In this document: positions 1 through 64,000 of the stretch, in pieces
How positions within the stretch are numbered: the first letter of the stretch is position 1
Layout: each line of letters starts with the position of its first letter
Assembly (NCBI GenBank): GCA_017534885.1
Contig: JAFXVR010000050.1
Location: forward strand, 1-64,000
DNA length: 64,000 nt
Reading direction: 5' to 3'
DNA from: Clostridia bacterium
GTDB lineage: Bacteria; Bacillota; Clostridia; Christensenellales; Aristaeellaceae
Notes under the pieces: generated by a model
The model's input: only the letters and a program-made list of their open reading frames with translations
Databases searched by the model: none
Told to the model about the DNA's origin: nothing
Program-made: the position numbers and the translations under genes

Positions 1-55
1 CGATGGTGCCGATGTTGACGTGGGGCTTTGTTCTGTTGTAATGTTCCTTGGCCAT
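1..55 (-). CDS. tuf: Elongation factor Tu, N-terminal fragment (cut by window edge)
   Basis: Only the first 18 codons are present, read leftwards off the window edge. They give MAKEHYNRTKPHVNIGTI, the canonical EF-Tu start just ahead of the G1 loop. A strong GGAGGAG ribosome site lies 5 bases upstream. EF-Tu carries aminoacyl-tRNA to the ribosome as a GTPase. A tRNA-Gly gene lies just upstream on the same strand, so the two are probably co-transcribed, as in known tRNA-tuf clusters. The rest of the gene is outside the window. Confidence 0.93.
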   Translation of the reverse strand, partial: MAKEHYNRTKPHVNIGTI

Positions 56-164
56 GGGGATCTCCTCCTCTGTATTTTCGCACAAACTGCGAAGGTTGCT
101 CCGGGTTGTTCCCGGGCCGGGCAAGCCGGCATCCTCTCGCTGTTCATGGCCGTTGATGCGGTTC

Positions 165-238
165 TGGAGCAGGTGATGGGAATCGAACCCACGTAGTCGG
201 CTTGGGAAGCCGATGCTCTGCCATTGAGCTACACCTGC
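165..238 (-). tRNA. tRNA-Gly (anticodon CCC), CCA encoded
   Basis: The minus strand folds into a cloverleaf: acceptor arms GCAGGTG/CACCTGC, D-loop AGCTCAATGGCAGAGC, anticodon stem TCGGC/GCCGA around loop TTCCCAA (anticodon CCC), and T-loop GGTTCGATTCC. The discriminator T is followed by an encoded CCA. Length is 74 nt including CCA. It lies between a strong promoter and tuf. Confidence 0.93.
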
Positions 239-278
239 GTATCCCGCATCAAGCCTAAACAGACTTGCTGACAAGCGT

Positions 279-307
279 ATTGTAGCGTTTTTTCCGTTGA
301 CTGTCAA
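279..307 (-). promoter_or_regulatory. Sigma-A-type promoter for tRNA-Gly/tuf
   Basis: On the minus strand there is a perfect TTGACA, a 17-bp spacer and TACAAT, about 40 bp upstream of the tRNA. This is one of the best promoter matches in the window, as expected for a tRNA-tuf unit. Confidence 0.8.
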
Positions 308-457
308 GGGGTGCTTTCATTTTTCATCCGCGGGTATAAAGCCCTTCAGCAGACTGCCATTCATCCCGAGTGCCGCTTTTCGCCGCGATTGTTGCGGTTT
401 TGTTGCGCTTGATCCATTATGATATGGATGAATCCCATATAAGGCAGGTGAAAGCAA

Positions 458-739
458 ATGAAATCCCTTGCCAGAGACGGGCAGAAAGACCAGGAATTGC
501 TGGACGGCGCGGCGGATCTGCTGGCCTCAGCCGGTACGGCGCTGCTGGAGGCCCGGAAAAGGAACGGCCTGACCCAGAAGGCGCTGTCTGAGAAGACCGG
601 CATCGCCCAGGCGGACATCAGCCGGCTGGAAAACGGCTGCTCCAATCCCTCTCTGCGGACGCTGCAGCGGCTGGCTGCCGGCATCGGCCTTCGGGTTCAG
701 CTCAGCCTTGTGCCCGCCGCGGAAGACAGTGAAGAGTAA
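458..739 (+). CDS. Small XRE-family helix-turn-helix regulator (orphan)
   Basis: A 93-residue protein, mostly a Cro/C1-type helix-turn-helix at about residues 28-82. The core LTQKALSEKTGIAQADISRL matches the XRE pattern, including the recognition-helix run ADISRLE. An AGGTGAAAG ribosome site precedes the ATG. Size and shape fit HigA-like antitoxins, but no toxin-like gene lies next to it: upstream is the divergent tRNA/tuf unit and downstream a histidine kinase. It therefore reads as an orphan transcriptional regulator. The DNA-binding fold is clear; target and partner are unknown. Confidence 0.75.
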   Translation: MKSLARDGQKDQELLDGAADLLASAGTALLEARKRNGLTQKALSEKTGIAQADISRLENGCSNPSLRTLQRLAAGIGLRVQLSLVPAAEDSEE

Positions 740-766
740 GCGCAGACTGAAGCCAATCGCTTTTTG

Positions 767-802
767 AGCGAGCCTCTGCACACGGGACTCGCTTTTTGTT
801 TT
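767..802 (+). terminator. Probable terminator after the XRE gene
   Basis: AGCGAG and CTCGCT arms enclose a 15-base loop and are followed by a T-rich tract (TTTTGTTTT). The stem is only 6 bp, so the call is moderate. Confidence 0.45.
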
Positions 803-813
803 CCCTCCGCGTG

Positions 814-842
814 TTGAATTGCGGTTCAATATATGTTATACT
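814..842 (+). promoter_or_regulatory. Promoter for the hybrid histidine kinase
   Basis: TTGAAT, 17 bp, TATACT. The predicted start near 849 puts the whole long inverted repeat (851-956) into the 5' leader of the kinase mRNA. Confidence 0.65.
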
Positions 843-850
843 TGATTCGG

Positions 851-956
851 ATGTCAAAAGGCCGCTTTCATGAACTGAGCCACGACTGGTTGTGGAAGAC
901 AGCGGAAATCACCACAACCAGTCGTGGCTCTAAGGTTGAAAGCGCCCTTTTGTCAC
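851..956. repeat. Long imperfect inverted repeat (45-bp arms) in the kinase leader
   Basis: Arms 851-895 and 912-956 match over most of their length. The inner 19 bases (877-895 against 912-930) are exactly complementary, and an outer block around CAAAAGG..CGCTTTCA also pairs. The spacer is 16 bases. As RNA this would be a single hairpin of about 40 bp. The outer right arm ends in only four Ts, so it is not a classic terminator. It could be a MITE-like insertion or a regulatory or stability hairpin. I saw no clear target-site duplication and no second copy in the window. Confidence 0.8.
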
Positions 957-1005
957 CCTTACCATACTTCATTCGCAAACAACCGAAAGCCGAGGTGCCA
1001 GCTCC

Positions 1006-3549
1006 ATGAAACGGAACGCCATCATCCTTTGCAATGTGATCATCATGGCGGTGATCCTGGTTTTTGTATTCTTGTATGTGCATCAGCAGAATCAGGATTA
1101 TGTCAGGGTTCAGATGGACAGCTTTGAAAACATGGCCAACGCCATGGAGCAGGTGACCGCCAACTACCTGCAGGGAGAGCAGCGCATCTGCGACGTGTGG
1201 GCTCACTATATTGAAAGCGCCCACATGACCATGGACGAGGCCGTGGCCTTTGTGCGGGTCTCCCATGTGCACGCTGAAACCTCGGCGCATTTCATCTATG
1301 TGGACGACGGTTCCATGGAGGGTCTCTCGACCCGCTCCAGCTTCACCCGCGAAGGGGACTACGCTGTATCCTACGCGGAGCTGCGGGATCTGTTCCCGGA
1401 CTTTGATGCCATCAGCGAGGTCGGCAAGGGTTTCAACATCACCCGCGCCTACACCAACCCCATGACAGGACGCCAGGCCATCGCCTTCTACAACAAGATT
1501 CACCTGCACGATCCCGATACGGACGCCGACCGCATGGCGCTGCTGCTGCGCATCGTACCCCTCTTTGAGCTGGAGAACAGCTGGGTCTTCCCCAAGGACC
1601 GGTATCAGACCGCTGAGTTCGCCATCATCGACGCCAGCGGCAGCTATATCATCCGGGGCGATTCCTTCGCCGATACCACCACCTTCTTTGATTTCTACAA
1701 AGCCTACAGCAGCACCGGTGAAGCGGATCAGCAGCAGATGGAGCTCGCCGTGACGGAGGGCCGGGGCACCATCCGGGTGAAAGACGCCCGGGGCGAGGAC
1801 TGCCTGGTGGCCCACATACCGATCGCCTCCGTCAAGGGCTGGAACCTGCTCTCCTGCATTCAGCTCAGCGAGCTCCAGTCCGGCCACGTCGACTGGCTGC
1901 TGATCGGCATCGTCACCTTCGGCCTGCTGCTGCTCTTCGCGATCGACTTCACCTACATGGCGCACATCAACCGCCAGCTCAAGGAGATGGCCAAGGAGGC
2001 TGACAGCGCCAACCGCGCCAAAACCGACTTCCTTTCCACCATGTCCCACGATATCCGCACCCCCATGAACGCCATCATTGGCCTGACCACCATCGCGGAA
2101 AAGAACGTGACCGACCCGGTGTCGGTGGGCGAGAATCTCCGAAAAATCAGCCTGGCCAGCAATCACCTGCTGACCCTGATCAACGACATTCTGGATATAT
2201 CGAAGGTGGAGAGCGGCAAGCTGAATATGTCCCCGGTGTCCTTCTCCATCGCCCGGGCCGCGGAGAATCTGGTGAACATGTCCCAGCCCATGGTCAAGGA
2301 AAAGAACATCGACTTCTCCTTCCGCATCAACGGCATCGAGACCGAGTACCTCTACGCGGATCAGCTGCGCCTGAACCAGATCTTCATCAACATCCTCTCC
2401 AACGCCATCAAGTATACCGAGCCCGGCGGCAAGGTGACGGTCGACATGCGCGAGGACAAGGGCGAGAAGCCCGGCACCGTGCAGCTGACCTACCGGGTGG
2501 CCGACACCGGCATCGGCATGAGCAAGGAATTCATGGAGAAGATGTACCAGCCCTTCTCCCGGCAAACCGACAGCCGCGTGAACACCATCCAGGGTACTGG
2601 CCTGGGTCTGGCTATCACAAGGCAGATGGTTCAGCTGATGGGCGGCACCATCGACTGCGAGAGCGAGCCGGGCGTGGGCACCACCTTCACCGTGCGGCTG
2701 AACATCCCCATCGCCGACCGCCAGCTGGAGGAAATGCACCTGGATCCCGTGGACGTACTGATCGCGGACGACGATGAGGTGCTGCTGGAAACCGCCAAAG
2801 ACACGCTGAATTCCATCGGAGCGACCGCTGAGACCGCCGCTTCCGGCGATGAAGCCCTGCGCATGATCTGCAAGCGGCACGAGCTGGGCAAGGACTTCGG
2901 CGTGGTCATCTTGGACTGGAAGATGCCCGGGATGGACGGCATCGAGGTGGTGCGCAGAATCCGCGGCGAGATGAAGATCGATGTGCCGATCCTGCTGATC
3001 TCCGCCTACGACTGGTCGGATATCGAGGACATGGCCAGGGAGGCCGGCGCCAACGGCTTTATCAGCAAGCCCCTGTTCCGCTCCACCCTCTATGAGAAAC
3101 TCTCCGAGCTGCTGGGCCTTCAGGCGGAGCAGGTCGAGCCCGAGGAGGACGACCGGGACATCGCCGGAATGCACATCCTGGTGGCCGAGGACAACGACAT
3201 CAACTGGGAAATCATTTCCATGCTCCTGCAGATGCACGGCGTCGAAAGCGAGCGCGCCGTGAATGGCCAGCTGGCGGTCCATATGCTCTCCGAAGCCCCG
3301 GCGGGCCAGTACGATCTGGTCTTTATGGACATCCAGATGCCCGTGATGAATGGCCTGGACGCCACCCGCGCCATCCGCGCGCTGCCCAACTGGGCGGGCA
3401 AAATCCCCATCATCGCTATGACGGCGGACGCCTTCTCCGAGAACGTGGCGGAGTGTTTCGCCGCCGGTATGAACGGACATATCGCCAAGCCGGTGGACAT
3501 TAATCTGGTGCTCAAGGAGATCCGGCGCATCAGGGAGAGCAGGCGCTGA
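1006..3549 (+). CDS. Hybrid sensor histidine kinase with two receiver domains
   Basis: 847 residues. A first membrane segment (about 5-25) and a second (about 296-318) bracket an extracytoplasmic sensor of about 270 residues of Cache-like size; its ligand is unknown. HisKA follows with phospho-acceptor His348 in STMSHDIRTPMNA, then an HATPase domain with ADTGIGMS and GTGLGLA boxes, then two receivers with predicted phospho-sites Asp637 (LDWKMPG) and Asp775 (FMDIQMP). There is no DNA-binding output, so phosphate should pass to an HPt or other partner that is not in the window. The start at 1006 has an AGGTG ribosome site. The leader holds a 45-bp-arm inverted repeat. Receiver 1 resembles that of the kinase at 17630-20893 (shared motif AYDWSDI). 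Confidence 0.93.
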   Translation: MKRNAIILCNVIIMAVILVFVFLYVHQQNQDYVRVQMDSFENMANAMEQVTANYLQGEQRICDVWAHYIESAHMTMDEAVAFVRVSHVHAETSAHFIYVDDGSMEGLSTRSSFTREGDYAVSYAELRDLFPDFDAISEVGKGFNITRAYTNPMTGRQAIAFYNKIHLHDPDTDADRMALLLRIVPLFELENSWVFPKDRYQTAEFAIIDASGSYIIRGDSFADTTTFFDFYKAYSSTGEADQQQMELAVTEGRGTIRVKDARGEDCLVAHIPIASVKGWNLLSCIQLSELQSGHVDWLLIGIVTFGLLLLFAIDFTYMAHINRQLKEMAKEADSANRAKTDFLSTMSHDIRTPMNAIIGLTTIAEKNVTDPVSVGENLRKISLASNHLLTLINDILDISKVESGKLNMSPVSFSIARAAENLVNMSQPMVKEKNIDFSFRINGIETEYLYADQLRLNQIFINILSNAIKYTEPGGKVTVDMREDKGEKPGTVQLTYRVADTGIGMSKEFMEKMYQPFSRQTDSRVNTIQGTGLGLAITRQMVQLMGGTIDCESEPGVGTTFTVRLNIPIADRQLEEMHLDPVDVLIADDDEVLLETAKDTLNSIGATAETAASGDEALRMICKRHELGKDFGVVILDWKMPGMDGIEVVRRIRGEMKIDVPILLISAYDWSDIEDMAREAGANGFISKPLFRSTLYEKLSELLGLQAEQVEPEEDDRDIAGMHILVAEDNDINWEIISMLLQMHGVESERAVNGQLAVHMLSEAPAGQYDLVFMDIQMPVMNGLDATRAIRALPNWAGKIPIIAMTADAFSENVAECFAAGMNGHIAKPVDINLVLKEIRRIRESRR

Positions 3550-3578
3550 GCGCATTCTCATTCTCCCTCAGTTTTCAG

Positions 3579-3606
3579 AGCCGTCGGACTGTCCCGGCGG
3601 CTTTTG
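3579..3606 (+). terminator. Terminator after the hybrid kinase
   Basis: AGCCGTCGG / CCGGCGGCT stem of 9 bp with one G-T pair, a 6-base loop, and a TTTT run immediately after. Confidence 0.65.
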
Positions 3607-3694
3607 ATCTGGAATCCCCGTCAGCCGCGTTTCAATTCAGCAATCTGTCTGAAATCATTTCGCAACAAATTTTGCTTTTCTGTCAGAATTCAGC

Positions 3695-3723
3695 TTGCGT
3701 TTCACCGGTTGATATGATAAGAT
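3695..3723 (+). promoter_or_regulatory. Promoter for DUF951 and the following secreted gene
   Basis: TTGCGT, 17 bp, TAAGAT, ending 25 bp before the DUF951 start codon. The -35 is imperfect. Confidence 0.5.
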
Positions 3724-3748
3724 AAGGTGAGATGGGAGGGTCTGTCTG

Positions 3749-4009
3749 ATGGTGGAGGAAATTCGCCTGGGGGATGTGGTGCTCACGCGCAAGCAGCATC
3801 CCTGTGGTTCCAGCGAATGGACGGTCATCCGCACCGGCGCTGATATCAAGATGCGCTGCTCCGGCTGCGGCCGCGTGGTGATGCTGGACCGCGAGACCTT
3901 CCTGAAGCGCCGCAAGAAGCTCCTCACCCGGGGGCCTGAGCCCGAGATCACCCCGGAACTGCAGCGCCGGCTGGACGAGAGCCGCGCCGAAATGACCGGA
4001 AACGATTGA
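3749..4009 (+). CDS. DUF951 family small protein
   Basis: 86 residues. The first 60 carry the DUF951 signature: GDVVLTRKQHPCG, then GADIKMRCSGCGRVVML. The paired cysteines CxxC (MRCSGC) plus the HPCG cysteine suggest a small metal- or nucleic-acid-binding fold, but the family function is not established. A GGGAGGG ribosome site precedes the ATG. The C-terminal 25 residues are charged and variable. A secreted protein gene follows 27 bp downstream and may share the transcript. Confidence 0.85.
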   Translation: MVEEIRLGDVVLTRKQHPCGSSEWTVIRTGADIKMRCSGCGRVVMLDRETFLKRRKKLLTRGPEPEITPELQRRLDESRAEMTGND

Positions 4010-4036
4010 ATGAACCACTGAAAGGTGTGTGTTTTT

Positions 4037-5644
4037 ATGCTGAGCCGCAAGCTGATTGTCACCCTCCTGATGGCCGCGGTACTGCTCTGTGCTGTGACCG
4101 CCGCCTCCGCCCTGCCCGCTGTGATGTCGGCCATCTCCGCCTCCTGCGACCTGCCGGAGGGCTATTTGGTGCTGGAAGCGGGTCATCTGGACGAGCAGGA
4201 GGCCTGGCTCACCGCCCACGGCTACACGGTCAGCGGCCTGGAAGCGGAATTCACTGAGCGCGGCGTACAGGTGCAGGCCTGGTCCAAGGATCTGGATGTC
4301 TGCATTGAGATCACCGCCGTGCAGGACGACGACGCAGCCCGCATTCAGGACATCGACGCCCTCACCTCCTCCGAGCGGAACACCTACCGTCTGGGCTATC
4401 TCAAGAACCGCACCGGCCAGGAGCAGGGATACAACTGGGTGAGCGCTGAGTGGAAGAAGACCAGCCAGGGCCGTTTCCTCATGCTGCGCTACACCCGCAC
4501 CGCCAGCACCGGCTCCTATGTGGGCTATGCCCGCCGCACCATCAAGAACGGCCTGACCATCACCATCGACTACCAGGTCTATGGCCGCAAGCTCAAGGGC
4601 ACTGACAACACCGCGCTGACCAAGATCATGACCTCCTGGACTTTCTCGGCCAGCTACAGCGGAACAAGCGCCACCACCGTCACCCGCCCCACCGGTACGG
4701 ACGACGGCAGCGGCACCGCGACCCAGCGCCTGGCCGTGACCGGTGAAGTCTCCGCCACCGTGTTCGAGACCCTGCCTCCTTCCGAGACCAGCTCCGGCGA
4801 GTTCACCGTCAAGGGCCGCGGCACAGCCGGTCTGACCGTGGTGGGCACCCTGATGCGCGTTTCCTCCCTGGAGCCTCAGCACGTCGAGACCGTCATCCCC
4901 CGCAGCGGCAAGTTCTCCCTGCCCGTCAAGCTGACCACCGAAGGCGTGTGGCTCATGACCGCCACGGTCTACAACGGCGACGTGATCGTGGAGGAGAAGG
5001 TCTTCAACACCACCACCTATCAGAAGACCCTGCTGATTGTGAATTTCGACTCTGAGCTCCCCACCCAGCTGGTGGGCGACACCCTGACGATTTCCGGCAC
5101 CACCATGGGCGCCACCACGGTGCAGTGCATGGTGAGCGGCGCCGTCACCTATTCCAAGCAGATCAAGACCAACAATTCCGGCAAGTTCAATTTCAAGATT
5201 TCCACCGCCGAAGAGGGCGATTATGTCATCACGGTGGTCTTCTCCAAGAAGAATTACTCCACCCGCCGCTATCAGGCCAATGTCAGCCGCACCCTGACGG
5301 CGGAAGACCTCCGCGACCGCGCCGTGAGCGACGCCATCAAGCCCGGCTACTCCGTGCTGATGGCCAACCTGGAGAGCTACACCGGCCGCACCATGACCTA
5401 TAACCTGTACATCACCGAAATCGCCCAGGCCGGCGACCAGTGGGCTGTGTTCACCGCCATGCGCTCCACCAAGACCAAGGGCTACCTGAACCAGGTGGTG
5501 GTGATCTGCGATGAGGATCCGGGCTTTGAAATCGGCAGCCAGCACAAGATGTACGGCACCTGCGCCGGCACCTACCTGGTGCAGGACAGCGAAAACGGTG
5601 ACCACTACTATCCCTGCTTCAACCTGCTGTTCTGGGCCAACTGA
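4037..5644 (+). CDS. Secreted protein with Ig-like repeats, function unknown
   Basis: 535 residues from the ATG at 4037. That start has an AAAGGTG site 9 bases upstream and gives a clean signal peptide (MLSRKLIVTLLMAAVLLCAV, cut near ASA). A GTG at 4025 in the same frame would put four residues ahead of the signal peptide and is less likely. The mature part has a globular region of about 200 residues, then serine/threonine-rich linkers and two beta-rich segments resembling bacterial Ig-like folds (for example SGEFTVKGRGTAGLTVVG and LVGDTLTISGTTMGATTV). No catalytic motif or cell-wall anchor is visible. It is probably an exported structural or adhesive protein. Confidence 0.7.
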   Translation: MLSRKLIVTLLMAAVLLCAVTAASALPAVMSAISASCDLPEGYLVLEAGHLDEQEAWLTAHGYTVSGLEAEFTERGVQVQAWSKDLDVCIEITAVQDDDAARIQDIDALTSSERNTYRLGYLKNRTGQEQGYNWVSAEWKKTSQGRFLMLRYTRTASTGSYVGYARRTIKNGLTITIDYQVYGRKLKGTDNTALTKIMTSWTFSASYSGTSATTVTRPTGTDDGSGTATQRLAVTGEVSATVFETLPPSETSSGEFTVKGRGTAGLTVVGTLMRVSSLEPQHVETVIPRSGKFSLPVKLTTEGVWLMTATVYNGDVIVEEKVFNTTTYQKTLLIVNFDSELPTQLVGDTLTISGTTMGATTVQCMVSGAVTYSKQIKTNNSGKFNFKISTAEEGDYVITVVFSKKNYSTRRYQANVSRTLTAEDLRDRAVSDAIKPGYSVLMANLESYTGRTMTYNLYITEIAQAGDQWAVFTAMRSTKTKGYLNQVVVICDEDPGFEIGSQHKMYGTCAGTYLVQDSENGDHYYPCFNLLFWAN

Positions 5645-5757
5645 GCGGACAAAAGGGAGGGGAGGCAAATGTCTCCCCCCCTCTCCGCCTTAAAACCGCT
5701 TTTTTCATTTTTGGCTGACACGCCCCGCCCTGTCCGCCGACCACAATAGGAGGCTTT

Positions 5758-6690
5758 ATGTCACCCGGACGCTATGTCGCCGGCCCCATCACCTGGTACA
5801 GCTTTCTGATCCTCTGCGGCATGCTGCTGGCCATCTTCCTGGGCATCCGGGAGGAGCGCCGCAAGGGCCTGCCAGAGGGAACCGTCATCGACCTTGCCCT
5901 GCTCATCATCCCCTTCGGCATCCTCGGGGCGCGGCTGTACTATGTGCTTTTCACCCTCGAGAACTATCTCGCCGACCCCATCCTCATCCTCTATATCTGG
6001 GAGGGTGGGCTGGCCATCTACGGCGGGCTGATCGCCGGGCTGGCCGCGGCGCTGGTCTACTGCCGCCGGAAAAAGCTGTCCCTGCTGAAGGCGCTGGACT
6101 GCCTCGCGCCGGGCGTCGTCCTGGCCCAGGGCATCGGCCGCTGGGGCAATTTCTTCAACAGCGAGGCCTACGGACTTGAAATCACCCGCCCCGCCTGGCA
6201 GTTCTTCCCCTTCGGCGTGCTGATCGACGAGGGTGGGACGCCAGTCTGGCATCTGGCCACCTTCTTTTACGAGTCTTGCTGGAACCTGCTGGTCTTCGCC
6301 CTGCTCTGGGGCTGCCGCAGGCGCTTCCGCCGGGACGGCGACTGTTTCCTCTGGTACACCCTGCTCTACGCCTGCGGACGGCAGTTCATCGAGGGGCTGA
6401 GGCTGGACAGCCTGTACTCCTTCACTGGAAACCTGCGGGTCAGCCAGGCGCTGGCCATCGCGGCGGCCGTGGCGGTGCTGGTCTGGTTCTTCCTCCGCGC
6501 AAGGCGCACTGGCAACGTCCTCATCCCCGCGCTGATCTGGGGCAGCGGCCTGGCGGCAGGGCTCGCATTCGCGCTGCTGAACAGCCAATCCCTGATCTTT
6601 TGTGCCTTCTTCTGGGCGCTGACACCCATGTCCGCCCTGCTGCTTTATCGCCTGACACCGCGCACGGAGGTGGAAAATGCCCACCGGTAA
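5758..6690 (+). CDS. lgt: Prolipoprotein diacylglyceryl transferase
   Basis: 310 residues with about seven membrane segments. Lgt moves diacylglycerol from phosphatidylglycerol to the lipobox cysteine of prolipoproteins. The diagnostic Lgt signature is present as GIGRWGNFFNSEAYG, including the essential Arg and Asn, together with the upstream motif GGLAIYGGLIAG. Length is slightly above the usual 260-290, the extra being a hydrophobic C-terminal hairpin. AGGAGG lies 4 bases before the ATG. The 3' end overlaps the next gene by 14 bp, so translation is probably coupled. Confidence 0.95.
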   Translation: MSPGRYVAGPITWYSFLILCGMLLAIFLGIREERRKGLPEGTVIDLALLIIPFGILGARLYYVLFTLENYLADPILILYIWEGGLAIYGGLIAGLAAALVYCRRKKLSLLKALDCLAPGVVLAQGIGRWGNFFNSEAYGLEITRPAWQFFPFGVLIDEGGTPVWHLATFFYESCWNLLVFALLWGCRRRFRRDGDCFLWYTLLYACGRQFIEGLRLDSLYSFTGNLRVSQALAIAAAVAVLVWFFLRARRTGNVLIPALIWGSGLAAGLAFALLNSQSLIFCAFFWALTPMSALLLYRLTPRTEVENAHR

Positions 6691-7849
6691 GCTGAAAACC
6701 CTGATCTACCGCGCTGTCCTCCCCTTCTCGCCATCGCCCCGGGGACAGATGGCGCACTGGTGCGGGGACGAGCCTCTCCGGGCGATGCAGGATTACGAAG
6801 CCCTGCTGAAGCGCCACCATGTGCTGGGCGCGTCCCTGCTGCTGATGCAGGACGGGAAAACTGCGCAGGTGCTGACTTCCACCACCCGCTCTCCGGTTCA
6901 CGCCAGTCAGCCGGAGACCTTGTTCCGGGTGGCCTCCATCACCAAAATGGCCACCGCTCTGACCGTCCTGTCCCTGGTGCAGGACGGGCTGATGGACCTG
7001 GATGCCCCGGTGTGCCAATACCTGCCCGGCCCTCTGCCCGAGGGTTTCCGCGAAGCCACCCTGCGTCAGATGCTGAGCCATACCTCCGGCCTGCGGGATC
7101 ACCCCGCCATGTACGATGCCCTGGCTCAGGCCCGGCTCTTTCACGAGGTACTGGCGCTGAAGGGCGCGGTCGCCGCAGCCCCGGGGCAGGGCTTCGCCTA
7201 CAGCAACCTGGGCTTCGGCCTGCTGGGCTGCATGATGGAGCAGGTGACCGGCCAGACCCTTGAAGCCGTCTTTCAGGAGCGCCTGTTTCAGCCGCTGGGC
7301 ATGCGCGCCCATCTGGATGCCAGCGGGCTGAACCCGGCAGCCATCATGCCCATCACCCGGCTGGTCAGCAGAAGCCGGGAGCCCGACACGGTGGTGACGC
7401 CCCTCGGCCGCATTCCGCTGGCCTCCCCTGACCCGGAGCGGCACTTCGGGCACACCGCCGGCAGCATGTACACGGACGCCCCTTCCCTCTCAAGGCTGCT
7501 GTCCCTGATCCACTTGGGCGGCATGTGGGAGGGCAAACGCCTCTTCAGCCGGGAGCTGATCGATGAAATGCGCCGCCCCCACGCCAGCTACGGCGCGCTG
7601 AGCCCCACCCTCTCCTACGGTCTGGGTCTGCTGCTCATCAGCGATCCGGCCCTGTCTGACCATCTGCTGATCGGCCATCAGGGCTTTGCCTACGGATGTG
7701 CCGACGGCGCCTTCTTTGAGGCGGACACGGGCCGGCAGGTAATCTTCCTCAACGGCGGCTGCTCCGAGCTGCGCACCGGACGGCTCGGCAAGGCCAATTT
7801 CGACATCCTGCGCTATGGCCTGAGAAAGGAGCTGCCGCAATGGAGGTAA
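6677..7849 (+). CDS. Serine hydrolase of the beta-lactamase class C / DD-peptidase family
   Basis: 390 residues. The nucleophile motif SxxK appears as S87-I-T-K90 in FRVASITKMAT and the second motif YxN as Y175-S-N177. A late GHQG (in LIGHQGFAYG) is a candidate third motif. Such enzymes cleave penicillins, D-amino peptides or esters; the substrate cannot be assigned. There is no convincing N-terminal signal peptide from this start, so it may act in the cytoplasm. It overlaps lgt at its start and recX at its end by 10 bp, forming a tight lgt / hydrolase / recX operon. Confidence 0.85.
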   Translation: MPTGKLKTLIYRAVLPFSPSPRGQMAHWCGDEPLRAMQDYEALLKRHHVLGASLLLMQDGKTAQVLTSTTRSPVHASQPETLFRVASITKMATALTVLSLVQDGLMDLDAPVCQYLPGPLPEGFREATLRQMLSHTSGLRDHPAMYDALAQARLFHEVLALKGAVAAAPGQGFAYSNLGFGLLGCMMEQVTGQTLEAVFQERLFQPLGMRAHLDASGLNPAAIMPITRLVSRSREPDTVVTPLGRIPLASPDPERHFGHTAGSMYTDAPSLSRLLSLIHLGGMWEGKRLFSRELIDEMRRPHASYGALSPTLSYGLGLLLISDPALSDHLLIGHQGFAYGCADGAFFEADTGRQVIFLNGGCSELRTGRLGKANFDILRYGLRKELPQWR

Positions 7850-8454
7850 GCCGGGTGGAGCGCATCCGTCGCCGGGTGCGGCTGGTCATCGGCTCGGAGA
7901 CGATTCTCCTGCCCCTCGCTCTCTACAGGCAGCGCCCCCTTCAGCCTGGGGATGAGGTGGACTTCGAGGAGTATGAGAACTGGCTGCTGCTGCGCCAGTA
8001 CCGACCAGCCCTCGATTACGCGGTTTCCCTCCTCTCCGCCCGGAATTACGCTACCGGCGAGCTCCGGGCCCGGCTCATCCGGGCGGGCTATCTCTCCGCC
8101 ACGGCAGATATGGTGCTGTGCAAGCTGAACAGCCTGAGCCTGCTGGACGACGAGGCCTTCGCCCGCCAGTGGGTGGAGAGCCGTACCCGCCGGGGGCTTG
8201 GAGAGCGGCGCATCGCCCAGGAAATGCGCCAGAAGGGCATCGAGACTGCCACCGCCGATGCCGCGCTTGACGAAGTGGACGAAGAAGCGCAGCTGGAGGC
8301 CGCCACCCGCGTCGCCGCGTCAGCCCTGCGCAGACGCAAGCCTGGCGAGGATCCCCGCAAAACCGCCCAGCGCGTCATCGCCGCCTTAGCCCGCCGGGGT
8401 TACAGCTTTGATCAGGCCCGGGAGGCGCTCCGCCGGGCCGAAGCATCAGAATAA
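7840..8454 (+). CDS. recX: RecX, regulator of RecA
   Basis: 204 residues, all-alpha, with three tandem three-helix repeats typical of RecX. Recognisable segments are ALDYAVSLLSARNYATGELR, LDDEAFARQWVESRTRRGLG and AALARRGYSFDQAREALR. RecX binds the RecA filament and limits its activity. An N-terminal stretch of about 50 residues resembles the extra domain of Firmicute RecX. The start overlaps the preceding hydrolase gene. The gene ends at a strong bidirectional terminator shared with the convergent redox operon. Confidence 0.9.
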   Translation: MEVSRVERIRRRVRLVIGSETILLPLALYRQRPLQPGDEVDFEEYENWLLLRQYRPALDYAVSLLSARNYATGELRARLIRAGYLSATADMVLCKLNSLSLLDDEAFARQWVESRTRRGLGERRIAQEMRQKGIETATADAALDEVDEEAQLEAATRVAASALRRRKPGEDPRKTAQRVIAALARRGYSFDQAREALRRAEASE

Positions 8455-8457
8455 CAA

Positions 8458-8504
8458 AATGAGGAGATCACCGCCGGTTCAGCGCCGGAGATGATCCCCT
8501 CATT
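8458..8504. terminator. Bidirectional terminator between recX and the ydhW-like gene
   Basis: Near-perfect inverted repeat: AATGAGGAGATCACCGCCGG pairs with the arm at 8485-8504 around a 7-base loop. It lies between two convergent genes and serves both. Confidence 0.75.
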
Positions 8505-8514
8505 ATATTGGCTC

Positions 8515-9315
8515 TTACTCGTCCGCCTCGTGCATCTCAGTCCCGTTGGCAAGGGCTTTGGCGTACTTTTCGCTCATCAGGCCGCTGGCATACAGGTACT
8601 TCTCGCCGTTGAAGGGCGCTTCGCAGACCTTGATGTCCTGATACTCAGGATTCTCCTGCATCTGCGCGATGATCACTTCCATCCGCCCCTTGTCCAGGAA
8701 GAAGGGCTGGCGGGCAAAGTAGTACACCGGCGTAGGGGTCGGGAAGGCCTTGCAGTTGAAGCGCACCATCTCGGCCACCGTGCGGGCGTCGTCCTTCTCG
8801 AGAGTCAGCATGGCGATCTTTGCGTAGTTGTGAGCCATCAGCTCCTCGGAGAAGAAGTAGAGATCCTTCGAGCCCTGCACGGTCAGGATGTCCGCGCAGG
8901 AAGGATCGGCCTGCATCTCGGCGATCAGCGCGTCCACGCTCTCGCCCTCGTCCGCCTTGATCAGCGCCTTGGGGGTGATCAGCGCGGAGCGGCAGCGGGT
9001 ACGGATGAAGTCCGCCAGCAGCTGGGCTTTGGTCTTCTGCGGCTCAGGGGGCAGCTCAGGCTCCGGCTCAGAAGCCGGGAAGGGATCCTTCACCTCGGGC
9101 AGGGACTGCATGTACTCGAAGATATCCGGCTTCTTTGCCTCACCGTCCATCACCTGGGTCGCCTTTTCCTGCATTTCAAGCTTTTCGAGCTTGGGATTGT
9201 CCAGCTCCTTGTTGACCGCCGGATCCAGCGCGTCGCTGAACTCGCCGGGGATTTCGGAGGGCTTGAACTCCACTTCCTTTGAGAATCCGGGCTTTCTGCG
9301 TCCAAACAGTGCCAT
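8515..9315 (-). CDS. YdhW-like protein of an AOR-family redox operon
   Basis: 266 residues, soluble. The first 95 are charged and proline-rich, probably disordered; the rest is globular with repeated alpha/beta segments such as CADILTVQGSKDLYFFSEEL and FNGEKYLYASGLMSEKYAKA, suggesting an internal duplication. There are no cysteine clusters. By position it is the third gene after a Tat-exported ferredoxin and an AOR-family enzyme, matching ydhY-ydhV-ydhW, whose YdhW has no assigned reaction. I infer the YdhW family mainly from this context. An AAGGAGTG site precedes the ATG. Confidence 0.6.
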   Translation of the reverse strand: MALFGRRKPGFSKEVEFKPSEIPGEFSDALDPAVNKELDNPKLEKLEMQEKATQVMDGEAKKPDIFEYMQSLPEVKDPFPASEPEPELPPEPQKTKAQLLADFIRTRCRSALITPKALIKADEGESVDALIAEMQADPSCADILTVQGSKDLYFFSEELMAHNYAKIAMLTLEKDDARTVAEMVRFNCKAFPTPTPVYYFARQPFFLDKGRMEVIIAQMQENPEYQDIKVCEAPFNGEKYLYASGLMSEKYAKALANGTEMHEADE

Positions 9316-9433
9316 CAGGCATCACTCCTTTCTTTCTGGTGTGATTATTCTCGGCCGATACAGAAGAGTCCTGCACAGGAAGCCCGTGCAGGACAAAGTT
9401 TACAGCCTGTTTACAGCCGCTTTACAGATTGGA

Positions 9434-11629
9434 TCAGATCAGGCCCAGCTCCTCCAGCTTGTCGGCGCACTCGGCCAGATCGAACTTCTCGAGGGTCTCG
9501 CGGGTCGGGATGCCGGTCTCCTTGTTCCAGCCCAGGGCTTCATACCACATGTCAAGGCTCTTCTCCCAGTCCTCGCGGTCCAGCTTCACGGTGCCTTCGT
9601 CAAAGGCCTTGAAGTCGGGCTCCTTGTCGAAGACCCAGTCGGACACGTGGTCGTGATCCTTGCGCAGGTTGGTGCTGCCCAGGTTCAGCTTGAAGCTGAT
9701 GGCGGTGATGACGCGCAGCAGCTGGGAAATGCGCTCGGAGTCGCGCTCCTGATCCTCGCGGGTGTACTCCTCGCCCAGCACGGCGCTCATGTACTTGGCG
9801 TCCAGATCCAGGTCGCCGATGTACTGGCGCTTCTTGCTGGTGGCGATGGTCATGGGATACATCCAGTTGCACAGCGTGGCGGAGTCATGCCACTGCTTGC
9901 CGATGAACGCCCACTTGGCCAGCTTGATCTTGTTCTCGTTGATGGGGGTGTACTTCTTCTGGGCGTCAGTGCAGCCCTCGCCGAAGAAGTGCTCCAGCAC
10001 CGGCTTGATGATGTCGTAGTACGGCGCGCCGGAAGAGCAGAAGTTGATCAGGTGGTGGATCATGCAGTCACGGTTGTACATCATGGAGTACAGCGTGCCC
10101 GCCTGCCAGCAGTTCTCCGGGCCGTGGTGGCGCGGATAGCCGTTGTGGCCGATGTTGAAGTTCTTGCCGTTGACGAAGTCATAGAAGTTGATGCCGGCAA
10201 CGTTCTTCTCGGGATCGTCCATGCCCCACTTCTGGTAGAGCTCGTAGGTGCCCAGGCCCAGGTCGGCGAAGAGGCCCTTGCCCAGAGAGATGCGGCGATA
10301 GCACTCCCACACCCAGCGGGGATCGCCGGCTTCCATCAGCGCCCACGGAATGGTGTCCCACTCACCGGGATAGAGGCGGTCGGCCACGTCCTTCAAGACG
10401 CCGGTGGTGTAGGCCATGTTGAAGTCTTCGTACAGGTTGCCATAGTTGCACCACACGCCGTATTCGTCAGCCGCGCGGGAACCGGCGCCGCCTAAGATCA
10501 TCTTGGCGTCCTTCTCGTCCACGAAGTCGTGGGTGGAGGGTACGCTTTCGCCGTTGGCGTCCTTGTGGTTGGGATACCACTCCAGCATCTTGATGATGGG
10601 CATGCAGGTGTTGGAGACGTGGGTGGGCAGATCATACTCCGCCAGGGGATCCATGTCATACTCGGTGTAGCAGCGGACGGGGCAGGAAGAGCAGCCGCCC
10701 TGCTTCACGGTGTACTTCTCAGCGATCTCGCCGAAGTCGAACACGCCCTTGTTGCAGCGCAGGGCCGCCACATTGATCTGGCCGCTGGGCTGCTCGCCCA
10801 TGTCGATCGGGCCCTTGGAGGCCTTGTCCCAGGTGATGCCAGGGGCGCCCTGCCAGCGGTTGTTGGTGGCCACATACTCGCTCCAGCTCTGCGCGTGGCA
10901 GGGAACGGTGTGGTTGTTGTTGCCGCCCACCAGATCCTTGATCATGTAGTTACTCAGCAGGCGAACCTTCAGGGGCTCGGCGATCTTGACCGCGCCGGTG
11001 CCGCGCACCACCAGGGCCTTGCACTTCTTGCTGCCCAGCAGGGCGCCGATGCCCGCGCCGCCGCTGTTGCCGAAGGAGGTGACGATGTTGGACATGTGCA
11101 CCAGGTTCTCACCGGCGGTGCCGATGCTGGCCACGTCGAACTCGGGGCCGTTTTCCTTGGCCAGGGTCGCGTTGACCTCGAAGGTGCCCTTGCCCCAGAT
11201 GTGGGAGGCGTCCTCGATGGTCACTTTGTCGTCGTCAATCTTGATGTAGACCGGCTTGTCGCTCTGGCCTTCCACGATCATGGCGTCATAGCCGGCATAC
11301 TTGAAGGCGTGAGCGATGTGGCCGCCCATGTGCGCGTCCACGATGGAATAGCCCTTGGACCAGCAGGACAGCAGGGTGATGTTCATGCGGCCAGAGCAGG
11401 GCACGCCGGAGGCGGTCAGCGGGCCGACGCCGAAGACGCACTTCGCGTCCGGGCCCAGGGGATCAGCGTCCAGCGGAACTTCGTCCCAGATGACCTTGTA
11501 GCCGATGCCCATGCCGCCGATAAAGGGCTTGTACTTGGGCAGGGTGTCTTCCTTGGTGATGGTGCCGGTGCTCAGGTTGACCCGGACGATCGTACCAGCC
11601 CAGCCGTTGATGCCATTCTTCACAGACAT
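9434..11629 (-). CDS. Aldehyde:ferredoxin oxidoreductase family tungsten/molybdenum enzyme (YdhV-like)
   Basis: 731 residues. The N-terminal domain (WAGTIVRVNLSTGTITKED, then GGMGIGYKVIWDE) is the AOR fold that binds a bis-pterin W or Mo centre. The first cluster cysteines appear in CSSCPVRCYTE, and a further cysteine near the C-terminus (LAECADKLE) could be the fourth ligand. Enzymes of this family oxidise aldehydes or act as ferredoxin-coupled oxidoreductases; the substrate of the YdhV branch is unknown. Length fits YdhV (about 700). The start has AGGAGG. The upstream gene encodes a 4x[4Fe-4S] ferredoxin likely to be its electron partner. Confidence 0.88.
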   Translation of the reverse strand: MSVKNGINGWAGTIVRVNLSTGTITKEDTLPKYKPFIGGMGIGYKVIWDEVPLDADPLGPDAKCVFGVGPLTASGVPCSGRMNITLLSCWSKGYSIVDAHMGGHIAHAFKYAGYDAMIVEGQSDKPVYIKIDDDKVTIEDASHIWGKGTFEVNATLAKENGPEFDVASIGTAGENLVHMSNIVTSFGNSGGAGIGALLGSKKCKALVVRGTGAVKIAEPLKVRLLSNYMIKDLVGGNNNHTVPCHAQSWSEYVATNNRWQGAPGITWDKASKGPIDMGEQPSGQINVAALRCNKGVFDFGEIAEKYTVKQGGCSSCPVRCYTEYDMDPLAEYDLPTHVSNTCMPIIKMLEWYPNHKDANGESVPSTHDFVDEKDAKMILGGAGSRAADEYGVWCNYGNLYEDFNMAYTTGVLKDVADRLYPGEWDTIPWALMEAGDPRWVWECYRRISLGKGLFADLGLGTYELYQKWGMDDPEKNVAGINFYDFVNGKNFNIGHNGYPRHHGPENCWQAGTLYSMMYNRDCMIHHLINFCSSGAPYYDIIKPVLEHFFGEGCTDAQKKYTPINENKIKLAKWAFIGKQWHDSATLCNWMYPMTIATSKKRQYIGDLDLDAKYMSAVLGEEYTREDQERDSERISQLLRVITAISFKLNLGSTNLRKDHDHVSDWVFDKEPDFKAFDEGTVKLDREDWEKSLDMWYEALGWNKETGIPTRETLEKFDLAECADKLEELGLI

Positions 11630-11670
11630 ATTTGCTTCCTCCTGTTTTTCATCAATTCATGCGGCCTGTG

Positions 11671-12309
11671 TCAGATCGCCTGAGAAACGGATACGATTTC
11701 GTCCCAGGGCACGATGGACAGCGCGCCGGAGGGACAGCCCTCTGCGCAGGCGCCGCACATGATGCACTTGGAGGACTTGTGGGTCTCGGGGTTGACGGTG
11801 GGCATGTGCCAGGGGCAGGCAGCCGTGCAGGCGCCGCAGCCGATGCACTTGTCCGTGTCAACCCGGCGGATGCCGTTCTCATCGGAGTAGATGGCCTGCA
11901 TCGGGCAGGCGTTGCCGCAGGCCGGATTTTCACACTGGCGGCAGGTGTCCGGGAAGTAGGTCCAGTTGTCCTCGGTGTACAGGCCCTGGCCGTTCCGGCT
12001 GGAATACAGGTTGCGGGTGACCTTGACGCGGGAGATGTAGCTGGAGCAGCAGCCGTCGTTGGTCAGGGTGCAGTTGATCTCACAGCGCTGGCAGCCCACG
12101 CAGCGGTCGGCGTCCACCACCAGGAGGCCCTGGGGGAAGGCCCAGACCCGCACCTTGTCCTCAGCCACAGCCTTTTCAGACACGCCCAGCACGCTGAGCA
12201 GTGAAGAGGACAGAGCCAGGCCGGCCAGGCTCTTGCCGCTCAGCTTCAGGAACTGACGGCGGGTATAGTCCTTGTCGAGAAAGCTCTTCCGGTCCATTGT
12301 TTCAGCCAT
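11671..12309 (-). CDS. Tat-exported 4Fe-4S ferredoxin-like subunit (YdhY-like)
   Basis: 212 residues from the ATG at 12309, chosen for its GGAGGAG site 7 bases upstream; the frame is open further but lacks a ribosome site there. A twin-arginine signal (YTRRQFLKLSG followed by a hydrophobic stretch) implies folded export through Tat. Four cysteine groups follow: CVGCQRCEINC, CRQCENPACGNACP, CIGCGACTAACP and CIMCGACAEGCP, giving four [4Fe-4S] clusters as in DMSO-reductase-type electron transfer subunits. It is the first gene of the operon. Oddly, the catalytic partner downstream has no export signal, so the pair may be exported together or the signal may serve as a membrane anchor. Confidence 0.87.
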   Translation of the reverse strand: MAETMDRKSFLDKDYTRRQFLKLSGKSLAGLALSSSLLSVLGVSEKAVAEDKVRVWAFPQGLLVVDADRCVGCQRCEINCTLTNDGCCSSYISRVKVTRNLYSSRNGQGLYTEDNWTYFPDTCRQCENPACGNACPMQAIYSDENGIRRVDTDKCIGCGACTAACPWHMPTVNPETHKSSKCIMCGACAEGCPSGALSIVPWDEIVSVSQAI

Positions 12310-12401
12310 GTTGCAACTCCTCCTTGCACAAATCGGGAAACGGATGGTGGGAAACGAACCAAAAGGAACCTGGCAGCCGCCAATCAGCCGTGTACACAAA
12401 A

Positions 12402-12483
12402 CACACAGGCCCACTGGCAATTGCCAAGCTCCTTCGCAAAAGGCAAGCGCCGCCGTCGCCGGCTGCACTCATTGGCCTGTACG
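12402..12483 (-). ncRNA. Structured 5' leader of the ydhYVW-like operon, possible riboswitch
   Basis: On the minus strand CGUACAGGCC (12483-12474) pairs over 10 bp with GGCCUGUGUG (12411-12402). This closing stem encloses two hairpins: GCCG-GCGA-CGGC with a GNRA tetraloop (12452-12463), and a UUGCC/GGCAA stem (12421-12446). Together they form a three-way junction. It lies in a leader of about 214 nt between a good promoter and the ferredoxin start. A molybdenum or tungsten cofactor riboswitch would fit the operon, but I could not match the Moco consensus with confidence. No intrinsic terminator follows, so any control would act on translation or through a protein. Confidence 0.45.
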
Positions 12484-12530
12484 GCCTCAGGGGTCGTATC
12501 AGGCTCGGAGCTTCCCTTGATCCTGAATGT

Positions 12531-12559
12531 ATTGTAACATATCCCGGGCGGTTTGAAAA
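12531..12559 (-). promoter_or_regulatory. Promoter of the ydhYVW-like operon
   Basis: TTTTCA, 17 bp, TACAAT on the minus strand; predicted start near 12524. The weak -35 together with repeats directly upstream suggests an activator-dependent promoter. Confidence 0.55.
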
Positions 12560-12582
12560 GAGGTTTGCAGAAAAAAGTTTTG

Positions 12583-12618
12583 CAAAGTTGACCCAAAGTT
12601 TCCAAAGAGTTTCCAAAG
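12583..12618. promoter_or_regulatory. Four helically phased CAAAG repeats upstream of the redox-operon promoter
   Basis: CAAAG occurs at 12583, 12594, 12603 and 12614 (spacings 11, 9, 11 bp), including an exact tandem TTTCCAAAGAG. They sit 24-60 bp upstream of the -35 of the minus-strand operon. This looks like a cooperative binding site for an unidentified activator, or a bent tract. Confidence 0.4.
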
Positions 12619-12653
12619 AGGCTTCGCGGAATGCATTCCAGAAAAAGTTTCAA

Positions 12654-12682
12654 TGGACATTCATCCGGATTTCATCTATAAT
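12654..12682 (+). promoter_or_regulatory. Promoter for the transglutaminase-like gene
   Basis: TGGACA, 17 bp, TATAAT, about 50 bp before the start codon at 12735. It is divergent from the redox-operon promoter. Confidence 0.7.
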
Positions 12683-12734
12683 GAAAGTAGTACAATGACC
12701 ATTATGCCTGCATGCCGCCCAGGAGGACATCACC

Positions 12735-14984
12735 ATGCGCAAACACCTGTCTGCATCCCTGCTTGTTTTTCTGGCCCTGCTGACCCTCTGTGCGCTTCCG
12801 TCATTGGCTGACGGATATGTGGCCGACACCCCTGAGGCTCTGCTCAGCCTGATCCGCCCCCACCTGGAGCGGTGCGAGAGCTCGTTTGAAGTGCAGGTGA
12901 CCAGCGAGCTCAGCCGCCGCGTGTGGGACGATCAAGGCGGCGGCGACTTGCTGAGCGACTTCATGACAGTGCACGGCGTGCAGTCCTGGGGCACCTCCCG
13001 CACCGTCTTTGGCGCGACCCGCACTGTCGAGTTCACCAATGTGTCCTACTACGCCGGGTGCCGCATCCTGCTGGCCTGGCAGACCGGAGACACCTCATCC
13101 CTCTCCGCCCGGGAGGCCGCGGCACTGAGCGCGGCGCAGCGGTTTGTCAGCTCCCTTGCAGGCAGCGCGCTGGACAGGGAGCGGGCCATTCACGACTACA
13201 TCTGCGCGAATGTGGTTTACTTCACCGACGACATCAGCGATAACGACAACGACTGCGCCATCGGCGGACTGCTCAACGGCCTGGCGGACTGCGACGGCTA
13301 CTCGGATACCTTCTTTCTCCTGTGCAATATGGCCGGCATCCCCTGCCGCTTTGTGCACGGCACCACCCTCCAGGACAAGGACAAGAACAGCGACAGCACC
13401 CATATGTGGAATGCCATCCGCCTGGACGGCAAGTGGGTGATGACCGATGTGACCTGGGACGACAGCGAGCACGGCACCACCTACCTGTACTACAATATCG
13501 GCAGCCGCCGGATGGGGCTGAATCACTTCTGGGACGCCGCCGCGCTGGATTTCACGCCCGAAGCGGAGGATGACGGCGCGCTGCTGACCGCTGACCTCCG
13601 CTTTGCCAAAGTTGAAAGCTGGGAACAGATCGCGCTGATTCTGCGCGCCAGGGCTGCCGCCCGGGCCAGCCGCATCCGGGTGCAGGTCACGGCTGATCTG
13701 GGCATCAAGGAGAATTCAGAGCAGCTCTCCTCCCTCGCCTTTGACAGCGGCCTGAGATCCTTCCAGTGGGATATCAGCCAGGACGCCTTCGAGCTGTACG
13801 ACCTGGAATACCCTGAGTATTTTCGCTTCTGCGCCGATGAGAGCGACATTGTCAGCTATGTCGATTCCTTTGCGGGCTGGGAGCAGCCGCCCGCCGAGTT
13901 CACCGTCTTCTTTGACAAGTCCCTGGGCAGCGCGCTCTGCGGCAGTGAGTGCGCCGGGCTGGACAGGGTGCTGTACGCCTCGAAGCTTGCCGCGCCGATC
14001 CACTACACCTACTCCTCCGGCCTGACCTCCGTCACGGTTCAGAATCCCGTCTACCAGCCCGACACCCCTCATGACCGCGCAGAAAGCTGGGAGGAAGTGG
14101 CGGCGGTTCTCCGCAGCCGGGCAGTCCAGAGAGCCAGCCGGATCCGGGTATTTGTGCCCGCCAGTCTGAACATCTGGGATCAGTCGGACAGGCTTTCTTC
14201 CCTCGTCTACGGCTGCGGTGTATCCTCCTTTCAGTGGGACATCAGCCGGTATGTCTTCGAGCTGTACGACCTGGAGTACCCCGGATATTTCCGCTTCTGC
14301 GCCGACGAGAGCGAAATCGTCAGCTATGTCAATTCCTTTGCCGACCAGGCCAGGCTGCCTTCGGAGTTCACCATCTTCTTTGACGAGTCCCTGGGCAGCG
14401 CGCTCTGCGGCAAAAACTGCGCCGGGCTGGACAGGGTGCTCTATGGCACGCGGCTCGCCGCCCCGATCCACTACAGCTATTCCTCCGGCCTGACCTCTGT
14501 CACCGTGCTGAGTCCCGCGTATCTGCCCGGCGACGTGCCCCTTGCCACGGACGAGGACAGCCTCTATACCGTGCTGAAGAAGGCCCTGTCCAAACAGCCG
14601 GCGGAGGTGCAGTTTGCCTACGGCGGCCAGCTGGATCTGGAACGGCAGAACGCCCTGGTGGTTCGCACCGTGGCCTCCCTGGGCGTGTCCAGCTCCTTCT
14701 ATTCCTCCACCGGCGGCGGATGCCGGATGTGGCTGAGCGGCCTGCAGTACTATGACGAGTTCAGGGTCGTCAGCACAAAGAAACAGGCGCTGAGCTACAT
14801 GAAGTCCTGCAAAAAGGCCGGAATCAGCACCTTTGTTCTGTTCTGCCCGGCGGATGTGTTCAGCGACCTGATGGAAAACAACGCCGGGCGGCTGTTCAGC
14901 ATGCTGGACGAGGCTGGCTTTCAGGATGAATCCATCAGCTATTCCGAGGAGTACGGCCTGATCCAGATTTCAAACGCCCGGTGA
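12735..14984 (+). CDS. Secreted transglutaminase-like protein with a duplicated domain
   Basis: 749 residues with signal peptide MRKHLSASLLVFLALLTLC. A transglutaminase-like cysteine protease domain covers about 100-260 with the expected triad Cys186 (ADCDGYSD), His223 (STHMWNAI) and Asp238 (VMTDVTWDD). Then come two copies of a domain of about 156 residues (from 294 and from 450) that keep phrases such as FELYDLEYP, YFRFCADES, SLGSALCG and APIHYSYSSGLTSVTV. A unique C-terminal region of about 140 residues follows. The enzyme probably acts on extracellular peptides or cell-wall peptide; the repeats may bind substrate. AGGAGG precedes the ATG. Confidence 0.82.
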   Translation: MRKHLSASLLVFLALLTLCALPSLADGYVADTPEALLSLIRPHLERCESSFEVQVTSELSRRVWDDQGGGDLLSDFMTVHGVQSWGTSRTVFGATRTVEFTNVSYYAGCRILLAWQTGDTSSLSAREAAALSAAQRFVSSLAGSALDRERAIHDYICANVVYFTDDISDNDNDCAIGGLLNGLADCDGYSDTFFLLCNMAGIPCRFVHGTTLQDKDKNSDSTHMWNAIRLDGKWVMTDVTWDDSEHGTTYLYYNIGSRRMGLNHFWDAAALDFTPEAEDDGALLTADLRFAKVESWEQIALILRARAAARASRIRVQVTADLGIKENSEQLSSLAFDSGLRSFQWDISQDAFELYDLEYPEYFRFCADESDIVSYVDSFAGWEQPPAEFTVFFDKSLGSALCGSECAGLDRVLYASKLAAPIHYTYSSGLTSVTVQNPVYQPDTPHDRAESWEEVAAVLRSRAVQRASRIRVFVPASLNIWDQSDRLSSLVYGCGVSSFQWDISRYVFELYDLEYPGYFRFCADESEIVSYVNSFADQARLPSEFTIFFDESLGSALCGKNCAGLDRVLYGTRLAAPIHYSYSSGLTSVTVLSPAYLPGDVPLATDEDSLYTVLKKALSKQPAEVQFAYGGQLDLERQNALVVRTVASLGVSSSFYSSTGGGCRMWLSGLQYYDEFRVVSTKKQALSYMKSCKKAGISTFVLFCPADVFSDLMENNAGRLFSMLDEAGFQDESISYSEEYGLIQISNAR
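13614..14549 (+). repeat. In-frame tandem duplication of a 468-bp domain
   Basis: Unit 1 starts at 13614 and unit 2 at 14082, both with codons for ESWE. The match persists at DNA level over long stretches, for example CCCTGGGCAGCGCGCTCTGC in both, indicating a fairly recent duplication inside the transglutaminase-like gene. Confidence 0.8.
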
Positions 14985-15071
14985 CGGCGGTTTTCCCCCT
15001 TCCCCAAACCGGTGGTTTGCATTGCGCATTCCCTCCCTTTGATCCCTTGCGTCACAGAAAGGCGGAGCATC

Positions 15072-17531
15072 ATGGTCTTCTTTCAGCAGTTCTATCTGGA
15101 CAGGGAAAAGGACATCGCGGTGGAGCTCTGGATGGAGGGCGAACGCCTCAAATATGTCATCCGCACGCCCAACCACCACACGGGCAACCTGATCAGCAAC
15201 CTGGCGGCGCTCTGCGGTATGCGCACGTCTGAGGACAGCCGGGGGCTGAAGATCATCCGTGGGGAGGTGCCCTGCTATTTCGACGGCGACAACCGGCGGA
15301 TGTACATCCTGCGGCTGGGCAATACCAAGGTGGCCAATATCTATCCCGATGGCCGGGTGGAGCTGAAGGCCTCCATTCCGGCGATCTCCAAGACGCTGAT
15401 GAGTCAGACCAAGGAGTACCATCTGGGCATCGAAAAGACGATCGTCAAGACCTATATCCGCAGCGAGTGCAAGTTCCGCACCGACCTGCACACCCACATG
15501 AACGGCAACCTGCCCCCGGATGTCCTCATCGCCTTAGGCGTCGTCCGGCAGATTCGCTACCCCTATTACTACATCAAGAAGCTGGGGCTGAGGTGCACCC
15601 TGGATCAGCTGGCGGCCCTGGAGACGGCCCGGACGGCAGCCGCGGCAGGCCTGGGCGAAACCACCCTGACCGGCCGCTACCGGGAGCGGCGCATCGACGA
15701 CCTCACCTTCATCAACTTTGCCGACCTGATCCTCGGCAACCCGGCGGACGCGGCCTTCAACATCGAGCGCATCCGCAATTCCCTGACCATCCCCAAGGAC
15801 GGACAGGCGGTCTTCGCCAATCTGGAAAAGGTCTATCTGTACCGCTATGTGTTCACCAAGGGCGTTGAAGCGGCGAATCCCTTCAGCGGCGTCAACATCA
15901 GCAGCCTGCCCGACCGGGAAGTCAGAGGCTTTGCGGAGCGCATGCAGCGGGACCGGGAGGACAGCCGCTACCGGGGCAACACCCTCTTTCAGGACCTGCT
16001 GCTCTGGATTGCCCGGGAATATCAGCGGCACGGCATTACCTATGCGGAAATCACCGATACTTCCCTTTTGAACCAGCGGGATGTGCCCGCCCGGCTCCGG
16101 CAGATTCATGAGATCATGCCCGCCGTGACCCGGGAGACCGGGGTCACCCTGCGCTTTCTCGCCGGCATCCGGCGCATTCCCCTGACTATCGTCCGGGATC
16201 ACATCACCCCCAACGATTACCTGATGGAAAACCTGCGCTGCCTGAGGAGCATCGCCGCCGATCCCTATGTGGCGGGCAGCGACATCATCGGCGAGGAAAT
16301 CAACGACATCCTGGAGCTGCGCGGCGTCATCCGCGAGCTGACCGCCATCGCCGGAGAGCACCCGGGCTTTGTCATCCGCATCCACGCCGGGGAGAACGAC
16401 AGCCTGCGCGGCAATGTGGCCAACGCCATCCGCTGTGTGGCGGAAGCCCTTCAGCCCGGCCAGCCGGTGCCTCCCCTGCGGCTGGGGCATGGGCTCTACA
16501 CCTGCGACCTCCGCAGCGCCCGGGGCAGAAAGCTGCTGGAGGACATGCGGCGCTATGGGGTGACCCTCGAATTCCAGCTGACCTCCAACGTGCGCCTCAA
16601 CAACCTGAGCCGCCTGAACCACCATCCCCTGCGCCAGTACCTGCGCGCCGGCATCAGCTGTGTTCAGGGCACGGACGGCGGCGCTCTGTACGGCACCAAT
16701 TCCATCGACGAGGAGCTGAGCCTCGAGAAGCTGCTGGGCCTGACGGAAGGTGAGCTGCGCCGGATGAAGGAGGCTGAGGACGCGATTCTCGCGGAAAGCC
16801 TGCGCGTGTTCCAGCGGAAGCAGGAGGACTTCCGCCGCTGCTGTCCCGGCGGGGATGTGGAGCTCTATTACAGCCGCCTGCTGGCCACGGACGAATCCAC
16901 CGACCGGGTGCTCTGGCAGAGCGGCGGCAAGGTCAGCGCCGAGGAAGCCCTGCGCAGCCGCCTGACCCAGCTGCCGGAGGACCACTTTCCCATCGTGCTG
17001 GCGGGCGGCAGCTTCAACAGCAGCCAGAGGCGCAGTCCCCTGCGGGAGGAGGACAAGGCCTTCCTGGACGCTCTGCTGCGCCAGGCCGATCCGGACAGGG
17101 TCTGCTTTGTGATCGGCCACACCCTCTCCGCCCAGGAGGGCTACCTGGCCAGGCAGGCCCGGGGCCGCTTTCCGGTCTTTGCCATTGTGCCCAGCCAGCT
17201 GACCCGCATCCAGTGCGCCCGCCTGAGCGAGGCAGGACTGGGCATCCTCGTGTCCATCGAGAGCTCGGGCATGGGCCTGTACAAGAGCTTTGCCTACGAG
17301 GTCTTCAACCGGCATTCTTCCGCCCTGCTGGCCTTCGACGGCAATTCCGCCGCGCAGAACCTGATTCAGGAAGCCCGCAACGCCCGCTTCCGCTGCCAGA
17401 TCTGCATCAATCCCCGCTCCCGGAATCTCGCCGTCAAAGCCCGCACCCTCGAGGGCTATGTGAGTCCCCTCGGCGACCCCGAAGCCCTGCTGTCCCGTCT
17501 CGGTCTGCTGGCGGAAACGGCGCAGACCTGA
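15072..17531 (+). CDS. Adenosine-deaminase-like protein fused to a C-terminal Rossmann-like domain
   Basis: 819 residues from the ATG at 15072, which has an AAAGGCGGAG site; a GTG at 15012 is also in frame but lacks one. Residues 1-130 are an unrecognised beta-rich domain. Residues about 135-600 match the metal-dependent deaminase barrel: H140-T-H142 (DLHTHMNG), H438-A-G-E441, LGHG, and T534-D535. Classical adenosine deaminase has TDD or SDD; here it is TDGG, so the second Asp is missing. Residues about 640-800 (VLAGGSF, CFVIGHTLS, SIESSGMGLYKS) look like a Rossmann-type nucleotide-binding domain of SLOG or TIR-like kind. That assignment is tentative. It may process a modified nucleotide signal rather than free adenosine. 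Confidence 0.72.
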   Translation: MVFFQQFYLDREKDIAVELWMEGERLKYVIRTPNHHTGNLISNLAALCGMRTSEDSRGLKIIRGEVPCYFDGDNRRMYILRLGNTKVANIYPDGRVELKASIPAISKTLMSQTKEYHLGIEKTIVKTYIRSECKFRTDLHTHMNGNLPPDVLIALGVVRQIRYPYYYIKKLGLRCTLDQLAALETARTAAAAGLGETTLTGRYRERRIDDLTFINFADLILGNPADAAFNIERIRNSLTIPKDGQAVFANLEKVYLYRYVFTKGVEAANPFSGVNISSLPDREVRGFAERMQRDREDSRYRGNTLFQDLLLWIAREYQRHGITYAEITDTSLLNQRDVPARLRQIHEIMPAVTRETGVTLRFLAGIRRIPLTIVRDHITPNDYLMENLRCLRSIAADPYVAGSDIIGEEINDILELRGVIRELTAIAGEHPGFVIRIHAGENDSLRGNVANAIRCVAEALQPGQPVPPLRLGHGLYTCDLRSARGRKLLEDMRRYGVTLEFQLTSNVRLNNLSRLNHHPLRQYLRAGISCVQGTDGGALYGTNSIDEELSLEKLLGLTEGELRRMKEAEDAILAESLRVFQRKQEDFRRCCPGGDVELYYSRLLATDESTDRVLWQSGGKVSAEEALRSRLTQLPEDHFPIVLAGGSFNSSQRRSPLREEDKAFLDALLRQADPDRVCFVIGHTLSAQEGYLARQARGRFPVFAIVPSQLTRIQCARLSEAGLGILVSIESSGMGLYKSFAYEVFNRHSSALLAFDGNSAAQNLIQEARNARFRCQICINPRSRNLAVKARTLEGYVSPLGDPEALLSRLGLLAETAQT

Positions 17532-17550
17532 CCTCCCCATCCGGCCACGC

Positions 17551-17614
17551 AAAAAGGCGATCCTGACGCTCCGCCACAGCCCTGAACGGCTGCGCGGGTC
17601 AGCATCGCCTTTTT
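17551..17614. terminator. Bidirectional terminator between convergent genes
   Basis: AAAAAGGCGAT pairs with ATCGCCTTTTT, extended inward by CCTGAC..GTCAG. A/T runs on both sides give a terminator in both directions. Confidence 0.8.
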
Positions 17615-17629
17615 CGTTTGTCGTACTGA

Positions 17630-20600
17630 TCAGCTTCTGCCCTGTCCCAGGATGCCGCTGAGCAGCGCCATCATCCGCGGGATATCATAGGGCTTGGCCA
17701 GGTGGCCGTTCATCCCGGCTTCCCGGGCCATCTGCCTGTCCTCCTCAAAGGCGTTGGCGGTCACAGCCACGATGGGCACCTCTGCCTTCTCCCTGTCCGG
17801 CAGGGCGCGGATCTGCCTGGCGGCTTCATAGCCGTCCATGTACGGCATCTGGATGTCCATCAGCACCACGTCATAGGTGCCCGCAGGCGCTTCCCGCATC
17901 CTGTCCACGGCCTCTGAGCCGTCATTGGCGATGTCCACCGCAAAGCCCACGCCCTCCAGAATCGTCTGGGCGATCAGCTGGTTCATCTCATTGTCCTCGG
18001 CCAAAAGCACCCGCCGCCCGCTGAAGTCCGGGTTTTCCGGGGCCGTCTGCGTCTCGGCGGGCTGCCGGATGGCAGGCTGGGTCAGCGCTTCCCGCAGTCC
18101 GGACAGGAAGAGGGGCTTGGCGCAGAAGGAGGTGGCGCCGGCCTCGAGGGCTTCCTCCTGAATGTCCGACCAGTCATAGGCCGTCAGCATGATGATGGGC
18201 GGGTTCGCCCCGATGACCTGCCGCAGCTCCCGCACGGTCTCGATCCCGCTCAGCTCGGGCATCAGCCAGTCCACCAGACAGTAATCGAAGGGCTCGCCCT
18301 GCCCGATGGCCTCCCGGGCCAGGCGCGCCGCCTCCCGCCCGTCCTGCGTCCACACAGGCTTCAGCCCGAGGCCGCTGAGCATATCGCAGACCGAGAGGCA
18401 GCTGTTGATGTCGTCATCCACCACCAGCGCCCGCTTCCCCTGCATCTCAGGCAGCGCCTCCGCGGGGCGGACGTCATCGCAGACGCGGCAGCGCAGGCGG
18501 ACGACGAACTCCGTGCCCTTGCCCTCCGCGCTGGTCAGCGAGATTGTTCCGCCCATCATGTCCACGATGTTCTTGGTGATGGCCATGCCCAGGCCTGTGC
18601 CCTGTATGCCGCTGACTGTGCTGGTTTTCTCCCGGGTGAAGGCGTCAAAGATCGTTTTCTGGAATTCCTCGCTCATGCCGATGCCGTTGTCCTTCACCCG
18701 GAATTCAAACTCCGCGTATCCCGGATGGTCGCAGTGCTTCTCGATGACCCGCAGGCTGATGGCCCCGCCCTCGGGGGTGAACTTCACCGCGTTGGAGAGG
18801 ATGTTCAGCAGCACCTGGTTGAGGCGCAGTCTGTCGGTCATCACATCCTCGCTTACCACGCCCTCGGTGTCCACAAGCAGCTGCTGATGCCGCTCGGCGG
18901 TGTTCACCTGGATGATGCTCCGGATATCCCGGAACAGATCCGGCAGGTGGACGGGCGCTTCCTCGATGACCACCTTCCCGCTCTCGATGCGGCTCATGTC
19001 CAGCACATCGTTGATCAGGGAGAGCAGATGCCGGGAGGAGAGGGTGATCTTTTCGAGATAATCCTTCACCAGATCCGGCTTGTCCGTGTGCGAGGCGGCC
19101 AGGGCTGTGAAGCCCACGATGGCGTTCATGGGCGTGCGGATGTCGTGGGACATATTGTTGAGGAAGGCTGTCTTGGCGCGGCTGGCCTGCTCGGCGGCCT
19201 TCAGCGCGTCCGAAAGCGCCTGTTGGCTCTCCGCCAGCTGACTGTTCTTTTCTTCCAGCGCCTGGCGGGCCTTTTCCTTCTCAGCCGCCTGCCGCTTGTG
19301 CCGCCTGGAATCCCTCACCAGGAAGCCGATGATCAGCGCCGCCACCGCCAGCAGGATGCCCGCAAACAGCCCCCAGTTGTTCCGGATCACATCGGCCAGG
19401 CTGACGGTATAGAGCTGCTCCGCATAGCGGTAGGCCAGTCCCGGGGCGTAGTCCTCGCCAATCACAATGATGCCGCGGTTGATGAGCTTCAGCAGGCCCT
19501 CCTGTCCGATGGGCACGCCAAAACACCGGTTGTCGTCATGGTTGAGCTGCAGCCGGTTGAGGCCGGTGAAGGCGTTGTTCTTGAGTATGTCATTGGCCCG
19601 GAGGCCGTTGAGGGTGGTGCAGCCGGCCTGCCCGGAGAGCACCGCCCGCAGACAGTCCTCGATGGAGGGAAAGAGGGTGATTTCCGCCTCCGGGTAATGG
19701 GTGCGGATAAAGTAATACTGCATTCGGTTGTTCTGGTTGACGGCGAAATGCCGGGTGAGCGCCTCGCTGTACTCGCCCTTGTAAACCAGCTCCGTGGAGG
19801 AGGATACCACCGGGCTGGACTGGCAGATGCCGTTGATCTCGGAGTAATAAAGGCCGCCGCCCACCGGGAAGGCCAGGTCGATCCCGCCCGCGTTCAGCTC
19901 CCGGATCATCTCGTCATAGCTGTCAAAGCCGCGCCAGGACAGGCTCATGCCCGCGATGCTCAGGTTCTCCAGCATCCTCAGCAGGATATCCCGCACCAAT
20001 CCGGTGACCTGGCCGTCCTTGTCGGTGTCGCTGTAGGGCAGATAGTGATTGAGATAGCCCACGGTCAGGCCGGTGTGTCCGGCCATCCATTCCCGTTCCG
20101 CCGCTGAAAAGGCCATGCTGGAGATGCTGACGGGGTAATATCTGGCCCGCAGGGCATTGAGATAGTTGGGCTCCTCCACCGCCAGCTGCGTCTGGGCCGC
20201 GTTGAGATCCGCCAGCAGGTCTTTCCTTTTTGCGCTGACGCAGAGGTAATAGTCCGACGCGCCGAAAGCCGTCAGCACCTCCGCATCCGCCCGGCCGTGC
20301 GCGCCGTCGCCCTCCGCCGCCAGCACGTCGATCTCGTGCGCGTCAAAGGCGGCAAACAGCGCCTCATAGTCCCGGTAGGCAGCCACCTCGGCCTGCACGC
20401 CATGGCCGGTCAGGTAGCTGTTCAGCACGCTCACCATGGCGCTGTCCAGCACGCCGATCCGCCGGCCCGCCAGGCTTTCCGGGCTCGCGGTGATGTCCGC
20501 GTCAGTGCTGTGCTTCACCAGACTGTAAGTCTCATGCCCCATGGCCAGCTCCGGGTAGCCGATCAGTCCGGCCCGCTCCTCACGCCAGGCCAGCCCGGCC

Positions 20601-20893
20601 AGCAGGTCGATCTCCCCCCTCAGCAGCTGCTCGTACAGGTCGCCGTATTCGCCATAAACGTATTCGTACTTCCAGCCCGTGTATTCCGACAGCTTCTGGT
20701 AATACTCATAGGCGTAGCCCGTCCTGACCGCGTCCGGCCGCGCGCCTTCCTGAAACACCTCGTTCTCGTAATAGCCCACCCGGACCGCGGCGCTTTCCGC
20801 CAGGGCGCAGTTGATTGGCAGCACGGCGCGGCAAAGGAGTGTCAGCAGGATGGCTGCAGCCATCAAGAACCGTCTCAGGCTTTTTGTCTTCAT
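17630..20893 (-). CDS. Hybrid histidine kinase with two periplasmic-binding-protein sensors
   Basis: 1087 residues. After a signal/anchor segment (8-33) there are two amino-acid-binding-protein-like (SBP_bac_3) modules in tandem, about 36-265 (AAVRVGYYENEVFQ) and 272-500 (LTVGYLNHYLPYSDTDKDG). A membrane segment (505-528), a coiled linker and HisKA with His583 (NNMSHDIRTPMNA) follow, then HATPase (GIQGTGLGMA) and two receivers with Asp875 (LVDWLMPE) and Asp1013 (LMDIQMPY). The plan resembles BvgS/EvgS without an HPt domain. It should sense an extracellular amino acid or similar small solute. There is no cognate regulator nearby. It is divergent from the MATE exporter. Confidence 0.93.
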   Translation of the reverse strand: MKTKSLRRFLMAAAILLTLLCRAVLPINCALAESAAVRVGYYENEVFQEGARPDAVRTGYAYEYYQKLSEYTGWKYEYVYGEYGDLYEQLLRGEIDLLAGLAWREERAGLIGYPELAMGHETYSLVKHSTDADITASPESLAGRRIGVLDSAMVSVLNSYLTGHGVQAEVAAYRDYEALFAAFDAHEIDVLAAEGDGAHGRADAEVLTAFGASDYYLCVSAKRKDLLADLNAAQTQLAVEEPNYLNALRARYYPVSISSMAFSAAEREWMAGHTGLTVGYLNHYLPYSDTDKDGQVTGLVRDILLRMLENLSIAGMSLSWRGFDSYDEMIRELNAGGIDLAFPVGGGLYYSEINGICQSSPVVSSSTELVYKGEYSEALTRHFAVNQNNRMQYYFIRTHYPEAEITLFPSIEDCLRAVLSGQAGCTTLNGLRANDILKNNAFTGLNRLQLNHDDNRCFGVPIGQEGLLKLINRGIIVIGEDYAPGLAYRYAEQLYTVSLADVIRNNWGLFAGILLAVAALIIGFLVRDSRRHKRQAAEKEKARQALEEKNSQLAESQQALSDALKAAEQASRAKTAFLNNMSHDIRTPMNAIVGFTALAASHTDKPDLVKDYLEKITLSSRHLLSLINDVLDMSRIESGKVVIEEAPVHLPDLFRDIRSIIQVNTAERHQQLLVDTEGVVSEDVMTDRLRLNQVLLNILSNAVKFTPEGGAISLRVIEKHCDHPGYAEFEFRVKDNGIGMSEEFQKTIFDAFTREKTSTVSGIQGTGLGMAITKNIVDMMGGTISLTSAEGKGTEFVVRLRCRVCDDVRPAEALPEMQGKRALVVDDDINSCLSVCDMLSGLGLKPVWTQDGREAARLAREAIGQGEPFDYCLVDWLMPELSGIETVRELRQVIGANPPIIMLTAYDWSDIQEEALEAGATSFCAKPLFLSGLREALTQPAIRQPAETQTAPENPDFSGRRVLLAEDNEMNQLIAQTILEGVGFAVDIANDGSEAVDRMREAPAGTYDVVLMDIQMPYMDGYEAARQIRALPDREKAEVPIVAVTANAFEEDRQMAREAGMNGHLAKPYDIPRMMALLSGILGQGRS

Positions 20894-21009
20894 GCAAACC
20901 TCTCCTTATTCCGGCTGAAGTCCCGATTCCCGTCAGCATGCGCAATTCTTCTCTTCCCACTAATTCTACCACATTCAGCCGCGCTTTACCAGTATCCCAT
21001 GAAATTATG

Positions 21010-21038
21010 TTGAAGCGAAGGCTGAATTCATGTATAAT
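21010..21038 (+). promoter_or_regulatory. Promoter for the MATE exporter
   Basis: TTGAAG, 17 bp, TATAAT, with a leader of about 55 nt before the start at 21100. Confidence 0.7.
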
Positions 21039-21099
21039 GCTCCCAGCCCAGTCCCGGCGGAGGCCGGTTCGGCTGCGGCCCAAACCGACGGGGGCCTGT

Positions 21100-22458
21100 A
21101 TGAAAGCAAAGAGCCGCATTATCCGTGACCTGACCGTTGGCAGCGTGCCCCGCACCCTGCTGACCTTTTCGCTGCCCCTCTTTCTGTCCGGCCTGCTGCA
21201 GATGGTCTACAACATGGTGGACATGATCGTGGTGGGCCGCTTTGTGGGCACCGAGGGCCTGTCCGCCGTTGCCATCGGCGGCGAGGTGCTTCAGCTCATC
21301 ACCTTTGTGGCCATGGGCTTTTCCAACGCCGGTCAGATCCTGATTTCCCGCTATGTGGGCGAGAAGCGCGAAGACCTGGTGGGCGACATGGTGGGCACTC
21401 TTTTCACTCTGCTGGAGGGGCTGGCTCTCGCCATCATGGTCGTCTTTCTCTTCACCTATCAGGACATCATGCGCTGGCTGAATACCCCCGCTGAAATCTG
21501 GGAGTACACCCGGCAGTACAGCATCACCTGCGTCTACGGCGTGATGTTCATCTACGGGTACAACCTGGTGTCCGCCATTCTGCGCGGCATGGGCGACTCG
21601 AAGCACCCCTTCCTCTTCATCGCCATCGCCTCCGTCATCAACGTCATTCTCGACCTGCTGCTGGTGGGCCCGATGGGGCTCGGCCCCTTAGGCGCGGCTC
21701 TGGCTACCGTCATCGGGCAGGCTGTCAGCTTCTTTTTCGCCCTGCGCCTGCTGTACCGCAGCCGCGAGCAGATTCACTTTGACTTCCGCCCCGCCCACTT
21801 CCGCATCAGCCGTAAGGTCATACGCCCCCTGCTGTCCTTAGGCATCCCCATGGTCATCCAGAGCGCCGCGGTCACCTTCTCGATGCTCTTTGTCAACGCC
21901 TATGTCAACGCCTACGGCACCGTCGCCGTGGCGGTCACCGGCGTCGCCCGCAAGCTGGAGAGCATGATCGGCGTGGTGTCCCAGGCGATATCCTCGGCCG
22001 GCGGCGCCATGGTCTCCCAGTCCCTCGGCGCGAAAAAAACAGAGCGCGTCCCCAAGGTTGTGGGGCATGCGCTCTGGATTGTGGCCATTCCCGCCAGCAT
22101 CTTTGCGCTCATCACCGTGCTGAAGCCGGAATGGCTCTTCGGTCTCTTCTCTGACGATCCCGCCGTGCTGGCCATGGCGGTCACCTACATTCCCGTGGCC
22201 ATGGTGCAGTACCTGGGCGCCACCCTCCGGCCCGCCGGCTTCGCGCTGATCAACGGCTCGGGCAATTCGCGCCTGAACCTGCTGGTCGCCCTGCTGGACG
22301 GCATCATCTGCCGGATCGGCCTCTCCCTGCTTCTGGGCGTGGCGCTCGCCTGGGGCATCAGCGGCTTCTGGTACGGCAACGCCCTCTCCGGCCTGGTACC
22401 CTTCCTGATCGGCGGCACCTACCTGCTGTGCGGACGGTGGAAACGGCTGGGCGCGTGA
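21100..22458 (+). CDS. MATE family multidrug/cation antiporter
   Basis: 452 residues from the ATG at 21100; the open frame extends further upstream, but the promoter lies inside that extension, which decides the start. Twelve membrane segments fall in two MATE halves. The N-terminal signature RTLLTFSLPLFLSGLLQMVY is followed by NMVDMIVVGRFVGTEGLSAV, and the repeat half starts near RPLLSLGIPMVIQSAAV. MATE proteins export drugs or metabolites with Na+ or H+ influx. The ribosome site is weak (GGGGG). The gene ends 6 bp from a convergent gene. Confidence 0.92.
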   Translation: MKAKSRIIRDLTVGSVPRTLLTFSLPLFLSGLLQMVYNMVDMIVVGRFVGTEGLSAVAIGGEVLQLITFVAMGFSNAGQILISRYVGEKREDLVGDMVGTLFTLLEGLALAIMVVFLFTYQDIMRWLNTPAEIWEYTRQYSITCVYGVMFIYGYNLVSAILRGMGDSKHPFLFIAIASVINVILDLLLVGPMGLGPLGAALATVIGQAVSFFFALRLLYRSREQIHFDFRPAHFRISRKVIRPLLSLGIPMVIQSAAVTFSMLFVNAYVNAYGTVAVAVTGVARKLESMIGVVSQAISSAGGAMVSQSLGAKKTERVPKVVGHALWIVAIPASIFALITVLKPEWLFGLFSDDPAVLAMAVTYIPVAMVQYLGATLRPAGFALINGSGNSRLNLLVALLDGIICRIGLSLLLGVALAWGISGFWYGNALSGLVPFLIGGTYLLCGRWKRLGA

Positions 22459-22464
22459 CGCATC

Positions 22465-23937
22465 TTACTCCGCTGCAGCGTTCTCTTCTTCATCCCAGTC
22501 TTCGTTCCAGTCTTCGTCCCAGTCTTCATCTTCTGAAAAAAGCTCTTCCCATTCCTCATCCGTCATATTGAAGTATCCGTCATCTTCATCTTCATCGTAC
22601 GGCGGAAGAATTTCGGCAAAAGCGTCCGCAGCGAGAACGCCGACGTAGTCTTCGTTTACCTCCGTCAGGAAGCCCCCGTCCGTCATTCGGGCGATGAGCC
22701 ACACGGCTTTCGGATAGCCATCCTCGTCATGGTCCACCGGAAAAGGCGTGTCCAGCTCCGCCATGTTCCGGTTCAGGATGACCGGAAGGGTCTCCTTTTT
22801 TTCGTCCCAGTTGTAATCCGGGAATCCGCAGCGGACATTCTCGGTCTCCGCGCCAAAGGCCATCTGATCCCGGCGGAACCAGGCCCGCATTCCCCGCGCT
22901 TCACTGCCGATTTGCAGGCAGACCCATCCATCCTCCTCCGCCGCGATTTTTCCGGCCAGCCGCGCATAGGCCAGGCCGAGGATCTCCCCGTCCGGGGCAC
23001 TGTACAATGGCGTATCATCCTCCCGGACGCAGGCCCAGGCGGAGGCGTCCAGCAGAGCCGCCAAGTCAGCGCCCCGCCAGGGTATGCTGTCGAGGTCAAG
23101 CTCAGACAATTCCCGGGGGAAAGCGGGGCTGCCGTAATGATAAACACCGTTGCTCGAGCCGCCTGATCCATAGGTGACATCCAGCATCACGTCTTCGTAG
23201 AAATAGTATATGCCCACGTCGTTGTTCACGCTGGTCAGCCGCCATTTGCCGTCCGGGAAGCAATCCATGTAATAGTCGCAGTAATGATCGCCGTGGAGTT
23301 CCAGCGATCCGTTGGCGCTGTGGATGGTATTGAGCGACCATGCTTTTTCCCATGCGGGAGAAACGACCGTTTCCTCATATGAGGTTCCGTCCCAGCGGGC
23401 TGTGTGAATCCTTTCGCGGCCCTCACTGTCCCGCGACACGCCCACCAGCGAATCCTCCATGACGCCCAGGTCTGTCCAGGTCTCACCCTCCCGGAGCATG
23501 AACGACGCGCATCCGGGCAGGATTTTCTCTTCAAGAAAGGGACAATATCCGTAGGTCACCCCTTCAGGCGGCATGGTAGCGATCCGCTCCGCAGCCTCCT
23601 CGGTGACGGGAACCGGGGCGCGATCCTCGATCTGCCATTCTATGGGTTTACCCTCGAAGAGCGGATCAGCCGCCACAGTCAGCTTCCTGAGCCAGAGCAT
23701 GCCGTCCCCTGTGCGGAAAACCACGGCTTCCACAAAGGTGGCAAAATGGTCTTTATACATTCCTGTGCTGTAAGTGTCGGCATAATCCACCGTCCACTCA
23801 GGGAAAGCTGCCGCGATTTCCGGAAGCACCCGTTCCTCGCATTTTTCCGATAAACTCTTGCCCTCTGCTGAACCACCCGCAAGCGCCAGGCACAGGATCA
23901 GCAGACCTATCATCAGCCGTTCCTTCGTGACCATCAT
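22465..23937 (-). CDS. Secreted protein with SH3-like segment and acidic tail
   Basis: About 490 residues. The start is taken at the ATG overlapping the upstream stop (ATGA), with GGGAGGAG ahead; a second ATG one codon later has better spacing. Signal peptide: MIGLLILCLALAGGSAEG. An SH3-like segment lies near residues 295-355 (TPLYSAPDGEILGLAYARL, then GWVCLQIG). The C-terminus is extremely acidic, with repeated DEDWDEDWNEDWDEE encoded by 12-bp tandem repeats. It is a paralogue of the protein at 42900-44336. Function unknown. It is translationally coupled to the WG-repeat gene upstream. Confidence 0.75.
   Translation of the reverse strand: MMVTKERLMIGLLILCLALAGGSAEGKSLSEKCEERVLPEIAAAFPEWTVDYADTYSTGMYKDHFATFVEAVVFRTGDGMLWLRKLTVAADPLFEGKPIEWQIEDRAPVPVTEEAAERIATMPPEGVTYGYCPFLEEKILPGCASFMLREGETWTDLGVMEDSLVGVSRDSEGRERIHTARWDGTSYEETVVSPAWEKAWSLNTIHSANGSLELHGDHYCDYYMDCFPDGKWRLTSVNNDVGIYYFYEDVMLDVTYGSGGSSNGVYHYGSPAFPRELSELDLDSIPWRGADLAALLDASAWACVREDDTPLYSAPDGEILGLAYARLAGKIAAEEDGWVCLQIGSEARGMRAWFRRDQMAFGAETENVRCGFPDYNWDEKKETLPVILNRNMAELDTPFPVDHDEDGYPKAVWLIARMTDGGFLTEVNEDYVGVLAADAFAEILPPYDEDEDDGYFNMTDEEWEELFSEDEDWDEDWNEDWDEEENAAAE
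22489..22524 (-). repeat. Three 12-bp tandem repeats coding for an acidic D/E/W tail
   Basis: Units TTCATCCCAGTC, TTCGTTCCAGTC and TTCGTCCCAGTC on the plus strand; on the coding strand they give DWDE / DWNE / DWDE near the C-terminus of the secreted protein. Slippage could change the repeat number. Confidence 0.75.
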
Positions 23938-25328
23938 TTCTCCTCCCACACAAGCTTTCCGTCGTGATCAATATAGGCCAGCCGCCCGTCTCTTTCCACC
24001 GGGGCCAGGCCGCCATAGAAATCCTCCGCCTCGTCCCATTCGGGAGCGATGACCCATTGGCCGCGCGCATCGATGAAGCCCTTACAGCCGGTGTCCGCGT
24101 CCGTGACAGCGAAGCATCCCTCTGAGAACATCCTGCAGAGATCCTCCTCCGACATTTCAAAAACAGGCCCTGTCAGGATCTCGCCCTGCTCGTTGAACAG
24201 CCCATAACGGGAATCTTCCACATCGCCATAGCGCGTGCTTTTGCCCGTCTGATAGAAGGCCGTGCCATTCCCGAAATAGTCCCCCGCGCTGATCAGGTTT
24301 TCCACGTCAAGCCTGAACACCTCCCGGCCGTAGGCATCCAGGAAGGCAATGTATTCCAGTCCGTCTGAGTAATGCGCCAGCTGCAGCTGACCGCGGGAAT
24401 AGGCGTCGCTGCTGCCCGTCCGGTTGACGCTGTCTGACAGAACGGCAACGATTTCATTTTCCGGGGTGATGACCGCATCCTGCCAGGAGGTCAGGGTGAC
24501 GCAGGCTCGTCCCTCGCGGAACGGATAGGCCCATTGATACTGCGGCTCGATCGCCATGTTTCCGGCGGTATCCGCATAGCCGCACAGGTCGGACTCGGCA
24601 TTCCATACAGGCACAAGACCCTCGCTGGCGTTTGCGGTGGCATGGCAGCCCTCCGGCATGGGAATCTCTTTTCCCTCCCGGTCGATCAGCCGCCAGTCAT
24701 CAGCTATATCCGTGTCGTACGGCATGACCGCGCAGTATTCACCTTCGAAGGCATAGATATACTCGCTGTCGTACAGGCAGGGAACAGCGATCTCCCCGTT
24801 GTCACGCCGTGCAAAGCCCTTCCGGAAATCGCGCTGAACACAGACAAGCTTCGCGTCCACCTGCCCGTCCGGATCACTCTCCACATCATCAAAGACCAGG
24901 TCGGAGAAGAATCCGCTGGGGATATCGAAAAAGCCGCACCCGTCATCCCCGCGGATGATATAGATTCCCTCATCGCGTCCGCCGATGAATCGATCCATTT
25001 CATCCCTCGACTCGATCCCCAGGTGACCAGGTTCGAGCGCCCAACGGCCCGTTCTGTCGATGATGCCGCAGTACTCTGATTCGAGCTCCGGATCGTCTGA
25101 AATGAGGCCGACCACCGCATACCCTCCGCGAAAGCCCTCGGCAGACGCAAACTGCGGTTCAATCACCACTGTCCCGGCCCGGTTCATGTAGCCCCAGAGA
25201 TCATCCACGCGGATGGGATACAGCGTGTCCGCGTTCTCAGCGCATGAGTACGTGCCGGTCAGCAGCAGGGCGATGACCAGACAGGCTGCTGAAACAAGCC
25301 TGATCCGGCAGAATCCATGTGTATGCAC
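23934..25328 (-). CDS. Secreted WG-repeat protein
   Basis: 464 residues from a GTG at 25328, chosen because GGGAGG lies 10 bases upstream and the signal peptide (FCRIRLVSAACLVIALLLTG) follows at once; the frame stays open further upstream but is low-complexity there. The mature part has repeated WG-type motifs (LWGYMNRAGTVVIEPQF, CGIIDRTGRWALEPG, GFIDARGQWVIAPEW), a beta-rich repeat of unknown role common in exported Firmicute proteins. It is a paralogue of the interrupted gene at 38110-39519. It overlaps the next gene by 4 bp (ATGA). Confidence 0.82.
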   Translation of the reverse strand: MHTHGFCRIRLVSAACLVIALLLTGTYSCAENADTLYPIRVDDLWGYMNRAGTVVIEPQFASAEGFRGGYAVVGLISDDPELESEYCGIIDRTGRWALEPGHLGIESRDEMDRFIGGRDEGIYIIRGDDGCGFFDIPSGFFSDLVFDDVESDPDGQVDAKLVCVQRDFRKGFARRDNGEIAVPCLYDSEYIYAFEGEYCAVMPYDTDIADDWRLIDREGKEIPMPEGCHATANASEGLVPVWNAESDLCGYADTAGNMAIEPQYQWAYPFREGRACVTLTSWQDAVITPENEIVAVLSDSVNRTGSSDAYSRGQLQLAHYSDGLEYIAFLDAYGREVFRLDVENLISAGDYFGNGTAFYQTGKSTRYGDVEDSRYGLFNEQGEILTGPVFEMSEEDLCRMFSEGCFAVTDADTGCKGFIDARGQWVIAPEWDEAEDFYGGLAPVERDGRLAYIDHDGKLVWEEK

Positions 25329-25383
25329 TGTGTTCCGCCTCCCGTACAAGTGATTCACCCAGCCGGTCTTTACTGTTGAAGCC

Positions 25384-25411
25384 ATTATAGCATGCCGTTT
25401 TTTTTTGTAAA
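25384..25411 (-). promoter_or_regulatory. Promoter for the WG-repeat / SH3-like gene pair
   Basis: TTTACA, 16 bp containing an A-tract, TATAAT on the minus strand, about 50 bp before the GTG start. Confidence 0.65.
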
Positions 25412-25455
25412 GTATCAGCCGTTTCCCGCCTCCCCCGCCCCCTTTGCCAAAATAA

Positions 25456-25484
25456 TTGACGAAACGCCGCAAAAGAGGTATGAT
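25456..25484 (+). promoter_or_regulatory. Promoter for the phoH-era operon
   Basis: TTGACG, 17 bp, TATGAT. The short leader (about 25491-25556) holds two small hairpins, AGAGG..CCTCT and GCCCGC..GCGGGC. Confidence 0.75.
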
Positions 25485-25556
25485 ACACCTGTTGGCAGAG
25501 GACAGGACCTCTGAAAATCAGCCCGCGCTGGGCGGGCAAGGAAGGAAGACAGCATA

Positions 25557-26573
25557 TTGCAGAGCACCATCACCATGACCCTTACGGGCGAAACGATGGA
25601 CGCCTATATGAGCCTGTTCGGGCTGAATGACCAGAACGCGGCGCTGATTGAACAGGAATGCGGCGTGAGCCTCCTGCTGAAGGGGGACGCGCTGCTGGTG
25701 ACAGGAGACAGCAAAGGCGCCGAGACTGCCGGCACCGTCATTGAGAAGCTGCTGGGCATGATTCACCGCCGGGAGCCGGTGGATCGCGCGCGCATCCGGT
25801 ACGCCATCTCCTTAGCGCGGGAGGGACAAGCCGACGCCATCGATGAGATGCTGCGCTCGGTGGTGGCCATCACGCACAGGGGTCGGCAGATCCGCTGCAA
25901 GACGCTGGGTCAGCAGCAGTATGTGCAGTCCATCCGGGATCATGACCTGACATTCGCCATCGGGCCTGCGGGCACGGGCAAGACATATCTTGCCATGGCC
26001 TTAGCCGTGTCAGAGCTGAAAAACAAGACCGTGGAGCGCATTGTGCTGACGCGCCCCGCGGTGGAGGCCGGCGAACGGCTGGGCTTCCTGCCCGGAGACC
26101 TGACGCAGAAGGTCGATCCCTACCTGCGTCCGCTCTATGACGCCCTCTATGAATTCATGGGCGTGGATTCCTATCAGAAGCTGCTGGAGCGCGGCACCCT
26201 TGAGATCGCTCCGCTGGCCTATATGCGCGGGCGGACGCTTTCCAATTCGTTCATTATTCTGGATGAGGCGCAGAACACCACTTCCGAGCAGATGAAAATG
26301 TTCCTGACGCGCCTGGGGTTTGGCTCCCGGGCGGTCATCACCGGCGATGTGACCCAGACCGACCTGCCCCCGGGCAAGGTGTCCGGGCTGGAAGAAGCGG
26401 TCACCGTGCTGAAAGACATCCCGGCGATCGGCATTGTGCGGCTGACCGGCAAGGATGTGGTGCGCCACGAGCTGGTTCAGCGCATTGTGGAGGCATATGA
26501 CGCCTATCATCGGTCAGACAAAGGAGGCCGGACAGATGAAAAAGCGGAAAGAGGGAGAACGGCGGGAGCGTAA
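25557..26573 (+). CDS. phoH: PhoH-like ATPase
   Basis: 338 residues from a TTG start behind GGAAGGAAG; an ATG six codons later is the alternative. Walker A is GPAGTGKT (136-143) and Walker B IILDEAQN with Asp236-Glu237. The motif FLTRLGFGSRAVITGDVTQ is typical of the family. PhoH-like ATPases resemble the helicase core and are linked to RNA metabolism; the exact substrate is not settled. It is first in the block phoH / 7TM-HD / ybeY-cdd / era and overlaps the next gene by 38 bp. Confidence 0.92.
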   Translation: MQSTITMTLTGETMDAYMSLFGLNDQNAALIEQECGVSLLLKGDALLVTGDSKGAETAGTVIEKLLGMIHRREPVDRARIRYAISLAREGQADAIDEMLRSVVAITHRGRQIRCKTLGQQQYVQSIRDHDLTFAIGPAGTGKTYLAMALAVSELKNKTVERIVLTRPAVEAGERLGFLPGDLTQKVDPYLRPLYDALYEFMGVDSYQKLLERGTLEIAPLAYMRGRTLSNSFIILDEAQNTTSEQMKMFLTRLGFGSRAVITGDVTQTDLPPGKVSGLEEAVTVLKDIPAIGIVRLTGKDVVRHELVQRIVEAYDAYHRSDKGGRTDEKAERGRTAGA

Positions 26574-28758
26574 AAGCGCTCTCGAAAGGCTGCGAAACTG
26601 GCTGAAGTCCAGCGCAAGCCGCTGCGCCCTGATCGTGCTGGCAGGCGGCATCCTTTTGCTTGGCCTGACCTGGCTTGTCTGTGTGCCTGAGCGGTACAAC
26701 CTGTCGGTGGGTTCCATCTCCCGTCAAACCATCAACGCCCCGAAGGACGTGGTGGACGAGATTGCCACCCAGGACGCGAAGAAAGCGGCAGCCGCGGCTG
26801 TGGAGCCCGCCTACCATCTGCAGGAAGGCGTGTCTGACCAGGTGCTGCAGCAGCTGAGCGCTCTGTTCAGCGAGCTGCGGATCGTACAGCAGTACGGCCT
26901 GACGCTCCGGGAAGCGAGCGATACCGACGAGAGCATCCGCGTCCGTTCCTTTACCGATGATGAAATCAGCTATGCCCAGGGCATTGTGACCCAGCTGAAC
27001 CTGACGCGCTATCAGGCCACCACCCTGCTGCGCACCAGCAACGCCGATTTCGACATCATGGTCTCCACCGTGACCACCGCAGTGGAAAATGCGCTGAATT
27101 CCGGCGTCCGGGAGGGCCAGGTTTCCAACGCCATCTCCACCATCCAGCAGATCGTAGGCTATCGGGTGGACATTTCCCTCACCCAGAACATCCTGCCCTC
27201 TGTGCTGCGCACCTGCCTGCAGCCCAATCTGGTGATTGATCAGGCCACCACCGAAACCGCCCGGCAGAAGGCCATGGACGCGGTGGACACCGTGATCTGC
27301 CTGCAGGGGCAGAACATCATCCGCGAGGGCGATGTCGTCACCCGGAATCAGCTGGAGATGCTCCGCTCCCTGGGTCTTTTGCAGGATAATCAGTACGACT
27401 TCTCCGTGTACAGCGGCTCGGCGCTGCTGGTCTGCCTGTCCGTCGTGCTGCTGGTCATTCTGCTGCAGCTGACCGACCGGGAGCTCCTGCACGATGTCAA
27501 GCGCACAGCGGTGGTCATGAGCGTCATGATCCTGTCCACCGGCGCCGCGGCCATTGCCATCAAGCTGTCCAGCGCCTACTTCATACCGGCGGCCCTCGGG
27601 GCCATGCTGCTGTCCGTCCTGCTGGGCTGGCAGCCGGCGATATCCGCCACTCCTTCCCTTGCGCTGCTGATTTCCAGCCTGGCCGCCGGCAACAGCTCAT
27701 CCTCCATGCTGGAGATGATCGTGCTGCTGCTGATGACCCTCACCGGCTCCATCATATCCATCTGCTACGAGCGGGGGAAGGCCCAGCGCTCAATGGTCAT
27801 CATCTGCGGCCTGCTGGTGGCCGTGAGCAATGCGGCGGAAGTCATGGCCATGGCGCTGCTCTCCTCTCTGGATACCAGCGGCATGTACCTGGATATGCTC
27901 TGGGCTGCCGGCGGCGGCCTGCTTTCCGCAGCGCTGGTTATCGGCCTTCAGCCCCTGTTTGAGGCCATCTTCAACCTGGCGACCTCCAGCAAGCTGCTGG
28001 AGCTGTGCAACCCCACGCAGCCCCTGCTGCGCAAGCTCCTGCTGGAAGCCTCAGGCACCTATCATCATTCGATCATCGTGGCTAACCTGGCCGAGGCGGC
28101 GGCGGAGCGCATCGGCGCCAACCCGCTTCTGGCCCGCACCGGCGCGTATTATCATGATGTGGGCAAGCTCAAGCGGCCCCAGTATTTCAAGGAAAACCAG
28201 AACGGAGAAAACCCGCTGACCACCAAGGATCCCTATGTGGCGGCAGGCATTGTCACCTCCCATACCAAGGACGGTCTGCAGCTGGCCCAGAAATACCACC
28301 TGCCTGCTGAAGTTCAGCAGATCATCCTGCAGCATCACGGCGACACGCCGGTCATGTATTTCTATCATAAGGCGCTGCAGCAGCCGGACGGTCAGGCGGT
28401 GGACATCAAGGATTTCCGCTACTCCGGGCCCAGGCCCCGCACCCGGGAGGCCGCCATCATCATGCTGGCGGACACGGTTGAAGCCGCGGTGCGCTCCATG
28501 CCCGATCCGACGCCCCAGGCCATCCAGGAGAACATCGAGCGCCTTCTCAGGGGCAAGATCGAGGACGGCCAGCTCAGCGACAGCCCGCTGTCTCTGCGGG
28601 ATATCGACAGCATCTGCGAGGCCTTTGCCAGCGTACTCAACGGCGTCTTCCACGAGCGCATCGCCTACCCGCAGGCGGCGATTCCCAAGCGAAATCTGTT
28701 CGAGCTCAGCGAGGAGAAAGCCAGTAGCGAACAGGGTGAAGGGGGGGCGAGAGAGTGA
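26536..28758 (+). CDS. 7TM-HD phosphodiesterase (PgpH/YqfF-like, likely c-di-AMP hydrolase)
   Basis: 740 residues from the ATG at 26536 (AAAGGAGG 9 bases upstream). Layout: one membrane segment (about 33-53), an extracytoplasmic 7TMR-HD domain (about 60-290), a run of seven membrane segments (about 300-490), and a cytoplasmic HD domain with HHSIIVANLAEAAA and YYHDVGK (His540-Asp541). PgpH of this family degrades cyclic di-AMP. Position between phoH and ybeY is the conserved Firmicute order. The 3' end overlaps ybeY by 4 bp (GTGA). Confidence 0.92.
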   Translation: MKKRKEGERRERKSALERLRNWLKSSASRCALIVLAGGILLLGLTWLVCVPERYNLSVGSISRQTINAPKDVVDEIATQDAKKAAAAAVEPAYHLQEGVSDQVLQQLSALFSELRIVQQYGLTLREASDTDESIRVRSFTDDEISYAQGIVTQLNLTRYQATTLLRTSNADFDIMVSTVTTAVENALNSGVREGQVSNAISTIQQIVGYRVDISLTQNILPSVLRTCLQPNLVIDQATTETARQKAMDAVDTVICLQGQNIIREGDVVTRNQLEMLRSLGLLQDNQYDFSVYSGSALLVCLSVVLLVILLQLTDRELLHDVKRTAVVMSVMILSTGAAAIAIKLSSAYFIPAALGAMLLSVLLGWQPAISATPSLALLISSLAAGNSSSSMLEMIVLLLMTLTGSIISICYERGKAQRSMVIICGLLVAVSNAAEVMAMALLSSLDTSGMYLDMLWAAGGGLLSAALVIGLQPLFEAIFNLATSSKLLELCNPTQPLLRKLLLEASGTYHHSIIVANLAEAAAERIGANPLLARTGAYYHDVGKLKRPQYFKENQNGENPLTTKDPYVAAGIVTSHTKDGLQLAQKYHLPAEVQQIILQHHGDTPVMYFYHKALQQPDGQAVDIKDFRYSGPRPRTREAAIIMLADTVEAAVRSMPDPTPQAIQENIERLLRGKIEDGQLSDSPLSLRDIDSICEAFASVLNGVFHERIAYPQAAIPKRNLFELSEEKASSEQGEGGARE

Positions 28759-29657
28759 AAATCCTCTGGCAGATGGAGGTTCAGACCGACCCCGCCTGGT
28801 TCTCCCTGATGCAGGCCGCTGCGGACTGCGCCCTCTGGCGGGAGGGGATCAGGGAACACTGTGCGGTGAACGTGCGCCTCTGCGATGACGCGGCCATTCA
28901 GGCCGTCAACCGGGAGCAGCGCAGCCTTGATCGGGCCACAGACGTGCTGTCCTTCCCCATCATCCGCTATCCCCAGGGAAAAACAGCCGGGAGCTGCGGG
29001 CGGCTGCTTCGCACGGCCTACGACGATGAAGCGGAAGCCTGCATGTTGGGCGACATCATCATTTCCGTCGATCATGTGCTTCAGCAGGCGGCTGAATACG
29101 GCCACAGCCCCACACGGGAAGCGGCTTACCTGCTGACGCACGGACTCTGCCACCTGATGGGCTACGACCATATCGAGGAAGCCGACCAAAGGAGGATGCG
29201 CGCAATGGAAGAAAGGATACTCAGCGACATCGGCTGCAGCCGTGACGGCGGTCAGACCGTGTCCGACGAGGCGCTGCTGGCCCTGGCCAGGGCTGCCCGG
29301 GAGAGAAGCTACTCACCCTATTCCGGCTTTGCGGTAGGCGCGGCGCTGTTGTGCGCGGACGGCCGGGTTTATCAGGGCTGCAATATTGAAAACGCCTCCT
29401 TTGGGCTGACCAACTGCGCCGAGCGCACAGCGGTCTTCAAGGCCGTCAGCGAGGGGGAGATGGACTTTGTGGCCATCGCCATCGCCTCTGAAAAAACCGC
29501 GCCCTGGCCCTGCGGCGCCTGCAGGCAGGTGCTCAACGAGTTTGCGCCGAACCTACGGGTGCTGGTGACCTGGGACGGGCAGGTGGACGAGGCTCCGCTG
29601 CAGACCCTGCTGCCCCACGGCTTTGGGCCCAAAGAACTGACGGACGGCCAGGAGTGA
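28755..29657 (+). CDS. YbeY rRNA maturation endonuclease fused to cytidine deaminase
   Basis: 300 residues, GTG start overlapping the upstream stop. Residues 1-165 are YbeY, a zinc endoribonuclease for 16S rRNA maturation, with ligands His129, His133 and His139 in THGLCHLMGYDH. Residues 170-300 are a complete cytidine deaminase: YSPYSGFAVGAAL, Cys221-Ala-Glu223 (NCAERTAVF) and Cys253..Cys256 (PCGACRQ). In Bacillus these are separate genes with dgkA between them; here dgkA is absent and the two are one frame with only a short linker. No internal stop is visible. Both active sites look intact. Confidence 0.9.
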   Translation: MKILWQMEVQTDPAWFSLMQAAADCALWREGIREHCAVNVRLCDDAAIQAVNREQRSLDRATDVLSFPIIRYPQGKTAGSCGRLLRTAYDDEAEACMLGDIIISVDHVLQQAAEYGHSPTREAAYLLTHGLCHLMGYDHIEEADQRRMRAMEERILSDIGCSRDGGQTVSDEALLALARAARERSYSPYSGFAVGAALLCADGRVYQGCNIENASFGLTNCAERTAVFKAVSEGEMDFVAIAIASEKTAPWPCGACRQVLNEFAPNLRVLVTWDGQVDEAPLQTLLPHGFGPKELTDGQE

Positions 29658-29664
29658 TTGCAAG

Positions 29665-30570
29665 ATGACTGAAACAAAAAAACCCTTCCATTCAGGCTTT
29701 GTGGCCATTGTGGGCCGGCCTAATGTGGGCAAATCCACACTGATGAACGCCCTGATCGGCGAGAAGATCGCCATTGTATCCGCCAGACCTCAGACCACCC
29801 GCAGCCGCCTGATGGGTGTGCTGACCGGCGACGGCTGGCAGATCGTGTTTCTGGACACCCCGGGCATCCACACGCCCCGCTCCCGCCTGGGCGAGTACAT
29901 GATGCAGTCCGTGCGGGACGCCATGGACGGCGTCGAGATGCTGATGGTGCTGCTGGATGCGGCCAATGTGACCGAGGCTGACCGGAAGGTGGCCGCCGAC
30001 CTGACCCAGAAGAAAACGCCCAAGCTGCTGGTGCTCAACAAGCTGGATCTGGTGAAGCCCGAGCGCGTACTGGCGCTGATGGGTGAATTCGGCAGTCTCG
30101 GCTACGATACCATCATTCCGGTGAGCGCCAAGACCGGCGACGGCCTGGAGGACCTGAAGCAGGCCCTTGCGGCATCCTTGCCCGAAGGCCCGCAGTACTT
30201 CCCCGACGACATGATCACTGACCAGCCTGAGCGCCAGCTCTGCGCGGAACTGATCCGGGAAAAGGCGCTGGTTCACCTTCGCGACGAAGTACCCCATGGT
30301 ATCGGTGTGGAGATGATGGCCATCAACCGCGTCCGGGACGACCTGACCGAGATCCACGCCACGATCTACTGTGAGCGCGAAGCCCACAAGGGCATCATCA
30401 TCGGCAAGGGCGGCGCCATGTTGCGCACCATCGGCACGGAGGCCCGGGAGGACATTGAGCGGTTGATGTGCACTCATGTGGATCTGCAGCTCTGGGTCAA
30501 GGTGCGTCCGGACTGGCGCAACCGTCCGGAGGATCTGCGCAACCTGGGCTACGACAGCCGCAGAGGCTGA
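29665..30570 (+). CDS. era: GTPase Era
   Basis: 301 residues, normal length. Small GTPase domain with G1 GRPNVGKST, G2 region RPQTTRSRLMG, G3 DTPGIH and G4 NKLD; then a KH domain with IIIGKGGAMLRTIG. Era binds the 3' end of 16S rRNA in 30S assembly, matching the upstream YbeY. It lies 7 bp after the fusion gene, so it belongs to the same operon. Confidence 0.96.
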   Translation: MTETKKPFHSGFVAIVGRPNVGKSTLMNALIGEKIAIVSARPQTTRSRLMGVLTGDGWQIVFLDTPGIHTPRSRLGEYMMQSVRDAMDGVEMLMVLLDAANVTEADRKVAADLTQKKTPKLLVLNKLDLVKPERVLALMGEFGSLGYDTIIPVSAKTGDGLEDLKQALAASLPEGPQYFPDDMITDQPERQLCAELIREKALVHLRDEVPHGIGVEMMAINRVRDDLTEIHATIYCEREAHKGIIIGKGGAMLRTIGTEAREDIERLMCTHVDLQLWVKVRPDWRNRPEDLRNLGYDSRRG

Positions 30571-30658
30571 AAACCGCCGTTCACTTCAGTCAGCGTGAAA
30601 GCATATCAGAAGCAGGTCATAACACGCCCCGCAGGGGCTTCAAGGAGTATATCCGTCC

Positions 30659-31663
30659 ATGAAGAAAGCCATCGCCATCATCCTGATCCTCATCCTGTCC
30701 GCCCTCACCCCCGCCGCACTGTCGGCGGACGTCAACCTGAAGAGAACCGTCGAAACCTACGAGGCTACTGTGGCGGACATTCAGCCTGAATCCCTTGAGC
30801 GCTTCATCTTCTTCACCGATCCCCATGTCATCTGCTATCCCGTCAAAACCTGGTCTTACTTTCATGCCGCCATGCGCAAGGTGCAAAGCGTTCAGGAACA
30901 GCTGGGAATCAGCACCGTGATCTCCGGCGGAGACTGGATAGGCAGTTATGACACCAACGAAGAGGCCATCAAGAAGCTGTCCACCATGACAAAGCGCTGC
31001 CAGGGCATCTTCGGCGCGGAGAACTTCGTACCGCTGATGGGCAACCATGACACCAACCAGCAGGGATCGGAAAGCGCCGAAGAGCGCGTTGGCCGCACCA
31101 CGGTGCTGAGTGTTGAGGAATACACCCAGGCCATGTTTGCCGTTCAGGGATCGGCATACTATATTCACGAGGGAGAGAACACCCGCTTTTACGCGATGGA
31201 CACCGGCGTCTACCTGCAGGGCATGAACGCCGACAACATGAAGAAGTACCGCTGGGGCCAGATCTCATGGCTCGCTGATAGCTTGATCCAGGACGATGCG
31301 CCGCACTCCGCCATCGCGCTCCATATCTTTTACGAGAGCAAAGCCGGTGAAAAGATCGGCGAGTTCGCCACCCACATCTTTGAGCTCTGCCAGGCTTACA
31401 ACAACCGGGAAACCATTTCCAAAAACGGCCAGATCTATGACTTTACCGGCTGCACAGGCCATGTGGAGTTTGCCATCGCCGGCCATATCCACGTGGATTA
31501 CACCGAGGTCTACTGCGGCATCCCGGTGATTGTCACGCGCACCATGCTGACCCACAGCGAGACCGCTTTCGACGTATTCGCGGTGGACTATGACCAGAGG
31601 GTGATCCACATCGTGCGATACGGCGCCGGCAACGACCGGGAGGTGCCGCTGGTCACTTGGTAA
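30659..31663 (+). CDS. Secreted calcineurin-like metallophosphoesterase
   Basis: 334 residues with signal peptide MKKAIAIILILILSALTPAA. The metal-binding motifs appear in order: FTDPH, GGDW, GNHD, a lone His in ALHIFY, and GHIH. This fits the binuclear metallophosphoesterase superfamily acting outside the membrane; the substrate is unknown. Note DPH in place of the common DxH and GGDW in place of GGDL. The ribosome site AAGGAG is good. It follows era by 88 bp and ends at a strong terminator. Confidence 0.85.
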   Translation: MKKAIAIILILILSALTPAALSADVNLKRTVETYEATVADIQPESLERFIFFTDPHVICYPVKTWSYFHAAMRKVQSVQEQLGISTVISGGDWIGSYDTNEEAIKKLSTMTKRCQGIFGAENFVPLMGNHDTNQQGSESAEERVGRTTVLSVEEYTQAMFAVQGSAYYIHEGENTRFYAMDTGVYLQGMNADNMKKYRWGQISWLADSLIQDDAPHSAIALHIFYESKAGEKIGEFATHIFELCQAYNNRETISKNGQIYDFTGCTGHVEFAIAGHIHVDYTEVYCGIPVIVTRTMLTHSETAFDVFAVDYDQRVIHIVRYGAGNDREVPLVTW

Positions 31664-31683
31664 CGCTGCCGCAGACTGCATGG

Positions 31684-31737
31684 CAATGCAAAAACTCCGG
31701 GCACGGTTTGTTCTGATTGCCCGGAGTTTTTGCATTG
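31684..31737. terminator. Strong bidirectional terminator
   Basis: Perfect 20-bp stem CAATGCAAAAACTCCGGGCA and its complement with a 14-base loop; A/T tracts inside the arms let it work on both strands. It separates the era-side operon from the convergent YdcF-like gene. Confidence 0.8.
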
Positions 31738-31828
31738 GCTTTGCGTCTGTGCTTTGGGTCAGGTGCACAGCATCTTGATGCACAAATCTCCTGCATCACA
31801 GGCTGTGTGTCCGTAAGCCGCAGAGCGG

Positions 31829-32941
31829 TCAGTTGTCCTCCGTGTTCAGCAGTGTTGTCAGCATTTCCTCCAGCTGTCCCGCCGCGATCCGGGCGTCGTA
31901 CTTCGCGAGCTGCTCCGGCGCTTTGATCTCACAGCTGTAATTCCCCGCGAGGCTGATGCTCAGACCCTCTGTCCTACGCACGATCTCCGCTAAGGTTTCA
32001 TAGAGGATATTCGCCCGGCGCTGATGGTAGGAGGAGGTCACGATGGTGATTTCCTCGATCCCCTGCGCTTTCAGGATGGCAAAGGTGTTGACAGCATTGT
32101 CCAGGGTCGTCATCGCGCTTTCGTCGGTGAAGATCCTGTCCCCGGCAATTCCGCAATTCTCCGTGAGATACGCCTTCATCAGACCAGCTTCGGTGTGTTC
32201 TTCAGGATTGTTCTCCCCTGTTGCGCCGCCGGTGCAGACCAGGATGGACTCCGGAAAGGCTGCTGCTGCATTCGCCGCGGCCCCGCATCTGGCCTTCAGC
32301 TCATCCGTCATCTCTCCGTCCTGCAACTGGTAGCCCAGCACCACAAAGGCGTGTTTTCCGGAGATGGGCAGCTTCGCGGGATCGTCCCGGTCATCGATGT
32401 ACAGGCGGTAGCCGGGGTCGAGATAGATCTCCTCCCACTTTTCCGCGATGAAGGCGGCCAGCGCGTCCTCCTTCATTGCCTCCAGATCGGAGCGGACAGC
32501 ATCCAGCGCCTGCTGCGCCGCGGCGAGATCGCTCAGGAGTACGCCGTAGTCCACCACGGGCTCTTCCGGCTCCGCAGGCTTTTCCGGAGCGGGAGTGCTG
32601 TGCTTGTCGATCCACAGCTCCCAGGTGTTCTGTATGCCGTCCTCCCCGATATACAGCAGCACGCAGGAGGGCTCCGCGCCGGGCTCCTTCCCTGTCACCT
32701 GGCAGAGAATGCAGTAAACGCCCGCGCTTTCTCCCAGCAGGGCGATGGGTTCATAGACCGCGTCCTCCAGCCCCTCCACCGCCTTGTCAAAAGCCGCCCG
32801 GACTTCCGCGGTGATCTCGGAAGTCACGCTGATGTGCCAGGCCTCATCCTCTCCGCTGTCGTCTGTTTCAGCCAGCGCCCCCGCGCAGACGCACAGCGCC
32901 AGCAGCAGGGCGATTGTCAACCGGATAAGCTGTCTTTTCAT
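31829..32941 (-). CDS. Exported YdcF/DUF218-like protein
   Basis: 370 residues with signal peptide IRLTIALLLALCVCAGALA. Residues about 195-340 are a DUF218 domain (HAFVVLGYQLQDGEMTDELK, CTGGATGEN, EAGLMKAYL, SSYHQRRA), the fold shared by YdcF and ElyC, which binds nucleotide-like ligands or affects envelope precursors. The N-terminal part is unique and mentions no known motif. The paralogue-like order signal peptide / unknown / DUF218 suggests an extracytoplasmic enzyme. It lies 36 bp downstream of the SpoIIE-type phosphatase and may share its operon. Confidence 0.78.
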   Translation of the reverse strand: MKRQLIRLTIALLLALCVCAGALAETDDSGEDEAWHISVTSEITAEVRAAFDKAVEGLEDAVYEPIALLGESAGVYCILCQVTGKEPGAEPSCVLLYIGEDGIQNTWELWIDKHSTPAPEKPAEPEEPVVDYGVLLSDLAAAQQALDAVRSDLEAMKEDALAAFIAEKWEEIYLDPGYRLYIDDRDDPAKLPISGKHAFVVLGYQLQDGEMTDELKARCGAAANAAAAFPESILVCTGGATGENNPEEHTEAGLMKAYLTENCGIAGDRIFTDESAMTTLDNAVNTFAILKAQGIEEITIVTSSYHQRRANILYETLAEIVRRTEGLSISLAGNYSCEIKAPEQLAKYDARIAAGQLEEMLTTLLNTEDN

Positions 32942-32977
32942 ACTGCACCTCGTCTCTCTTTGATTCAGTCGGTTATC

Positions 32978-34702
32978 TCATTCAGGAGACCCGCCTGCTT
33001 CTCCCCCGCAGCCTCTGTAGGCCAGGCAGAGCATGGTCAGATCGTCAAACTGCTCCGCATCCTTCACGAAGCCGTCCACCGCCCGGCGGACGCCTTTCAG
33101 TACTTCCTCCGGCGCTTCATCCTTCACCTGGTTCAGCGCGCCGATCATCCTTTCCACCCCGAACAGCTCCCCGTCGGCGCTTGTGGCCTCCGGCACGCCG
33201 TCCGTGTACAGGAACAGCTTATCTCCGGGGGCCAGGAGCAGCTCGTATTCCTTGTATTTCACCCCGTCCATGCCGCCGATGACAAAGCCATGCCTGTCCT
33301 TGTACAGCGCGAAATCCCCGCCGACCCGCCTGATCACCGGATACTCGTGTCCGGCGTTGGCGCAGGTCAGCCGGCCGGTGGAAATCTCGAGCACACCCAG
33401 CCAGACCGTCACAAACATTTCCGCCTGATTGTTGGAGCAGATCGCCTCGTTCATCCTGGTGAGGGTCTCCCCTGCTGACTTGCCCAGCATGGCGCAGCTC
33501 TGCAGGATGATCTTGGAGGCCATCATGAACAGCGCCGCCGGCACGCCCTTCCCGCTGACGTCCGCCATCACCAGGCCGAGATGGTTGTCGTCAATCAGGA
33601 AGAAATCGTAGAAATCTCCGCCCACCTCCTTGGCCGGATCCATGGTCGCATAGAGATCAAACTCAGACCTGTCCGGGAAAGGCGGGAAGATATGGGGCAG
33701 CATGGAGGCCTGTATGCGGGTCGCCAGCCCAAGCTCCGCGCTGACGTGCTCTTTCTCGGCAGTCATCCGGGTGACAGACTCCTCGTAATCTGCCAGATCG
33801 CGTTCCATATCCGCCATGATCCGGCTCAGGTGTTCCAGCTCATCTCTCGTGTGGATGTTCAGCCCGGAAAAGTGGTTGCTCACCGCCGCGCCAGCGCGCT
33901 TGTCCTGCACATAGGCCACAGCGGCGTCCGCGATGGCGTCTATGGGCTCGGCCACGGTTTTTCTGATGCGCCTGGTCACCAGCCACGTGATCAGGATTGT
34001 GACCGCCAGCAGCGCAATGCCGATCTGCAGCGCGTAGATCTTCATCTCCGAGATGACGCTGTTGACGGAAATATCCACCAGCACATAGGCGTAGATGTCG
34101 CTGTTTTCATCCCGTATGGGATAGCCGGCGGTGCACATCCAGCCGTATTTTTCCGTGTTGTCGATGTCATAGAGCATGCCCTCGCCGTTCCAGTTCAGGA
34201 ACTTTTCCATGCCGGCCATGGTCACGGATTCCCATGCGCCGGGCGCCAGCGCCTCCTCTGCGTCGGAATCCGCGATATAGACCATCGCGCAGGTTTCCCT
34301 GTCGTACATGGCCAGGTAGACATAGTCCACATCGATCACAAAATGCCGCAGCGTATGCACAATTTCCTCATGCGCGCCGTCAGGCTGTCCCGCTTCTTCA
34401 AGGCCGGCATAGAACCGCCGATATTCCGGCGTGCCCGCCATCTGCCGCTGCTCGGGAGTCAGGCTTCGGTAGACCGCCATGACATCCTTTGAGAAGCGAA
34501 TGATGTCCGCGTCTCCTGCGATGGTATCAGCCGCCTTGCCCGCGGTCACAAAAGCCCGCCTGATGGACTGCCGAACAAGGGCTGATCCATACAATCCCAG
34601 GCCGATGATGATCGCCACCAGACCGAAGAGGATCGAACTGATCACGGCGGTGCGCAGGGTTTTTGCAGGGAGGGAGCGCCTGATTTTCATGTATGCTTCC
34701 AT
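32978..34702 (-). CDS. Membrane SpoIIE/RsbU-type PP2C phosphatase with HAMP
   Basis: 574 residues; start at 34702 with GGAG 8 bases upstream. Two membrane segments (about 17-40 and 225-245) bracket an extracytoplasmic sensor; a HAMP-like region and coiled coil follow (VTRMTAEKEHVSAELGLATR). The PP2C domain (about 330-565) has MDPAKEVGGDFYDFF, MADVSGKGVPAA, NAGHEYPV and FDDLTMLCL with the metal-binding Asp residues. Such enzymes dephosphorylate anti-anti-sigma factors; no STAS or anti-sigma gene is nearby. Confidence 0.9.
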   Translation of the reverse strand: MEAYMKIRRSLPAKTLRTAVISSILFGLVAIIIGLGLYGSALVRQSIRRAFVTAGKAADTIAGDADIIRFSKDVMAVYRSLTPEQRQMAGTPEYRRFYAGLEEAGQPDGAHEEIVHTLRHFVIDVDYVYLAMYDRETCAMVYIADSDAEEALAPGAWESVTMAGMEKFLNWNGEGMLYDIDNTEKYGWMCTAGYPIRDENSDIYAYVLVDISVNSVISEMKIYALQIGIALLAVTILITWLVTRRIRKTVAEPIDAIADAAVAYVQDKRAGAAVSNHFSGLNIHTRDELEHLSRIMADMERDLADYEESVTRMTAEKEHVSAELGLATRIQASMLPHIFPPFPDRSEFDLYATMDPAKEVGGDFYDFFLIDDNHLGLVMADVSGKGVPAALFMMASKIILQSCAMLGKSAGETLTRMNEAICSNNQAEMFVTVWLGVLEISTGRLTCANAGHEYPVIRRVGGDFALYKDRHGFVIGGMDGVKYKEYELLLAPGDKLFLYTDGVPEATSADGELFGVERMIGALNQVKDEAPEEVLKGVRRAVDGFVKDAEQFDDLTMLCLAYRGCGGEAGGSPE

Positions 34703-34743
34703 TATGTTTTCTCCGGTGTTCGAGTCGTACCGTGCCTTTTCTG

Positions 34744-36246
34744 TCAGCCCCGCGCAATCCTTTTCTTTCCGGGTTCAATGGCCCGCTGTGGGCAGACCAG
34801 CACACACAGGTGGCATCCCACGCACTTTTTGCCATCCAGTACCGGACGGCGGTTTTCATCCAGCCGGATGGCCTGGTGCCCGCCATCCTCGCAGGAGATG
34901 CCGCAGCGGCCGCAGCCAATACACTTCTCCCGGATAAACTGCGGGAAGAGCACCGTGTCCCGCTCCAGCACATCCGTGGTATCGCTGAGGGAGAACAGCC
35001 CCAGGCCGACGGCTTCCTTGACCGAGGCAAAGCCTTTCTCCGCCAGGTATAGGTTCAAACCGGCCTTCAGGTCGTCGATGATCCGGAAGCCGTACTGCAT
35101 GACAGCTGTCGTGACCTGAATGGTTTCGCCGCCCATCAGGATGAATTCCAGGGCGTCCCTCCAGGTTTCCACCCCACCCATGGCAGAAAGATGCAAGCCC
35201 TTCAGGTTCGTGTTCTGCCCTAATTCGGCGATGAAGCGCAGGGCGATGGGCTTGACGGCATTGCCGCTGTATCCGCCCACAGCGCTCAATCCGTGTACGG
35301 CTGGCGCGGACACATAGGTGTGCGGATTCACGCCCACCACAGACTTGATCGTATTGATGGCCGAGATGCCGTCCGCGCCGCCGCGCCTGGCCGCCTCAGC
35401 CGCCGGGCTCATGGCTGCCACATTAGGGGTCAGCTTGGCCAGCACGGGAATGGAGCAGGCCTGTTTTGCCGCCCGCGTGAAACGCTCCACCAGCTCTGGC
35501 ACCTGTCCGATATCGCTGCCCAGGCCGCCCTCCGCCATGTTCGGGCAGGAGAGGTTCAGCTCAATGGCATCCGCGCCGTTTTCCTCGCAGAGCCGGGCCA
35601 GCTCGCCCCATTCCGCCTCATTCTGCCCCATGATGGAGGCAAGAATAAACTTGGAGGGATAATTCGCCTTCAGCCTGCGGAAGATCTCCATGTTCTCCGC
35701 CACGCTGTGGTCGGAGAGCTGCTCAATGTTCTTGAAACCGATGATGCCGCCGTCACTGCCGGTGATGGCCGAAAAGCGGGGCGAAGCCTCATGAATGTCA
35801 AGGGTGCAGATGGTCTTGAAGCACGCCCCTGCCCAGCCCGCCTCAAAAGCCCTGGCGCACATCTCATAGGTGCTGGCCACCACGGAGGAAGACAGCAGGA
35901 AGGGATTCTCCAGCGGAATGCCGCACAGATCGCATTTCAGGCGCTCCTCATCCGCCGGGATCGCGGTTTCACATTCCGGCTTCACCTGATAATACAGGCG
36001 GTTCATCAGATCACGGATGGGCACCTCTCCCGGCCTGGCGCAGGCGCGTTCACAGGGCGCTGAGCAGATCAGGCACGGATTGCACTCCGGAAGGCGCTGC
36101 GCCGCAGCCTGTTCGTTCTGAAACCAGACACTCCGCAGCAGGGACGCCGGCTTCACTTTTTCACAGGCGCTGTCGCAGGGCGCCTTTCCACACAGCGCGC
36201 ATCGGATCATATCAGCCCTTGGAATGACGGCATTCGCTCCGATCAC
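34744..36246 (-). CDS. PreA-like dihydropyrimidine dehydrogenase with fused N-terminal Fe-S domain
   Basis: 500 residues from a GTG with AAGGAAG upstream. Residues about 13-75 carry cysteines in CALCGKAPCDSAC and CNPCLICSAPCERAC, like the N-terminal cluster domain normally found in the partner PreT or GltD. Then comes a dihydroorotate-dehydrogenase-type FMN barrel (90-390) with NLSCPNM around the active-site Cys, and two C-terminal [4Fe-4S] motifs, CIGCGRCGISC and CVGCHLCVLVC. PreA reduces uracil or thymine with NADH. No preT gene follows, so electron input is unclear. Preceded by a good promoter. Confidence 0.85.
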   Translation of the reverse strand: MIGANAVIPRADMIRCALCGKAPCDSACEKVKPASLLRSVWFQNEQAAAQRLPECNPCLICSAPCERACARPGEVPIRDLMNRLYYQVKPECETAIPADEERLKCDLCGIPLENPFLLSSSVVASTYEMCARAFEAGWAGACFKTICTLDIHEASPRFSAITGSDGGIIGFKNIEQLSDHSVAENMEIFRRLKANYPSKFILASIMGQNEAEWGELARLCEENGADAIELNLSCPNMAEGGLGSDIGQVPELVERFTRAAKQACSIPVLAKLTPNVAAMSPAAEAARRGGADGISAINTIKSVVGVNPHTYVSAPAVHGLSAVGGYSGNAVKPIALRFIAELGQNTNLKGLHLSAMGGVETWRDALEFILMGGETIQVTTAVMQYGFRIIDDLKAGLNLYLAEKGFASVKEAVGLGLFSLSDTTDVLERDTVLFPQFIREKCIGCGRCGISCEDGGHQAIRLDENRRPVLDGKKCVGCHLCVLVCPQRAIEPGKKRIARG

Positions 36247-36321
36247 GGTTCTCTTCCTTTCTCATATGGTCTCTCGGGGGAGCTGAAGAAGCAGAGTCTA
36301 CCCTTCTGTTGCAGCGCTTTC

Positions 36322-36350
36322 ATTATAACATACCGGCTTTTTTGTTACAA
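36322..36350 (-). promoter_or_regulatory. Promoter for the PreA-like gene
   Basis: TTGTAA, 17 bp, TATAAT on the minus strand, about 76 bp before the GTG start. Confidence 0.75.
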
Positions 36351-36412
36351 GACCCATTCTGTCTGCGTTTCCGCAGGGCAAAAACCCGGCCGGTATCAAG
36401 CCAAAAAACCTA

Positions 36413-36441
36413 TTGAACATTTTTGACAAATCAAGTATAGT
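36413..36441 (+). promoter_or_regulatory. Promoter for glgA
   Basis: TTGAAC, 17 bp, TATAGT; a second TTGACA lies inside the spacer at 36423 but has no matching -10. Confidence 0.65.
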
Positions 36442-36498
36442 ATCATCAGAGGCCGGCAGAGGGGCTGGCAATCACGGACAAGAGAAGGAGTGTCGGAT

Positions 36499-37983
36499 AT
36501 GTCGAATGAAAACTGGTTCGTCGGCGGCGAGAAAGGCATGAAAGTCGCTTTCATCGGCTCGGAGTGCTATCCCTTCATCAAAACGGGCGGACTTGGAGAC
36601 GTGATGTACGCCCTGCCCAGGGCACTGCTGCGCCAGGGCTGCGAAGTGCGCGTCTTCATGCCCTATTACCGGTGCATCCCGGAGAAGTTCAAGAATCAGA
36701 TGACCTACATCGGCTCCTTCATGATGAACCTGACCCAGGACGGCCGCACCTTCTATGTCGGCATCATGGAAACAGAGCTGGACGGCGTGACCTACGATTT
36801 CATCGACAACCAGGAGTTCTTCGACTGGGGCAACCCCTACACCGGGCTCTGGGAGGATATTCCCAAGTACTGCTATTTTTCGAAGGCCTCCCTCGCGGTG
36901 CTGAATTACCTGAACTGGATTCCCAACGTGATCCATTGCCACGACTGGCAGGCAGCCGTGGTTCCCGTCTATCTGCGCACGCTCTTCGACGGAACGCCCG
37001 TCGGCGCAGCCCGCAGCATCCTGACCATCCACAACCTGCGCTTCCAGGGCATCTGCAGCATCGACCACCTGAAGTACTGGACAGGCCTGCCGGACTACCT
37101 CTTCGACTATCCTGTGTTCAAGGTCAGCGAGGCTGAGGCCAACATGTTCAAGGGCGGCCTTGCCTACACGGACCGGATCACCACCGTCAGCGAGACCTAT
37201 GCCGAGGAGATTCAGACGGACTTCTACGGTGAGAACCTGAACGGCCATCTCTGGTATCACCGGGCGAAGCTGAAGGGCATCGTCAACGGCATCGACATCG
37301 ACATCTGGAACAGCAGGACGGACAAGCTGCTGCCCGCCGTCTACAGCGAAAAGGACGTGCTGGAAGCCAAGCGGAAGAACAAGAAAGCCCTGCAGGAGCG
37401 CCTGGGGCTGGAGGTGGATGAGGACAAGTTCGTCATCGGCCTGATCTCCCGCCTGACAGACCAGAAGGGCCTTGATCTGATCAACGCCATCTTCACCCAG
37501 ATGATTGACGACCGCATCCAGGTGGTCATCCTCGGCACGGGCGATCCGCGCTATGAGGACGCCTTCCGCTACTACGAGAGCGCCTATCCCGGCCAGGTCT
37601 GCGCCTACATCAAGTACGACGAAAGCCTTGCCCACCAGATCTACGCCGGGTCTGACGCCCTGCTGGTGCCCAGCCTCTTTGAGCCCTGCGGCCTGACCCA
37701 GCTGATCGCCATGCGCTACGGCACAATTCCGATCGTGCGCGAAACCGGCGGCCTCAAGGACACGGTGGATCCCTACAACGAGTACACCGGAGAAGGAAAC
37801 GGCTTCACCTTCGACCAGTACCGGGCCGAGCTGCTGCTGGATGCCATCAAGCGGGCCGAGCAGGTGTATGTGGAGGATCGCGCCAGCTGGGACACCCTGG
37901 TGACCAGAGACATGGAGAAGGACGTTTCCTGGGAGCATTCCGCTGACCTGTACCTGAAGCTTTACGAGGAGCTGAAGAGGTAA
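36499..37983 (+). CDS. glgA: Glycogen synthase (ADP-glucose type, GT5)
   Basis: 494 residues from the ATG at 36499, which sits 8 bases after GAAGGAG; a GTG at 36490 overlaps that site and is rejected. The GT5 hallmark KTGGLGDV is at 28-35, and the C-terminal donor-binding motif is present (PSLFEPCGLTQLIAMRYG, then ETGGLKDTV). GlgA extends alpha-1,4-glucan from ADP-glucose. No other glg gene is adjacent; the gene is monocistronic with its own promoter and terminator. Confidence 0.94.
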   Translation: MSNENWFVGGEKGMKVAFIGSECYPFIKTGGLGDVMYALPRALLRQGCEVRVFMPYYRCIPEKFKNQMTYIGSFMMNLTQDGRTFYVGIMETELDGVTYDFIDNQEFFDWGNPYTGLWEDIPKYCYFSKASLAVLNYLNWIPNVIHCHDWQAAVVPVYLRTLFDGTPVGAARSILTIHNLRFQGICSIDHLKYWTGLPDYLFDYPVFKVSEAEANMFKGGLAYTDRITTVSETYAEEIQTDFYGENLNGHLWYHRAKLKGIVNGIDIDIWNSRTDKLLPAVYSEKDVLEAKRKNKKALQERLGLEVDEDKFVIGLISRLTDQKGLDLINAIFTQMIDDRIQVVILGTGDPRYEDAFRYYESAYPGQVCAYIKYDESLAHQIYAGSDALLVPSLFEPCGLTQLIAMRYGTIPIVRETGGLKDTVDPYNEYTGEGNGFTFDQYRAELLLDAIKRAEQVYVEDRASWDTLVTRDMEKDVSWEHSADLYLKLYEELKR

Positions 37984-38031
37984 GCTGCCTTCCGAACCAT
38001 CCGGGCCGTCCGGATCACCGCTGATATCTCG

Positions 38032-38065
38032 AAAAGAGCCCCGGTCATCTGTACCGGGGCTTTTC
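38032..38065 (+). terminator. Terminator after glgA
   Basis: AAAAGAGCCCCGGT pairs with ACCGGGGCTTTT around a 6-base loop; A and T tracts on both sides make it usable in both directions. Confidence 0.8.
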
Positions 38066-38109
38066 TATGTCTGGCATATGTGCTGAGGAGCGGGAAGCTT
38101 GATGTCCCA

Positions 38110-39519
38110 TCACTTGACTCTTGCCGCTTCCTGCTCCGCCCAGACAACCGCTCCCTCATGGTCGATATACATCATCTGCTCATCCTTGACGACCAGGGCG
38201 AGGCCATCCCGGAAGTTGCTCGCGATATCGTACTGCGGCGGGATGACCCAGCCGGCCTGTTCATCGATGTAGCCCCAGAGAGCGTCCTGATACACGGCGC
38301 TCAGACCTTCCGAAAAGGCCGGGCTGTTTTCGAAGATGAAGCCGGTCAATGCTTCACTGCCCTCAGCGGTCAAACGGTACAGGCTGCTTGAATCGACGCG
38401 CTGGCCATCCGGCAGAAATGCGATCTTGTGAACCCAGAACAGGCCGTTTTCAGCAATCTCGTCCTGAAGCTCGAACGTGACGGATTCATCCGCCGTGACC
38501 GGGAGCGAGCATACAATGCGGCCTTCCCTGTCCAGGAGGGCGCAGGAAGAATGGTTTTCCCCGTCGGTGCTTCTCATTGTCGCAAAGCCGTTGCGGTATT
38601 GGAGCGCTCTGTAATCAACGCACCCGAGCAGCAGGGTCGGCTCATAGGCTGCGGGAACAATGGTATTTCCGCCCGAATCCATCACACCGAGTTTCCCATT
38701 CTGGACAAAAAATACCCGTCCTTCGCTGATTTCGCCGCACCATTCATATACGGGTGAAAGAACCACTGTCCCGTCCGGCTTCGCGAGGCCGATCTTTCCA
38801 CTCCGGTCGTGGATCTTCAGCACACCTCCGCTAGCATTGCCCGCGGGCCAGATGCTTTCCGGAAAGCTGACCCGCTTGCCGGATGAATCCAGCAAAAAGG
38901 GATCGTACATATGGTCGCCCATCTTCATGATCCAGAAAGCATATCCCTCCGCAAAGGGTCTGCTTTCCTGAACCTCTCCCTCGAAATAGAAGGGAATGGC
39001 GGATTTGCCATTGCTGCGGTGACAGTATGCGCCCATAACGCTGCGGCTGCCATCCGCCGATGAATAGGTGCCATACTCCACCCTAATCAGGTCGGTGTCA
39101 GTCGGGTCGTAATCGATCAAGGGGTACACAGGAGCGCTGAAATACCCGCTCGCCTTGTCATACCAGCCGTACCGGAAGCTGAGGCCCCCATCTTGGTGAT
39201 TGTTGACAGAAACAACGCTGTACACCGTACCTTTATCTTCAATCATGTCATACCTGACAGGCACAACCTCTTCGCCATCCCTGTTGATCAATCCACAGCT
39301 GAAATGATCTTTGTCCTTGTAGCTGCATTTGACAATTGCCGTATTCCCGCTGAAGGGTTCCGCGTAGTCCCACTGCGGTTCAATCACTACTTCACCTGCC
39401 CGGTTCATATAGCCCTAGAGACCGTTCACGCGGATGGGATAGATGCTCTCGCTTTCTTCCGCGCATGCGCAAAGCGGCGCGAAGAAAAGGATGACGAACA
39501 GGATTGCTAGGCGTTTCAT
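38110..39519 (-). pseudogene. WG-repeat secreted protein interrupted by an in-frame TAG
   Basis: Read from the ATG at 39519 the frame gives a signal peptide (MKRLAILFVILFFAPLCACA), then YPIRVNGL, then TAG at 39417-39415 (codon 35), then GYMNRAGEVVIEPQWDYAEP and 430 further codons of intact WG repeats. The paralogue at 23934-25328 reads YPIRVDDLWGYMNRAG at this place, so the TAG replaces the Trp codon TGG by a single G-to-A change. Everything downstream is open, with GWYDKASGYF, LWGYIDEQAGWVIPPQY and similar repeats. Either it is a recent pseudogene, or the amber is read through. It has a good promoter. Confidence 0.8.
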
Positions 39520-39639
39520 GGACATTCAGCCTTCTTTGCATCCGCATGATGTGAAGGTTCCCTGCCTGTTTGATTTCATTGTGCTTCGGCTGTCCGGACA
39601 GTTTCACGACCGGAATTCCGATTGCAATCATTCGCGTTC

Positions 39640-39668
39640 AGTGTAGCATATATACCTGCTGATTTCAA
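39640..39668 (-). promoter_or_regulatory. Promoter for the interrupted WG-repeat gene
   Basis: TTGAAA, 17 bp, TACACT on the minus strand, about 120 bp before the ATG at 39519. Confidence 0.65.
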
Positions 39669-39801
39669 TTGTCGAAAGGCAATTCTTCCCCATACACCAC
39701 TCAGCTTGATTTCAGAGGAATTCTCCGCATCCCTGTCGAATAATCCATATGCTGGAAGAATCCATGTAAATCAACTAACCAACCGACAGGAGGGACACGC
39801 A

Positions 39802-40419
39802 ATGAAGGTACTGCTGATCAACGGAAGCCCGGATGCCAATGGCTGCATTCACACGGCTCTGGTCTTAGCCGCGGAAGAGCTGAACCGGGAGGGCATCGAA
39901 ACCGAAGAGATTCATGTGGGCAACAAGGCCATCCGGGGCTGCATCGCCTGCCTCAAGTGCAAGCAGACGGGGCGCTGCGTTTTCAACGATCTGGTGAACG
40001 AGGTCTCCCCCAAACTGGCGGAGGCGGATGGCCTCGTGGTCGGGTCGCCTGTGTACTACGGGACGCCCAACGGCACGGTACTGTCCTTCATGCAGCGCCT
40101 GTTCTACAGCTGCGGCTGCGATCTGCACATGAAGGTCGGCGCGTCGGTGGTCTCCTGCCGCCGGGGCGGAAACAGCGCGACGTTTGAAGCGCTGAACCAG
40201 TTCTTTGGCATCAGCGGCATGCCCACTGTTCCCAGCACCTACTGGAACGATGTGCACGGCTACAGTGGTGAGGATGTCCTCGCCGATGTGGAAGGCTGCG
40301 AGACGATCCGCAACATGGCCAGGAACATGGCTTTCATGATCAAATCCATTCAGGCAGGCAAAGAGCAGTTCGGAAAGCCGGACGCGAAGCACACACAGTT
40401 CATGAATTTCATCCGATAA
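39802..40419 (+). CDS. NADPH-dependent FMN reductase / iron-sulfur flavoprotein-like
   Basis: 205 residues from the ATG at 39802 with CAGGAGGG 8 bases upstream; the frame is open earlier but without a ribosome site. Flavodoxin-like fold: MKVLLINGSPDANGCIHTAL with the phosphate-binding loop, then a cysteine group GCIACLKCKQTGRC and the flavin loop SPVYYGTPNG. This places it with flavin reductases that carry a cysteine motif as in iron-sulfur flavoproteins. It probably moves electrons between NAD(P)H and small acceptors. The upstream 120 bp show no clear promoter. Confidence 0.85.
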   Translation: MKVLLINGSPDANGCIHTALVLAAEELNREGIETEEIHVGNKAIRGCIACLKCKQTGRCVFNDLVNEVSPKLAEADGLVVGSPVYYGTPNGTVLSFMQRLFYSCGCDLHMKVGASVVSCRRGGNSATFEALNQFFGISGMPTVPSTYWNDVHGYSGEDVLADVEGCETIRNMARNMAFMIKSIQAGKEQFGKPDAKHTQFMNFIR

Positions 40420-40613
40420 ATGAAACCCAAGCCCTTCATTGGTTTCATGGACGTGCGTTCTCAAGAGCCGCGAGGATTTCCAGCAGGCGCAGTTCGGTCA
40501 TGTTCATTTCCCCCTGTTCATTCTCCCGATTCTGTGCTATGCTTGTGATGGCAGAGCGCCTGTCTGCATCAGCTGAAACAGGCCATATCAGCATAAGGAG
40601 CGGGATCATTCAT

Positions 40614-41711
40614 ATGAGCAGGCTGACCTATGTATTCGTCCACGGCTTATCCGGCTGGGGAAGCTATGACAAAACCTATCAGCGCCTGCCCTACTGGGGA
40701 ATGCGCGGCGGCGATCTGATGGTCTTTCTCCGGGAGAAGGGCTTTGATTGCTATGCCGCTTCTGTCGCGCCGACGGGCAGCGCCTGGGATCGCGCCTGCG
40801 AGCTGTATGCACAGATTGCGGGCACGAAGGTCGATTATGGCGAGGCGCACAGCCGGAAGTTCGGGCATGAACGGTTTGGCCGGGACTTTTCTGCCTGTCC
40901 GCTGATCCCCGTCTGGAATGAGGGCACCCATCTGGTGCTGCTCGGCCATTCCTTTGGCGGCGCAACGGTTCGCCTTTTCGCCCAGCTCCTGGCTTCCGGC
41001 GATCAGCAAGAGCAGGAAAGCACACCGGATGAAACACTTTCACCTCTGTTTGCGGGCGGCATGGGAGCGCGTGTTCACAGCATCGTCACCCTGGCCTCGC
41101 CCATGAACGGCTCCACCGCCTATGACATGATGGAGGATCCCCAGTTTGATCCCCACAGCGTCCGGACGCCCTGGTGGTGCGAGATTCCGGCCAGAATGAT
41201 GGTGAAGAGAGCCAGAGCCCAGGGGGACGGCCGGGACGAAAGGGATTTAGCGGGCTATGATATGCATATCGACCAGGCGCTGGCGATGAATGCGCGGATG
41301 CCGGAGCAGCCGGGCGTGTACTACTTCTCGGTGCCATGCAGGTTTACGGACAGGCAGCCCGATGGCACCCATAAGCCCCGGCGCGGGATGGAGCCGCTCA
41401 TGGTGAAGCGTTCCTGGCAGATGGGCGCGTATGCCGGCAGCACCAGAGGCGGGATTCGCGTTGATGAGAGCTGGCGGGAGAATGACGGGCTGGTGAACAC
41501 GGTTTCCGCCATGTCACCCGCCGGAGCGCCGTCCAAGCCGCTGGACAGGGCACAGATTGAGCCCGGCGTCTGGAACGTCTTCCCAACGGTAGAGGGAGAT
41601 CACATGTGGCTGCAGGGCGGTCTGCTCCACAAGCATGACGTCCGGGATTTCTATCTGGAGCTGCTGACCATGATCGAATCCATTGTTCCCGGCCAGTCCT
41701 CCCCCGCGTGA
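40614..41711 (+). CDS. Lipase / alpha-beta hydrolase of the staphylococcal lipase type
   Basis: 365 residues from the ATG at 40614 with AAGGAG 9 bases upstream. N-terminal YVFVHGLSGWG supplies the oxyanion loop; GHSFGG holds nucleophile Ser113; DYGEAHSRKFGHERFGR is the conserved stretch of staphylococcal-type triacylglycerol lipases. A late His in GDHMWLQGG is the likely catalytic histidine, and the Asp is probably in the preceding 80 residues. There is no signal peptide, unlike most secreted lipases, so it may act inside the cell or leave by another route. Confidence 0.85.
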   Translation: MSRLTYVFVHGLSGWGSYDKTYQRLPYWGMRGGDLMVFLREKGFDCYAASVAPTGSAWDRACELYAQIAGTKVDYGEAHSRKFGHERFGRDFSACPLIPVWNEGTHLVLLGHSFGGATVRLFAQLLASGDQQEQESTPDETLSPLFAGGMGARVHSIVTLASPMNGSTAYDMMEDPQFDPHSVRTPWWCEIPARMMVKRARAQGDGRDERDLAGYDMHIDQALAMNARMPEQPGVYYFSVPCRFTDRQPDGTHKPRRGMEPLMVKRSWQMGAYAGSTRGGIRVDESWRENDGLVNTVSAMSPAGAPSKPLDRAQIEPGVWNVFPTVEGDHMWLQGGLLHKHDVRDFYLELLTMIESIVPGQSSPA

Positions 41712-41713
41712 TG

Positions 41714-41739
41714 AAAACCCTCCGCCAATTGGCAGAGGG
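41714..41739 (-). terminator. Terminator for the amidohydrolase gene
   Basis: CCCTCTGCC / GGCGGAGGG stem with an AATT loop, followed on the minus strand by TTTT. It lies in the 41-bp gap between two convergent genes. Confidence 0.55.
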
Positions 41740-41752
41740 ATCGGAGCGGCCT

Positions 41753-42907
41753 TTACCCAATCTGCCGCGGATGGATCAGCTTCAGCACATTGTCCCGGCA
41801 GATCTTGCGGACGGCTTCCGGCGAGAGCCTGTCCAGCAGGCTGTAATACTTGACGACCTCCGCGGGATAGGTCGCCCAATGTCCGACCTTGTCGGTGCCT
41901 ACCAGGACGCGATCCTGGTATTTTTCGATGAAGGCCACCCAGTCCTCCAGGGTATTGCCGTCCATGTAGTTGTCCGGGAAACGGTCCAGGAAGTAGTAGT
42001 CGTACACAAGCCAGGAGATGTCCACATAGAGATTGGGATGCGCGTCAAGCAGCTCCGCGGCGATGGGAATCAGATCCTGCACCTCCACGCGGCGGGAGAT
42101 GCCGATATGCGCCCAGATGATTTTGCAGTCCCGGTTGTGCGCCAGGGCTTCCTCCAGTTCCCTGCGGTACAGCACGCGCTCCTCGCTCTGGGCGGTGATG
42201 TTGTGGTGCACCAGCACAGGCAGGTTCTCCTCCGCGGCAAGATCAAACACATCCAGGAAGGCCTGACTGTTCACATGGGGCGCTTCCCCGTAGGTCAGGG
42301 CTGTCAGGTCATCGTGGCGGCTCATGATCTCGCCGATGCCGCACCAGAAGTCCGGATACAGCCGCAGAAGCTGGCGGATGTGATCGGCGGCGAAGCGGTC
42401 ATTGCCGTTGATGCCGCAGCAGAAGGGGAAAAAGCGTTTTCTGATCTCGGGCGGCTGGGCGAGCAGCTCTTCCGCCAGGATGAAGTCCGTTGCGGAGTAA
42501 TAGTAGCAGCGGCTGTCATTGCTCAAGTAATAGGACGGCGCCATCTCCATGGTGGCGTCCCACTGCTTGGCGATGGGCATGCCGAAGATGACCGCCTGGG
42601 ACACCCCGGCCATGTCCATCGCCTGGCACAGCGCCGGGAAGCCGTCCGTGTCCTCGAGGAAATCCGTGAAATGCAGATGGCTGTCGATGAGATCATAGCG
42701 AACAGCCTCTTCGGGCGGCTGAATCTCGATCTCCTTGCTGGTGGCAAAGGCGATGCTGGCCGGAGTGGCGGAAGACACTGTGTCGATCGCTTCCCCGGCG
42801 CCGAGTCCCGGCAGGGTGAGGGAAGCGGAAGCCGCCGCCGCGCCGGCTGCCATGGTCTTCAGGAATGTCCGGCGTGTCATAACCGGATGGTTCGGATGAT
42901 TATTCAT
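41753..42907 (-). CDS. Tat-exported amidohydrolase-family TIM-barrel protein
   Basis: 384 residues. The ATG at 42907 overlaps the end of the upstream gene by 8 bp and has GAGGAGG ahead. A twin-arginine signal MTRRTFLKTMAAGAAA is followed by an Ala-rich stretch. The barrel shows YDLIDSHLHF (metal-binding HxH), LVHHNI, WAHIG and LVGTD in the order of the amidohydrolase-2 family. Export by Tat suggests a metal-loaded enzyme folded in the cytoplasm. Substrate unknown. It is co-transcribed with the SH3-like secreted gene upstream. Confidence 0.82.
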   Translation of the reverse strand: MNNHPNHPVMTRRTFLKTMAAGAAAASASLTLPGLGAGEAIDTVSSATPASIAFATSKEIEIQPPEEAVRYDLIDSHLHFTDFLEDTDGFPALCQAMDMAGVSQAVIFGMPIAKQWDATMEMAPSYYLSNDSRCYYYSATDFILAEELLAQPPEIRKRFFPFCCGINGNDRFAADHIRQLLRLYPDFWCGIGEIMSRHDDLTALTYGEAPHVNSQAFLDVFDLAAEENLPVLVHHNITAQSEERVLYRRELEEALAHNRDCKIIWAHIGISRRVEVQDLIPIAAELLDAHPNLYVDISWLVYDYYFLDRFPDNYMDGNTLEDWVAFIEKYQDRVLVGTDKVGHWATYPAEVVKYYSLLDRLSPEAVRKICRDNVLKLIHPRQIG

Positions 42908-44336
42908 AAGACATTTCCTCCTCACATTGATCATAATATAGCATTTCCTCTTCGCATTGATCATAATAAGCTTCAAACTCCGCCCATAATTCCGTTGCCG
43001 GGCCGATATCATGAAAAGCTTTCTCAGGTGCGGTGCAGACAGTGTCCACATCCAGCTGCACCAGCCATTCACCGTTGGGAAGCTTTCCGATGAGCCAAAC
43101 CAGGCATAAGGTATCCGGGAGTTTCTCTGGATCAACGCCATTCAGCGTTTCAGCCAGGTAGTCCCCTTTGCAGTCGTCCTCGCTGTGGGAAGGGAAACCA
43201 CAGCGCACGCCTTCGATTTCATGGCCATAAGCCAGGGATTCCTCAGCAAACCAGCCGGTCAGGCCGTGTTCGTCACTGCCGATCTGAAGCTGAACAAAGC
43301 CGCCTTCCCGCCGGATGATTCTGCCTGTCAGCCGTGCATAACAGGCAGCGAACACCTCGCCGTCGGGAGCATTCAGCATGGGCGTTCCGTCGGCTCGGAC
43401 GCAGGCGTAATCCGAACTGTTCAGCTGGGGAATCACGTCACGGATGAAGTCTGGAATTGCGGGGATGTCCGCCGTGGTCAAATCGCAATCAAATGCCGGC
43501 ACGCCGTAATGAAGCACATCATTGCTGTCATAAAGCACCAGGCCGTTGGCATCGGTGACAAAACCGTCTAAGATTCTGTATAGCGTCCAGTTGCCGTCGG
43601 CTATTCCTGCAAAGAGCCAGCGGCCATCCGGCTGACGCACAAACTGCGGATTACAGGAGCTGCCATTGATTGTGATAACAGTTCCATCGGACTGATGACC
43701 GTTGATGGAGAACCAGTCATCGGTGAAAAAACGTGAACTGGCAACTTCGTCATACCGTGCGCCATCCCAGTGCGCAATGCGGACGCACTGCTGGCCTTCC
43801 GCATTGTTCACAACACCGGCTATGGCAGTCGGATATGAATACAGCTCGCTCCATGTTTCTCCCTCATCGAGAAGAAAGAGCGCGCAGCCTTGAACAATTC
43901 TGTATGAGAGCAGACCCGTCTCATTGATATGGCCGTCCTCATTCCGGTACAGATCTCCGGGGTTCATGGACTGGAGCGTGTCCGCAGCGGCCTGCGACAG
44001 CGGAATCGGCGCCCAGTCCGTGACTTCCCACGGCACTGGTTCTCCCTTTTTCAACGGATTAACCAGGGCAGAAACCGTCCGCTGATACAATGTATTGGCT
44101 TCAATACGCATCATGCTGACTGCCATCCAGCAGGCAGACTGTTCCTCCCGGCGGCCGGTCTGGTACTGGCTGCTGTCAATGAAGGTCCAGTCCGGGAAGT
44201 CTGCTTCCGCCGCGGCAATCAGGTCGTCTCCTGACATAACGAAACCCGTTGTGTCAGGATCATCATACGCCCAGGCTTTCATCGGCATCAGGCACAGGAG
44301 CGCCGCAATCATCAGTATCAGCCGTTTCAAGACCAT
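42900..44336 (-). CDS. Secreted protein, paralogue of the 22465-23937 gene
   Basis: 478 residues from the ATG at 44336; the AGGAG is only 1-3 bases away, so the TTG two codons later (44330, MKRLILMIAALLCLMPM) may be the real start. After the signal peptide the order matches its paralogue: GEPVPWEVTDWAPIPL, LFLLDEGETWSELY, ARYDEVASSRFF, then an SH3-like segment (TPMLNAPDGEVFAACYARL, GGFVQLQIG). The tail carries a duplicated YYDQCEEEM. Function unknown. Confidence 0.72.
   Translation of the reverse strand: MVLKRLILMIAALLCLMPMKAWAYDDPDTTGFVMSGDDLIAAAEADFPDWTFIDSSQYQTGRREEQSACWMAVSMMRIEANTLYQRTVSALVNPLKKGEPVPWEVTDWAPIPLSQAAADTLQSMNPGDLYRNEDGHINETGLLSYRIVQGCALFLLDEGETWSELYSYPTAIAGVVNNAEGQQCVRIAHWDGARYDEVASSRFFTDDWFSINGHQSDGTVITINGSSCNPQFVRQPDGRWLFAGIADGNWTLYRILDGFVTDANGLVLYDSNDVLHYGVPAFDCDLTTADIPAIPDFIRDVIPQLNSSDYACVRADGTPMLNAPDGEVFAACYARLTGRIIRREGGFVQLQIGSDEHGLTGWFAEESLAYGHEIEGVRCGFPSHSEDDCKGDYLAETLNGVDPEKLPDTLCLVWLIGKLPNGEWLVQLDVDTVCTAPEKAFHDIGPATELWAEFEAYYDQCEEEMLYYDQCEEEMSYE
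42912..42971 (-). repeat. Two 30-bp tandem repeats in the C-terminal codons
   Basis: Units 42912-42941 and 42942-42971 share CATTGATCATAATA and CATTTCCTC; they duplicate YYDQCEEEM at the end of the secreted protein, and the last part also carries the ribosome site of the amidohydrolase gene. Confidence 0.75.
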
Positions 44337-44367
44337 TCTCCTTTCGCAAGGGGGCATTCATCACCGG

Positions 44368-45483
44368 TCACCACACGATTTTTCCGATCACTTCACCTGT
44401 GACACAGTCCACCTTGACGCCAAACCGGGTCAGGGAGGGCTGGCTGCTCTCAAAGCCGATCTCCCAATATCGCGTGTCTTCCGGCGGAATGCCACCTGCA
44501 TATTCGCAGTCAATCCAGTTAATCCAGCCGTTTTCGTCATCATGGAACCAGGAGCCAATCATGCACCATTCCCCGGCGGGGTCTTCTGTTTCAGAAACCC
44601 ATGCAGCCGCCGCGTCGCAGGCAGCGTCAAAGCTGGTATCAGCATCTCCCGGCAGACCATACAGGCGTTCCGGCCAGTAAATGATGCCCCCGCATGCTTC
44701 TTCAAAGGCTGCATGCTGCCGGTAATCCCAGGTATAGGATGGTCCCCATTCCGCAACGCGCCCGGCGATCTGTTCGCTGTACCAGGCTGTCCAGGAGCCA
44801 GTGTTCCGGTAAATCTCATAGCGGAAGGCCAGACGTTCTGTGTCGGAATGCCAGATCACCTCGCCTGTATCAGCATCGATCCAGACGGTAAGGGTGAGAG
44901 GCCATTTGGCCTCGATATTGTCACGCCCGAGGATGATAAGATACCAGAAGCGTCCCTGATCCGTCACAGCCGCCAGATGGTAGTCCTGCCATTCCTCCGC
45001 ATGATCAGAACCAACTGTCTCTGCCAGAATGGCCCTGGCCCTGTCTATCGCTTCATGGGGCTGCATTTGATCTTTGGCAGGTATCAAGGGCAGTCTGTCG
45101 AGCCCTTCTTCATATCCTGTCCAATCCCATTCGTCGCTCAAGAGGAATTCGATGATTTCGCCGGTTTGCGCGTTGATATCCGCCTTGGCGTAAGAGACAT
45201 CCTCCCGTGGCTCAGGTGAGTTGATGCAAACTCCCCACAGAGAGCCCCTGTAATCATTTACCCAAGACGATTTTGGATAATAGGTTGCCATGTAGTGAAA
45301 TCGTCCCCGTATTTCGTCCTCGCTGCAATTCATCTGCTGGCACAGAAACGAAACCATGATGTCCAGCGCCTGTGTTTCGTTCAGATCACCCGCGCTCGGG
45401 AGGACGGAGTGATCCGCGAAGGCAGACAGGCACGTGAGCAGCGCAATCATGAGGATGATGACCATCAAAGCAGTTCGTTTCAT
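44368..45483 (-). CDS. Secreted PepSY-like repeat protein
   Basis: 371 residues from the ATG at 45483 (GGGAGG 8 bases upstream). Signal peptide MKRTALMVIILMIALLTCLS. Three weak repeats end in the PepSY-like phrase NAQTGEIIEF, DADTGEVIWH and DCVTGEVIGKIVW, spread over the protein. PepSY domains are thought to inhibit or sense extracellular peptidases; here no peptidase domain is attached. It is 32 bp upstream of the SH3-like gene on the same strand, so probably one operon with that gene and the amidohydrolase. Confidence 0.68.
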   Translation of the reverse strand: MKRTALMVIILMIALLTCLSAFADHSVLPSAGDLNETQALDIMVSFLCQQMNCSEDEIRGRFHYMATYYPKSSWVNDYRGSLWGVCINSPEPREDVSYAKADINAQTGEIIEFLLSDEWDWTGYEEGLDRLPLIPAKDQMQPHEAIDRARAILAETVGSDHAEEWQDYHLAAVTDQGRFWYLIILGRDNIEAKWPLTLTVWIDADTGEVIWHSDTERLAFRYEIYRNTGSWTAWYSEQIAGRVAEWGPSYTWDYRQHAAFEEACGGIIYWPERLYGLPGDADTSFDAACDAAAAWVSETEDPAGEWCMIGSWFHDDENGWINWIDCEYAGGIPPEDTRYWEIGFESSQPSLTRFGVKVDCVTGEVIGKIVW

Positions 45484-45558
45484 ACCCACTACCTCCCCTG
45501 CCGCCGGATGCGCAGTTTGATCATATGTTCAGCTATTGTCCTCCCCAACAGAGGCGCG

Positions 45559-46086
45559 TCAGTACTCCAGGCGATAGTACCAGAAATCATCACAGATCTT
45601 TTCCGTATAGTATACATTGTCTCCACCCGGGTTTGTTTTCTTCTCATACCACACCCAGCCCGCTCCTTCCTGCTCGAGGTATTTGATCAGCTCCGGCCCC
45701 TCAGCCCTGAAAGGGAACGGAGACATGATGCCCCCGATCGCTGCCGGCCCATCCCAGGGCACATAATAGAAGCCCTCATACCCGGTTGCCGGGCCGAAAC
45801 CCCATCCATAACAATAGAAGAATACACAATTGTCCTCTCTGGTGATCTCCGGCGTTTCACGGCTTGAAGCCAGCAGAAGCAGCGTATTGGTGAAGTCGTC
45901 AGCGTCAATATCAGCCAGTATCGCTGAAGCATTAGTTCGGACGATCTCAAACATGGACTCTTTGTTCATGTAAGCGGTTTGAGCAGGTTCAGGCGGAACA
46001 GCGAGGCAGTACACGATGATACCGGTCAGACAGACAAAAGCCACAATCAGGTAAATGATGAACCCTCTGCTGGTTTTCCTGCCCAT
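45559..46086 (-). CDS. Membrane-anchored small protein of unknown function
   Basis: 175 residues from the ATG at 46086; an ATG two codons upstream is too close to the AAGAG site. One N-terminal membrane segment (FIIYLIVAFVCLTGIIVYCL), then an outside domain with aromatic-rich stretches (CVFFYCYGWGFGPATGY, YEGFYYVPWDG). No family recognised. GC is a little lower than its neighbours. First gene of the group of secreted proteins running down to 41753. Confidence 0.6.
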   Translation of the reverse strand: MGRKTSRGFIIYLIVAFVCLTGIIVYCLAVPPEPAQTAYMNKESMFEIVRTNASAILADIDADDFTNTLLLLASSRETPEITREDNCVFFYCYGWGFGPATGYEGFYYVPWDGPAAIGGIMSPFPFRAEGPELIKYLEQEGAGWVWYEKKTNPGGDNVYYTEKICDDFWYYRLEY

Positions 46087-46142
46087 TGTCATCGCTCTTT
46101 TCGTATGATCATCCCCCTGCCCGGATCGGATTAGCTATTCCA

Positions 46143-46171
46143 ATTTTATCATATCAATCGATCGAGGACAA
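46143..46171 (-). promoter_or_regulatory. Promoter for the 45559-46086 gene
   Basis: TTGTCC, 17 bp, TAAAAT on the minus strand, about 57 bp before the start codon. Confidence 0.5.
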
Positions 46172-46432
46172 GTCTGATTTGATCTTTGCAATCTGGTATT
46201 CTGAGAAATGTATGAAACCAGAGTCATGTCCGAAGCATAACAAACATGAAGCAAAACTCTTTCCTGGTGAGTCGCTTGGGGCCTTTGATGCTGGAGTCGC
46301 CGGACATTTCAGTCTTCATCGCGTGTGACAATGCTGACCCGGGAGTCGTATCCGATCGGGCGCCATATACTTGGATGCATTCGGCGAAATCGGCGGTTTC
46401 CTCATGAGGTTCGTGCCCTGCGCGATCTGACT
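46172..46432. other. Intergenic stretch without recognised content
   Basis: About 260 bp between the promoter above and the nrdD terminator. Short open frames run through it on the plus strand, but none has a ribosome site or a recognisable product. I see nothing else in it. Confidence 0.5.
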
Positions 46433-46468
46433 AAAACAGTGCCCGGATCCCATGCCGGACACTGTTTT
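46433..46468. terminator. Bidirectional terminator downstream of nrdD
   Basis: AAAACAGTG pairs with CACTGTTTT, with an inner CCGG/CCGG helix; it starts 16 bp after the nrdD stop codon on the minus strand. Confidence 0.75.
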
Positions 46469-46483
46469 GATATGCTGTTCGTT

Positions 46484-48664
46484 TTACAGGTGCAGCACCC
46501 GGTCGCGGATCTCCTGGGTGCGGCCCTGATTCCAGTACTGGGTGCCGATGTACCCGCAGGTGCGGCGGGCCACGTTCATCTTGCCCTGATCCCGGTTGTG
46601 GCAGTTGGGGCATTCCCAGAGCAGCTTGCCGTCCTCCTCCACAATGGCGATCTCTCCGTCATAGCCGCAGACCTGGCAGAAATCGCTCTTGGTGTTCAGC
46701 TCGGCATACATGATGTTGTCATAGATGAACTGCATCACGGTGAGCACGGCTTCCAGGTTGTCCTGCATGTTGGGCACTTCCACATAGGAAATCGCGCCGC
46801 CCGGGGAGAGCTGCTGGAACTCGGACTCGATGCGAAGCTTGGTGAAAGCGTCGATCTCCTCGCGCACGTTGATGTGGTAGGAGTTGGTGATATAGCCCTT
46901 ATCGGTGATGCCGGGAATCAGGCCGAAGCGCTTCTGCAGGCACTTGGCAAACTTGTAGGTGGTGGACTCCAGGGGCGTGCCGTACAGGGAGTAGTCGATG
47001 CCCTCGGCGGCTTTCCAGGCGGCGGTGGCCTCGTTCAGGCGGCGCATAACCCGCAGGCCGAACTCCTTGCCGCCGTTGTCGTCAGTGTGGCTCATGCCGG
47101 TCATGTACTTCACGCACTCATACAGGCCCGCGTAGCCCAGGGAGATGGTGGAGTAGCCGCCGTAGAGCAGCTTGTCGATCTTCTCGCCCTTCTTGAGCCG
47201 GGCCAGAGCGCCGTACTGCCAGAGGATCGGCGCGGCGTCGGAGGTGGTGCCCAGCAGCCGCTCGTGGCGGAGGCGCAGCGCCTTGTGGCAGAGGGCCAGG
47301 CGCTCGGTCATCAGCTCCCAGAAGCGCTCCTCGTTGCCGCCGGAGGACAGGGCCACATCCACCAGGTTGATGGTCACCACGCCCTGGTTGAAGCGCCCGT
47401 AATACTTGGGCTTGCCGGTCTCCGGGTCGATATAGGGGGTGAGGAAGGAGCGGCAGCCCATGCAGGTGTACACATTGCCGTTGCCGGCCTTGTCGACCTT
47501 CAGCTGGCGCATGATCTTGGCCGAGATGTAATCGGGCACCATGCGGCGGGCGGTGCACTTGGCCGCCAGCTTGGTCAGCTCCCAGTACTCCGTGCCCTCG
47601 CGCACATTGTCCTCGTCCAGCACGTAAATCAGCTTGGGGAAGGCGGGGGTGATCCACACGCCAGCCTCGTTCTTGACGCCCTCGTAGCGCTGGCGCAGCA
47701 CTTCCTCGATGATCATGGCCAGATCGTGCTTTTCCTGGGGATTGCGGGCTTCGTCCAGGTACATGAACACCGTCAGGAAGGGCGCCTGGCCGTTGGTGGT
47801 CATCAGGGTGATGACCTGGTACTGGATCGTCTGCACGCCGCGCTGAATCTCTTCCCGCAGCCGCCGTTCCACCACCGCGTCCAGCTTCTCAGGCTCCGTG
47901 GAGCCGCCGAGCATCTCCGCCTCGCGGATGACCTCTCTGCGGATCTTCTGGCGGCTGACGTCCACAAAGGGTGCCAGATGGGTCAGGCTGATGGACTGGC
48001 CGCCGTACTGGTTGGAGGCCACCTGGGCGATGATCTGGGTGGCGATGTTGCAGGCCGTCGAAAAAGAGTGGGGCTTTTCGATCAGGGTGCCGGAAATGAC
48101 CGTGCCATTCTGAAGCATGTCCTCCAGATTGACCAGATCGCAGTTGTGCATGTGCTGAGCGTAGTAGTCCGAGTCGTGGAAGTGGATGATGCCCTCCCGG
48201 TCGGCCTCCACCACGTCCGGCGGCAGCAGCAGGCGGTTGGTGATGTCCCGGCTGACCTCGCCCGCCATGTAGTCCCGCTGCACGCTGTTGACCACGGGGT
48301 TCTTGTTGGCGTTCTCCTGCATCGCTTCCTCATTGTTGCACTCGATGAGGGAGAGGATGCGGGCGTCGGTGGTGTTGACCCTGCGCACCAGGGAGCGCTG
48401 ATAGCGGTAGCGCACATAAAGCCGCGCCACCTCGAAATAGCCCATCTCCATGAGACGGAGCTCCACCATATCCTGAATCTCTTCCACGCCTACAGCCCGG
48501 CCCAGGGCCTCACATTTGGCGACAACCGCTGCTGTGGCCTGGCCGATGGCTTCCTCGTCCAGGCGAAGGCTTTCCTCCGCCGCTAAGGACGCCTTGCGGA
48601 TCGCGTTGGCAATTTTGCTCTGATCAAAAGTCACCTCAGACCCATTGCGCTTGATGACCTTCAT
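46484..48664 (-). CDS. nrdD: Anaerobic ribonucleoside-triphosphate reductase
   Basis: 726 residues from the ATG at 48664 with GGAGGG 8 bases upstream; the open frame starts 29 codons earlier but that part carries the promoter. An N-terminal ATP-cone (MKVIKRNGSEVTFDQSKIAN) is followed by the ten-stranded barrel, a C-terminal zinc site (CQVCGYDGEI and CPNCHN) and the glycyl-radical loop RRTCGYIGTQ with radical Gly704. The enzyme makes dNTPs without oxygen. The activase gene nrdG, usually adjacent, is absent here. Tandem NrdR-like boxes lie upstream of its promoter. Confidence 0.95.
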   Translation of the reverse strand: MKVIKRNGSEVTFDQSKIANAIRKASLAAEESLRLDEEAIGQATAAVVAKCEALGRAVGVEEIQDMVELRLMEMGYFEVARLYVRYRYQRSLVRRVNTTDARILSLIECNNEEAMQENANKNPVVNSVQRDYMAGEVSRDITNRLLLPPDVVEADREGIIHFHDSDYYAQHMHNCDLVNLEDMLQNGTVISGTLIEKPHSFSTACNIATQIIAQVASNQYGGQSISLTHLAPFVDVSRQKIRREVIREAEMLGGSTEPEKLDAVVERRLREEIQRGVQTIQYQVITLMTTNGQAPFLTVFMYLDEARNPQEKHDLAMIIEEVLRQRYEGVKNEAGVWITPAFPKLIYVLDEDNVREGTEYWELTKLAAKCTARRMVPDYISAKIMRQLKVDKAGNGNVYTCMGCRSFLTPYIDPETGKPKYYGRFNQGVVTINLVDVALSSGGNEERFWELMTERLALCHKALRLRHERLLGTTSDAAPILWQYGALARLKKGEKIDKLLYGGYSTISLGYAGLYECVKYMTGMSHTDDNGGKEFGLRVMRRLNEATAAWKAAEGIDYSLYGTPLESTTYKFAKCLQKRFGLIPGITDKGYITNSYHINVREEIDAFTKLRIESEFQQLSPGGAISYVEVPNMQDNLEAVLTVMQFIYDNIMYAELNTKSDFCQVCGYDGEIAIVEEDGKLLWECPNCHNRDQGKMNVARRTCGYIGTQYWNQGRTQEIRDRVLHL

Positions 48665-48741
48665 GACACTTTCCCTCCGTCCAAAAATCCGGCAGCGAAT
48701 GCCGGCTTTCCGCGCTTGCTCCTCCCGGAGCCGCAGGACAG

Positions 48742-48770
48742 ATGATAGCACATCCCCTATCCTGCGTCAA
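48742..48770 (-). promoter_or_regulatory. Promoter for nrdD
   Basis: TTGACG, 17 bp, TATCAT on the minus strand, about 78 bp before the start codon. Confidence 0.75.
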
Positions 48771-48778
48771 GAGGCAAA

Positions 48779-48826
48779 AAACAACATATAGTGGGCCAAA
48801 AACCCGTTTTATGCTGAATCTTGTGG
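48779..48826. promoter_or_regulatory. Tandem NrdR-like boxes upstream of the nrdD promoter
   Basis: Box 1, 48782-48791, CAACATATAG, differs at one position from the NrdR core CwAtATaTwG. Box 2, 48814-48823, CTGAATCTTG, is weaker. The two are 32 bp apart, about three helical turns, as in known NrdR operators. They would allow repression of nrdD by NrdR-dATP. The nrdR gene is not in the window. Confidence 0.55.
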
Positions 48827-48918
48827 TTTGTGATCCATTTAGCAATCCATATTCGGACAGGCCAGAGACGCGTCTTCAGCCGCATTCAGCGGAATTTTAC
48901 AGATGAATCCATAACAAA

Positions 48919-48947
48919 AGCGGGAAAGGTGCGAATCCTCCCCCGCT
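48919..48947 (-). terminator. Terminator after the nfnA-nfnB-trmL operon
   Basis: On the minus strand AGCGGG pairs with CCCGCT, with an inner AGG/CCT, followed by TTTTG. It is 17 bp beyond the stop of the last gene. Confidence 0.6.
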
Positions 48948-48963
48948 CCTGTTCCTTCCGTTC

Positions 48964-49257
48964 TCAGCCCTGAAGGCCCTTGGCCTGGCGGAACATGTTC
49001 TCCACCACAATGTCGAACAGGTCGCCGATGGTGGCGCAGTAGGCCAGCACCAGCCAGGGCTCGTTGGTGTGGAAGTGAATCTTGATAAGCTCGTCGTCGC
49101 CCACCACCAGCAGCTCGTTGCCCTCGAAATGCTCGGTGATGTAGTCGCGGATCTCGATGTCGTCCAGATTCTCACCCTCAATCAGCATCTGGGTGTCATA
49201 TTTGTACTGCTGGAATTCGGCGATTTCGTCCAGCTCTTCACGGGTCAGGTCGCTCAT
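48964..49257 (-). CDS. Stand-alone FakA/DAK C-terminal-like domain protein
   Basis: 97 residues from the ATG at 49257 (AAAGGAG 6 bases upstream). The sequence from YDTQMLIEGENLDDIEIRDY through NELLVVGDDELIKIHFHTNE resembles the last domain of FakA, the fatty-acid kinase ATP-binding subunit, where the segment reads VVGDDDLIKVHVHTNDP. The kinase (DAK) domain itself is missing, so it cannot phosphorylate on its own. It may be a regulatory subunit or bind a DegV-like partner. It lies in an operon after trmL. Confidence 0.7.
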   Translation of the reverse strand: MSDLTREELDEIAEFQQYKYDTQMLIEGENLDDIEIRDYITEHFEGNELLVVGDDELIKIHFHTNEPWLVLAYCATIGDLFDIVVENMFRQAKGLQG

Positions 49258-49295
49258 ACCGTTCTCCTTTTTTGTCATTTTTCGGTGGATGCATA

Positions 49296-49817
49296 TCAAA
49301 CATAGTCCAGCCAGGGCGCTTTGGGTTCGTCCCGGCCGGTCAGGCAGCCGGCGGCGCACAGGTCCGGGAAATCCAGCTGGCGCAGGGCTTCGTAGAGCAC
49401 GACGGCCACGCTGTTGGACAGGTTCAGGCTCCGGGCCTCGGCGCGCATGGGGATGCGCACGCATTCGCTGTACACCTTCTCCAGCAGGCGCTCCGACAGA
49501 CCCCTGGTCTCACAGCCGAACACCAGGAAGTCACCGTCCGCGTACTGCGCCTCATGATAGCTCCTGGGCGCCTTGGTGGTCAGGTAGTGAAAGCGCGCCC
49601 CCTGATTCGCCTGCAGGAAGGCAGCGAGATCAGGCCAGACCTTCAGGGTCATGAGGCGCCAGTAATCCAGACCGGCGCGCTTCAGGTACCGGTCGTCCAG
49701 GGAGAAGCCCAGAGGCTCAATCAGGTGCAGGGCCGCGCCGGTGGCCGCGCAGGTGCGGGCGATGTTCCCCGTGTTTTGCGGAATCTCCGGGTTGACCAGC
49801 ACAATGTTGAAGGCCAT
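49296..49817 (-). CDS. trmL: tRNA (cytidine/uridine-34 2'-O)-methyltransferase
   Basis: 173 residues, a short SPOUT methyltransferase without an extra RNA-binding domain, as usual for TrmL. Motifs: NIVLVNPEIPQNTGNIARTC at the N-terminus, FGCETRGL and the knot RIPMRAEARSLNLSNSVAVV binding S-adenosylmethionine. It methylates the wobble ribose of tRNA-Leu. It lies 19 bp after nfnB on the same strand. Confidence 0.93.
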   Translation of the reverse strand: MAFNIVLVNPEIPQNTGNIARTCAATGAALHLIEPLGFSLDDRYLKRAGLDYWRLMTLKVWPDLAAFLQANQGARFHYLTTKAPRSYHEAQYADGDFLVFGCETRGLSERLLEKVYSECVRIPMRAEARSLNLSNSVAVVLYEALRQLDFPDLCAAGCLTGRDEPKAPWLDYV

Positions 49818-49836
49818 TGCTTCTCTGCGGGCCCGC

Positions 49837-51261
49837 TCAGCCCGGCTCCTCCCCGCTCTTGTCTGATCCGGCTGTCTTGCCGGACAGGTATTCGTCGATG
49901 GCCGCCGCCGCCGTTTTGCCGGCGCCCATGGCCAAGATCACCGTCGCAGCGCCCGTCACCGCGTCGCCGCCGGCATAGACGCCCTCGCGGGAGGTTTTAC
50001 CCGTGGTCTCCTCCACCACAATGCCGCCCCAGCGCTGGGTCTCAAGGCCTTCGGTCGTGGTTTTGATCAGCGGGTTCGGGCTGGTGCCCAGCGCCATGAT
50101 GACCATGTCCGCGGGGATTTCCTCCTCGCTGCCCTCGATCGGCACCGGACGGCGGCGTCCCGAGGCGTCGGGTTCGCCCAGCTCCATGTGCTGCACGCGG
50201 ATGCTCCCGCACCAGCCCTTTTCGCCTTCCAGAATGGCCACCGGGTTGGTCAGGAAGGAAAAGCGGATGCCCTCCTCCATGGCGTGCTCCACCTCTTCGC
50301 GGCGGGCCGGCAGCTCCTTTTCGGTGCGCCGGTAAATGATCTGCACCTCCGCGCCCAGCCGGCGGGCACAGCGGGCCGCGTCCATGGCCACATTGCCGCC
50401 GCCCACCACCGCCACCTTGTGGCCGTGCTGGATGGGCGTGGCCGCGCCGGGCTGGTAGGCCTTCATCAGGTTGATGCGGGTGAGGAACTCGTTGGCGGAG
50501 CAGACGCCGTTCATGTTTTCGCCGGGTATGGACATGAACTTGGGCAGGCCCGCGCCGCTGCCGATGAACACCGCCTCAAAGCCGTATTCAGCCATCAGCT
50601 CATCCACGGTGATCGTCCGCCCAATGATCACATTGGTCTGGATTTCGACACCCAGCGCCCGCAGGCCGTCGATTTCCTTCTCCACAATGGCCTTGGGCAG
50701 ACGGAATTCGGGAATGCCGTACACCAGCACGCCGCCGGCCAGGTGCAGGGCTTCAAACACCGTCACCTGATAGCCCTTCTTTGCCAGATCGCCGGCGCAG
50801 GTCAGTCCGGAGGGGCCGGAGCCCACGATCGCCACCCTGTGCCCGTTGGAGGCGGGCTGATCGACCGCGCCTTCCGCGTGGGCGTTGTGCCAGTCAGCCA
50901 CAAAGCGCTCCAGCCGGCCGATCCCCACCGGGTCGCCCTTCTTGCCGCGGATGCACTGGCCCTCGCACTGGCTTTCCTGGGGGCAGACGCGCCCGCAGAC
51001 CGCCGGGAGGGAGGAGGAGCGGCTGATGATCCGGTAGGCTTCTTCGATATCGCCTTCCGCCACCTGGTGGATGAAGGCGGGAATGTCGATCTTCACGGGA
51101 CAGCCGCCGACGCAGAACTTCTGCTTGCAGTTGAGGCAGCGCTGCGCCTCGTCCAGCGCCGTCTCAGGGCTGTAGCCCAGGGCCACTTCCTGAAAGTTGC
51201 CCGCCCGCACCTCAGGGTCCTGGGCCGGCATGGGGTTCTTGACAGGGCTCATGTTGGGCAT
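49837..51261 (-). CDS. nfnB: NfnB-like / NADPH-dependent glutamate synthase-type FAD subunit
   Basis: 474 residues. An N-terminal Fe-S region (CLNCKQKFCVGGCPVKIDIP and CGRVCPQESQCEGQCIRG) is followed by two nucleotide-binding folds: VAIVGSGPSGLTCAGDLAKK for FAD and VAVVGGGNVAMDAARCARRL for NAD(P)H. This matches GltD and NfnB. The directly preceding gene is NfnA-like, so the pair is most likely the electron-bifurcating transhydrogenase that couples NADH, ferredoxin and NADP+. No large glutamate synthase subunit is present here. Confidence 0.9.
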   Translation of the reverse strand: MPNMSPVKNPMPAQDPEVRAGNFQEVALGYSPETALDEAQRCLNCKQKFCVGGCPVKIDIPAFIHQVAEGDIEEAYRIISRSSSLPAVCGRVCPQESQCEGQCIRGKKGDPVGIGRLERFVADWHNAHAEGAVDQPASNGHRVAIVGSGPSGLTCAGDLAKKGYQVTVFEALHLAGGVLVYGIPEFRLPKAIVEKEIDGLRALGVEIQTNVIIGRTITVDELMAEYGFEAVFIGSGAGLPKFMSIPGENMNGVCSANEFLTRINLMKAYQPGAATPIQHGHKVAVVGGGNVAMDAARCARRLGAEVQIIYRRTEKELPARREEVEHAMEEGIRFSFLTNPVAILEGEKGWCGSIRVQHMELGEPDASGRRRPVPIEGSEEEIPADMVIMALGTSPNPLIKTTTEGLETQRWGGIVVEETTGKTSREGVYAGGDAVTGAATVILAMGAGKTAAAAIDEYLSGKTAGSDKSGEEPG

Positions 51262-51262
51262 G

Positions 51263-52102
51263 TCACTTCACCTCCCGGAAAAGGGCACAGGCCTCATCGT
51301 AGGCGTGGCGCTCAAATGCCTTGTACGCGCCGCCCCGGGCCATGGCCTCGTCAAAATCGATCTCGTGGCCGTCAAACTCAGGCCCGTCCACACAGGCAAA
51401 CCGCGTCTGGCCGCCCACCGTCAGCCGGCAGCCGCCACACATACCCGTGCCGTCGATCATGATGGGATTCATGCTGGCCACGGTCTTGATGCCATACTCT
51501 TTGGTCAGGCGGCAGACGAACTTCATCATGATCAGCGGGCCAATGGTGATGACCTCGTCGTACTTTTCGCCGCTCTCGATCAGCTGCTTCAGCGCATCGG
51601 TCACCAGGCCTTTTTCTCCCCAGGAGCCGTCGTCGCTGACCCGGCAGACCTTGTCGCTGACCGCGGCGAATTCATCCTCCAGAATGACCAGATCCTTCGT
51701 CCGGAAGCCGGTCACGGAATGCACCACCGTGCCCTGTTCATGCAGCTTTTTTGCCACCGGATAGGCGATTGCGCAGCCCACGCCGCCGCCGACCACCGCC
51801 ACCTTTTTGAGGCCTTCCGTGTGCGTCGGCCGACCGAGGGGGCCCGCGAAATCGTGGACAGACTCTCCTTCGTTCAGACGGCTGAGGGCCAGGGTGGACG
51901 CGCCCACCAGCTGGAAGATAATCGTCACGGTGCCCCTGTTCCGGTCAAAATCCGCCACCGTCAGCGGAATGCGCTCCCCGTTTTCATCGGCGCGCACAAT
52001 CACAAACTGGCCCGGCTCACAGCGGCGGGCCACCAGGGGCGCTTCTACCGTCATCAGAATGACCGTGGGGTTCAGCGCCCGCTTCTCAACAATCCTGTAC
52101 AT
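51263..52102 (-). CDS. nfnA: NfnA-like ferredoxin-NADP+ reductase subunit
   Basis: 279 residues. FAD/NAD(P)-binding reductase of the PyrK/NfnA type: EPGQFVIVRADENGERIPLT (FAD), VAVVGGGVGCAIAYPVAKKL (NAD) and a C-terminal [2Fe-2S] site with GMCGGCRLTVGG and a later Cys. The stop codon lies 1 base before the nfnB start, so the two are made together. In Clostridia this complex balances NADPH, NADH and reduced ferredoxin, which fits the AOR and anaerobic reductase genes in the window. Confidence 0.9.
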   Translation of the reverse strand: MYRIVEKRALNPTVILMTVEAPLVARRCEPGQFVIVRADENGERIPLTVADFDRNRGTVTIIFQLVGASTLALSRLNEGESVHDFAGPLGRPTHTEGLKKVAVVGGGVGCAIAYPVAKKLHEQGTVVHSVTGFRTKDLVILEDEFAAVSDKVCRVSDDGSWGEKGLVTDALKQLIESGEKYDEVITIGPLIMMKFVCRLTKEYGIKTVASMNPIMIDGTGMCGGCRLTVGGQTRFACVDGPEFDGHEIDFDEAMARGGAYKAFERHAYDEACALFREVK

Positions 52103-52156
52103 CCCGGTTCCTCCTCGTCAGGTCTCCAGACAGGGCATTTAGCAGCCCTTCGCATC

Positions 52157-52184
52157 ATTGTACCACAGATTTGCCATCCTGCAA
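52157..52184 (-). promoter_or_regulatory. Probable promoter for the nfnAB operon
   Basis: TTGCAG, 16 bp, TACAAT on the minus strand, about 55 bp before the nfnA start. Confidence 0.5.
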
Positions 52185-52333
52185 GCGCTATGTTCGTATT
52201 TTGAATGTTCTGCCGCGAAGCGCCGCTCCGGGTTTTTTACATTTCTTTCAGCAGGAAAGCCCCTGGCTCGCGGCGAATCATGGGAGGCAAGAAGCGGCCG
52301 CTTCGAAATCCAATCAGACAGGAGGGTGATGGT

Positions 52334-52753
52334 ATGTATCAGGCCACCATGGCGATCTATGAAGCGCTGAGCAAGCGCGACGGGCTGAAGGTCTTCACCG
52401 AGGAACGCGGCAGCACCAGCAATGTGTGGCTGGGTTTCAGGGTCAAGAACGGCCCCTCCTACACGATCCGCTTCATCAGCAAGGATGACGACAACGATGT
52501 GGCTGTGCGCGTCATCGCGCTGACGCGGGTGGAGGAGGAGAAGGTGCCGGTGATCCTCCCCGTGATCAACGAGCTCAACGTCAAGTACCGCTTCGTCAAG
52601 TTCACCCTCGACAAGGACAATGACATCAATGTGGAGTACGACTATCCCGTGAGCTGCAGCAACCCGGGCGAGAGCGCTGAGGAGATCATGATCCGCTTTG
52701 TGCAGATCATCGATGAGAGCTACCCCTCCCTGATGCGCGCCATGTGGGCCTGA
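52334..52753 (+). CDS. YbjN-like protein
   Basis: 139 residues from the ATG at 52334 (GGAGGG 8 bases upstream); upstream in-frame codons lack a ribosome site. The fold resembles YbjN and type-III chaperone-like proteins: VFTEERGSTSNVWLGFRVKN, YTIRFISKDDDNDVAVRVIA, VNELNVKYRFVKFTLDKDND, ending in a long helix (AEEIMIRFVQIIDESYPSLM). Such proteins are soluble and thought to bind partner proteins; function not assigned. It lies 15 bp before the phosphodiesterase gene, so they form one operon. Confidence 0.68.
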   Translation: MYQATMAIYEALSKRDGLKVFTEERGSTSNVWLGFRVKNGPSYTIRFISKDDDNDVAVRVIALTRVEEEKVPVILPVINELNVKYRFVKFTLDKDNDINVEYDYPVSCSNPGESAEEIMIRFVQIIDESYPSLMRAMWA

Positions 52754-52768
52754 GAGGCGGAGCGCTTT

Positions 52769-53440
52769 ATGCAGATTGCCGTTCTCTCCGACACCCACAA
52801 TCTCCTCCGGCCGGAGGTGCTGGCGCGTGTGCGCGGCTGTGATGCCATTCTCCACGGCGGGGACATCAGCCGGCAGAGCGTGCTCGATCAGCTTCAGCAG
52901 CTGGCGCCGGTGCACGCGGTGCGCGGCAACAACGACGGGGACTGGGCGGACCTTCTGCTTTTTCTGGACATCACCTTAGGCGGACTGCGGCTTTACATGG
53001 CGCACAAGAAGAAGGATCTCCCGCGGGATTTGACCGCTTATGACCTGGTGGTCTATGGCCACTCGCACCAGTATGCGGAGGACTGGCAGGTTTCTCCGCA
53101 GACGGGCCGGCGGCAGCTGCTGCTGAATCCCGGCAGCTGCGGCCCGAGGCGCTTCCTCCAGCCCGTCACCATGGCCATGCTCACCATCCCGGCGGAGGGC
53201 GGCTGGAGTGTCAGCCGAATCGACTTTCCCCACAGCGCGAAGGAGACGGCCCCGTCTGTCGGCCCGGGCATCCGGAAGCAGATCGAGCTGGTGATCCGGG
53301 AGACGCAGAAGGGCCGGAGCCCGGCGGACATCGCTCAGCGCACCGGCATGGACGCCGCCCTCGCCGAGCAGATCGCGCGGCTGTACGTCACCCATCCCGG
53401 GGTGACCGTGGACGGCATCATGACCAAAATGGGCCTGTAA
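52769..53440 (+). CDS. YfcE/MJ0936-family phosphodiesterase with C-terminal helical extension
   Basis: 223 residues. Metallophosphoesterase motifs: LSDTHN, HGGDI, GNND, MAHKK, and YGHSH; residues 1-160 are a full YfcE-type domain. The remaining 55 residues (VIRETQKGRSPADIAQRTGM then VTHPGVTVDGIMTKMGL) look like a helix-turn-helix or three-helix module not found in short YfcE proteins. It hydrolyses phosphodiesters with Mn2+ or Ni2+ in family members; the physiological substrate is unknown. Confidence 0.82.
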   Translation: MQIAVLSDTHNLLRPEVLARVRGCDAILHGGDISRQSVLDQLQQLAPVHAVRGNNDGDWADLLLFLDITLGGLRLYMAHKKKDLPRDLTAYDLVVYGHSHQYAEDWQVSPQTGRRQLLLNPGSCGPRRFLQPVTMAMLTIPAEGGWSVSRIDFPHSAKETAPSVGPGIRKQIELVIRETQKGRSPADIAQRTGMDAALAEQIARLYVTHPGVTVDGIMTKMGL

Positions 53441-53454
53441 TCAGACGACCGAAA

Positions 53455-53494
53455 GAAAACGCCAGGTCACAAAATGATGATCCCTGGCGTTTTC
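53455..53494. terminator. Bidirectional terminator between convergent genes
   Basis: Perfect 12-bp stem GAAAACGCCAGG / CCTGGCGTTTTC with a 16-base loop; works for the phosphodiesterase gene and the opposing kinase gene. Confidence 0.78.
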
Positions 53495-53506
53495 TGTTTG
53501 GGTTCC

Positions 53507-54862
53507 TCACCCGGCCTGACTTGACGTGTCCGGCAGGAGCACCTCAAAGGTGGAGCCCTCCCCCACCTTGCTGCGCACCCGCAGTTTGCCGCCGTGGGCC
53601 ACGACGATGATGCGGGCGATGGAAAGGCCGAGGCCGTATCCGGAGGTTTCGCTGCTGCGGGCGCTGTCCACCCGGTAGAAGCGGTCGAAGATTTTCGGCA
53701 GCTCCCCGGAGGGAATGCCCGGGCCGTCGTCCTGCACGCTCAGCACGCAGCCTTCCTGGGTCAGGGCCGCGCCCAGGGTGATGTGCCCCCCGGCAGGCGT
53801 GTACTTGATGGCGTTGTCCAGGAGGATGCGCATCACCTGCTTGATCAGGCTGCGATCCGCCTCGATCTCGCAGGGCGCGGTGGTTTCCGCCGCAAAGTGA
53901 TCCTCCTGATTGACCAGCTCCACCTCGCGCAGCATTTCCCTCAGCAGGTCATTGGGATCGAAGCGGCTCTTCTCCAGCATCATGGTGCGCTTGTCATGCC
54001 TGGCCAGGAAGAGCAGATTTTCCACCAGCTCCTTCATGCTGCGGGTCTCCTGGGAGATTCCGTTCAGGCCCTCTTCGAGCACCTCCGGGTCATCCTTGCC
54101 CCAGCGCCTGAGCATATCCGCATAACCCTGGATGACCGCAATGGGCGTGCGCAGCTCATGGGAGGCGTCGGACACAAACTGCTTCTGGCTGTTGTAGCTG
54201 CGCTCGATGCGGTCCAGCATCCCGTTGATGACCACCGCCAGGTCGCGCAGCTCATTTTTGATGCCCTCTTCGTTGAGGCGGTTGTCCAGGTTGTTGGCTG
54301 ATATGGTTGCCGCCAGCTCTGTCATATCCCGGATGGGGGCCAGCACCCGCTTGTCCAGCCGCCGCCTGTGCCGGAGGAAAATCAGCATCCGCGCCAGATC
54401 GCAAGTCACCAGGGCCGCCATCAGCGCGAGCCAGCGGCTGGAGAAGTCTCCCGTTTCCAAGGGAACCAGCAGGGTGCCCTCTTCATCCCCGCTCACCGGC
54501 CAGAGCACCTGTGCCGGGAAGCGCTCCCGGGCCCACCTCGCCCGCTGGGTCAGCCGCTGCCACCATCCGCCGTCCAGGCGCTCCTCCACCCGCACCGTTT
54601 CCACCTGGGCGGCGCTGCCGGGCTGAAGGGCCGCGTCCATCGCGCGCTGCCACTCTCCCCGATAGCTCAAGACTAAGATCAGGGTGGCAATGAGCGCGCA
54701 CAAAAGCAGGCTGCCGGCCAGCTCCCTGCAGTAATGCAGGGCGATGGTAAAACTCAGCGACAGCCTGTAGCGGCGCTCTACCCCCTGGCGCAGGCGGCTG
54801 CGAGGCTTTTCTTCCTGAACCGGGGGTTCGGCGGTATAGTCGGCGTTCGTCCGCTCATCCAT
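53507..54862 (-). CDS. Membrane sensor histidine kinase of an OmpR-type pair
   Basis: 451 residues. Two membrane segments (about 48-70 and 160-180) enclose a small outside domain; a HAMP region follows (RVLAPIRDMTELAATISANN), then HisKA with His235 (SDASHELRTPIAV), HATPase with DNAIKYTPAGG, VQDDGPGIP and GYGLGLSI. It resembles ArlS/CssS-type kinases. It overlaps the response regulator gene by 8 bp. Signal unknown. Confidence 0.92.
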   Translation of the reverse strand: MDERTNADYTAEPPVQEEKPRSRLRQGVERRYRLSLSFTIALHYCRELAGSLLLCALIATLILVLSYRGEWQRAMDAALQPGSAAQVETVRVEERLDGGWWQRLTQRARWARERFPAQVLWPVSGDEEGTLLVPLETGDFSSRWLALMAALVTCDLARMLIFLRHRRRLDKRVLAPIRDMTELAATISANNLDNRLNEEGIKNELRDLAVVINGMLDRIERSYNSQKQFVSDASHELRTPIAVIQGYADMLRRWGKDDPEVLEEGLNGISQETRSMKELVENLLFLARHDKRTMMLEKSRFDPNDLLREMLREVELVNQEDHFAAETTAPCEIEADRSLIKQVMRILLDNAIKYTPAGGHITLGAALTQEGCVLSVQDDGPGIPSGELPKIFDRFYRVDSARSSETSGYGLGLSIARIIVVAHGGKLRVRSKVGEGSTFEVLLPDTSSQAG

Positions 54863-55535
54863 AAATGAATTTATAGCCTACAGCCCGCACCGTCTGGATG
54901 GTGGTGATGTTGTAGGGCTGGTCGATCTTGTGGCGGAGGTAGCTGATGTACACGTCCACCGTGTTGGAGTCCCCCGCAAATTCGTATTCCCACACGTTTT
55001 CCAGCAGGTTGTCCCGGCTCAGCACCTGGCCCTTGTGGGCCATCAGGTACTGCAGCAGGTCAAACTCCTTCTTGGTCAGGGCCACGTTTTCCCCGTCGAA
55101 GGTGACCGTGTAGCTCTGGGGATCCAGCACCAGCTTGCCCGCCTGGAGCACGGCGCTCTGCTTTTCCTCCCGGCCCTGCCGCTTTTTCAGCGCCACCCGG
55201 ATGCGGGCCAGCAGCTCCTCGATGGCGAAGGGCTTGGTCATGTAGTCGTCCGCGCCGATGTCCAGACCCATCACCTTGTCCGACACGTCGTCCTTGGCGG
55301 TCAGCATGATCACCGGCTTATCGCTCTCCCGGCGCAGACGGCGGCAGACCTCAATGCCGCTGAGCTCCGGCAGCATCAGATCCAGCAGCACCAGATCGAC
55401 GTCCTCCTGCAGCGCCTTCTCGAGGCCTGTCCGGCCATCGCCCGCGGTGTCCACCTCGTAGCCCTCGTGGGTGAGCTCCAGCTCCAGTGTCCGGGCAATC
55501 TTCCGCTCATCCTCAACGATCAGTATCCTGCTCAC
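54855..55535 (-). CDS. OmpR-family response regulator
   Basis: 226 residues from the GTG at 55535, chosen because MSRILIVEDERKIARTLELE begins there and GAGGAGAGGGG lies upstream. Receiver with phospho-acceptor Asp52 (LLDLMLPE) and Lys in DDYMTKPF; the winged-helix output ends in NTVDVYISYLRHKID and VRAVGYKFIYG. Cognate partner of the kinase that overlaps its 3' end. Its 5' end overlaps the stop of a small AT-rich gene by 23 bp. Confidence 0.93.
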   Translation of the reverse strand: MSRILIVEDERKIARTLELELTHEGYEVDTAGDGRTGLEKALQEDVDLVLLDLMLPELSGIEVCRRLRRESDKPVIMLTAKDDVSDKVMGLDIGADDYMTKPFAIEELLARIRVALKKRQGREEKQSAVLQAGKLVLDPQSYTVTFDGENVALTKKEFDLLQYLMAHKGQVLSRDNLLENVWEYEFAGDSNTVDVYISYLRHKIDQPYNITTIQTVRAVGYKFIYG

Positions 55536-55935
55536 GCTTGTTGCCCCTCTCCTCGTCACGAAGAAGCTGATCCTTGTCCCCGCAAATGAAATCGTCCAAT
55601 TCGAGTTCGGCATTGGGAGTTATCAAAGCAATGATATTACTGTCGGTCCATAAACTGATCCTGCTGTCGCCGTCGAACCAAAAACAATAATTTGAGATAT
55701 CCCCTTCAGAGCTCATCTTCAGGAACCCATCGCGGGAGTATGTCCCAAATGTCCCAAAGGAGGACATTTTCATTCCAACATCGCTGTCACTGCTGACATC
55801 GACGCAAAAATCTTTGCCTGAGTCAACTATCATTTCGATGACAGTGTAAATACTGTCAACCTCGTAACGCTTTCCGTATAAATCGCGGCCATCTAACTCG
55901 GGAAGCTTCATTTCGGCAATTTTTTGTACATGCAT
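55513..55935 (-). CDS. Small AT-rich hypothetical gene overlapping the response regulator
   Basis: 140 residues with no recognised family. Its codons are visibly poorer in GC than all neighbours, suggesting recent acquisition. The protein is acidic and soluble, with a repeated pattern such as VDVSSDSDVGMKMSSFGTFG and LWTDSNIIALITPNAELELD; it lacks a signal peptide or membrane segment. An AGGAGG precedes the ATG closely. The 3' end overlaps the response regulator start by 23 bp, implying translational coupling. It may act with the two-component system or be an immunity-type protein; both are guesses. Confidence 0.6.
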   Translation of the reverse strand: MHVQKIAEMKLPELDGRDLYGKRYEVDSIYTVIEMIVDSGKDFCVDVSSDSDVGMKMSSFGTFGTYSRDGFLKMSSEGDISNYCFWFDGDSRISLWTDSNIIALITPNAELELDDFICGDKDQLLRDEERGNKREQDTDR

Positions 55936-56007
55936 GTCCTCCTGTCAGAGTTTTCATCTCTCTTTATACGCTTCCGTTATCTGCGCGCCGGCCGGCTCCT
56001 TCGGCCG

Positions 56008-56643
56008 TCACTCAATCGTCGCGCTGGTGAAGCCGTCCTCCTCGTGGCTGACGGACACAAAGCCGTCCTGGCTGTCCACCTTCACAGGCATCTGGATGAC
56101 GGGCGCACTGTGCTCCCGTCTTCCGACCTCAGGCGCGTCGTGCGCCATCTCCTTGGGCGAACCCTGGTTCTGGCCGCTGAACTGCCGGGCCACGTTGTCC
56201 ACCGTGCGGCGAACCTGGCTGGCCCGCTTGCGCATGAGATCCCCCACGTCGTCCTTCACAAAGTCGCTGTCCAGGGGTTCAAAGCCGATCTTGTAGCCCA
56301 GGGCCAGGGAGGCCACCGCCCCGCCCAGCACGATGTACGGGCAGATAATCAGCGAGATCCCCGCGCAGATGGAGGATACGTTCAGCACCGTGCTGTCCCC
56401 CTTGCGCACCGTGAGCCGCGCGGCGTACAGTTTCTTCCAGAGTCCTTCCGGCGCGTCCTTCTTTTCCTGGCGCTCCCGGGGCCGCTCGGGCTCGGGCTGT
56501 TTCCTGCGGCCGTTCTTCTCCCAGTCAGCCAGCGCACGGGCTACATCCCCGTTGTGGTAATCCAGGAGCGCGATTGCCTCCTGATAGCTGATGCCGCTCA
56601 GGCGGCGGAGATTCTCAATGTCCTCAATGGTGTAGTTGGCCAT
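56008..56643 (-). CDS. UBA-like / DUF4342 protein
   Basis: 211 residues from the ATG at 56643 (AAAGGAGG 8 bases upstream; a GTG two codons earlier is too close). Residues 1-43 are a UBA-like helical bundle (TIEDIENLRRLSGISYQEAI) and residues about 65-125 the DUF4342 domain with a hydrophobic stretch (SSICAGISLIICPYIVLGGA) that may be a membrane anchor. The C-terminal tail is hydrophilic. The family is common in Clostridia with no known function. Confidence 0.78.
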   Translation of the reverse strand: MANYTIEDIENLRRLSGISYQEAIALLDYHNGDVARALADWEKNGRRKQPEPERPRERQEKKDAPEGLWKKLYAARLTVRKGDSTVLNVSSICAGISLIICPYIVLGGAVASLALGYKIGFEPLDSDFVKDDVGDLMRKRASQVRRTVDNVARQFSGQNQGSPKEMAHDAPEVGRREHSAPVIQMPVKVDSQDGFVSVSHEEDGFTSATIE

Positions 56644-56812
56644 GCGCACTGCCTCCTTTCATGGTCCGGTGACAGTATAGCACAATCGGGAGATCTCCGC
56701 CTGTGTTTTTCCCAAGGGAAAGATAAGAACTTGATGAGAAATTCGGCACGTCCGCGCTTTTTCCTGCCTGCGCAGCCCCTGCCGGCAAACTTTTCGGAGG
56801 TCTTCTGCCCCC

Positions 56813-58048
56813 TCACCGGAACATCGGCCCGGGCAGCTTCACGGTCTCGCACTTGTCCGTGGCCATTTTGAGGTCGCCCATCAGGGAGGCGGCAAAGACG
56901 GCGCGGAGGCCATAGCGCCCGCGGACAGCGTCCACCGCGTCGTCGAGCGCCTCCTGGCGGAAGCGGGGCCCATAGTCGTCAAACAGGTGCAGCTGAAGGG
57001 GTGCGTTCTCCCGCTGCGGATTGATGCCGCGGATGGTCAGGGCGCGGACGGGCTTCTCCCAGCGGTAGCAGGCCCGGAACAGGTCATAGCCCGCGCAGGC
57101 GAGCTCATAAGGGCTCTGGGAGGGATAGGGCAGCGGGGCCTGCCACTGCTGCCAGCCCAGGTCCCTGTCCCGAACGCTCACCTGCACCGCCCGGGCCCGG
57201 ATGCCGTGCACCCGCAGGCGGTGGCCCACGTCCTGGGCCAGCTCGTAGAGCACCAGCCACACGGCGTAGTTGTCGTCCAGGTCGCGGACACAGGTCACCC
57301 CGTGCCCCACGCTCTTCACCGGCGGCTCATAGTTCTCCGGCATGACCGGCGAGCCGTCCGTGCCGTTGGCGAAGCGGTGGAGCATCAGGCCGTTGACGCC
57401 CAGCTTGCGCCGCAGCAGCTCCGGGTCGAGGGCCGCCAGGTCCCCGATGGTCAGGCAGTTCAGCAGCGCCAGCTTCCGCCGGGTGGCCGGCCCCACATAC
57501 AGCAGGTCGCCCACCGGCAGCGGCCAGATCAGCTCCCGGAAGCGTTCCCGGGGAATCACCGTCACCGCGTCCGGCTTTTTCATGTCCGAGCCCAGCTTGG
57601 CGAAGATTTTGGAAAAGGACACCCCCACGGACACCGTCAGCCCGGTTTCCGCGGCCACCGCCCGGCGGATGTCCTCGGCCGTGCCGCGGCCCACCCCCTC
57701 CACATCGCCGGTGAAGGGCAGCTCGATCCAGCTCTCGTCCATGCCGAAGGGCTCAATGGTGGTGGAAAAGCGGCGGTAAATGCGCCGGACCAGCCGGGAA
57801 TACTTCATATATAAATCGTAGTGGGGCGGCACCATGATCAGTCCCGGGCAGGCCTGCCTCGCCTCCCAGTTGGCCATGCCCGTCTTCACACCCGCCCGCT
57901 TGGCCGGATAGCTGGCCGTGAGCACAATGCCGTGCCGGTTCTCCGTGGAGCCGCACACCGCCACCTTCTGCCCGCGCAGGGCCGGGTTCTCGTTCATCTC
58001 CACGGAGGCGTAAAAGCAGTTCAGGTCGCTGTGCAGAATGACGCTCAT
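56813..58048 (-). CDS. dinB: Y-family DNA polymerase IV
   Basis: 411 residues. Catalytic Asp8 (LHSDLNCFYASVEMN) and Asp104-Glu105 (FGMDESW) are present, plus the helix-hairpin-helix VGPATRRKLALLNCLTIGDL and a little-finger domain. Its length is above DinB of E. coli, with the C-terminal part typical of Firmicute UmuC/DinB-like polymerases. It bypasses DNA lesions with low fidelity. A LexA box lies directly upstream of its promoter, so it should be induced in the SOS response. Confidence 0.92.
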   Translation of the reverse strand: MSVILHSDLNCFYASVEMNENPALRGQKVAVCGSTENRHGIVLTASYPAKRAGVKTGMANWEARQACPGLIMVPPHYDLYMKYSRLVRRIYRRFSTTIEPFGMDESWIELPFTGDVEGVGRGTAEDIRRAVAAETGLTVSVGVSFSKIFAKLGSDMKKPDAVTVIPRERFRELIWPLPVGDLLYVGPATRRKLALLNCLTIGDLAALDPELLRRKLGVNGLMLHRFANGTDGSPVMPENYEPPVKSVGHGVTCVRDLDDNYAVWLVLYELAQDVGHRLRVHGIRARAVQVSVRDRDLGWQQWQAPLPYPSQSPYELACAGYDLFRACYRWEKPVRALTIRGINPQRENAPLQLHLFDDYGPRFRQEALDDAVDAVRGRYGLRAVFAASLMGDLKMATDKCETVKLPGPMFR

Positions 58049-58086
58049 GCCCGTCCGCCCCCCATTTGCCGCTTGTTTCCTGTCTG

Positions 58087-58115
58087 ATCATAGCACAGGC
58101 GGCGAATGATTGCAA
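58087..58115 (-). promoter_or_regulatory. Promoter for dinB
   Basis: TTGCAA, 17 bp, TATGAT on the minus strand, about 39 bp before the start codon. Confidence 0.7.
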
Positions 58116-58124
58116 GAGGTTTTG

Positions 58125-58138
58125 CGAACATTTGTTCG
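58125..58138. promoter_or_regulatory. LexA (SOS) box between dinB and yceD
   Basis: CGAACATTTGTTCG is a near-perfect match to the Firmicute SOS box CGAACRNRYGTTYG. It sits 10 bp upstream of the -35 of dinB and about 46 bp upstream of the yceD -35. Confidence 0.8.
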
Positions 58139-58183
58139 GTTGTCTGTTTCGCATTTTCTCCCGCTGATTGCCCGAATTTCCGG

Positions 58184-58212
58184 TTGACTTTTGGCGTGCT
58201 TCACTTTATAAT
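58184..58212 (+). promoter_or_regulatory. Promoter for yceD-rpmF
   Basis: TTGACT, 17 bp, TATAAT; the mRNA leader is about 50 nt. Confidence 0.8.
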
Positions 58213-58267
58213 ACGGAATGGTCACATTTCAGCGGGCACGCGCCCAGGAGGGATTTCAGGAGCGGAC

Positions 58268-58795
58268 ATGAAGCTGGATGTAGCGCAGGCGATCCGTCAG
58301 CCCGGCACGGCCTTTCCCTTCCGGGCGGAGCAGGCCATTGCTCCGCAGGAAATCTACGGCGACCCGGTCACCTTTGACCCCGCCGTGATGGAGGGAACCT
58401 ACCGCGCCCAGGAGGACGGCACCGTCACTGTCACCGGCCGCCTGTCCGTCACCGCCCACGCGAAATGCGCCAACTGTCTTCGGCCGGCTCAGGCGGAGGT
58501 TTCCGCCGGGTTTGAGGAGGATTTCCTCTTCGGGGGCGATCCGGAGGACGACGAGGTCTTCGTCTATTCCGGCAGCGCCATCGAACTGGACCGGCTCGCG
58601 CTGACCTACGCGATGCTGAATCTCCCGATGCGCTTCCTGTGCAGTGCAGACTGCCCGGGGCTGCAGGAGTATGTGGCCGATGACAAAACAGTCAGCCTAT
58701 GCCAGAAGGAACTGCCGGGACAGCATCCTTTTGCGGCATTGCAGCGCCTGCTGACGGAGGAAGAATCCGCGCAGGCAGACGATGGGACAGCCTGA
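58268..58795 (+). CDS. YceD (DUF177) rRNA accumulation protein
   Basis: 175 residues from the ATG at 58268 (AGGAG 5 bases upstream); upstream in-frame codons precede the promoter. The domain has GRLSVTAHAKCANCLRPAQA and ends in DCPGL and an alanine-rich tail; cysteines C-x-x-C (CANC) plus a later CSADC suggest a metal site. YceD-family proteins act in 23S rRNA accumulation and are almost always encoded just before rpmF, as here. Gap to rpmF is 51 bp. Confidence 0.88.
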   Translation: MKLDVAQAIRQPGTAFPFRAEQAIAPQEIYGDPVTFDPAVMEGTYRAQEDGTVTVTGRLSVTAHAKCANCLRPAQAEVSAGFEEDFLFGGDPEDDEVFVYSGSAIELDRLALTYAMLNLPMRFLCSADCPGLQEYVADDKTVSLCQKELPGQHPFAALQRLLTEEESAQADDGTA

Positions 58796-58846
58796 AGGGG
58801 CTGAACCGCCCCTGAGAGGGCTCACCAAGCTGGAGGAGGTGGAAAC

Positions 58847-59041
58847 ATGGCAGTACCGAAGGGTAAAGTATCCAAGGCAAGGAGAAACAGCCGCCGGGCG
58901 AACTGGAAGCTCAGCCTGCCCGCCATTGTGGAATGCCCCAAGTGTCATCAGATGAAGCTGTCGCACCATGTGTGCAAGAATTGCGGCTATTACCGTGATC
59001 GCCAGGTCATCAATGTGGACGCGGAAGCGCAGAAGGCCTGA
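58847..59041 (+). CDS. rpmF: 50S ribosomal protein L32
   Basis: 64 residues. MAVPKGKVSKARRNSRRANW is the canonical L32 start, and the zinc-ribbon cysteines appear as CPKC and CKNC, so this is the zinc-binding form. A GGAGGAGG site is 7 bases upstream. The usual downstream partner plsX is absent; a valine T-box follows. Confidence 0.96.
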   Translation: MAVPKGKVSKARRNSRRANWKLSLPAIVECPKCHQMKLSHHVCKNCGYYRDRQVINVDAEAQKA

Positions 59042-59085
59042 CAGACAGCACAGCGCCGGTCAGCCGGCGGACATATCACACTCGC

Positions 59086-59310
59086 AGACGGAAGAGGAGT
59101 ACCGGCCATCGGGCGATCAGAGAGGGCGGTTCATCGGCTGAAAGGCCGCCCACGCGCCGCACCGGGAAGGTCGCTTCCAGAGAGCGCCGGTGAACGCTTC
59201 AGCCTCAGCCGGCCCGGCCGCACCCGTTATCGTGCGCATGAGGCAGATTCGTCTGCGAAGCAAGGTGGTACCACGGAGCAGCTCCGTCCTTCGGGATGGG
59301 GCTGCTTTTG
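59086..59310 (+). promoter_or_regulatory. T-box leader, valine-type (specifier GUC)
   Basis: Stem I starts with GGAAG (59091) and closes with CTTCC (59174-59178). It holds AGGAGTA, the AGAGAGGGCGG distal region and, on the 3' side, GAAGGTCGC with GUC at 59170-59172 as the likely specifier. The T-box AAGGTGGTACCACGG is at 59262-59276, followed by the terminator hairpin GCAGCTCCGTCC-TTCG-GGATGGGGCTGC with TTTT (to 59309). Uncharged tRNA-Val should favour readthrough into the small membrane gene and valS. Confidence 0.9.
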
Positions 59311-59331
59311 TGCATATGGAGGAAGAGGATC

Positions 59332-59568
59332 ATGGATTGGTGGAAGTTCGACCCTCAGGGGATGGTGAACAGGCTGTGGAATGTCGGCACGCTGCTGATG
59401 GCGCTGGGCGCGGTTCTCTGCTTCGCCTCTGCGCCGGTCAGCAGCTTTCTGGAGCGCAGGCTCGGCCCCGCGCCCAAGGCCGTCCAAAACCTGGGCTGGG
59501 ACAACGCCGTCAAGATGCTCGGCCTGGCGGCGGCCGTCATCGGGGCTTTCATCGTCCTTTTCAGATAA
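59332..59568 (+). CDS. Small two-segment membrane protein between T-box and valS
   Basis: 78 residues from the ATG at 59332 (GGAGGAAGAGG upstream). Two hydrophobic segments (LWNVGTLLMALGAVLCFA and MLGLAAAVIGAFIVLF) are separated by a short polar loop (LERRLGPAPKAVQNL). No family recognised; similar two-span proteins of unknown role are common in Clostridia. It is transcribed only when the valine T-box reads through, and valS follows 50 bp later, so its amount is tied to valine supply. Confidence 0.7.
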   Translation: MDWWKFDPQGMVNRLWNVGTLLMALGAVLCFASAPVSSFLERRLGPAPKAVQNLGWDNAVKMLGLAAAVIGAFIVLFR

Positions 59569-59618
59569 CCTGCATAACCCGTACAAACCTTTGGATCAAC
59601 AGATAAGGAGACAGAAAT

Positions 59619-62342
59619 ATGAGCAAGTATCAGGCCTCCGATATGGAGTCAAGATTCAATCCCCAGGCCATTGAGGCCGATCTCTACCGCGACTGGGAGG
59701 AGAGCGGCGCCTTCATCGCCCGCCGGGAGGAGGGCAAAAAGCCCTTCACCATCGTGATGCCCCCGCCCAACATCACCGGACAGCTGCACATGGGCCACGC
59801 CATGGACAACACCCTCCAGGACGCGGCCATCCGCTATCACCGCATGAAGGGCGATCCCACCCTCTGGCTGCCCGGCACCGACCACGCGGCCATCGCTACC
59901 GAGGTCAAAATCGTGGACGCCATGGCCAAGGAAGGCCTCACCAAGGACATGATCGGCCGCGAGGCTTTCCTGGAGCGGGCCTGGGAGTGGAAGAAACAGT
60001 ACGGCGGACGCATCACCACCCAGCTGCGGCGCATGGGCGCTTCCTGCGACTGGAGCCGCGAGCGCTTCACCATGGACGAGGGCTGCTCCAAGGCCGTGCG
60101 AGAGGTGTTCTGCCGCCTGTATGAGAAGCAGCTGATTTACCGCGGCTGCCGCCTGGTGAACTGGTGCACCCACTGCGGCACTTCCCTGTCCGACGCCGAG
60201 GTGGAATACGAGGAACAGCAGGGCCACTTCTGGCACCTGCTCTACCCGGTGAAGGAAACCGGCGAGATGCTGGAGCTGGCCACCACCCGCCCCGAGACCA
60301 TGTTAGGCGACACCGCCGTGGCCATCAACCCGGAGGATGAGCGATACAGGCATCTGCACGGCTGCCACGTGATCCTGCCGCTGCTGAACAAGGAAATCCC
60401 CATCGTGTGCGACGAGCACGCGGACATGACCAAGGGCACCGGCGTGGTGAAAATCACCCCGGCCCATGACCCCAACGACTATGAGGTGGGCCAGCGCCAC
60501 AGCCTTGAGCTGATGCGCGTGTTCACCTACGACGGACACATGACCGGCCCGGAGGACAAGGCGGAAAACGACGCCCTCTTCGCCTCCGGCAAGGCGGCGG
60601 TGGGCGAAGCGCACGTGCTGGACTGCGGCAAGTACGCCGGCATGCCCGTGCTGGAAGCCCGCAAGGCCATTGTGGCCGATCTGGAGGCCGCCGGCCTGCT
60701 CAAGTCCGTGGAGCCCCTGACCCACGAGGTGGGCACCTGCTACCGCTGCCACACCACCGTGGAGCCCATGATCTCCCGGCAGTGGTTCGTGAAGATGAAG
60801 CCCCTGGCCGAGCCCGCCATCGAGGTGGTGAAGAACGGCGGCACGAAGTTTGTGCCCGAGCGCTTCGGCAAGACCTACCTCAACTGGATGGAAAACATCC
60901 GCGACTGGTGCATCAGCCGCCATCTCTGGTGGGGCCACCGCATCCCGGCCTGGCACTGCGCCGACTGCGGCGAGGCCACCGTCAGCCGCGAGGATCCCAC
61001 CTGCTGCGCCCACTGCGGCAGCCGGAACATCGAGCAGGATGAGGATGTGCTGGACACCTGGTTCTCCTCCGCCCTCTGGCCCTTCTCGACCCTGGGCTGG
61101 CCTGAGGAGACCGAAGACCTGAAGTACTTCTACCCCACCGACGTGCTGGTGACGGGCTATGACATCATCTTCTTCTGGGTGGCGCGGATGATCTTCTCCG
61201 GCCTGGAGCAGATGGGCCAGACGCCCTTCCACACCGTGCTGATCCACGGTCTGGTGCGCGACGCTCAGGGCCGGAAGATGTCCAAATCCCTGGGCAACGG
61301 CGTGGACCCGCTGGAAATCATCGACGAGTTCGGCGCGGACGCCCTGCGCTTCTCCTTGCTGATGGGCATCAGCCCCGGCAATGACACCCGCTTCACCCGG
61401 GAAAAGCTGGAGGCCGCCCGCAACTTTGCCAACAAGGTGTGGAACGCCAGCCGCTTCGTGCTGCTGAACGTGGACGAGCGCCATCCCATCGACCCGGCCA
61501 AGCTGACCCCCGCCGACAAGTGGATTCTGACCCGCTATCAGGACGCGCTGCGGGACATCAGCCTGCACAACGAAGAGGGCGACTTCGGCCTCTCCGCCAA
61601 CCGCATCTATGACTTTGCCTGGTCTGAATTCTGCGACTGGTACATCGAGCTGGCCAAGCCCTGGCTGCTGGGCGAGGACGCCGATGCCAGGCGCAATGTG
61701 CAGGCCGTGCTGCTCTACGTGCTGGAAGGCCTGCTCAAGCTGTTGCACCCCTTCATGCCCTTCCTCACCGAACAGGTGTTCAAGTACCTGCCGGACAGCG
61801 AAGGCTTCCTGATGCTGAAGGCCTGGCCCGCCGCCGATCCCGCGCTGGACTTTGTGCAGGAAGAAAAGGAAATGGCCGGCGTGATGGAGGCCATCCGCGT
61901 GATCCGCAACCTGCGCAGCGAAATGAACGTGCAGGCCGGCAAGCGCACCAGGCTGATGCTCTTGCCCAAGGAGGGCTGGGCGGAAAGCCTGCGCCACGCC
62001 GCGCCCTACTTCATGCGGCTGGCCGGCGCGAGCCAGGTGGACATCATCTCTGACTCCGCTGAGGTGGCCGAGAAGACCGTCAGCGCCGTGACCGGCTGCT
62101 GCACCCTGTACATCCCCCTGGGCGATCTGGTGGACTTCGCCAAGGAAATCGCCCGCCTGGAAAAGGAAAAGAAGAACATCGAGGGGGAGATCGCCAGGGC
62201 TGAGGGCAAGCTGAACAATCCCGGCTTCCTGGGCAAGGCCCCGGCCCAGCTGGTGGAGCAGGAGAAGCAGAAGCTGGCCGCGAACCGGGAGAAGGCCGCT
62301 ACCATCGAAAGCCGCATCGCCGAACTGAAGGAACAGGCCTGA
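59619..62342 (+). CDS. valS: Valyl-tRNA synthetase
   Basis: 907 residues. Class I signature HMGH at 57-60 (NITGQLHMGHAMDN), the ATP loop KMSKS at 553-557 (GRKMSKSLGNGVDP), an editing domain (TTRPETMLGDTAVAINPEDE), a zinc-like Cys group (CADCGE.., CCAHCG), and a C-terminal coiled coil (about 840-905, FAKEIARLEKEKKNIEGEIA). It charges tRNA-Val and edits mischarged threonine. Controlled by the valine T-box upstream. Confidence 0.97.
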   Translation: MSKYQASDMESRFNPQAIEADLYRDWEESGAFIARREEGKKPFTIVMPPPNITGQLHMGHAMDNTLQDAAIRYHRMKGDPTLWLPGTDHAAIATEVKIVDAMAKEGLTKDMIGREAFLERAWEWKKQYGGRITTQLRRMGASCDWSRERFTMDEGCSKAVREVFCRLYEKQLIYRGCRLVNWCTHCGTSLSDAEVEYEEQQGHFWHLLYPVKETGEMLELATTRPETMLGDTAVAINPEDERYRHLHGCHVILPLLNKEIPIVCDEHADMTKGTGVVKITPAHDPNDYEVGQRHSLELMRVFTYDGHMTGPEDKAENDALFASGKAAVGEAHVLDCGKYAGMPVLEARKAIVADLEAAGLLKSVEPLTHEVGTCYRCHTTVEPMISRQWFVKMKPLAEPAIEVVKNGGTKFVPERFGKTYLNWMENIRDWCISRHLWWGHRIPAWHCADCGEATVSREDPTCCAHCGSRNIEQDEDVLDTWFSSALWPFSTLGWPEETEDLKYFYPTDVLVTGYDIIFFWVARMIFSGLEQMGQTPFHTVLIHGLVRDAQGRKMSKSLGNGVDPLEIIDEFGADALRFSLLMGISPGNDTRFTREKLEAARNFANKVWNASRFVLLNVDERHPIDPAKLTPADKWILTRYQDALRDISLHNEEGDFGLSANRIYDFAWSEFCDWYIELAKPWLLGEDADARRNVQAVLLYVLEGLLKLLHPFMPFLTEQVFKYLPDSEGFLMLKAWPAADPALDFVQEEKEMAGVMEAIRVIRNLRSEMNVQAGKRTRLMLLPKEGWAESLRHAAPYFMRLAGASQVDIISDSAEVAEKTVSAVTGCCTLYIPLGDLVDFAKEIARLEKEKKNIEGEIARAEGKLNNPGFLGKAPAQLVEQEKQKLAANREKAATIESRIAELKEQA

Positions 62343-62381
62343 GGGAAGAAATCCGGCTTCCCATCCGTTGAATGAGAGAAA

Positions 62382-62431
62382 GCCGCGGACCCGATGCCCC
62401 CGAAACCCGCCGGGCATCGGGAAGCCGCGGC
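62382..62431. repeat. 17-bp inverted repeat between valS and the next gene
   Basis: GCCGCGG + CCCGATGCCC pairs with GGGCATCGGG + CCGCGGC around a 12-base loop, with a 1- and 2-base bulge between the two helices. No T-run follows, so it is a poor terminator; it may stabilise the valS mRNA end or block exonuclease. Confidence 0.65.
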
Positions 62432-62449
62432 GATGGAAGGAGACCGATC

Positions 62450-63289
62450 ATGCTGAAAAGACTGCTTGCGCTGTTCCTGATCTTGTCGCTGACCGTCAGC
62501 CTGGCCGGAGCGGAAGCGCCCGCGCAGATGGAAATCGCCGACGCTCTTTCCTTCGCCCGGAGCTTCTTTGAGCGGAGCGAGATCGCCGGTCAGGCCCCCG
62601 CAATGACCCTGAACCGGGACGACGACTGCTGGGTCTGCGAGGCCGCGCCCTCGGAGGGAAAGGACAAGGGCTTCCTCCTGATCTTTGACGACAGCGGCCG
62701 GGTGCACCGCTACCAGAACCTGCAGTACGCGCTGCCGGAGATCCCCGCGGCTGCAAACAGCTGGCGCACCGGCACGGAAGGCCTGCTGACCGGGGACGCG
62801 CTGGATGAGATTTCCACAGCGGTGGACCGGCTGCTGATGGACACCCGGGGCTGGGGCTACAACGTCACCGGCGTGTCTGCCGATATCGGAGACGGTCTGT
62901 ATCTGCTCACCCTGGACGATTTCCTGTCCTACGCCCTGGTGTCCTACACCCCTGACAGCTGCGTGATCGCGGCATACGGGGACCTGGAGACCTCTCACGG
63001 CGCCTATGACAGCGGCCTCACCCGCAATCAGGCCATCGCCATCGCAAGACTGACCGCAGAGGCCAAATATGGGCTGACCGCGACGGACATCGCTGTGGGC
63101 CAGGCGGACTTTGAGGTCAGCGACCCGGAGCGCTACTTTGTTGACGGGCCCATGCCCCTGCCCTACTGGTTTGTGGTGCTGCTGGACAGCCCCGACCAGG
63201 AGACAGCCGGGGAATACTGCTTCCTCATCGATGCCGCCACCGGCGAGGCGCTGTACAGCACCGACCCGGAAAACGGCGCCAGCGGCTGA
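62450..63289 (+). CDS. Secreted PepSY-like protein
   Basis: 279 residues from the ATG at 62450 (AAGGAGA 6 bases upstream). Signal peptide LKRLLALFLILSLTVSLAGA. The C-terminal half has a PepSY-like ending (YCFLIDAATGEALYST) after a helical segment (TRNQAIAIARLTAEAKYGLT); the N-terminal half is a related but weaker copy. It resembles the 44368-45483 protein in plan. Role unknown; perhaps inhibits or senses extracellular proteases. Confidence 0.68.
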   Translation: MLKRLLALFLILSLTVSLAGAEAPAQMEIADALSFARSFFERSEIAGQAPAMTLNRDDDCWVCEAAPSEGKDKGFLLIFDDSGRVHRYQNLQYALPEIPAAANSWRTGTEGLLTGDALDEISTAVDRLLMDTRGWGYNVTGVSADIGDGLYLLTLDDFLSYALVSYTPDSCVIAAYGDLETSHGAYDSGLTRNQAIAIARLTAEAKYGLTATDIAVGQADFEVSDPERYFVDGPMPLPYWFVVLLDSPDQETAGEYCFLIDAATGEALYSTDPENGASG

Positions 63290-63303
63290 GGGAAGCATTG
63301 GTG

Positions 63304-64000
63304 ATGAAGCGATTGATCCCGCTTTTGATCCTTCTCACTATGATACTGCTGCCCGGCTCCGCGCCGGCGGAAACCCTGATTCCCGATGAAGTGACCGCGG
63401 CCATCCGGGATCTCCAGTCTGAAGGCTGGATACCTGCTGACCTGGCCATCCGGTGCACAGAGACGAACAATTACTGGAAGGCTAACTTGTTCTCAGCATT
63501 CGGAACGTCATTCGCGCAGGTGAGGGTGGATCGGCTGTCGCATTACGGCCTGATCTATTTCCGCCGCACGGATTGCCAGCTGCCGCCTCTACCAACGGAA
63601 GAAAAAGTGAATGACTCATTCAGCACAGCGATGAGACCTTACGTCTCTGCGGCAGATGAGATCATCCATGCGTTTCTCCCGGCAGAATACAGGTTTGATG
63701 ACTACTGGGACGCAGATATCCTGTACGAACCGTCGGAAAACACCGGAGTATACACGTGCACGCTCCACGATGAGCTAGGCGCCGTTATCATTCTGCAGGT
63801 GCCGGAGCAGCCTGACGGACAGCCGACGCTGTTGGCCTATATCGATCTTGTATCCAATGGTTATTCGGGCTATGATGGTTATCTGACCTTGCATGACGCG
63901 CAGACAGTTGCGCTGGATGCCGTTCAGACCGTCTATGGCAATGAGACGGCAAAGCACCTCCTGCCCTCATCCGACTGTTGCATGTTTGTCTGCGATTACT
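63304..64000 (+). CDS. Secreted protein, 3' end outside the window
   Basis: Starts at the ATG 63304, 14 bp after the preceding gene, with GAGGGAAG upstream, and stays open for all 232 codons to the window edge, so it is truncated by the window and not broken. Signal peptide KRLIPLLILLTMILLPGSAP. The mature part shows PADLAIRCTETNNYWKANLF and ends near SDCCMFVCDY. Weak resemblance to the secreted proteins at 62450 and 44368. Same operon as the 62450 gene. Confidence 0.72.
   Translation, partial: MKRLIPLLILLTMILLPGSAPAETLIPDEVTAAIRDLQSEGWIPADLAIRCTETNNYWKANLFSAFGTSFAQVRVDRLSHYGLIYFRRTDCQLPPLPTEEKVNDSFSTAMRPYVSAADEIIHAFLPAEYRFDDYWDADILYEPSENTGVYTCTLHDELGAVIILQVPEQPDGQPTLLAYIDLVSNGYSGYDGYLTLHDAQTVALDAVQTVYGNETAKHLLPSSDCCMFVCDY

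Follow-up and report, generated by a model that had tools for sequence, protein, structure and literature searches.

The window, by which we mean the whole stretch of 64,000 nucleotides that was analysed, comes from a Clostridia bacterium of gut type and carries on its minus strand an operon encoding a ydhY-like ferredoxin subunit, a YdhV-like aldehyde ferredoxin oxidoreductase (AOR) and a YdhW-like protein (Table 1). The ydhY-like ferredoxin (12309-11671) opens with the twin-arginine motif TRRQFLKLSG, which is suggestive of export. A consensus scan placed a sigma-70-like promoter with an extended TG (TTTTCA-17-TACAAT) on the minus strand at 12559-12531, where it opens the AOR-operon leader; both this promoter and the length of the leader, which runs for about 215 nt and ends at the ydhY ATG at 12309, agree with an earlier note on this DNA. 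Of 73 leaders, 72 have a −10-like hexamer in the 60 nt preceding them, compared with 62.4 expected from shuffles, an excess that supports the promoter weakly. The divergent neighbour on the plus strand (12735-14984) probably encodes a secreted protein with a transglutaminase-like region and a weak match to NF045980, and has a good promoter-like site of its own at 12654-12682. In L205, L210, L212, L214 and L215, the opposite strand upstream resembles a tatA gene, judging from a reading of the translation.

Table 1 Predicted features of the AOR operon and its leader RNA in the window.
Feature	Positions	Strand	Evidence
Promoter: TTTTCA (-35), 17-nt spacer, TACAAT (-10), extended TG	12531..12559	-	Consensus scan, 9/12 matches
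Predicted aptamer, Moco/Tuco family without P3, 88 nt	12426..12513	-	Covariation; R1 match; RF01055 matches to orthologues
P1, 5' strand AAGCUCC	12507..12513	-	MFE of the aptamer alone; pair counts
P2, with conserved CCC...GG tip replacing the 11-nt GAAA receptor	12475..12504	-	Double changes
P4, GCGA (GNRA) tetraloop cap at 12456-12459	12445..12470	-	8/11 pairs with double changes; loop tally
P5, outer G-C and inner C-G pair enclosing CUUUU	12436..12444	-	Invariant in 74/74 family leaders
P1, 3' strand GGAGCUU, switching strand common to P1 and terminator	12426..12432	-	Stepwise folding
Terminator-like hairpin (expression platform), -42.9 kcal/mol	12365..12432	-	Folding; terminator search
U-rich tract after the hairpin, UUUUGGUUCGUUUCC	12350..12364	-	Sequence
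Ribosome-binding site AAGGAGGAG	12317..12325	-	Sequence
ydhY-like ferredoxin subunit of 212 aa with TRRQFLKLSG as twin-arginine motif	11671..12309	-	NF007382 247.8 bits, over cut-off; Fer4 domains
YdhV-like aldehyde ferredoxin oxidoreductase (AOR), 731 aa	9434..11629	-	NF007354 829.1 bits, just below cut-off 868; AFOR_N + AFOR_C
YdhW-like protein, operon gene 3	8515..9315	-	NF007411 125.7 bits, cut-off 203 not reached

The AOR-operon leader contains a real, conserved RNA. The 215-nt leader folds at -98.7 kcal/mol (z = -4.6), and none of 200 dinucleotide shuffles was as stable; a 165-nt leader gave z = -4.9. When 100 genomes were searched at the DNA level, this stretch turned up in eight relatives in addition to the window's own genome, and the nine leaders align, nearly free of gaps, as four helices, P1, P2, P4 and P5, in which 17 of 30 pairs show double changes and 91% of cells are paired. 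Neither value was matched by any of 500 shuffles, and slid structures pair in at most 44% of cells. A covariance model built from these nine leaders (R1; the window copy, L015, is among them) matched the window at 12427-12513 with 99.0 bits, the window being one of the nine model sequences. Searched against 391 genomes of the class, R1 gave matches in 23 genomes, at 28 places including the window's own, which leaves 27 further RNAs. Among these 27, double changes rise to 23 of 30 pairs, a count that 5 of 500 shuffles equalled, and the covariation score was equalled by no shuffle of 500; for P2, the corresponding figures are 7 of 11 pairs in the nine leaders and 10 of 11 in the class-wide RNAs. 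Folded in isolation, the window aptamer gives exactly P1, P2, P4 and P5 as its minimum free energy (MFE) structure, with four nucleotides connecting P2 and P4 and no P3 stem.

The earlier note had drawn a three-way junction with two hairpins and a 10-bp closing stem. Its GNRA-capped hairpin corresponds to P4 (loop GCGA at 12459-12456), a further hairpin was likewise confirmed, and the general picture of a multi-branched fold stands, being far more stable than shuffles. The closing stem, in contrast, was drawn wrongly: the proposed pairing of 12402-12411 with 12474-12483 is missing from both the MFE and the centroid structures, and the aptamer is in fact closed by P1, in which 12507-12513 pair with 12426-12432. 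Positions 12474-12483 are part of P2 and its junction, and positions 12402-12411 are part of the terminator hairpin. Nor are the two segments conserved as a stem in related leaders: across 73 leaders, the mean longest run of pairing between the P2 3' strand, placed by an approximate rule, and the downstream sequence was 6.19, compared with 6.10 in shuffles. Because the stem is wrong, the covariation test that the earlier note had proposed at its coordinates would have failed despite the presence of a real RNA.

The window copy itself has no match to the Rfam Moco model RF01055 at E ≤ 10, so that the scan recommended in the earlier note came out empty; weak matches of the window leader to other Rfam entries (MIR862, mir-1179, RF_site1 and Spy1786666) lie far below their cut-offs and were discarded as chance. 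The orthologous leaders tell more. RF01055, for which the cut-off is 36 bits, matches leader L002 with 34.7 bits (E = 3.9e-07 for a search space of 141 nt). Applied to 40 genomes of the host family, it recovers 21 of 47 R1 places in AOR leaders at E ≤ 1, of which 9 exceed the cut-off (best 44.1 bits). When L002 was aligned to RF01055 residue by residue, P3 was missing and everything else was in register. The alignment, the covariation and the MFE structure of the aptamer agree on a P1-P2-P4-P5 architecture with a conserved junction, as in Moco RNAs, and the GNRA tetraloop on P4, another feature of that family, is GCGA in the window and is present in 73 of 74 leaders from the host family. The tetraloop receptor usual in P2 of Moco RNAs is absent, P2 ending in CCC...GG instead. 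This receptor is not universal: in the 2008 description, all four GCAA members of the Moco family are without it (PMC2408646), and its lack is therefore no ground for excluding the leader RNA. That the earlier note could not line up the Moco consensus is explained by the lack of P3, the replacement of the tetraloop and its receptor and the different outer pair in P5.

These comparisons indicate that the leader RNA is a P3-lacking, compact and divergent member of the Moco/"Tuco" family, a homology established through intermediate sequences. With the Moco RNA motif (RF01055; Regulski et al. 2008, PMC2408646) it shares the helix order, the core CUCCGAG...GNRA...AAGGAG, a GNRA-capped P4, the position before genes for Mo/W-cofactor enzymes and a platform that uses a P1 strand. 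It differs in the lack of P3, a GYRA in place of a GAAA loop, the lack of the 11-nt receptor in P2, an outer P5 pair that is G-C and not C-G or U-A, a length of 88 nt, a predicted ON direction and, for the window copy, a score below the Rfam cut-off. The suggestion of the earlier note that this may be a cofactor-sensing RNA and a divergent Moco member thus gains support from RF01055 scores of up to 44.1 bits and the P3-lacking Moco architecture, whereas its alternative, a new class, is not supported. A class unrelated to Moco and closed by the 10-bp stem could appeal to the window copy having no Rfam match, but it is contradicted both by the orthologous leaders that match RF01055 above the cut-off and by the lack of conservation of that stem, and we rejected it as highly improbable; the AOR-linked RNA is a variant within the known family. 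As only 9 of 47 leaders exceed the Rfam threshold, many AOR-linked copies are probably unannotated.

When R1 was applied to 300 genomes of the host family, it matched 87 places in 66 genomes. Of the 74 matches with at least 51 bits, which include the window copy and the other eight leaders used for building R1, 73 precede a ydhY homologue by about 33-213 nt, and for the remaining one the contig ends 56 nt downstream. In the reverse direction, an AOR protein search of 300 genomes of the family found AOR in 66 of them, and 66 of the 71 AOR genes with an N-terminus have the RNA upstream, the placement before Mo/W-cofactor genes that is characteristic of the Moco family. The other five genes lie 17-535 nt from a contig end (for G210, by coordinate match to a named record); thus, there is no evaluable counter-example in the family. 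Outside it, the association of the RNA with AOR is looser. At the phylum level, R1 matched 14 of 90 sampled AOR loci (one set of 30 and another of 60, the latter rerun with 7 earlier positives), and no R1 match was found upstream of AOR operons in Faecalibacterium, Dielma, Anaerocolumna, Oribacterium, Proteus and others, from which it follows that the AOR enzyme can do without the RNA. The P3-lacking relatives in the class precede tupA, moeA, moaA and AOR genes. In the AOR tree, leaders of the G-C type fall on several separated branches with RNA-less AORs between them, a pattern that is compatible with repeated gain as well as with ancient presence followed by loss and does not tell the two apart. 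At one place in a draft genome (L258:1510-2900), a P3-lacking RNA lies upstream of an AOR frame that is broken by many stops.

The AOR-linked RNAs form a distinct variant, in which the loop is GYRA, the receptor for GAAA is lacking and P5 has G-C as its outer pair, whereas nearly all relatives that do not precede AOR have a GAAA loop and a C-G or U-A pair. In the 74 AOR leaders of the host family, the P4 loop is GCAA in 53, GCGA in 16, GUGA and GUAA in 2 each and ACAA in 1, and all 74 have G-C at the outer position of P5. Eight of the 27 class-wide RNAs precede AOR (7 with a GYRA loop and 7 with G-C); all 19 others have GAAA, and G-C occurs in one only (L148, with G-C outside and C-A inside, kept as the sole class-wide exception). 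Over the 27 RNAs together, the outer pair is C-G in 10, G-C in 8, U-A in 8 and otherwise in 1, an exchange which implies that this pair truly covaries. Phylum-wide, a reading of the alignment gave G-C in 10 of 14 AOR leaders; among 32 phylum rows from the best RF01055 loci, it occurs in none, neither in the one AOR-linked row nor in the 31 non-AOR rows (the genes following these rows were assigned by family search for 11 proteins, and the rest were checked for AOR similarity only). Taken over all AOR leaders outside the host family, G-C is found in 17 of 23, although these counts are not independent, L302, L289, L311 and L305, for example, all coming from one family (f126). A truncated 35-nt match with GAAA that reads G-C (L099) was set aside before counting; L258, with GAAA and C-G, was counted as AOR, and in L090 (C-C) and L150 (U-U) the outer P5 positions do not pair. 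The exception mentioned above (L148:1427-1521) is a P3-lacking RNA before a gene of no assigned family.

Pairs of tetraloop and receptor are a known means of docking, and by analogy the CCC...GG tip of P2 may receive the GYRA loop. The P3-lacking Tuco/Wco RNAs of the same class, which lie before tupA, moeA and hydrogenase genes, share with the window family the lack of P3, the core and the overall pairing, but have GAAA loops, the receptor and mostly C-G or U-A at P5; the window family, unlike them, has hosts that gave no TupA match in any of the 40 genomes tested. The literature already covers Moco RNAs without P3, together with their terminators and their occurrence in tandem (PMC2408646; PMC9481103; PMC9971707). 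A literature search confined to titles and abstracts, with subscription papers mostly beyond its reach, found no AOR-linked Moco subtype.

Downstream of the aptamer, the first seven bases of the terminator-like hairpin are the 3' strand of P1, and in the folding model P1 and this hairpin are mutually exclusive. Folded step by step, the window leader keeps P1 up to a transcript end at 12370 and has lost it to the 3' arm of the hairpin by 12365, just ahead of the U tract; this tract is interrupted and hence weak in the window (UUUUGGUUCG). In the end the two states differ by 5.6 kcal/mol, in our judgement within the reach of a ligand. The arrangement is common among the orthologues: in 59 of 73 parsed leaders (one of 74 was unparsed), the 5' arm of the best terminator is the P1 3' strand, compared with 6.6% of 438 shuffles, and in the other 14 no P1-overlapping terminator was found (9 other, 5 none). 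A first measure of the platform, P1 nucleotides paired downstream in the MFE structure, had separated poorly (61 of 68 leaders vs. 71% of shuffles, 6 of 74 leaders having no parsed start) and was replaced by the terminator search. Platforms that look ON are found in 8 of 14 AOR leaders at the phylum level and in 6 of 8 at the class level, compared with 3 of 19 non-AOR leaders of the class and 8 of 29 parsed P3-containing leaders (30 given, L123 unparsed); this last set, whose weaker rows come from the same R1 search and so cover the Moco RNAs incompletely, is mixed, and no general logic is claimed for it.

Because the P1 strand is used by the terminator and displaced late, a ligand should switch the operon ON. 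In the absence of ligand, the P1 3' strand (GGAGCUU) would be captured by the downstream hairpin, which ends in the U-rich tract, and transcription would stop; with the pterin cofactor bound, P1 would stay closed, the hairpin would be blocked and ydhY-AOR-ydhW would be transcribed, such that apo-enzyme is made when its cofactor is at hand. The leader is thus, very probably, a P3-lacking Moco/Tuco riboswitch that turns on this operon in the presence of pterin cofactor. We infer that the hairpin terminates transcription, that the ligand turns the operon on and that this ligand would be the Mo- or W-pterin cofactor of AOR. The opposite logic, in which the ligand represses as it does with the E. 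coli moaA RNA, finds some encouragement in the P3-containing leaders of the same genomes, where the terminator often stands apart from P1 (no overlap in 21 of 29 parsed leaders), but the terminator of 59 of 73 AOR leaders uses the P1 strand and none of the 73 was called as an anti-terminator type, so that we hold repression to be improbable. Improbable, too, is a protein-bound anti-terminator or attenuator in place of a metabolite sensor: such a reading could draw on the original description of the family, at which time no in vitro binding of cofactor to Moco RNAs had been demonstrated (PMC2408646), yet conservation is centred on the junction and on P1 and P5, elements common to the Moco family, and that family responds genetically to Moco in E. 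coli, according to the same paper.

For an ON switch responding to pterin cofactor, the ligand itself may be either a tungsten cofactor supplied by ModABC uptake or nucleotide-free bis-MPT with either metal. In Regulski 2008 (PMC2408646), the division of the Moco family between molybdenum and tungsten rests on gene context, without in vitro ligand binding at the time, and loss of P3 is tied to tungsten, 17 of 19 organisms with P3-lacking RNAs carrying tungsten genes. The AOR leaders lack P3 as the Tuco/Wco subgroup does, but the tungsten genes of that subgroup's hosts did not appear: the tungstate importer TupA was found in 0 of 40 host genomes (positive control, 5 of 5) and WtpA in 0 of 14, these being mostly drafts in which single absences may be gaps. 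MobA gave no match in the window's genome and, among 13 genomes searched, was clear in 2 and weak in 2, with the same caveat that draft genomes can hide a gene. Given the lack of TupA and WtpA in these hosts, we file the leader RNA as a P3-lacking Moco-family RNA and not as a tungsten riboswitch; with no TupA found in 40 hosts and no MobA in the window's genome, the published rule that no P3 means tungsten may not hold for AOR leaders.

A tungsten-specific sensor, which is a narrower version of the preferred explanation and differs from it in the ligand, would bind the W form of the cofactor and switch AOR on only once tungsten is loaded. We consider this a serious possibility, if short of probable. 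The absence of P3, the affiliation of the target with a tungsten oxidoreductase family, the published co-occurrence with tungsten genes and the position of the same-class P3-lacking relatives L136, L138, L145, L150 and L155 before tupA all point this way, and ModABC is able to carry tungstate too (PMC13328260); the searches for TupA and WtpA speak against it, as does the preference of E. coli YdhV, the closest studied relative, for Mo (PMC9103625). YdhV/YdhY are placed among the class V tungsten-oxidoreductases, some of which have been proposed to be molybdoenzymes when TupABC is absent (PMC13328260), and the cofactor of E. coli YdhV is bis-Mo-MPT, bis-MGD being rejected (PMC9103625). The latter observation favours another narrower version, in which the AOR-linked variant (no P3, GYRA, G-C at P5) would recognise bis-MPT with Mo or W, the form bound by YdhV-like enzymes, and P3-containing RNAs would respond to the Moco form, through which molybdate uptake is repressed. 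The distribution of the outer G-C pair between AOR and non-AOR leaders, the lack of TupA and WtpA in the hosts searched and of a MobA match in the window's genome, and the presence in that genome of a P3-containing RNA before modAB are consistent with such a sensor. However, 6 of 23 AOR leaders outside the host family are without the G-C pair, the features may have been inherited with the operon through shared ancestry, and the MobA evidence comes from 13 genomes with two clear matches, in drafts that can hide a gene; we put this version forward as a tentative and rather unlikely one.

It is conceivable, on a correspondingly speculative footing, that these RNAs make up a third, largely AOR-linked type of Moco aptamer, with no P3, a GYRA loop and a CC-GG tip for it to dock on in place of GAAA and the 11-nt receptor, an inverted outer P5 pair and nucleotide-free bis-MPT with Mo or W as its ligand. 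If this were true, the published reading of P3 as a mark of Mo or W would really be a reading of the cofactor form, and the ON switch would serve the very enzyme that binds the bis-MPT form. The AOR-linked variant would, in addition, provide a switch inducible by cofactor for enzymes of unsettled substrate and metal.

The same genome (G000) offers a natural counterpart to set beside the AOR leader, a canonical P3-containing Moco RNA (L011, C57:60619-60753) that precedes modA- and modB-like genes, named from their translations. It belongs to the same family and has the same core, but differs from the AOR leader in having P3, a GAAA loop, the receptor CCUAAAG...CAUGG, a U-A pair at P5 and a position before a molybdate transporter. 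Judged by eye, one strand of its P1 might form an anti-terminator (OFF), but the terminator scan placed this leader in the class 'other'. One genome with a P3-containing RNA at modAB and a P3-lacking RNA at AOR, in which no tungstate importer or MobA was found, makes it possible to decide cleanly between metal and cofactor form as what P3 reads. By a count from the RF01055 list, 34 of 40 genomes of the host family also carry a canonical Moco RNA of at least 57 bits. In several relatives (L091-L098, e.g. L092:624-736 and 801-868), two Moco-type RNAs, both with a GAAA loop, form a tandem pair, their starts about 173-189 nt apart; L100, L105, L106 and L112 cover four such tandem places, and the gene downstream is modA-like, as read from the translation.

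Follow-up and report, generated by a model that had tools for sequence, protein, structure and literature searches.

We identified, in a 64,000-nucleotide stretch of DNA (the window), a gene for an 819-aa member of the adenosine deaminase (ADA) superfamily that consists of three parts: an N-terminal domain, an ADA barrel and a C-terminal SLOG-fold domain (Table 1). Our tentative proposal, which we hold at a little less than even confidence, is that this protein is a stand-alone, chromosomal, metal-dependent deaminase whose substrate would be a phosphorylated nucleotide of adenine or a related purine, not free adenosine, and whose activity would be set by a nucleotide-type ligand of the SLOG domain. 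If this is true, the protein represents a Cad1-like design with a different sensor, outside CRISPR, stably maintained as a single gene in abundant gut bacteria, and it offers a simple one-protein system for direct study of sensor, deaminase and ligand. As far as we searched, by terms in the open literature, the ADA-SLOG fusion has not been described, although it may be mentioned in a survey of SLOG fusions.

Table 1. Features of the gene and its protein, with positions in the window.
Feature	Residues	Position	Strand	Basis and remarks
SLOG-fused ADA-like protein gene	1-819	15072..17531	+	819 aa plus stop; ORF translation, full-length homologues aligned
Ribosome-binding site AGAAAGGCGG		15056..15065	+	Before ATG 15072; upstream sequence
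N-terminal domain	1-125	15072..15446	+	Beta-rich with one helix (model secondary structure); conserved
ADA-type metal-dependent deaminase barrel	126-583	15447..16820	+	Pfam PF00962 E 3e-16; VIA Z 26.7
HTHMN motif	140-144	15489..15503	+	Metal ligands H140, H142; N144 vs Asp19 of mouse ADA; invariant, 38 sequences
HAGE motif	438-441	16383..16394	+	Metal ligand H438, catalytic E441; invariant, 38 sequences
GHG motif	472-474	16485..16493	+	Catalytic H473; invariant, 38 sequences
TDG motif	534-536	16671..16679	+	Metal ligand D535 kept; G536 for purine-contact Asp296; invariant, 38 sequences
SLOG-fold domain	620-805	16929..17486	+	AlphaFold2 pLDDT 92; VIA Z 11.6-13.9

The mechanically called open reading frame begins at GTG 15012. 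We favor ATG 15072 as the start because of the homologue alignment and the AGAAAGGCGG ribosome-binding site; many homologues also have a purine-rich, AAAGGAGG-like stretch ahead of their start. Searches against Rfam detected neither a riboswitch nor any other RNA family at the gene. Within the protein, A_deaminase alone scored above its Pfam cut-off.

The initial annotation had read an ADA-type motif series from the sequence, and this series is real: HTH (140-142), HAGE (438-441), GHG (472-474) and TDGG (534-537) are all in place. Chance can be set aside because the PF00962 match (residues 312-566, 59.8 bits against a cut-off of 27) has an E value of 3e-16, the full-length model matches solved ADAs over residues 126-583 (Z 26.7 to 2qvn in VIA), and the motifs are invariant in an alignment of 38 sequences, whose relatives are 54-76% identical to the window protein. 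Among the invariant positions are H140, H142, H438, E441, H473, D535, D404 and G407, the last two of which, judged by their motif, would be Asp181 and Gly184 of mouse ADA. In mouse ADA, Asp296 is the second Asp of the TDD motif and contacts the purine. The window protein's TDG aligns with the TDD of a solved ADA (6n9m), so that Asp296 is replaced by Gly536, and a second substrate-contact position, Asp19, is replaced by Asn144, a change that was absent from the initial annotation; both replacements are invariant in the 38 sequences. The earlier claim of a missing catalytic-site residue was thus correct in that the second Asp of TDD is replaced, but the lost residue is neither a metal ligand nor a general acid or base (Asp535 is present).

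Asn144 is not universal, as a distant homologue (P0002, described below) has Ala at that position. ADA-superfamily proteins encoded elsewhere in two of the genomes that carry the gene (L161, L163) keep TDD. Several ordinary-length ADA-like proteins have Asn at the Asp296 position (TDN, with HxHxD), which means that replacement of Asp296 on its own points only weakly to a new substrate. As a side observation, the ADA-superfamily proteins at L161, L163 and L133-L138, which combine HSHAGKG or HNHSTKG with TDD, or HLHLDG with TDN, are, judged by sequence, further non-canonical ADA-like groups in the phylum.

For the C-terminal domain, the initial annotation had put forward a SLOG or TIR-like fold as a candidate. 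Structure prediction and fold search favored the former, with no turn toward a non-nucleotide family: the domain modeled in isolation is well predicted (AlphaFold2 pLDDT 92, pTM 0.90), and all 50 VIA entries listed for it are SLOG-fold proteins (Z 11.6-13.9, 145-176 residues). The best match listed is TRPM8 (8e4p, Z 13.9, rmsd 2.9, 173 residues), after which VIA lists TRPM2/4/5, DprA, Moco carrier protein and LOG; by Foldseek, LOG is near-tied among the best matches. A SLOG fold is therefore supported for the predicted structure, with TRPM channels the closest among the matches listed, while a TIR fold is absent among those listed by either Foldseek or VIA. At the profile level, LSDAT_prok (PF18171) did not match the window's C-terminal domain, and its match to P0002 was sub-threshold (16.1 bits against a cut-off of 25.4, profile positions 13-158 of 195). 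The proteins in the phylum that do match PF18171 are LOG/Moco-carrier-like and have no profile link to this domain, and hhalign gave no significant match to LOG-type proteins (E 0.3). LOG phosphoribohydrolase is an unlikely identity, as the GGxGTxxE motif was not found; DGN (756-758) sits where the GGxGT loop would be, within DGNSAAxNLIQE. Because the LOG catalytic loop is replaced by DGNSAA, the SLOG domain is likelier to be a sensor than a phosphoribohydrolase.

The N-terminal domain was described from the outset as unrecognised, and so it stands: sequence-profile searches with residues 1-125 returned no family match. In the full-length model (pLDDT 85), whose fold-search matches are dominated by the barrel, this domain is not Rossmann-like. 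We can only guess that it would have a role in assembly or substrate access. Profiles of the N- and C-terminal domains found the same seven full-length proteins across 291 genomes of the class and nothing else, save one more match of the C-terminal profile, which is the distant full-length homologue P0002. This protein (L154:8226-10577, 783 aa, from a genome of ~1.2 Mb) was found in 1/98 genomes of its own family. It comes from the same taxonomic order as the window, keeps the three parts along with HTH, HAGE, GHG and TDG, and aligns to the window family over the full length of the profile (hhalign E 2e-46, 27% identity); its SLOG domain has a GGG loop. It follows that TDG and the division into three parts are both old and stable.

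Relatives were found by tblastn in 94/300 genomes of the window's taxonomic family, covering 12/50 genera. They are mostly 53-78% identical over the full length, with essentially one gene per genome (in a few genomes split over contigs). A degenerate-pattern scan of genome contigs confirmed 563 stretches, which corresponds to roughly 300 genes or more, since two patterns can match one gene; the records listed come mostly from ruminant-gut Clostridia, plus Lachnospiraceae, Solobacterium and others. One genus has the gene in 21/25 genomes, as two diverged lineages whose identity to the window protein is ~70% and ~56%. In the tree, sequences group by genus, and several transfers are likely (17 changes, where the least possible is 11 and the shuffled mean is 35), so inheritance was likely mostly vertical in several genera, with some horizontal transfer. 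The N-terminal domain has the lowest dN/dS (0.02-0.08), compared with 0.04-0.20 in the ADA barrel and 0.08-0.31 in SLOG; all three parts are therefore under purifying selection, the N-terminal domain the most. Homologues in four genomes have a single in-frame stop (G150, TAA; G190, TAG; G195, TGA; G250, TAA), and the G250 homologue keeps only a 64-aa piece; these stops may reflect decay, assembly error or recoding.

The gene is chromosomal, single copy and stand-alone. Across 98 homologue loci there is no conserved neighbor or operon partner beyond close relatives, in line with the initial annotation's description of a stand-alone protein. Tight operons are uncommon (a same-strand upstream gene lies within 60 bases in 25/87). 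The 133 distinct neighbors have ordinary functions in transport, the cell wall and metabolism, and no purine genes stand out among them. Just as had been said of the window itself, defense genes do not adjoin the family: PADLOC matched 4 families among these 133 neighbors, with one member each. A viral, phage or plasmid origin was rejected, as the phage, plasmid and IMG/VR collections held no relatives at the sensitivity used. A link to type III CRISPR was likewise rejected, as one Csm1/Cas10 model gave no match above cut-off in 20 carriers; the sub-threshold matches of its HD region fall in ORFs of ~520-600 aa, which are probably RNase Y-type proteins. TIR proteins were found in 12/20 carriers and not detected in the other 8, the window's genome included. 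Within the window, a transglutaminase-like protein whose catalytic domain is followed by two similar repeats (12735-14984) is encoded just upstream on the same strand, a hybrid histidine kinase with periplasmic solute-binding and receiver domains (17630-20893) is convergent with the gene, and the minus strand at 9434-12297 encodes an aldehyde ferredoxin oxidoreductase and, next to it, a 4Fe-4S protein.

What the protein does is best approached through Cad1. TaqCad1 deaminates ATP, with no detectable deamination of adenosine, and it and its close homologues are substituted at the equivalents of mouse ADA Asp19 and Asp296 (Gly264 and Asn549), residues that contact and recognise ATP (PMC12669630). 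The same two positions are substituted in the window family, as Asn/Gly where TaqCad1 has Gly/Asn. By analogy, this shared alteration makes nucleotide deamination under ligand control probable, and from the Cad1 parallel a nucleotide substrate is likely; the barrel would then deaminate a phosphorylated nucleotide of adenine or a related purine in place of free adenosine. Control by a nucleotide-type ligand on the SLOG domain is suggested by TRPM2, by the CARF domain of Cad1, and by ThsA, which senses its ligand in Thoeris through its SLOG domain (PMC12948488). Adenine nucleotides would be the foremost candidate ligands because TRPM2 binds ADP-ribose in its N-terminal pocket (MHR1/2) but does not bind deaminated IDPR there (PMC7555694). 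A more specific version, in which the protein is a CRISPR-independent signalling or protective system with an unrecognised N-terminal fold, and an ADP-ribose-type or adenine-nucleotide signal on SLOG either activates the fused deaminase or is destroyed by it, is conceivable but on the doubtful side.

Housekeeping purine salvage, with the protein serving these gut bacteria as an adenosine or deoxyadenosine deaminase and SLOG as a regulatory or structural add-on, is an unlikely explanation, even though mostly vertical inheritance in several genera, purifying selection and constant presence in one genus speak for it. Both substrate-contact Asp residues are replaced, all NCBIfam adenosine deaminase models fall below their equivalog cut-offs (best 43.8 bits against 216.55), and no purine genes stand out beside the gene. 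Carriers with a second A_deaminase protein keep both, and two non-carriers (G223, G274) do without any A_deaminase protein, which shows the activity to be dispensable. The earlier statement that this is not a purine-salvage enzyme is likely right, and the active site does depart from the canonical one; but in 13/16 carriers examined the protein is the only one with PF00962, which leaves room for a metabolic role. A different metabolic role, in which a MAPDA/ADAL-like deaminase with a LOG-like domain would process N6-modified AMP (cytokinin-like or m6AMP) derived from plant diet or RNA turnover, strikes us as improbable. The barrel's near-tied best fold matches include ADAL and MAPDA, in which Asn occupies the Asp19 position, LOG is among those of the C-terminal domain, and many named records come from the ruminant gut; however, Asp296 is replaced, and DGN in place of the GGxGT loop makes a phosphoribohydrolase unlikely. 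We consider it highly improbable that the barrel is catalytically dead and purely sensory: mouse ADA is strongly impaired by loss of Asp296 (PMC12669630), but the metal ligands and E441/H473 are invariant in the 38 sequences and kept even in P0002, which is related at the profile level only.

The initial annotation named a conflict protein as one of its options. Such a protein would be a defense effector whose deaminase is switched on by infection or by a signal nucleotide and then poisons the ATP/dATP pool with ITP/dITP, as RADAR and Cad1 do. The active-site parallel with Cad1, the SLOG fold shared with ThsA, the patchy distribution over genera and some horizontal transfer speak for it. Nonetheless, ordinary neighbors, no Cas10 above cut-off in the 20 carriers, the TIR proteins undetected in 8 of them, absence from plasmid, phage and viral collections, retention in most genomes of one genus and strong purifying selection all speak against it. 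This role is therefore unsupported and less likely on present evidence, and we rate it as somewhat less probable even than salvage.

Returning to the proposed ligand-controlled nucleotide deaminase, its comparison with known systems is as follows. A canonical adenosine deaminase (PF00962, TIGR01430) shares the barrel and the metal and catalytic set of HxH, HAGE, GHG and TD, whereas the window protein has Gly for Asp296, Asn for Asp19 and two extra domains. The SLOG/LSDAT domains of TRPM channels, LOG, DprA and Moco carrier protein share the fold of the C-terminal domain, but identity is ~10%, and the window protein gives no significant Pfam match to them; LOG differs further in its GGxGT motif. 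RdrB of RADAR is likewise an ADA-superfamily deaminase, acting on mononucleotides (PMC9994260), but the domain set differs, PADLOC gave no RdrB match up to E 10, and the 98 loci have no conserved neighbor as a candidate RdrA. Cad1/CAAD is the nearest in design, as it also joins an ADA barrel to a Rossmann-type ligand-sensor domain (model match to Cad1 9c67, Z 23.1). The PADLOC CARF_ADA match (E 4e-6) covers the ADA part alone (profile 338-548 of 605). Cad1 has CARF at its N-terminus, while the window protein has SLOG at its C-terminus and an extra N-terminal domain that is not Rossmann-like; and Cad1 belongs to type III CRISPR, while the window family stands alone. The best-supported view, by analogy, is that the window protein would work like Cad1 yet is not a member of that family, as neither CARF nor, by the Csm1/Cas10 model in 20 carriers, a CRISPR association was found. 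To our knowledge, the case of ligand-gated nucleotide deamination described so far comes from CRISPR (Cad1); RADAR is a related case, triggered by phage.
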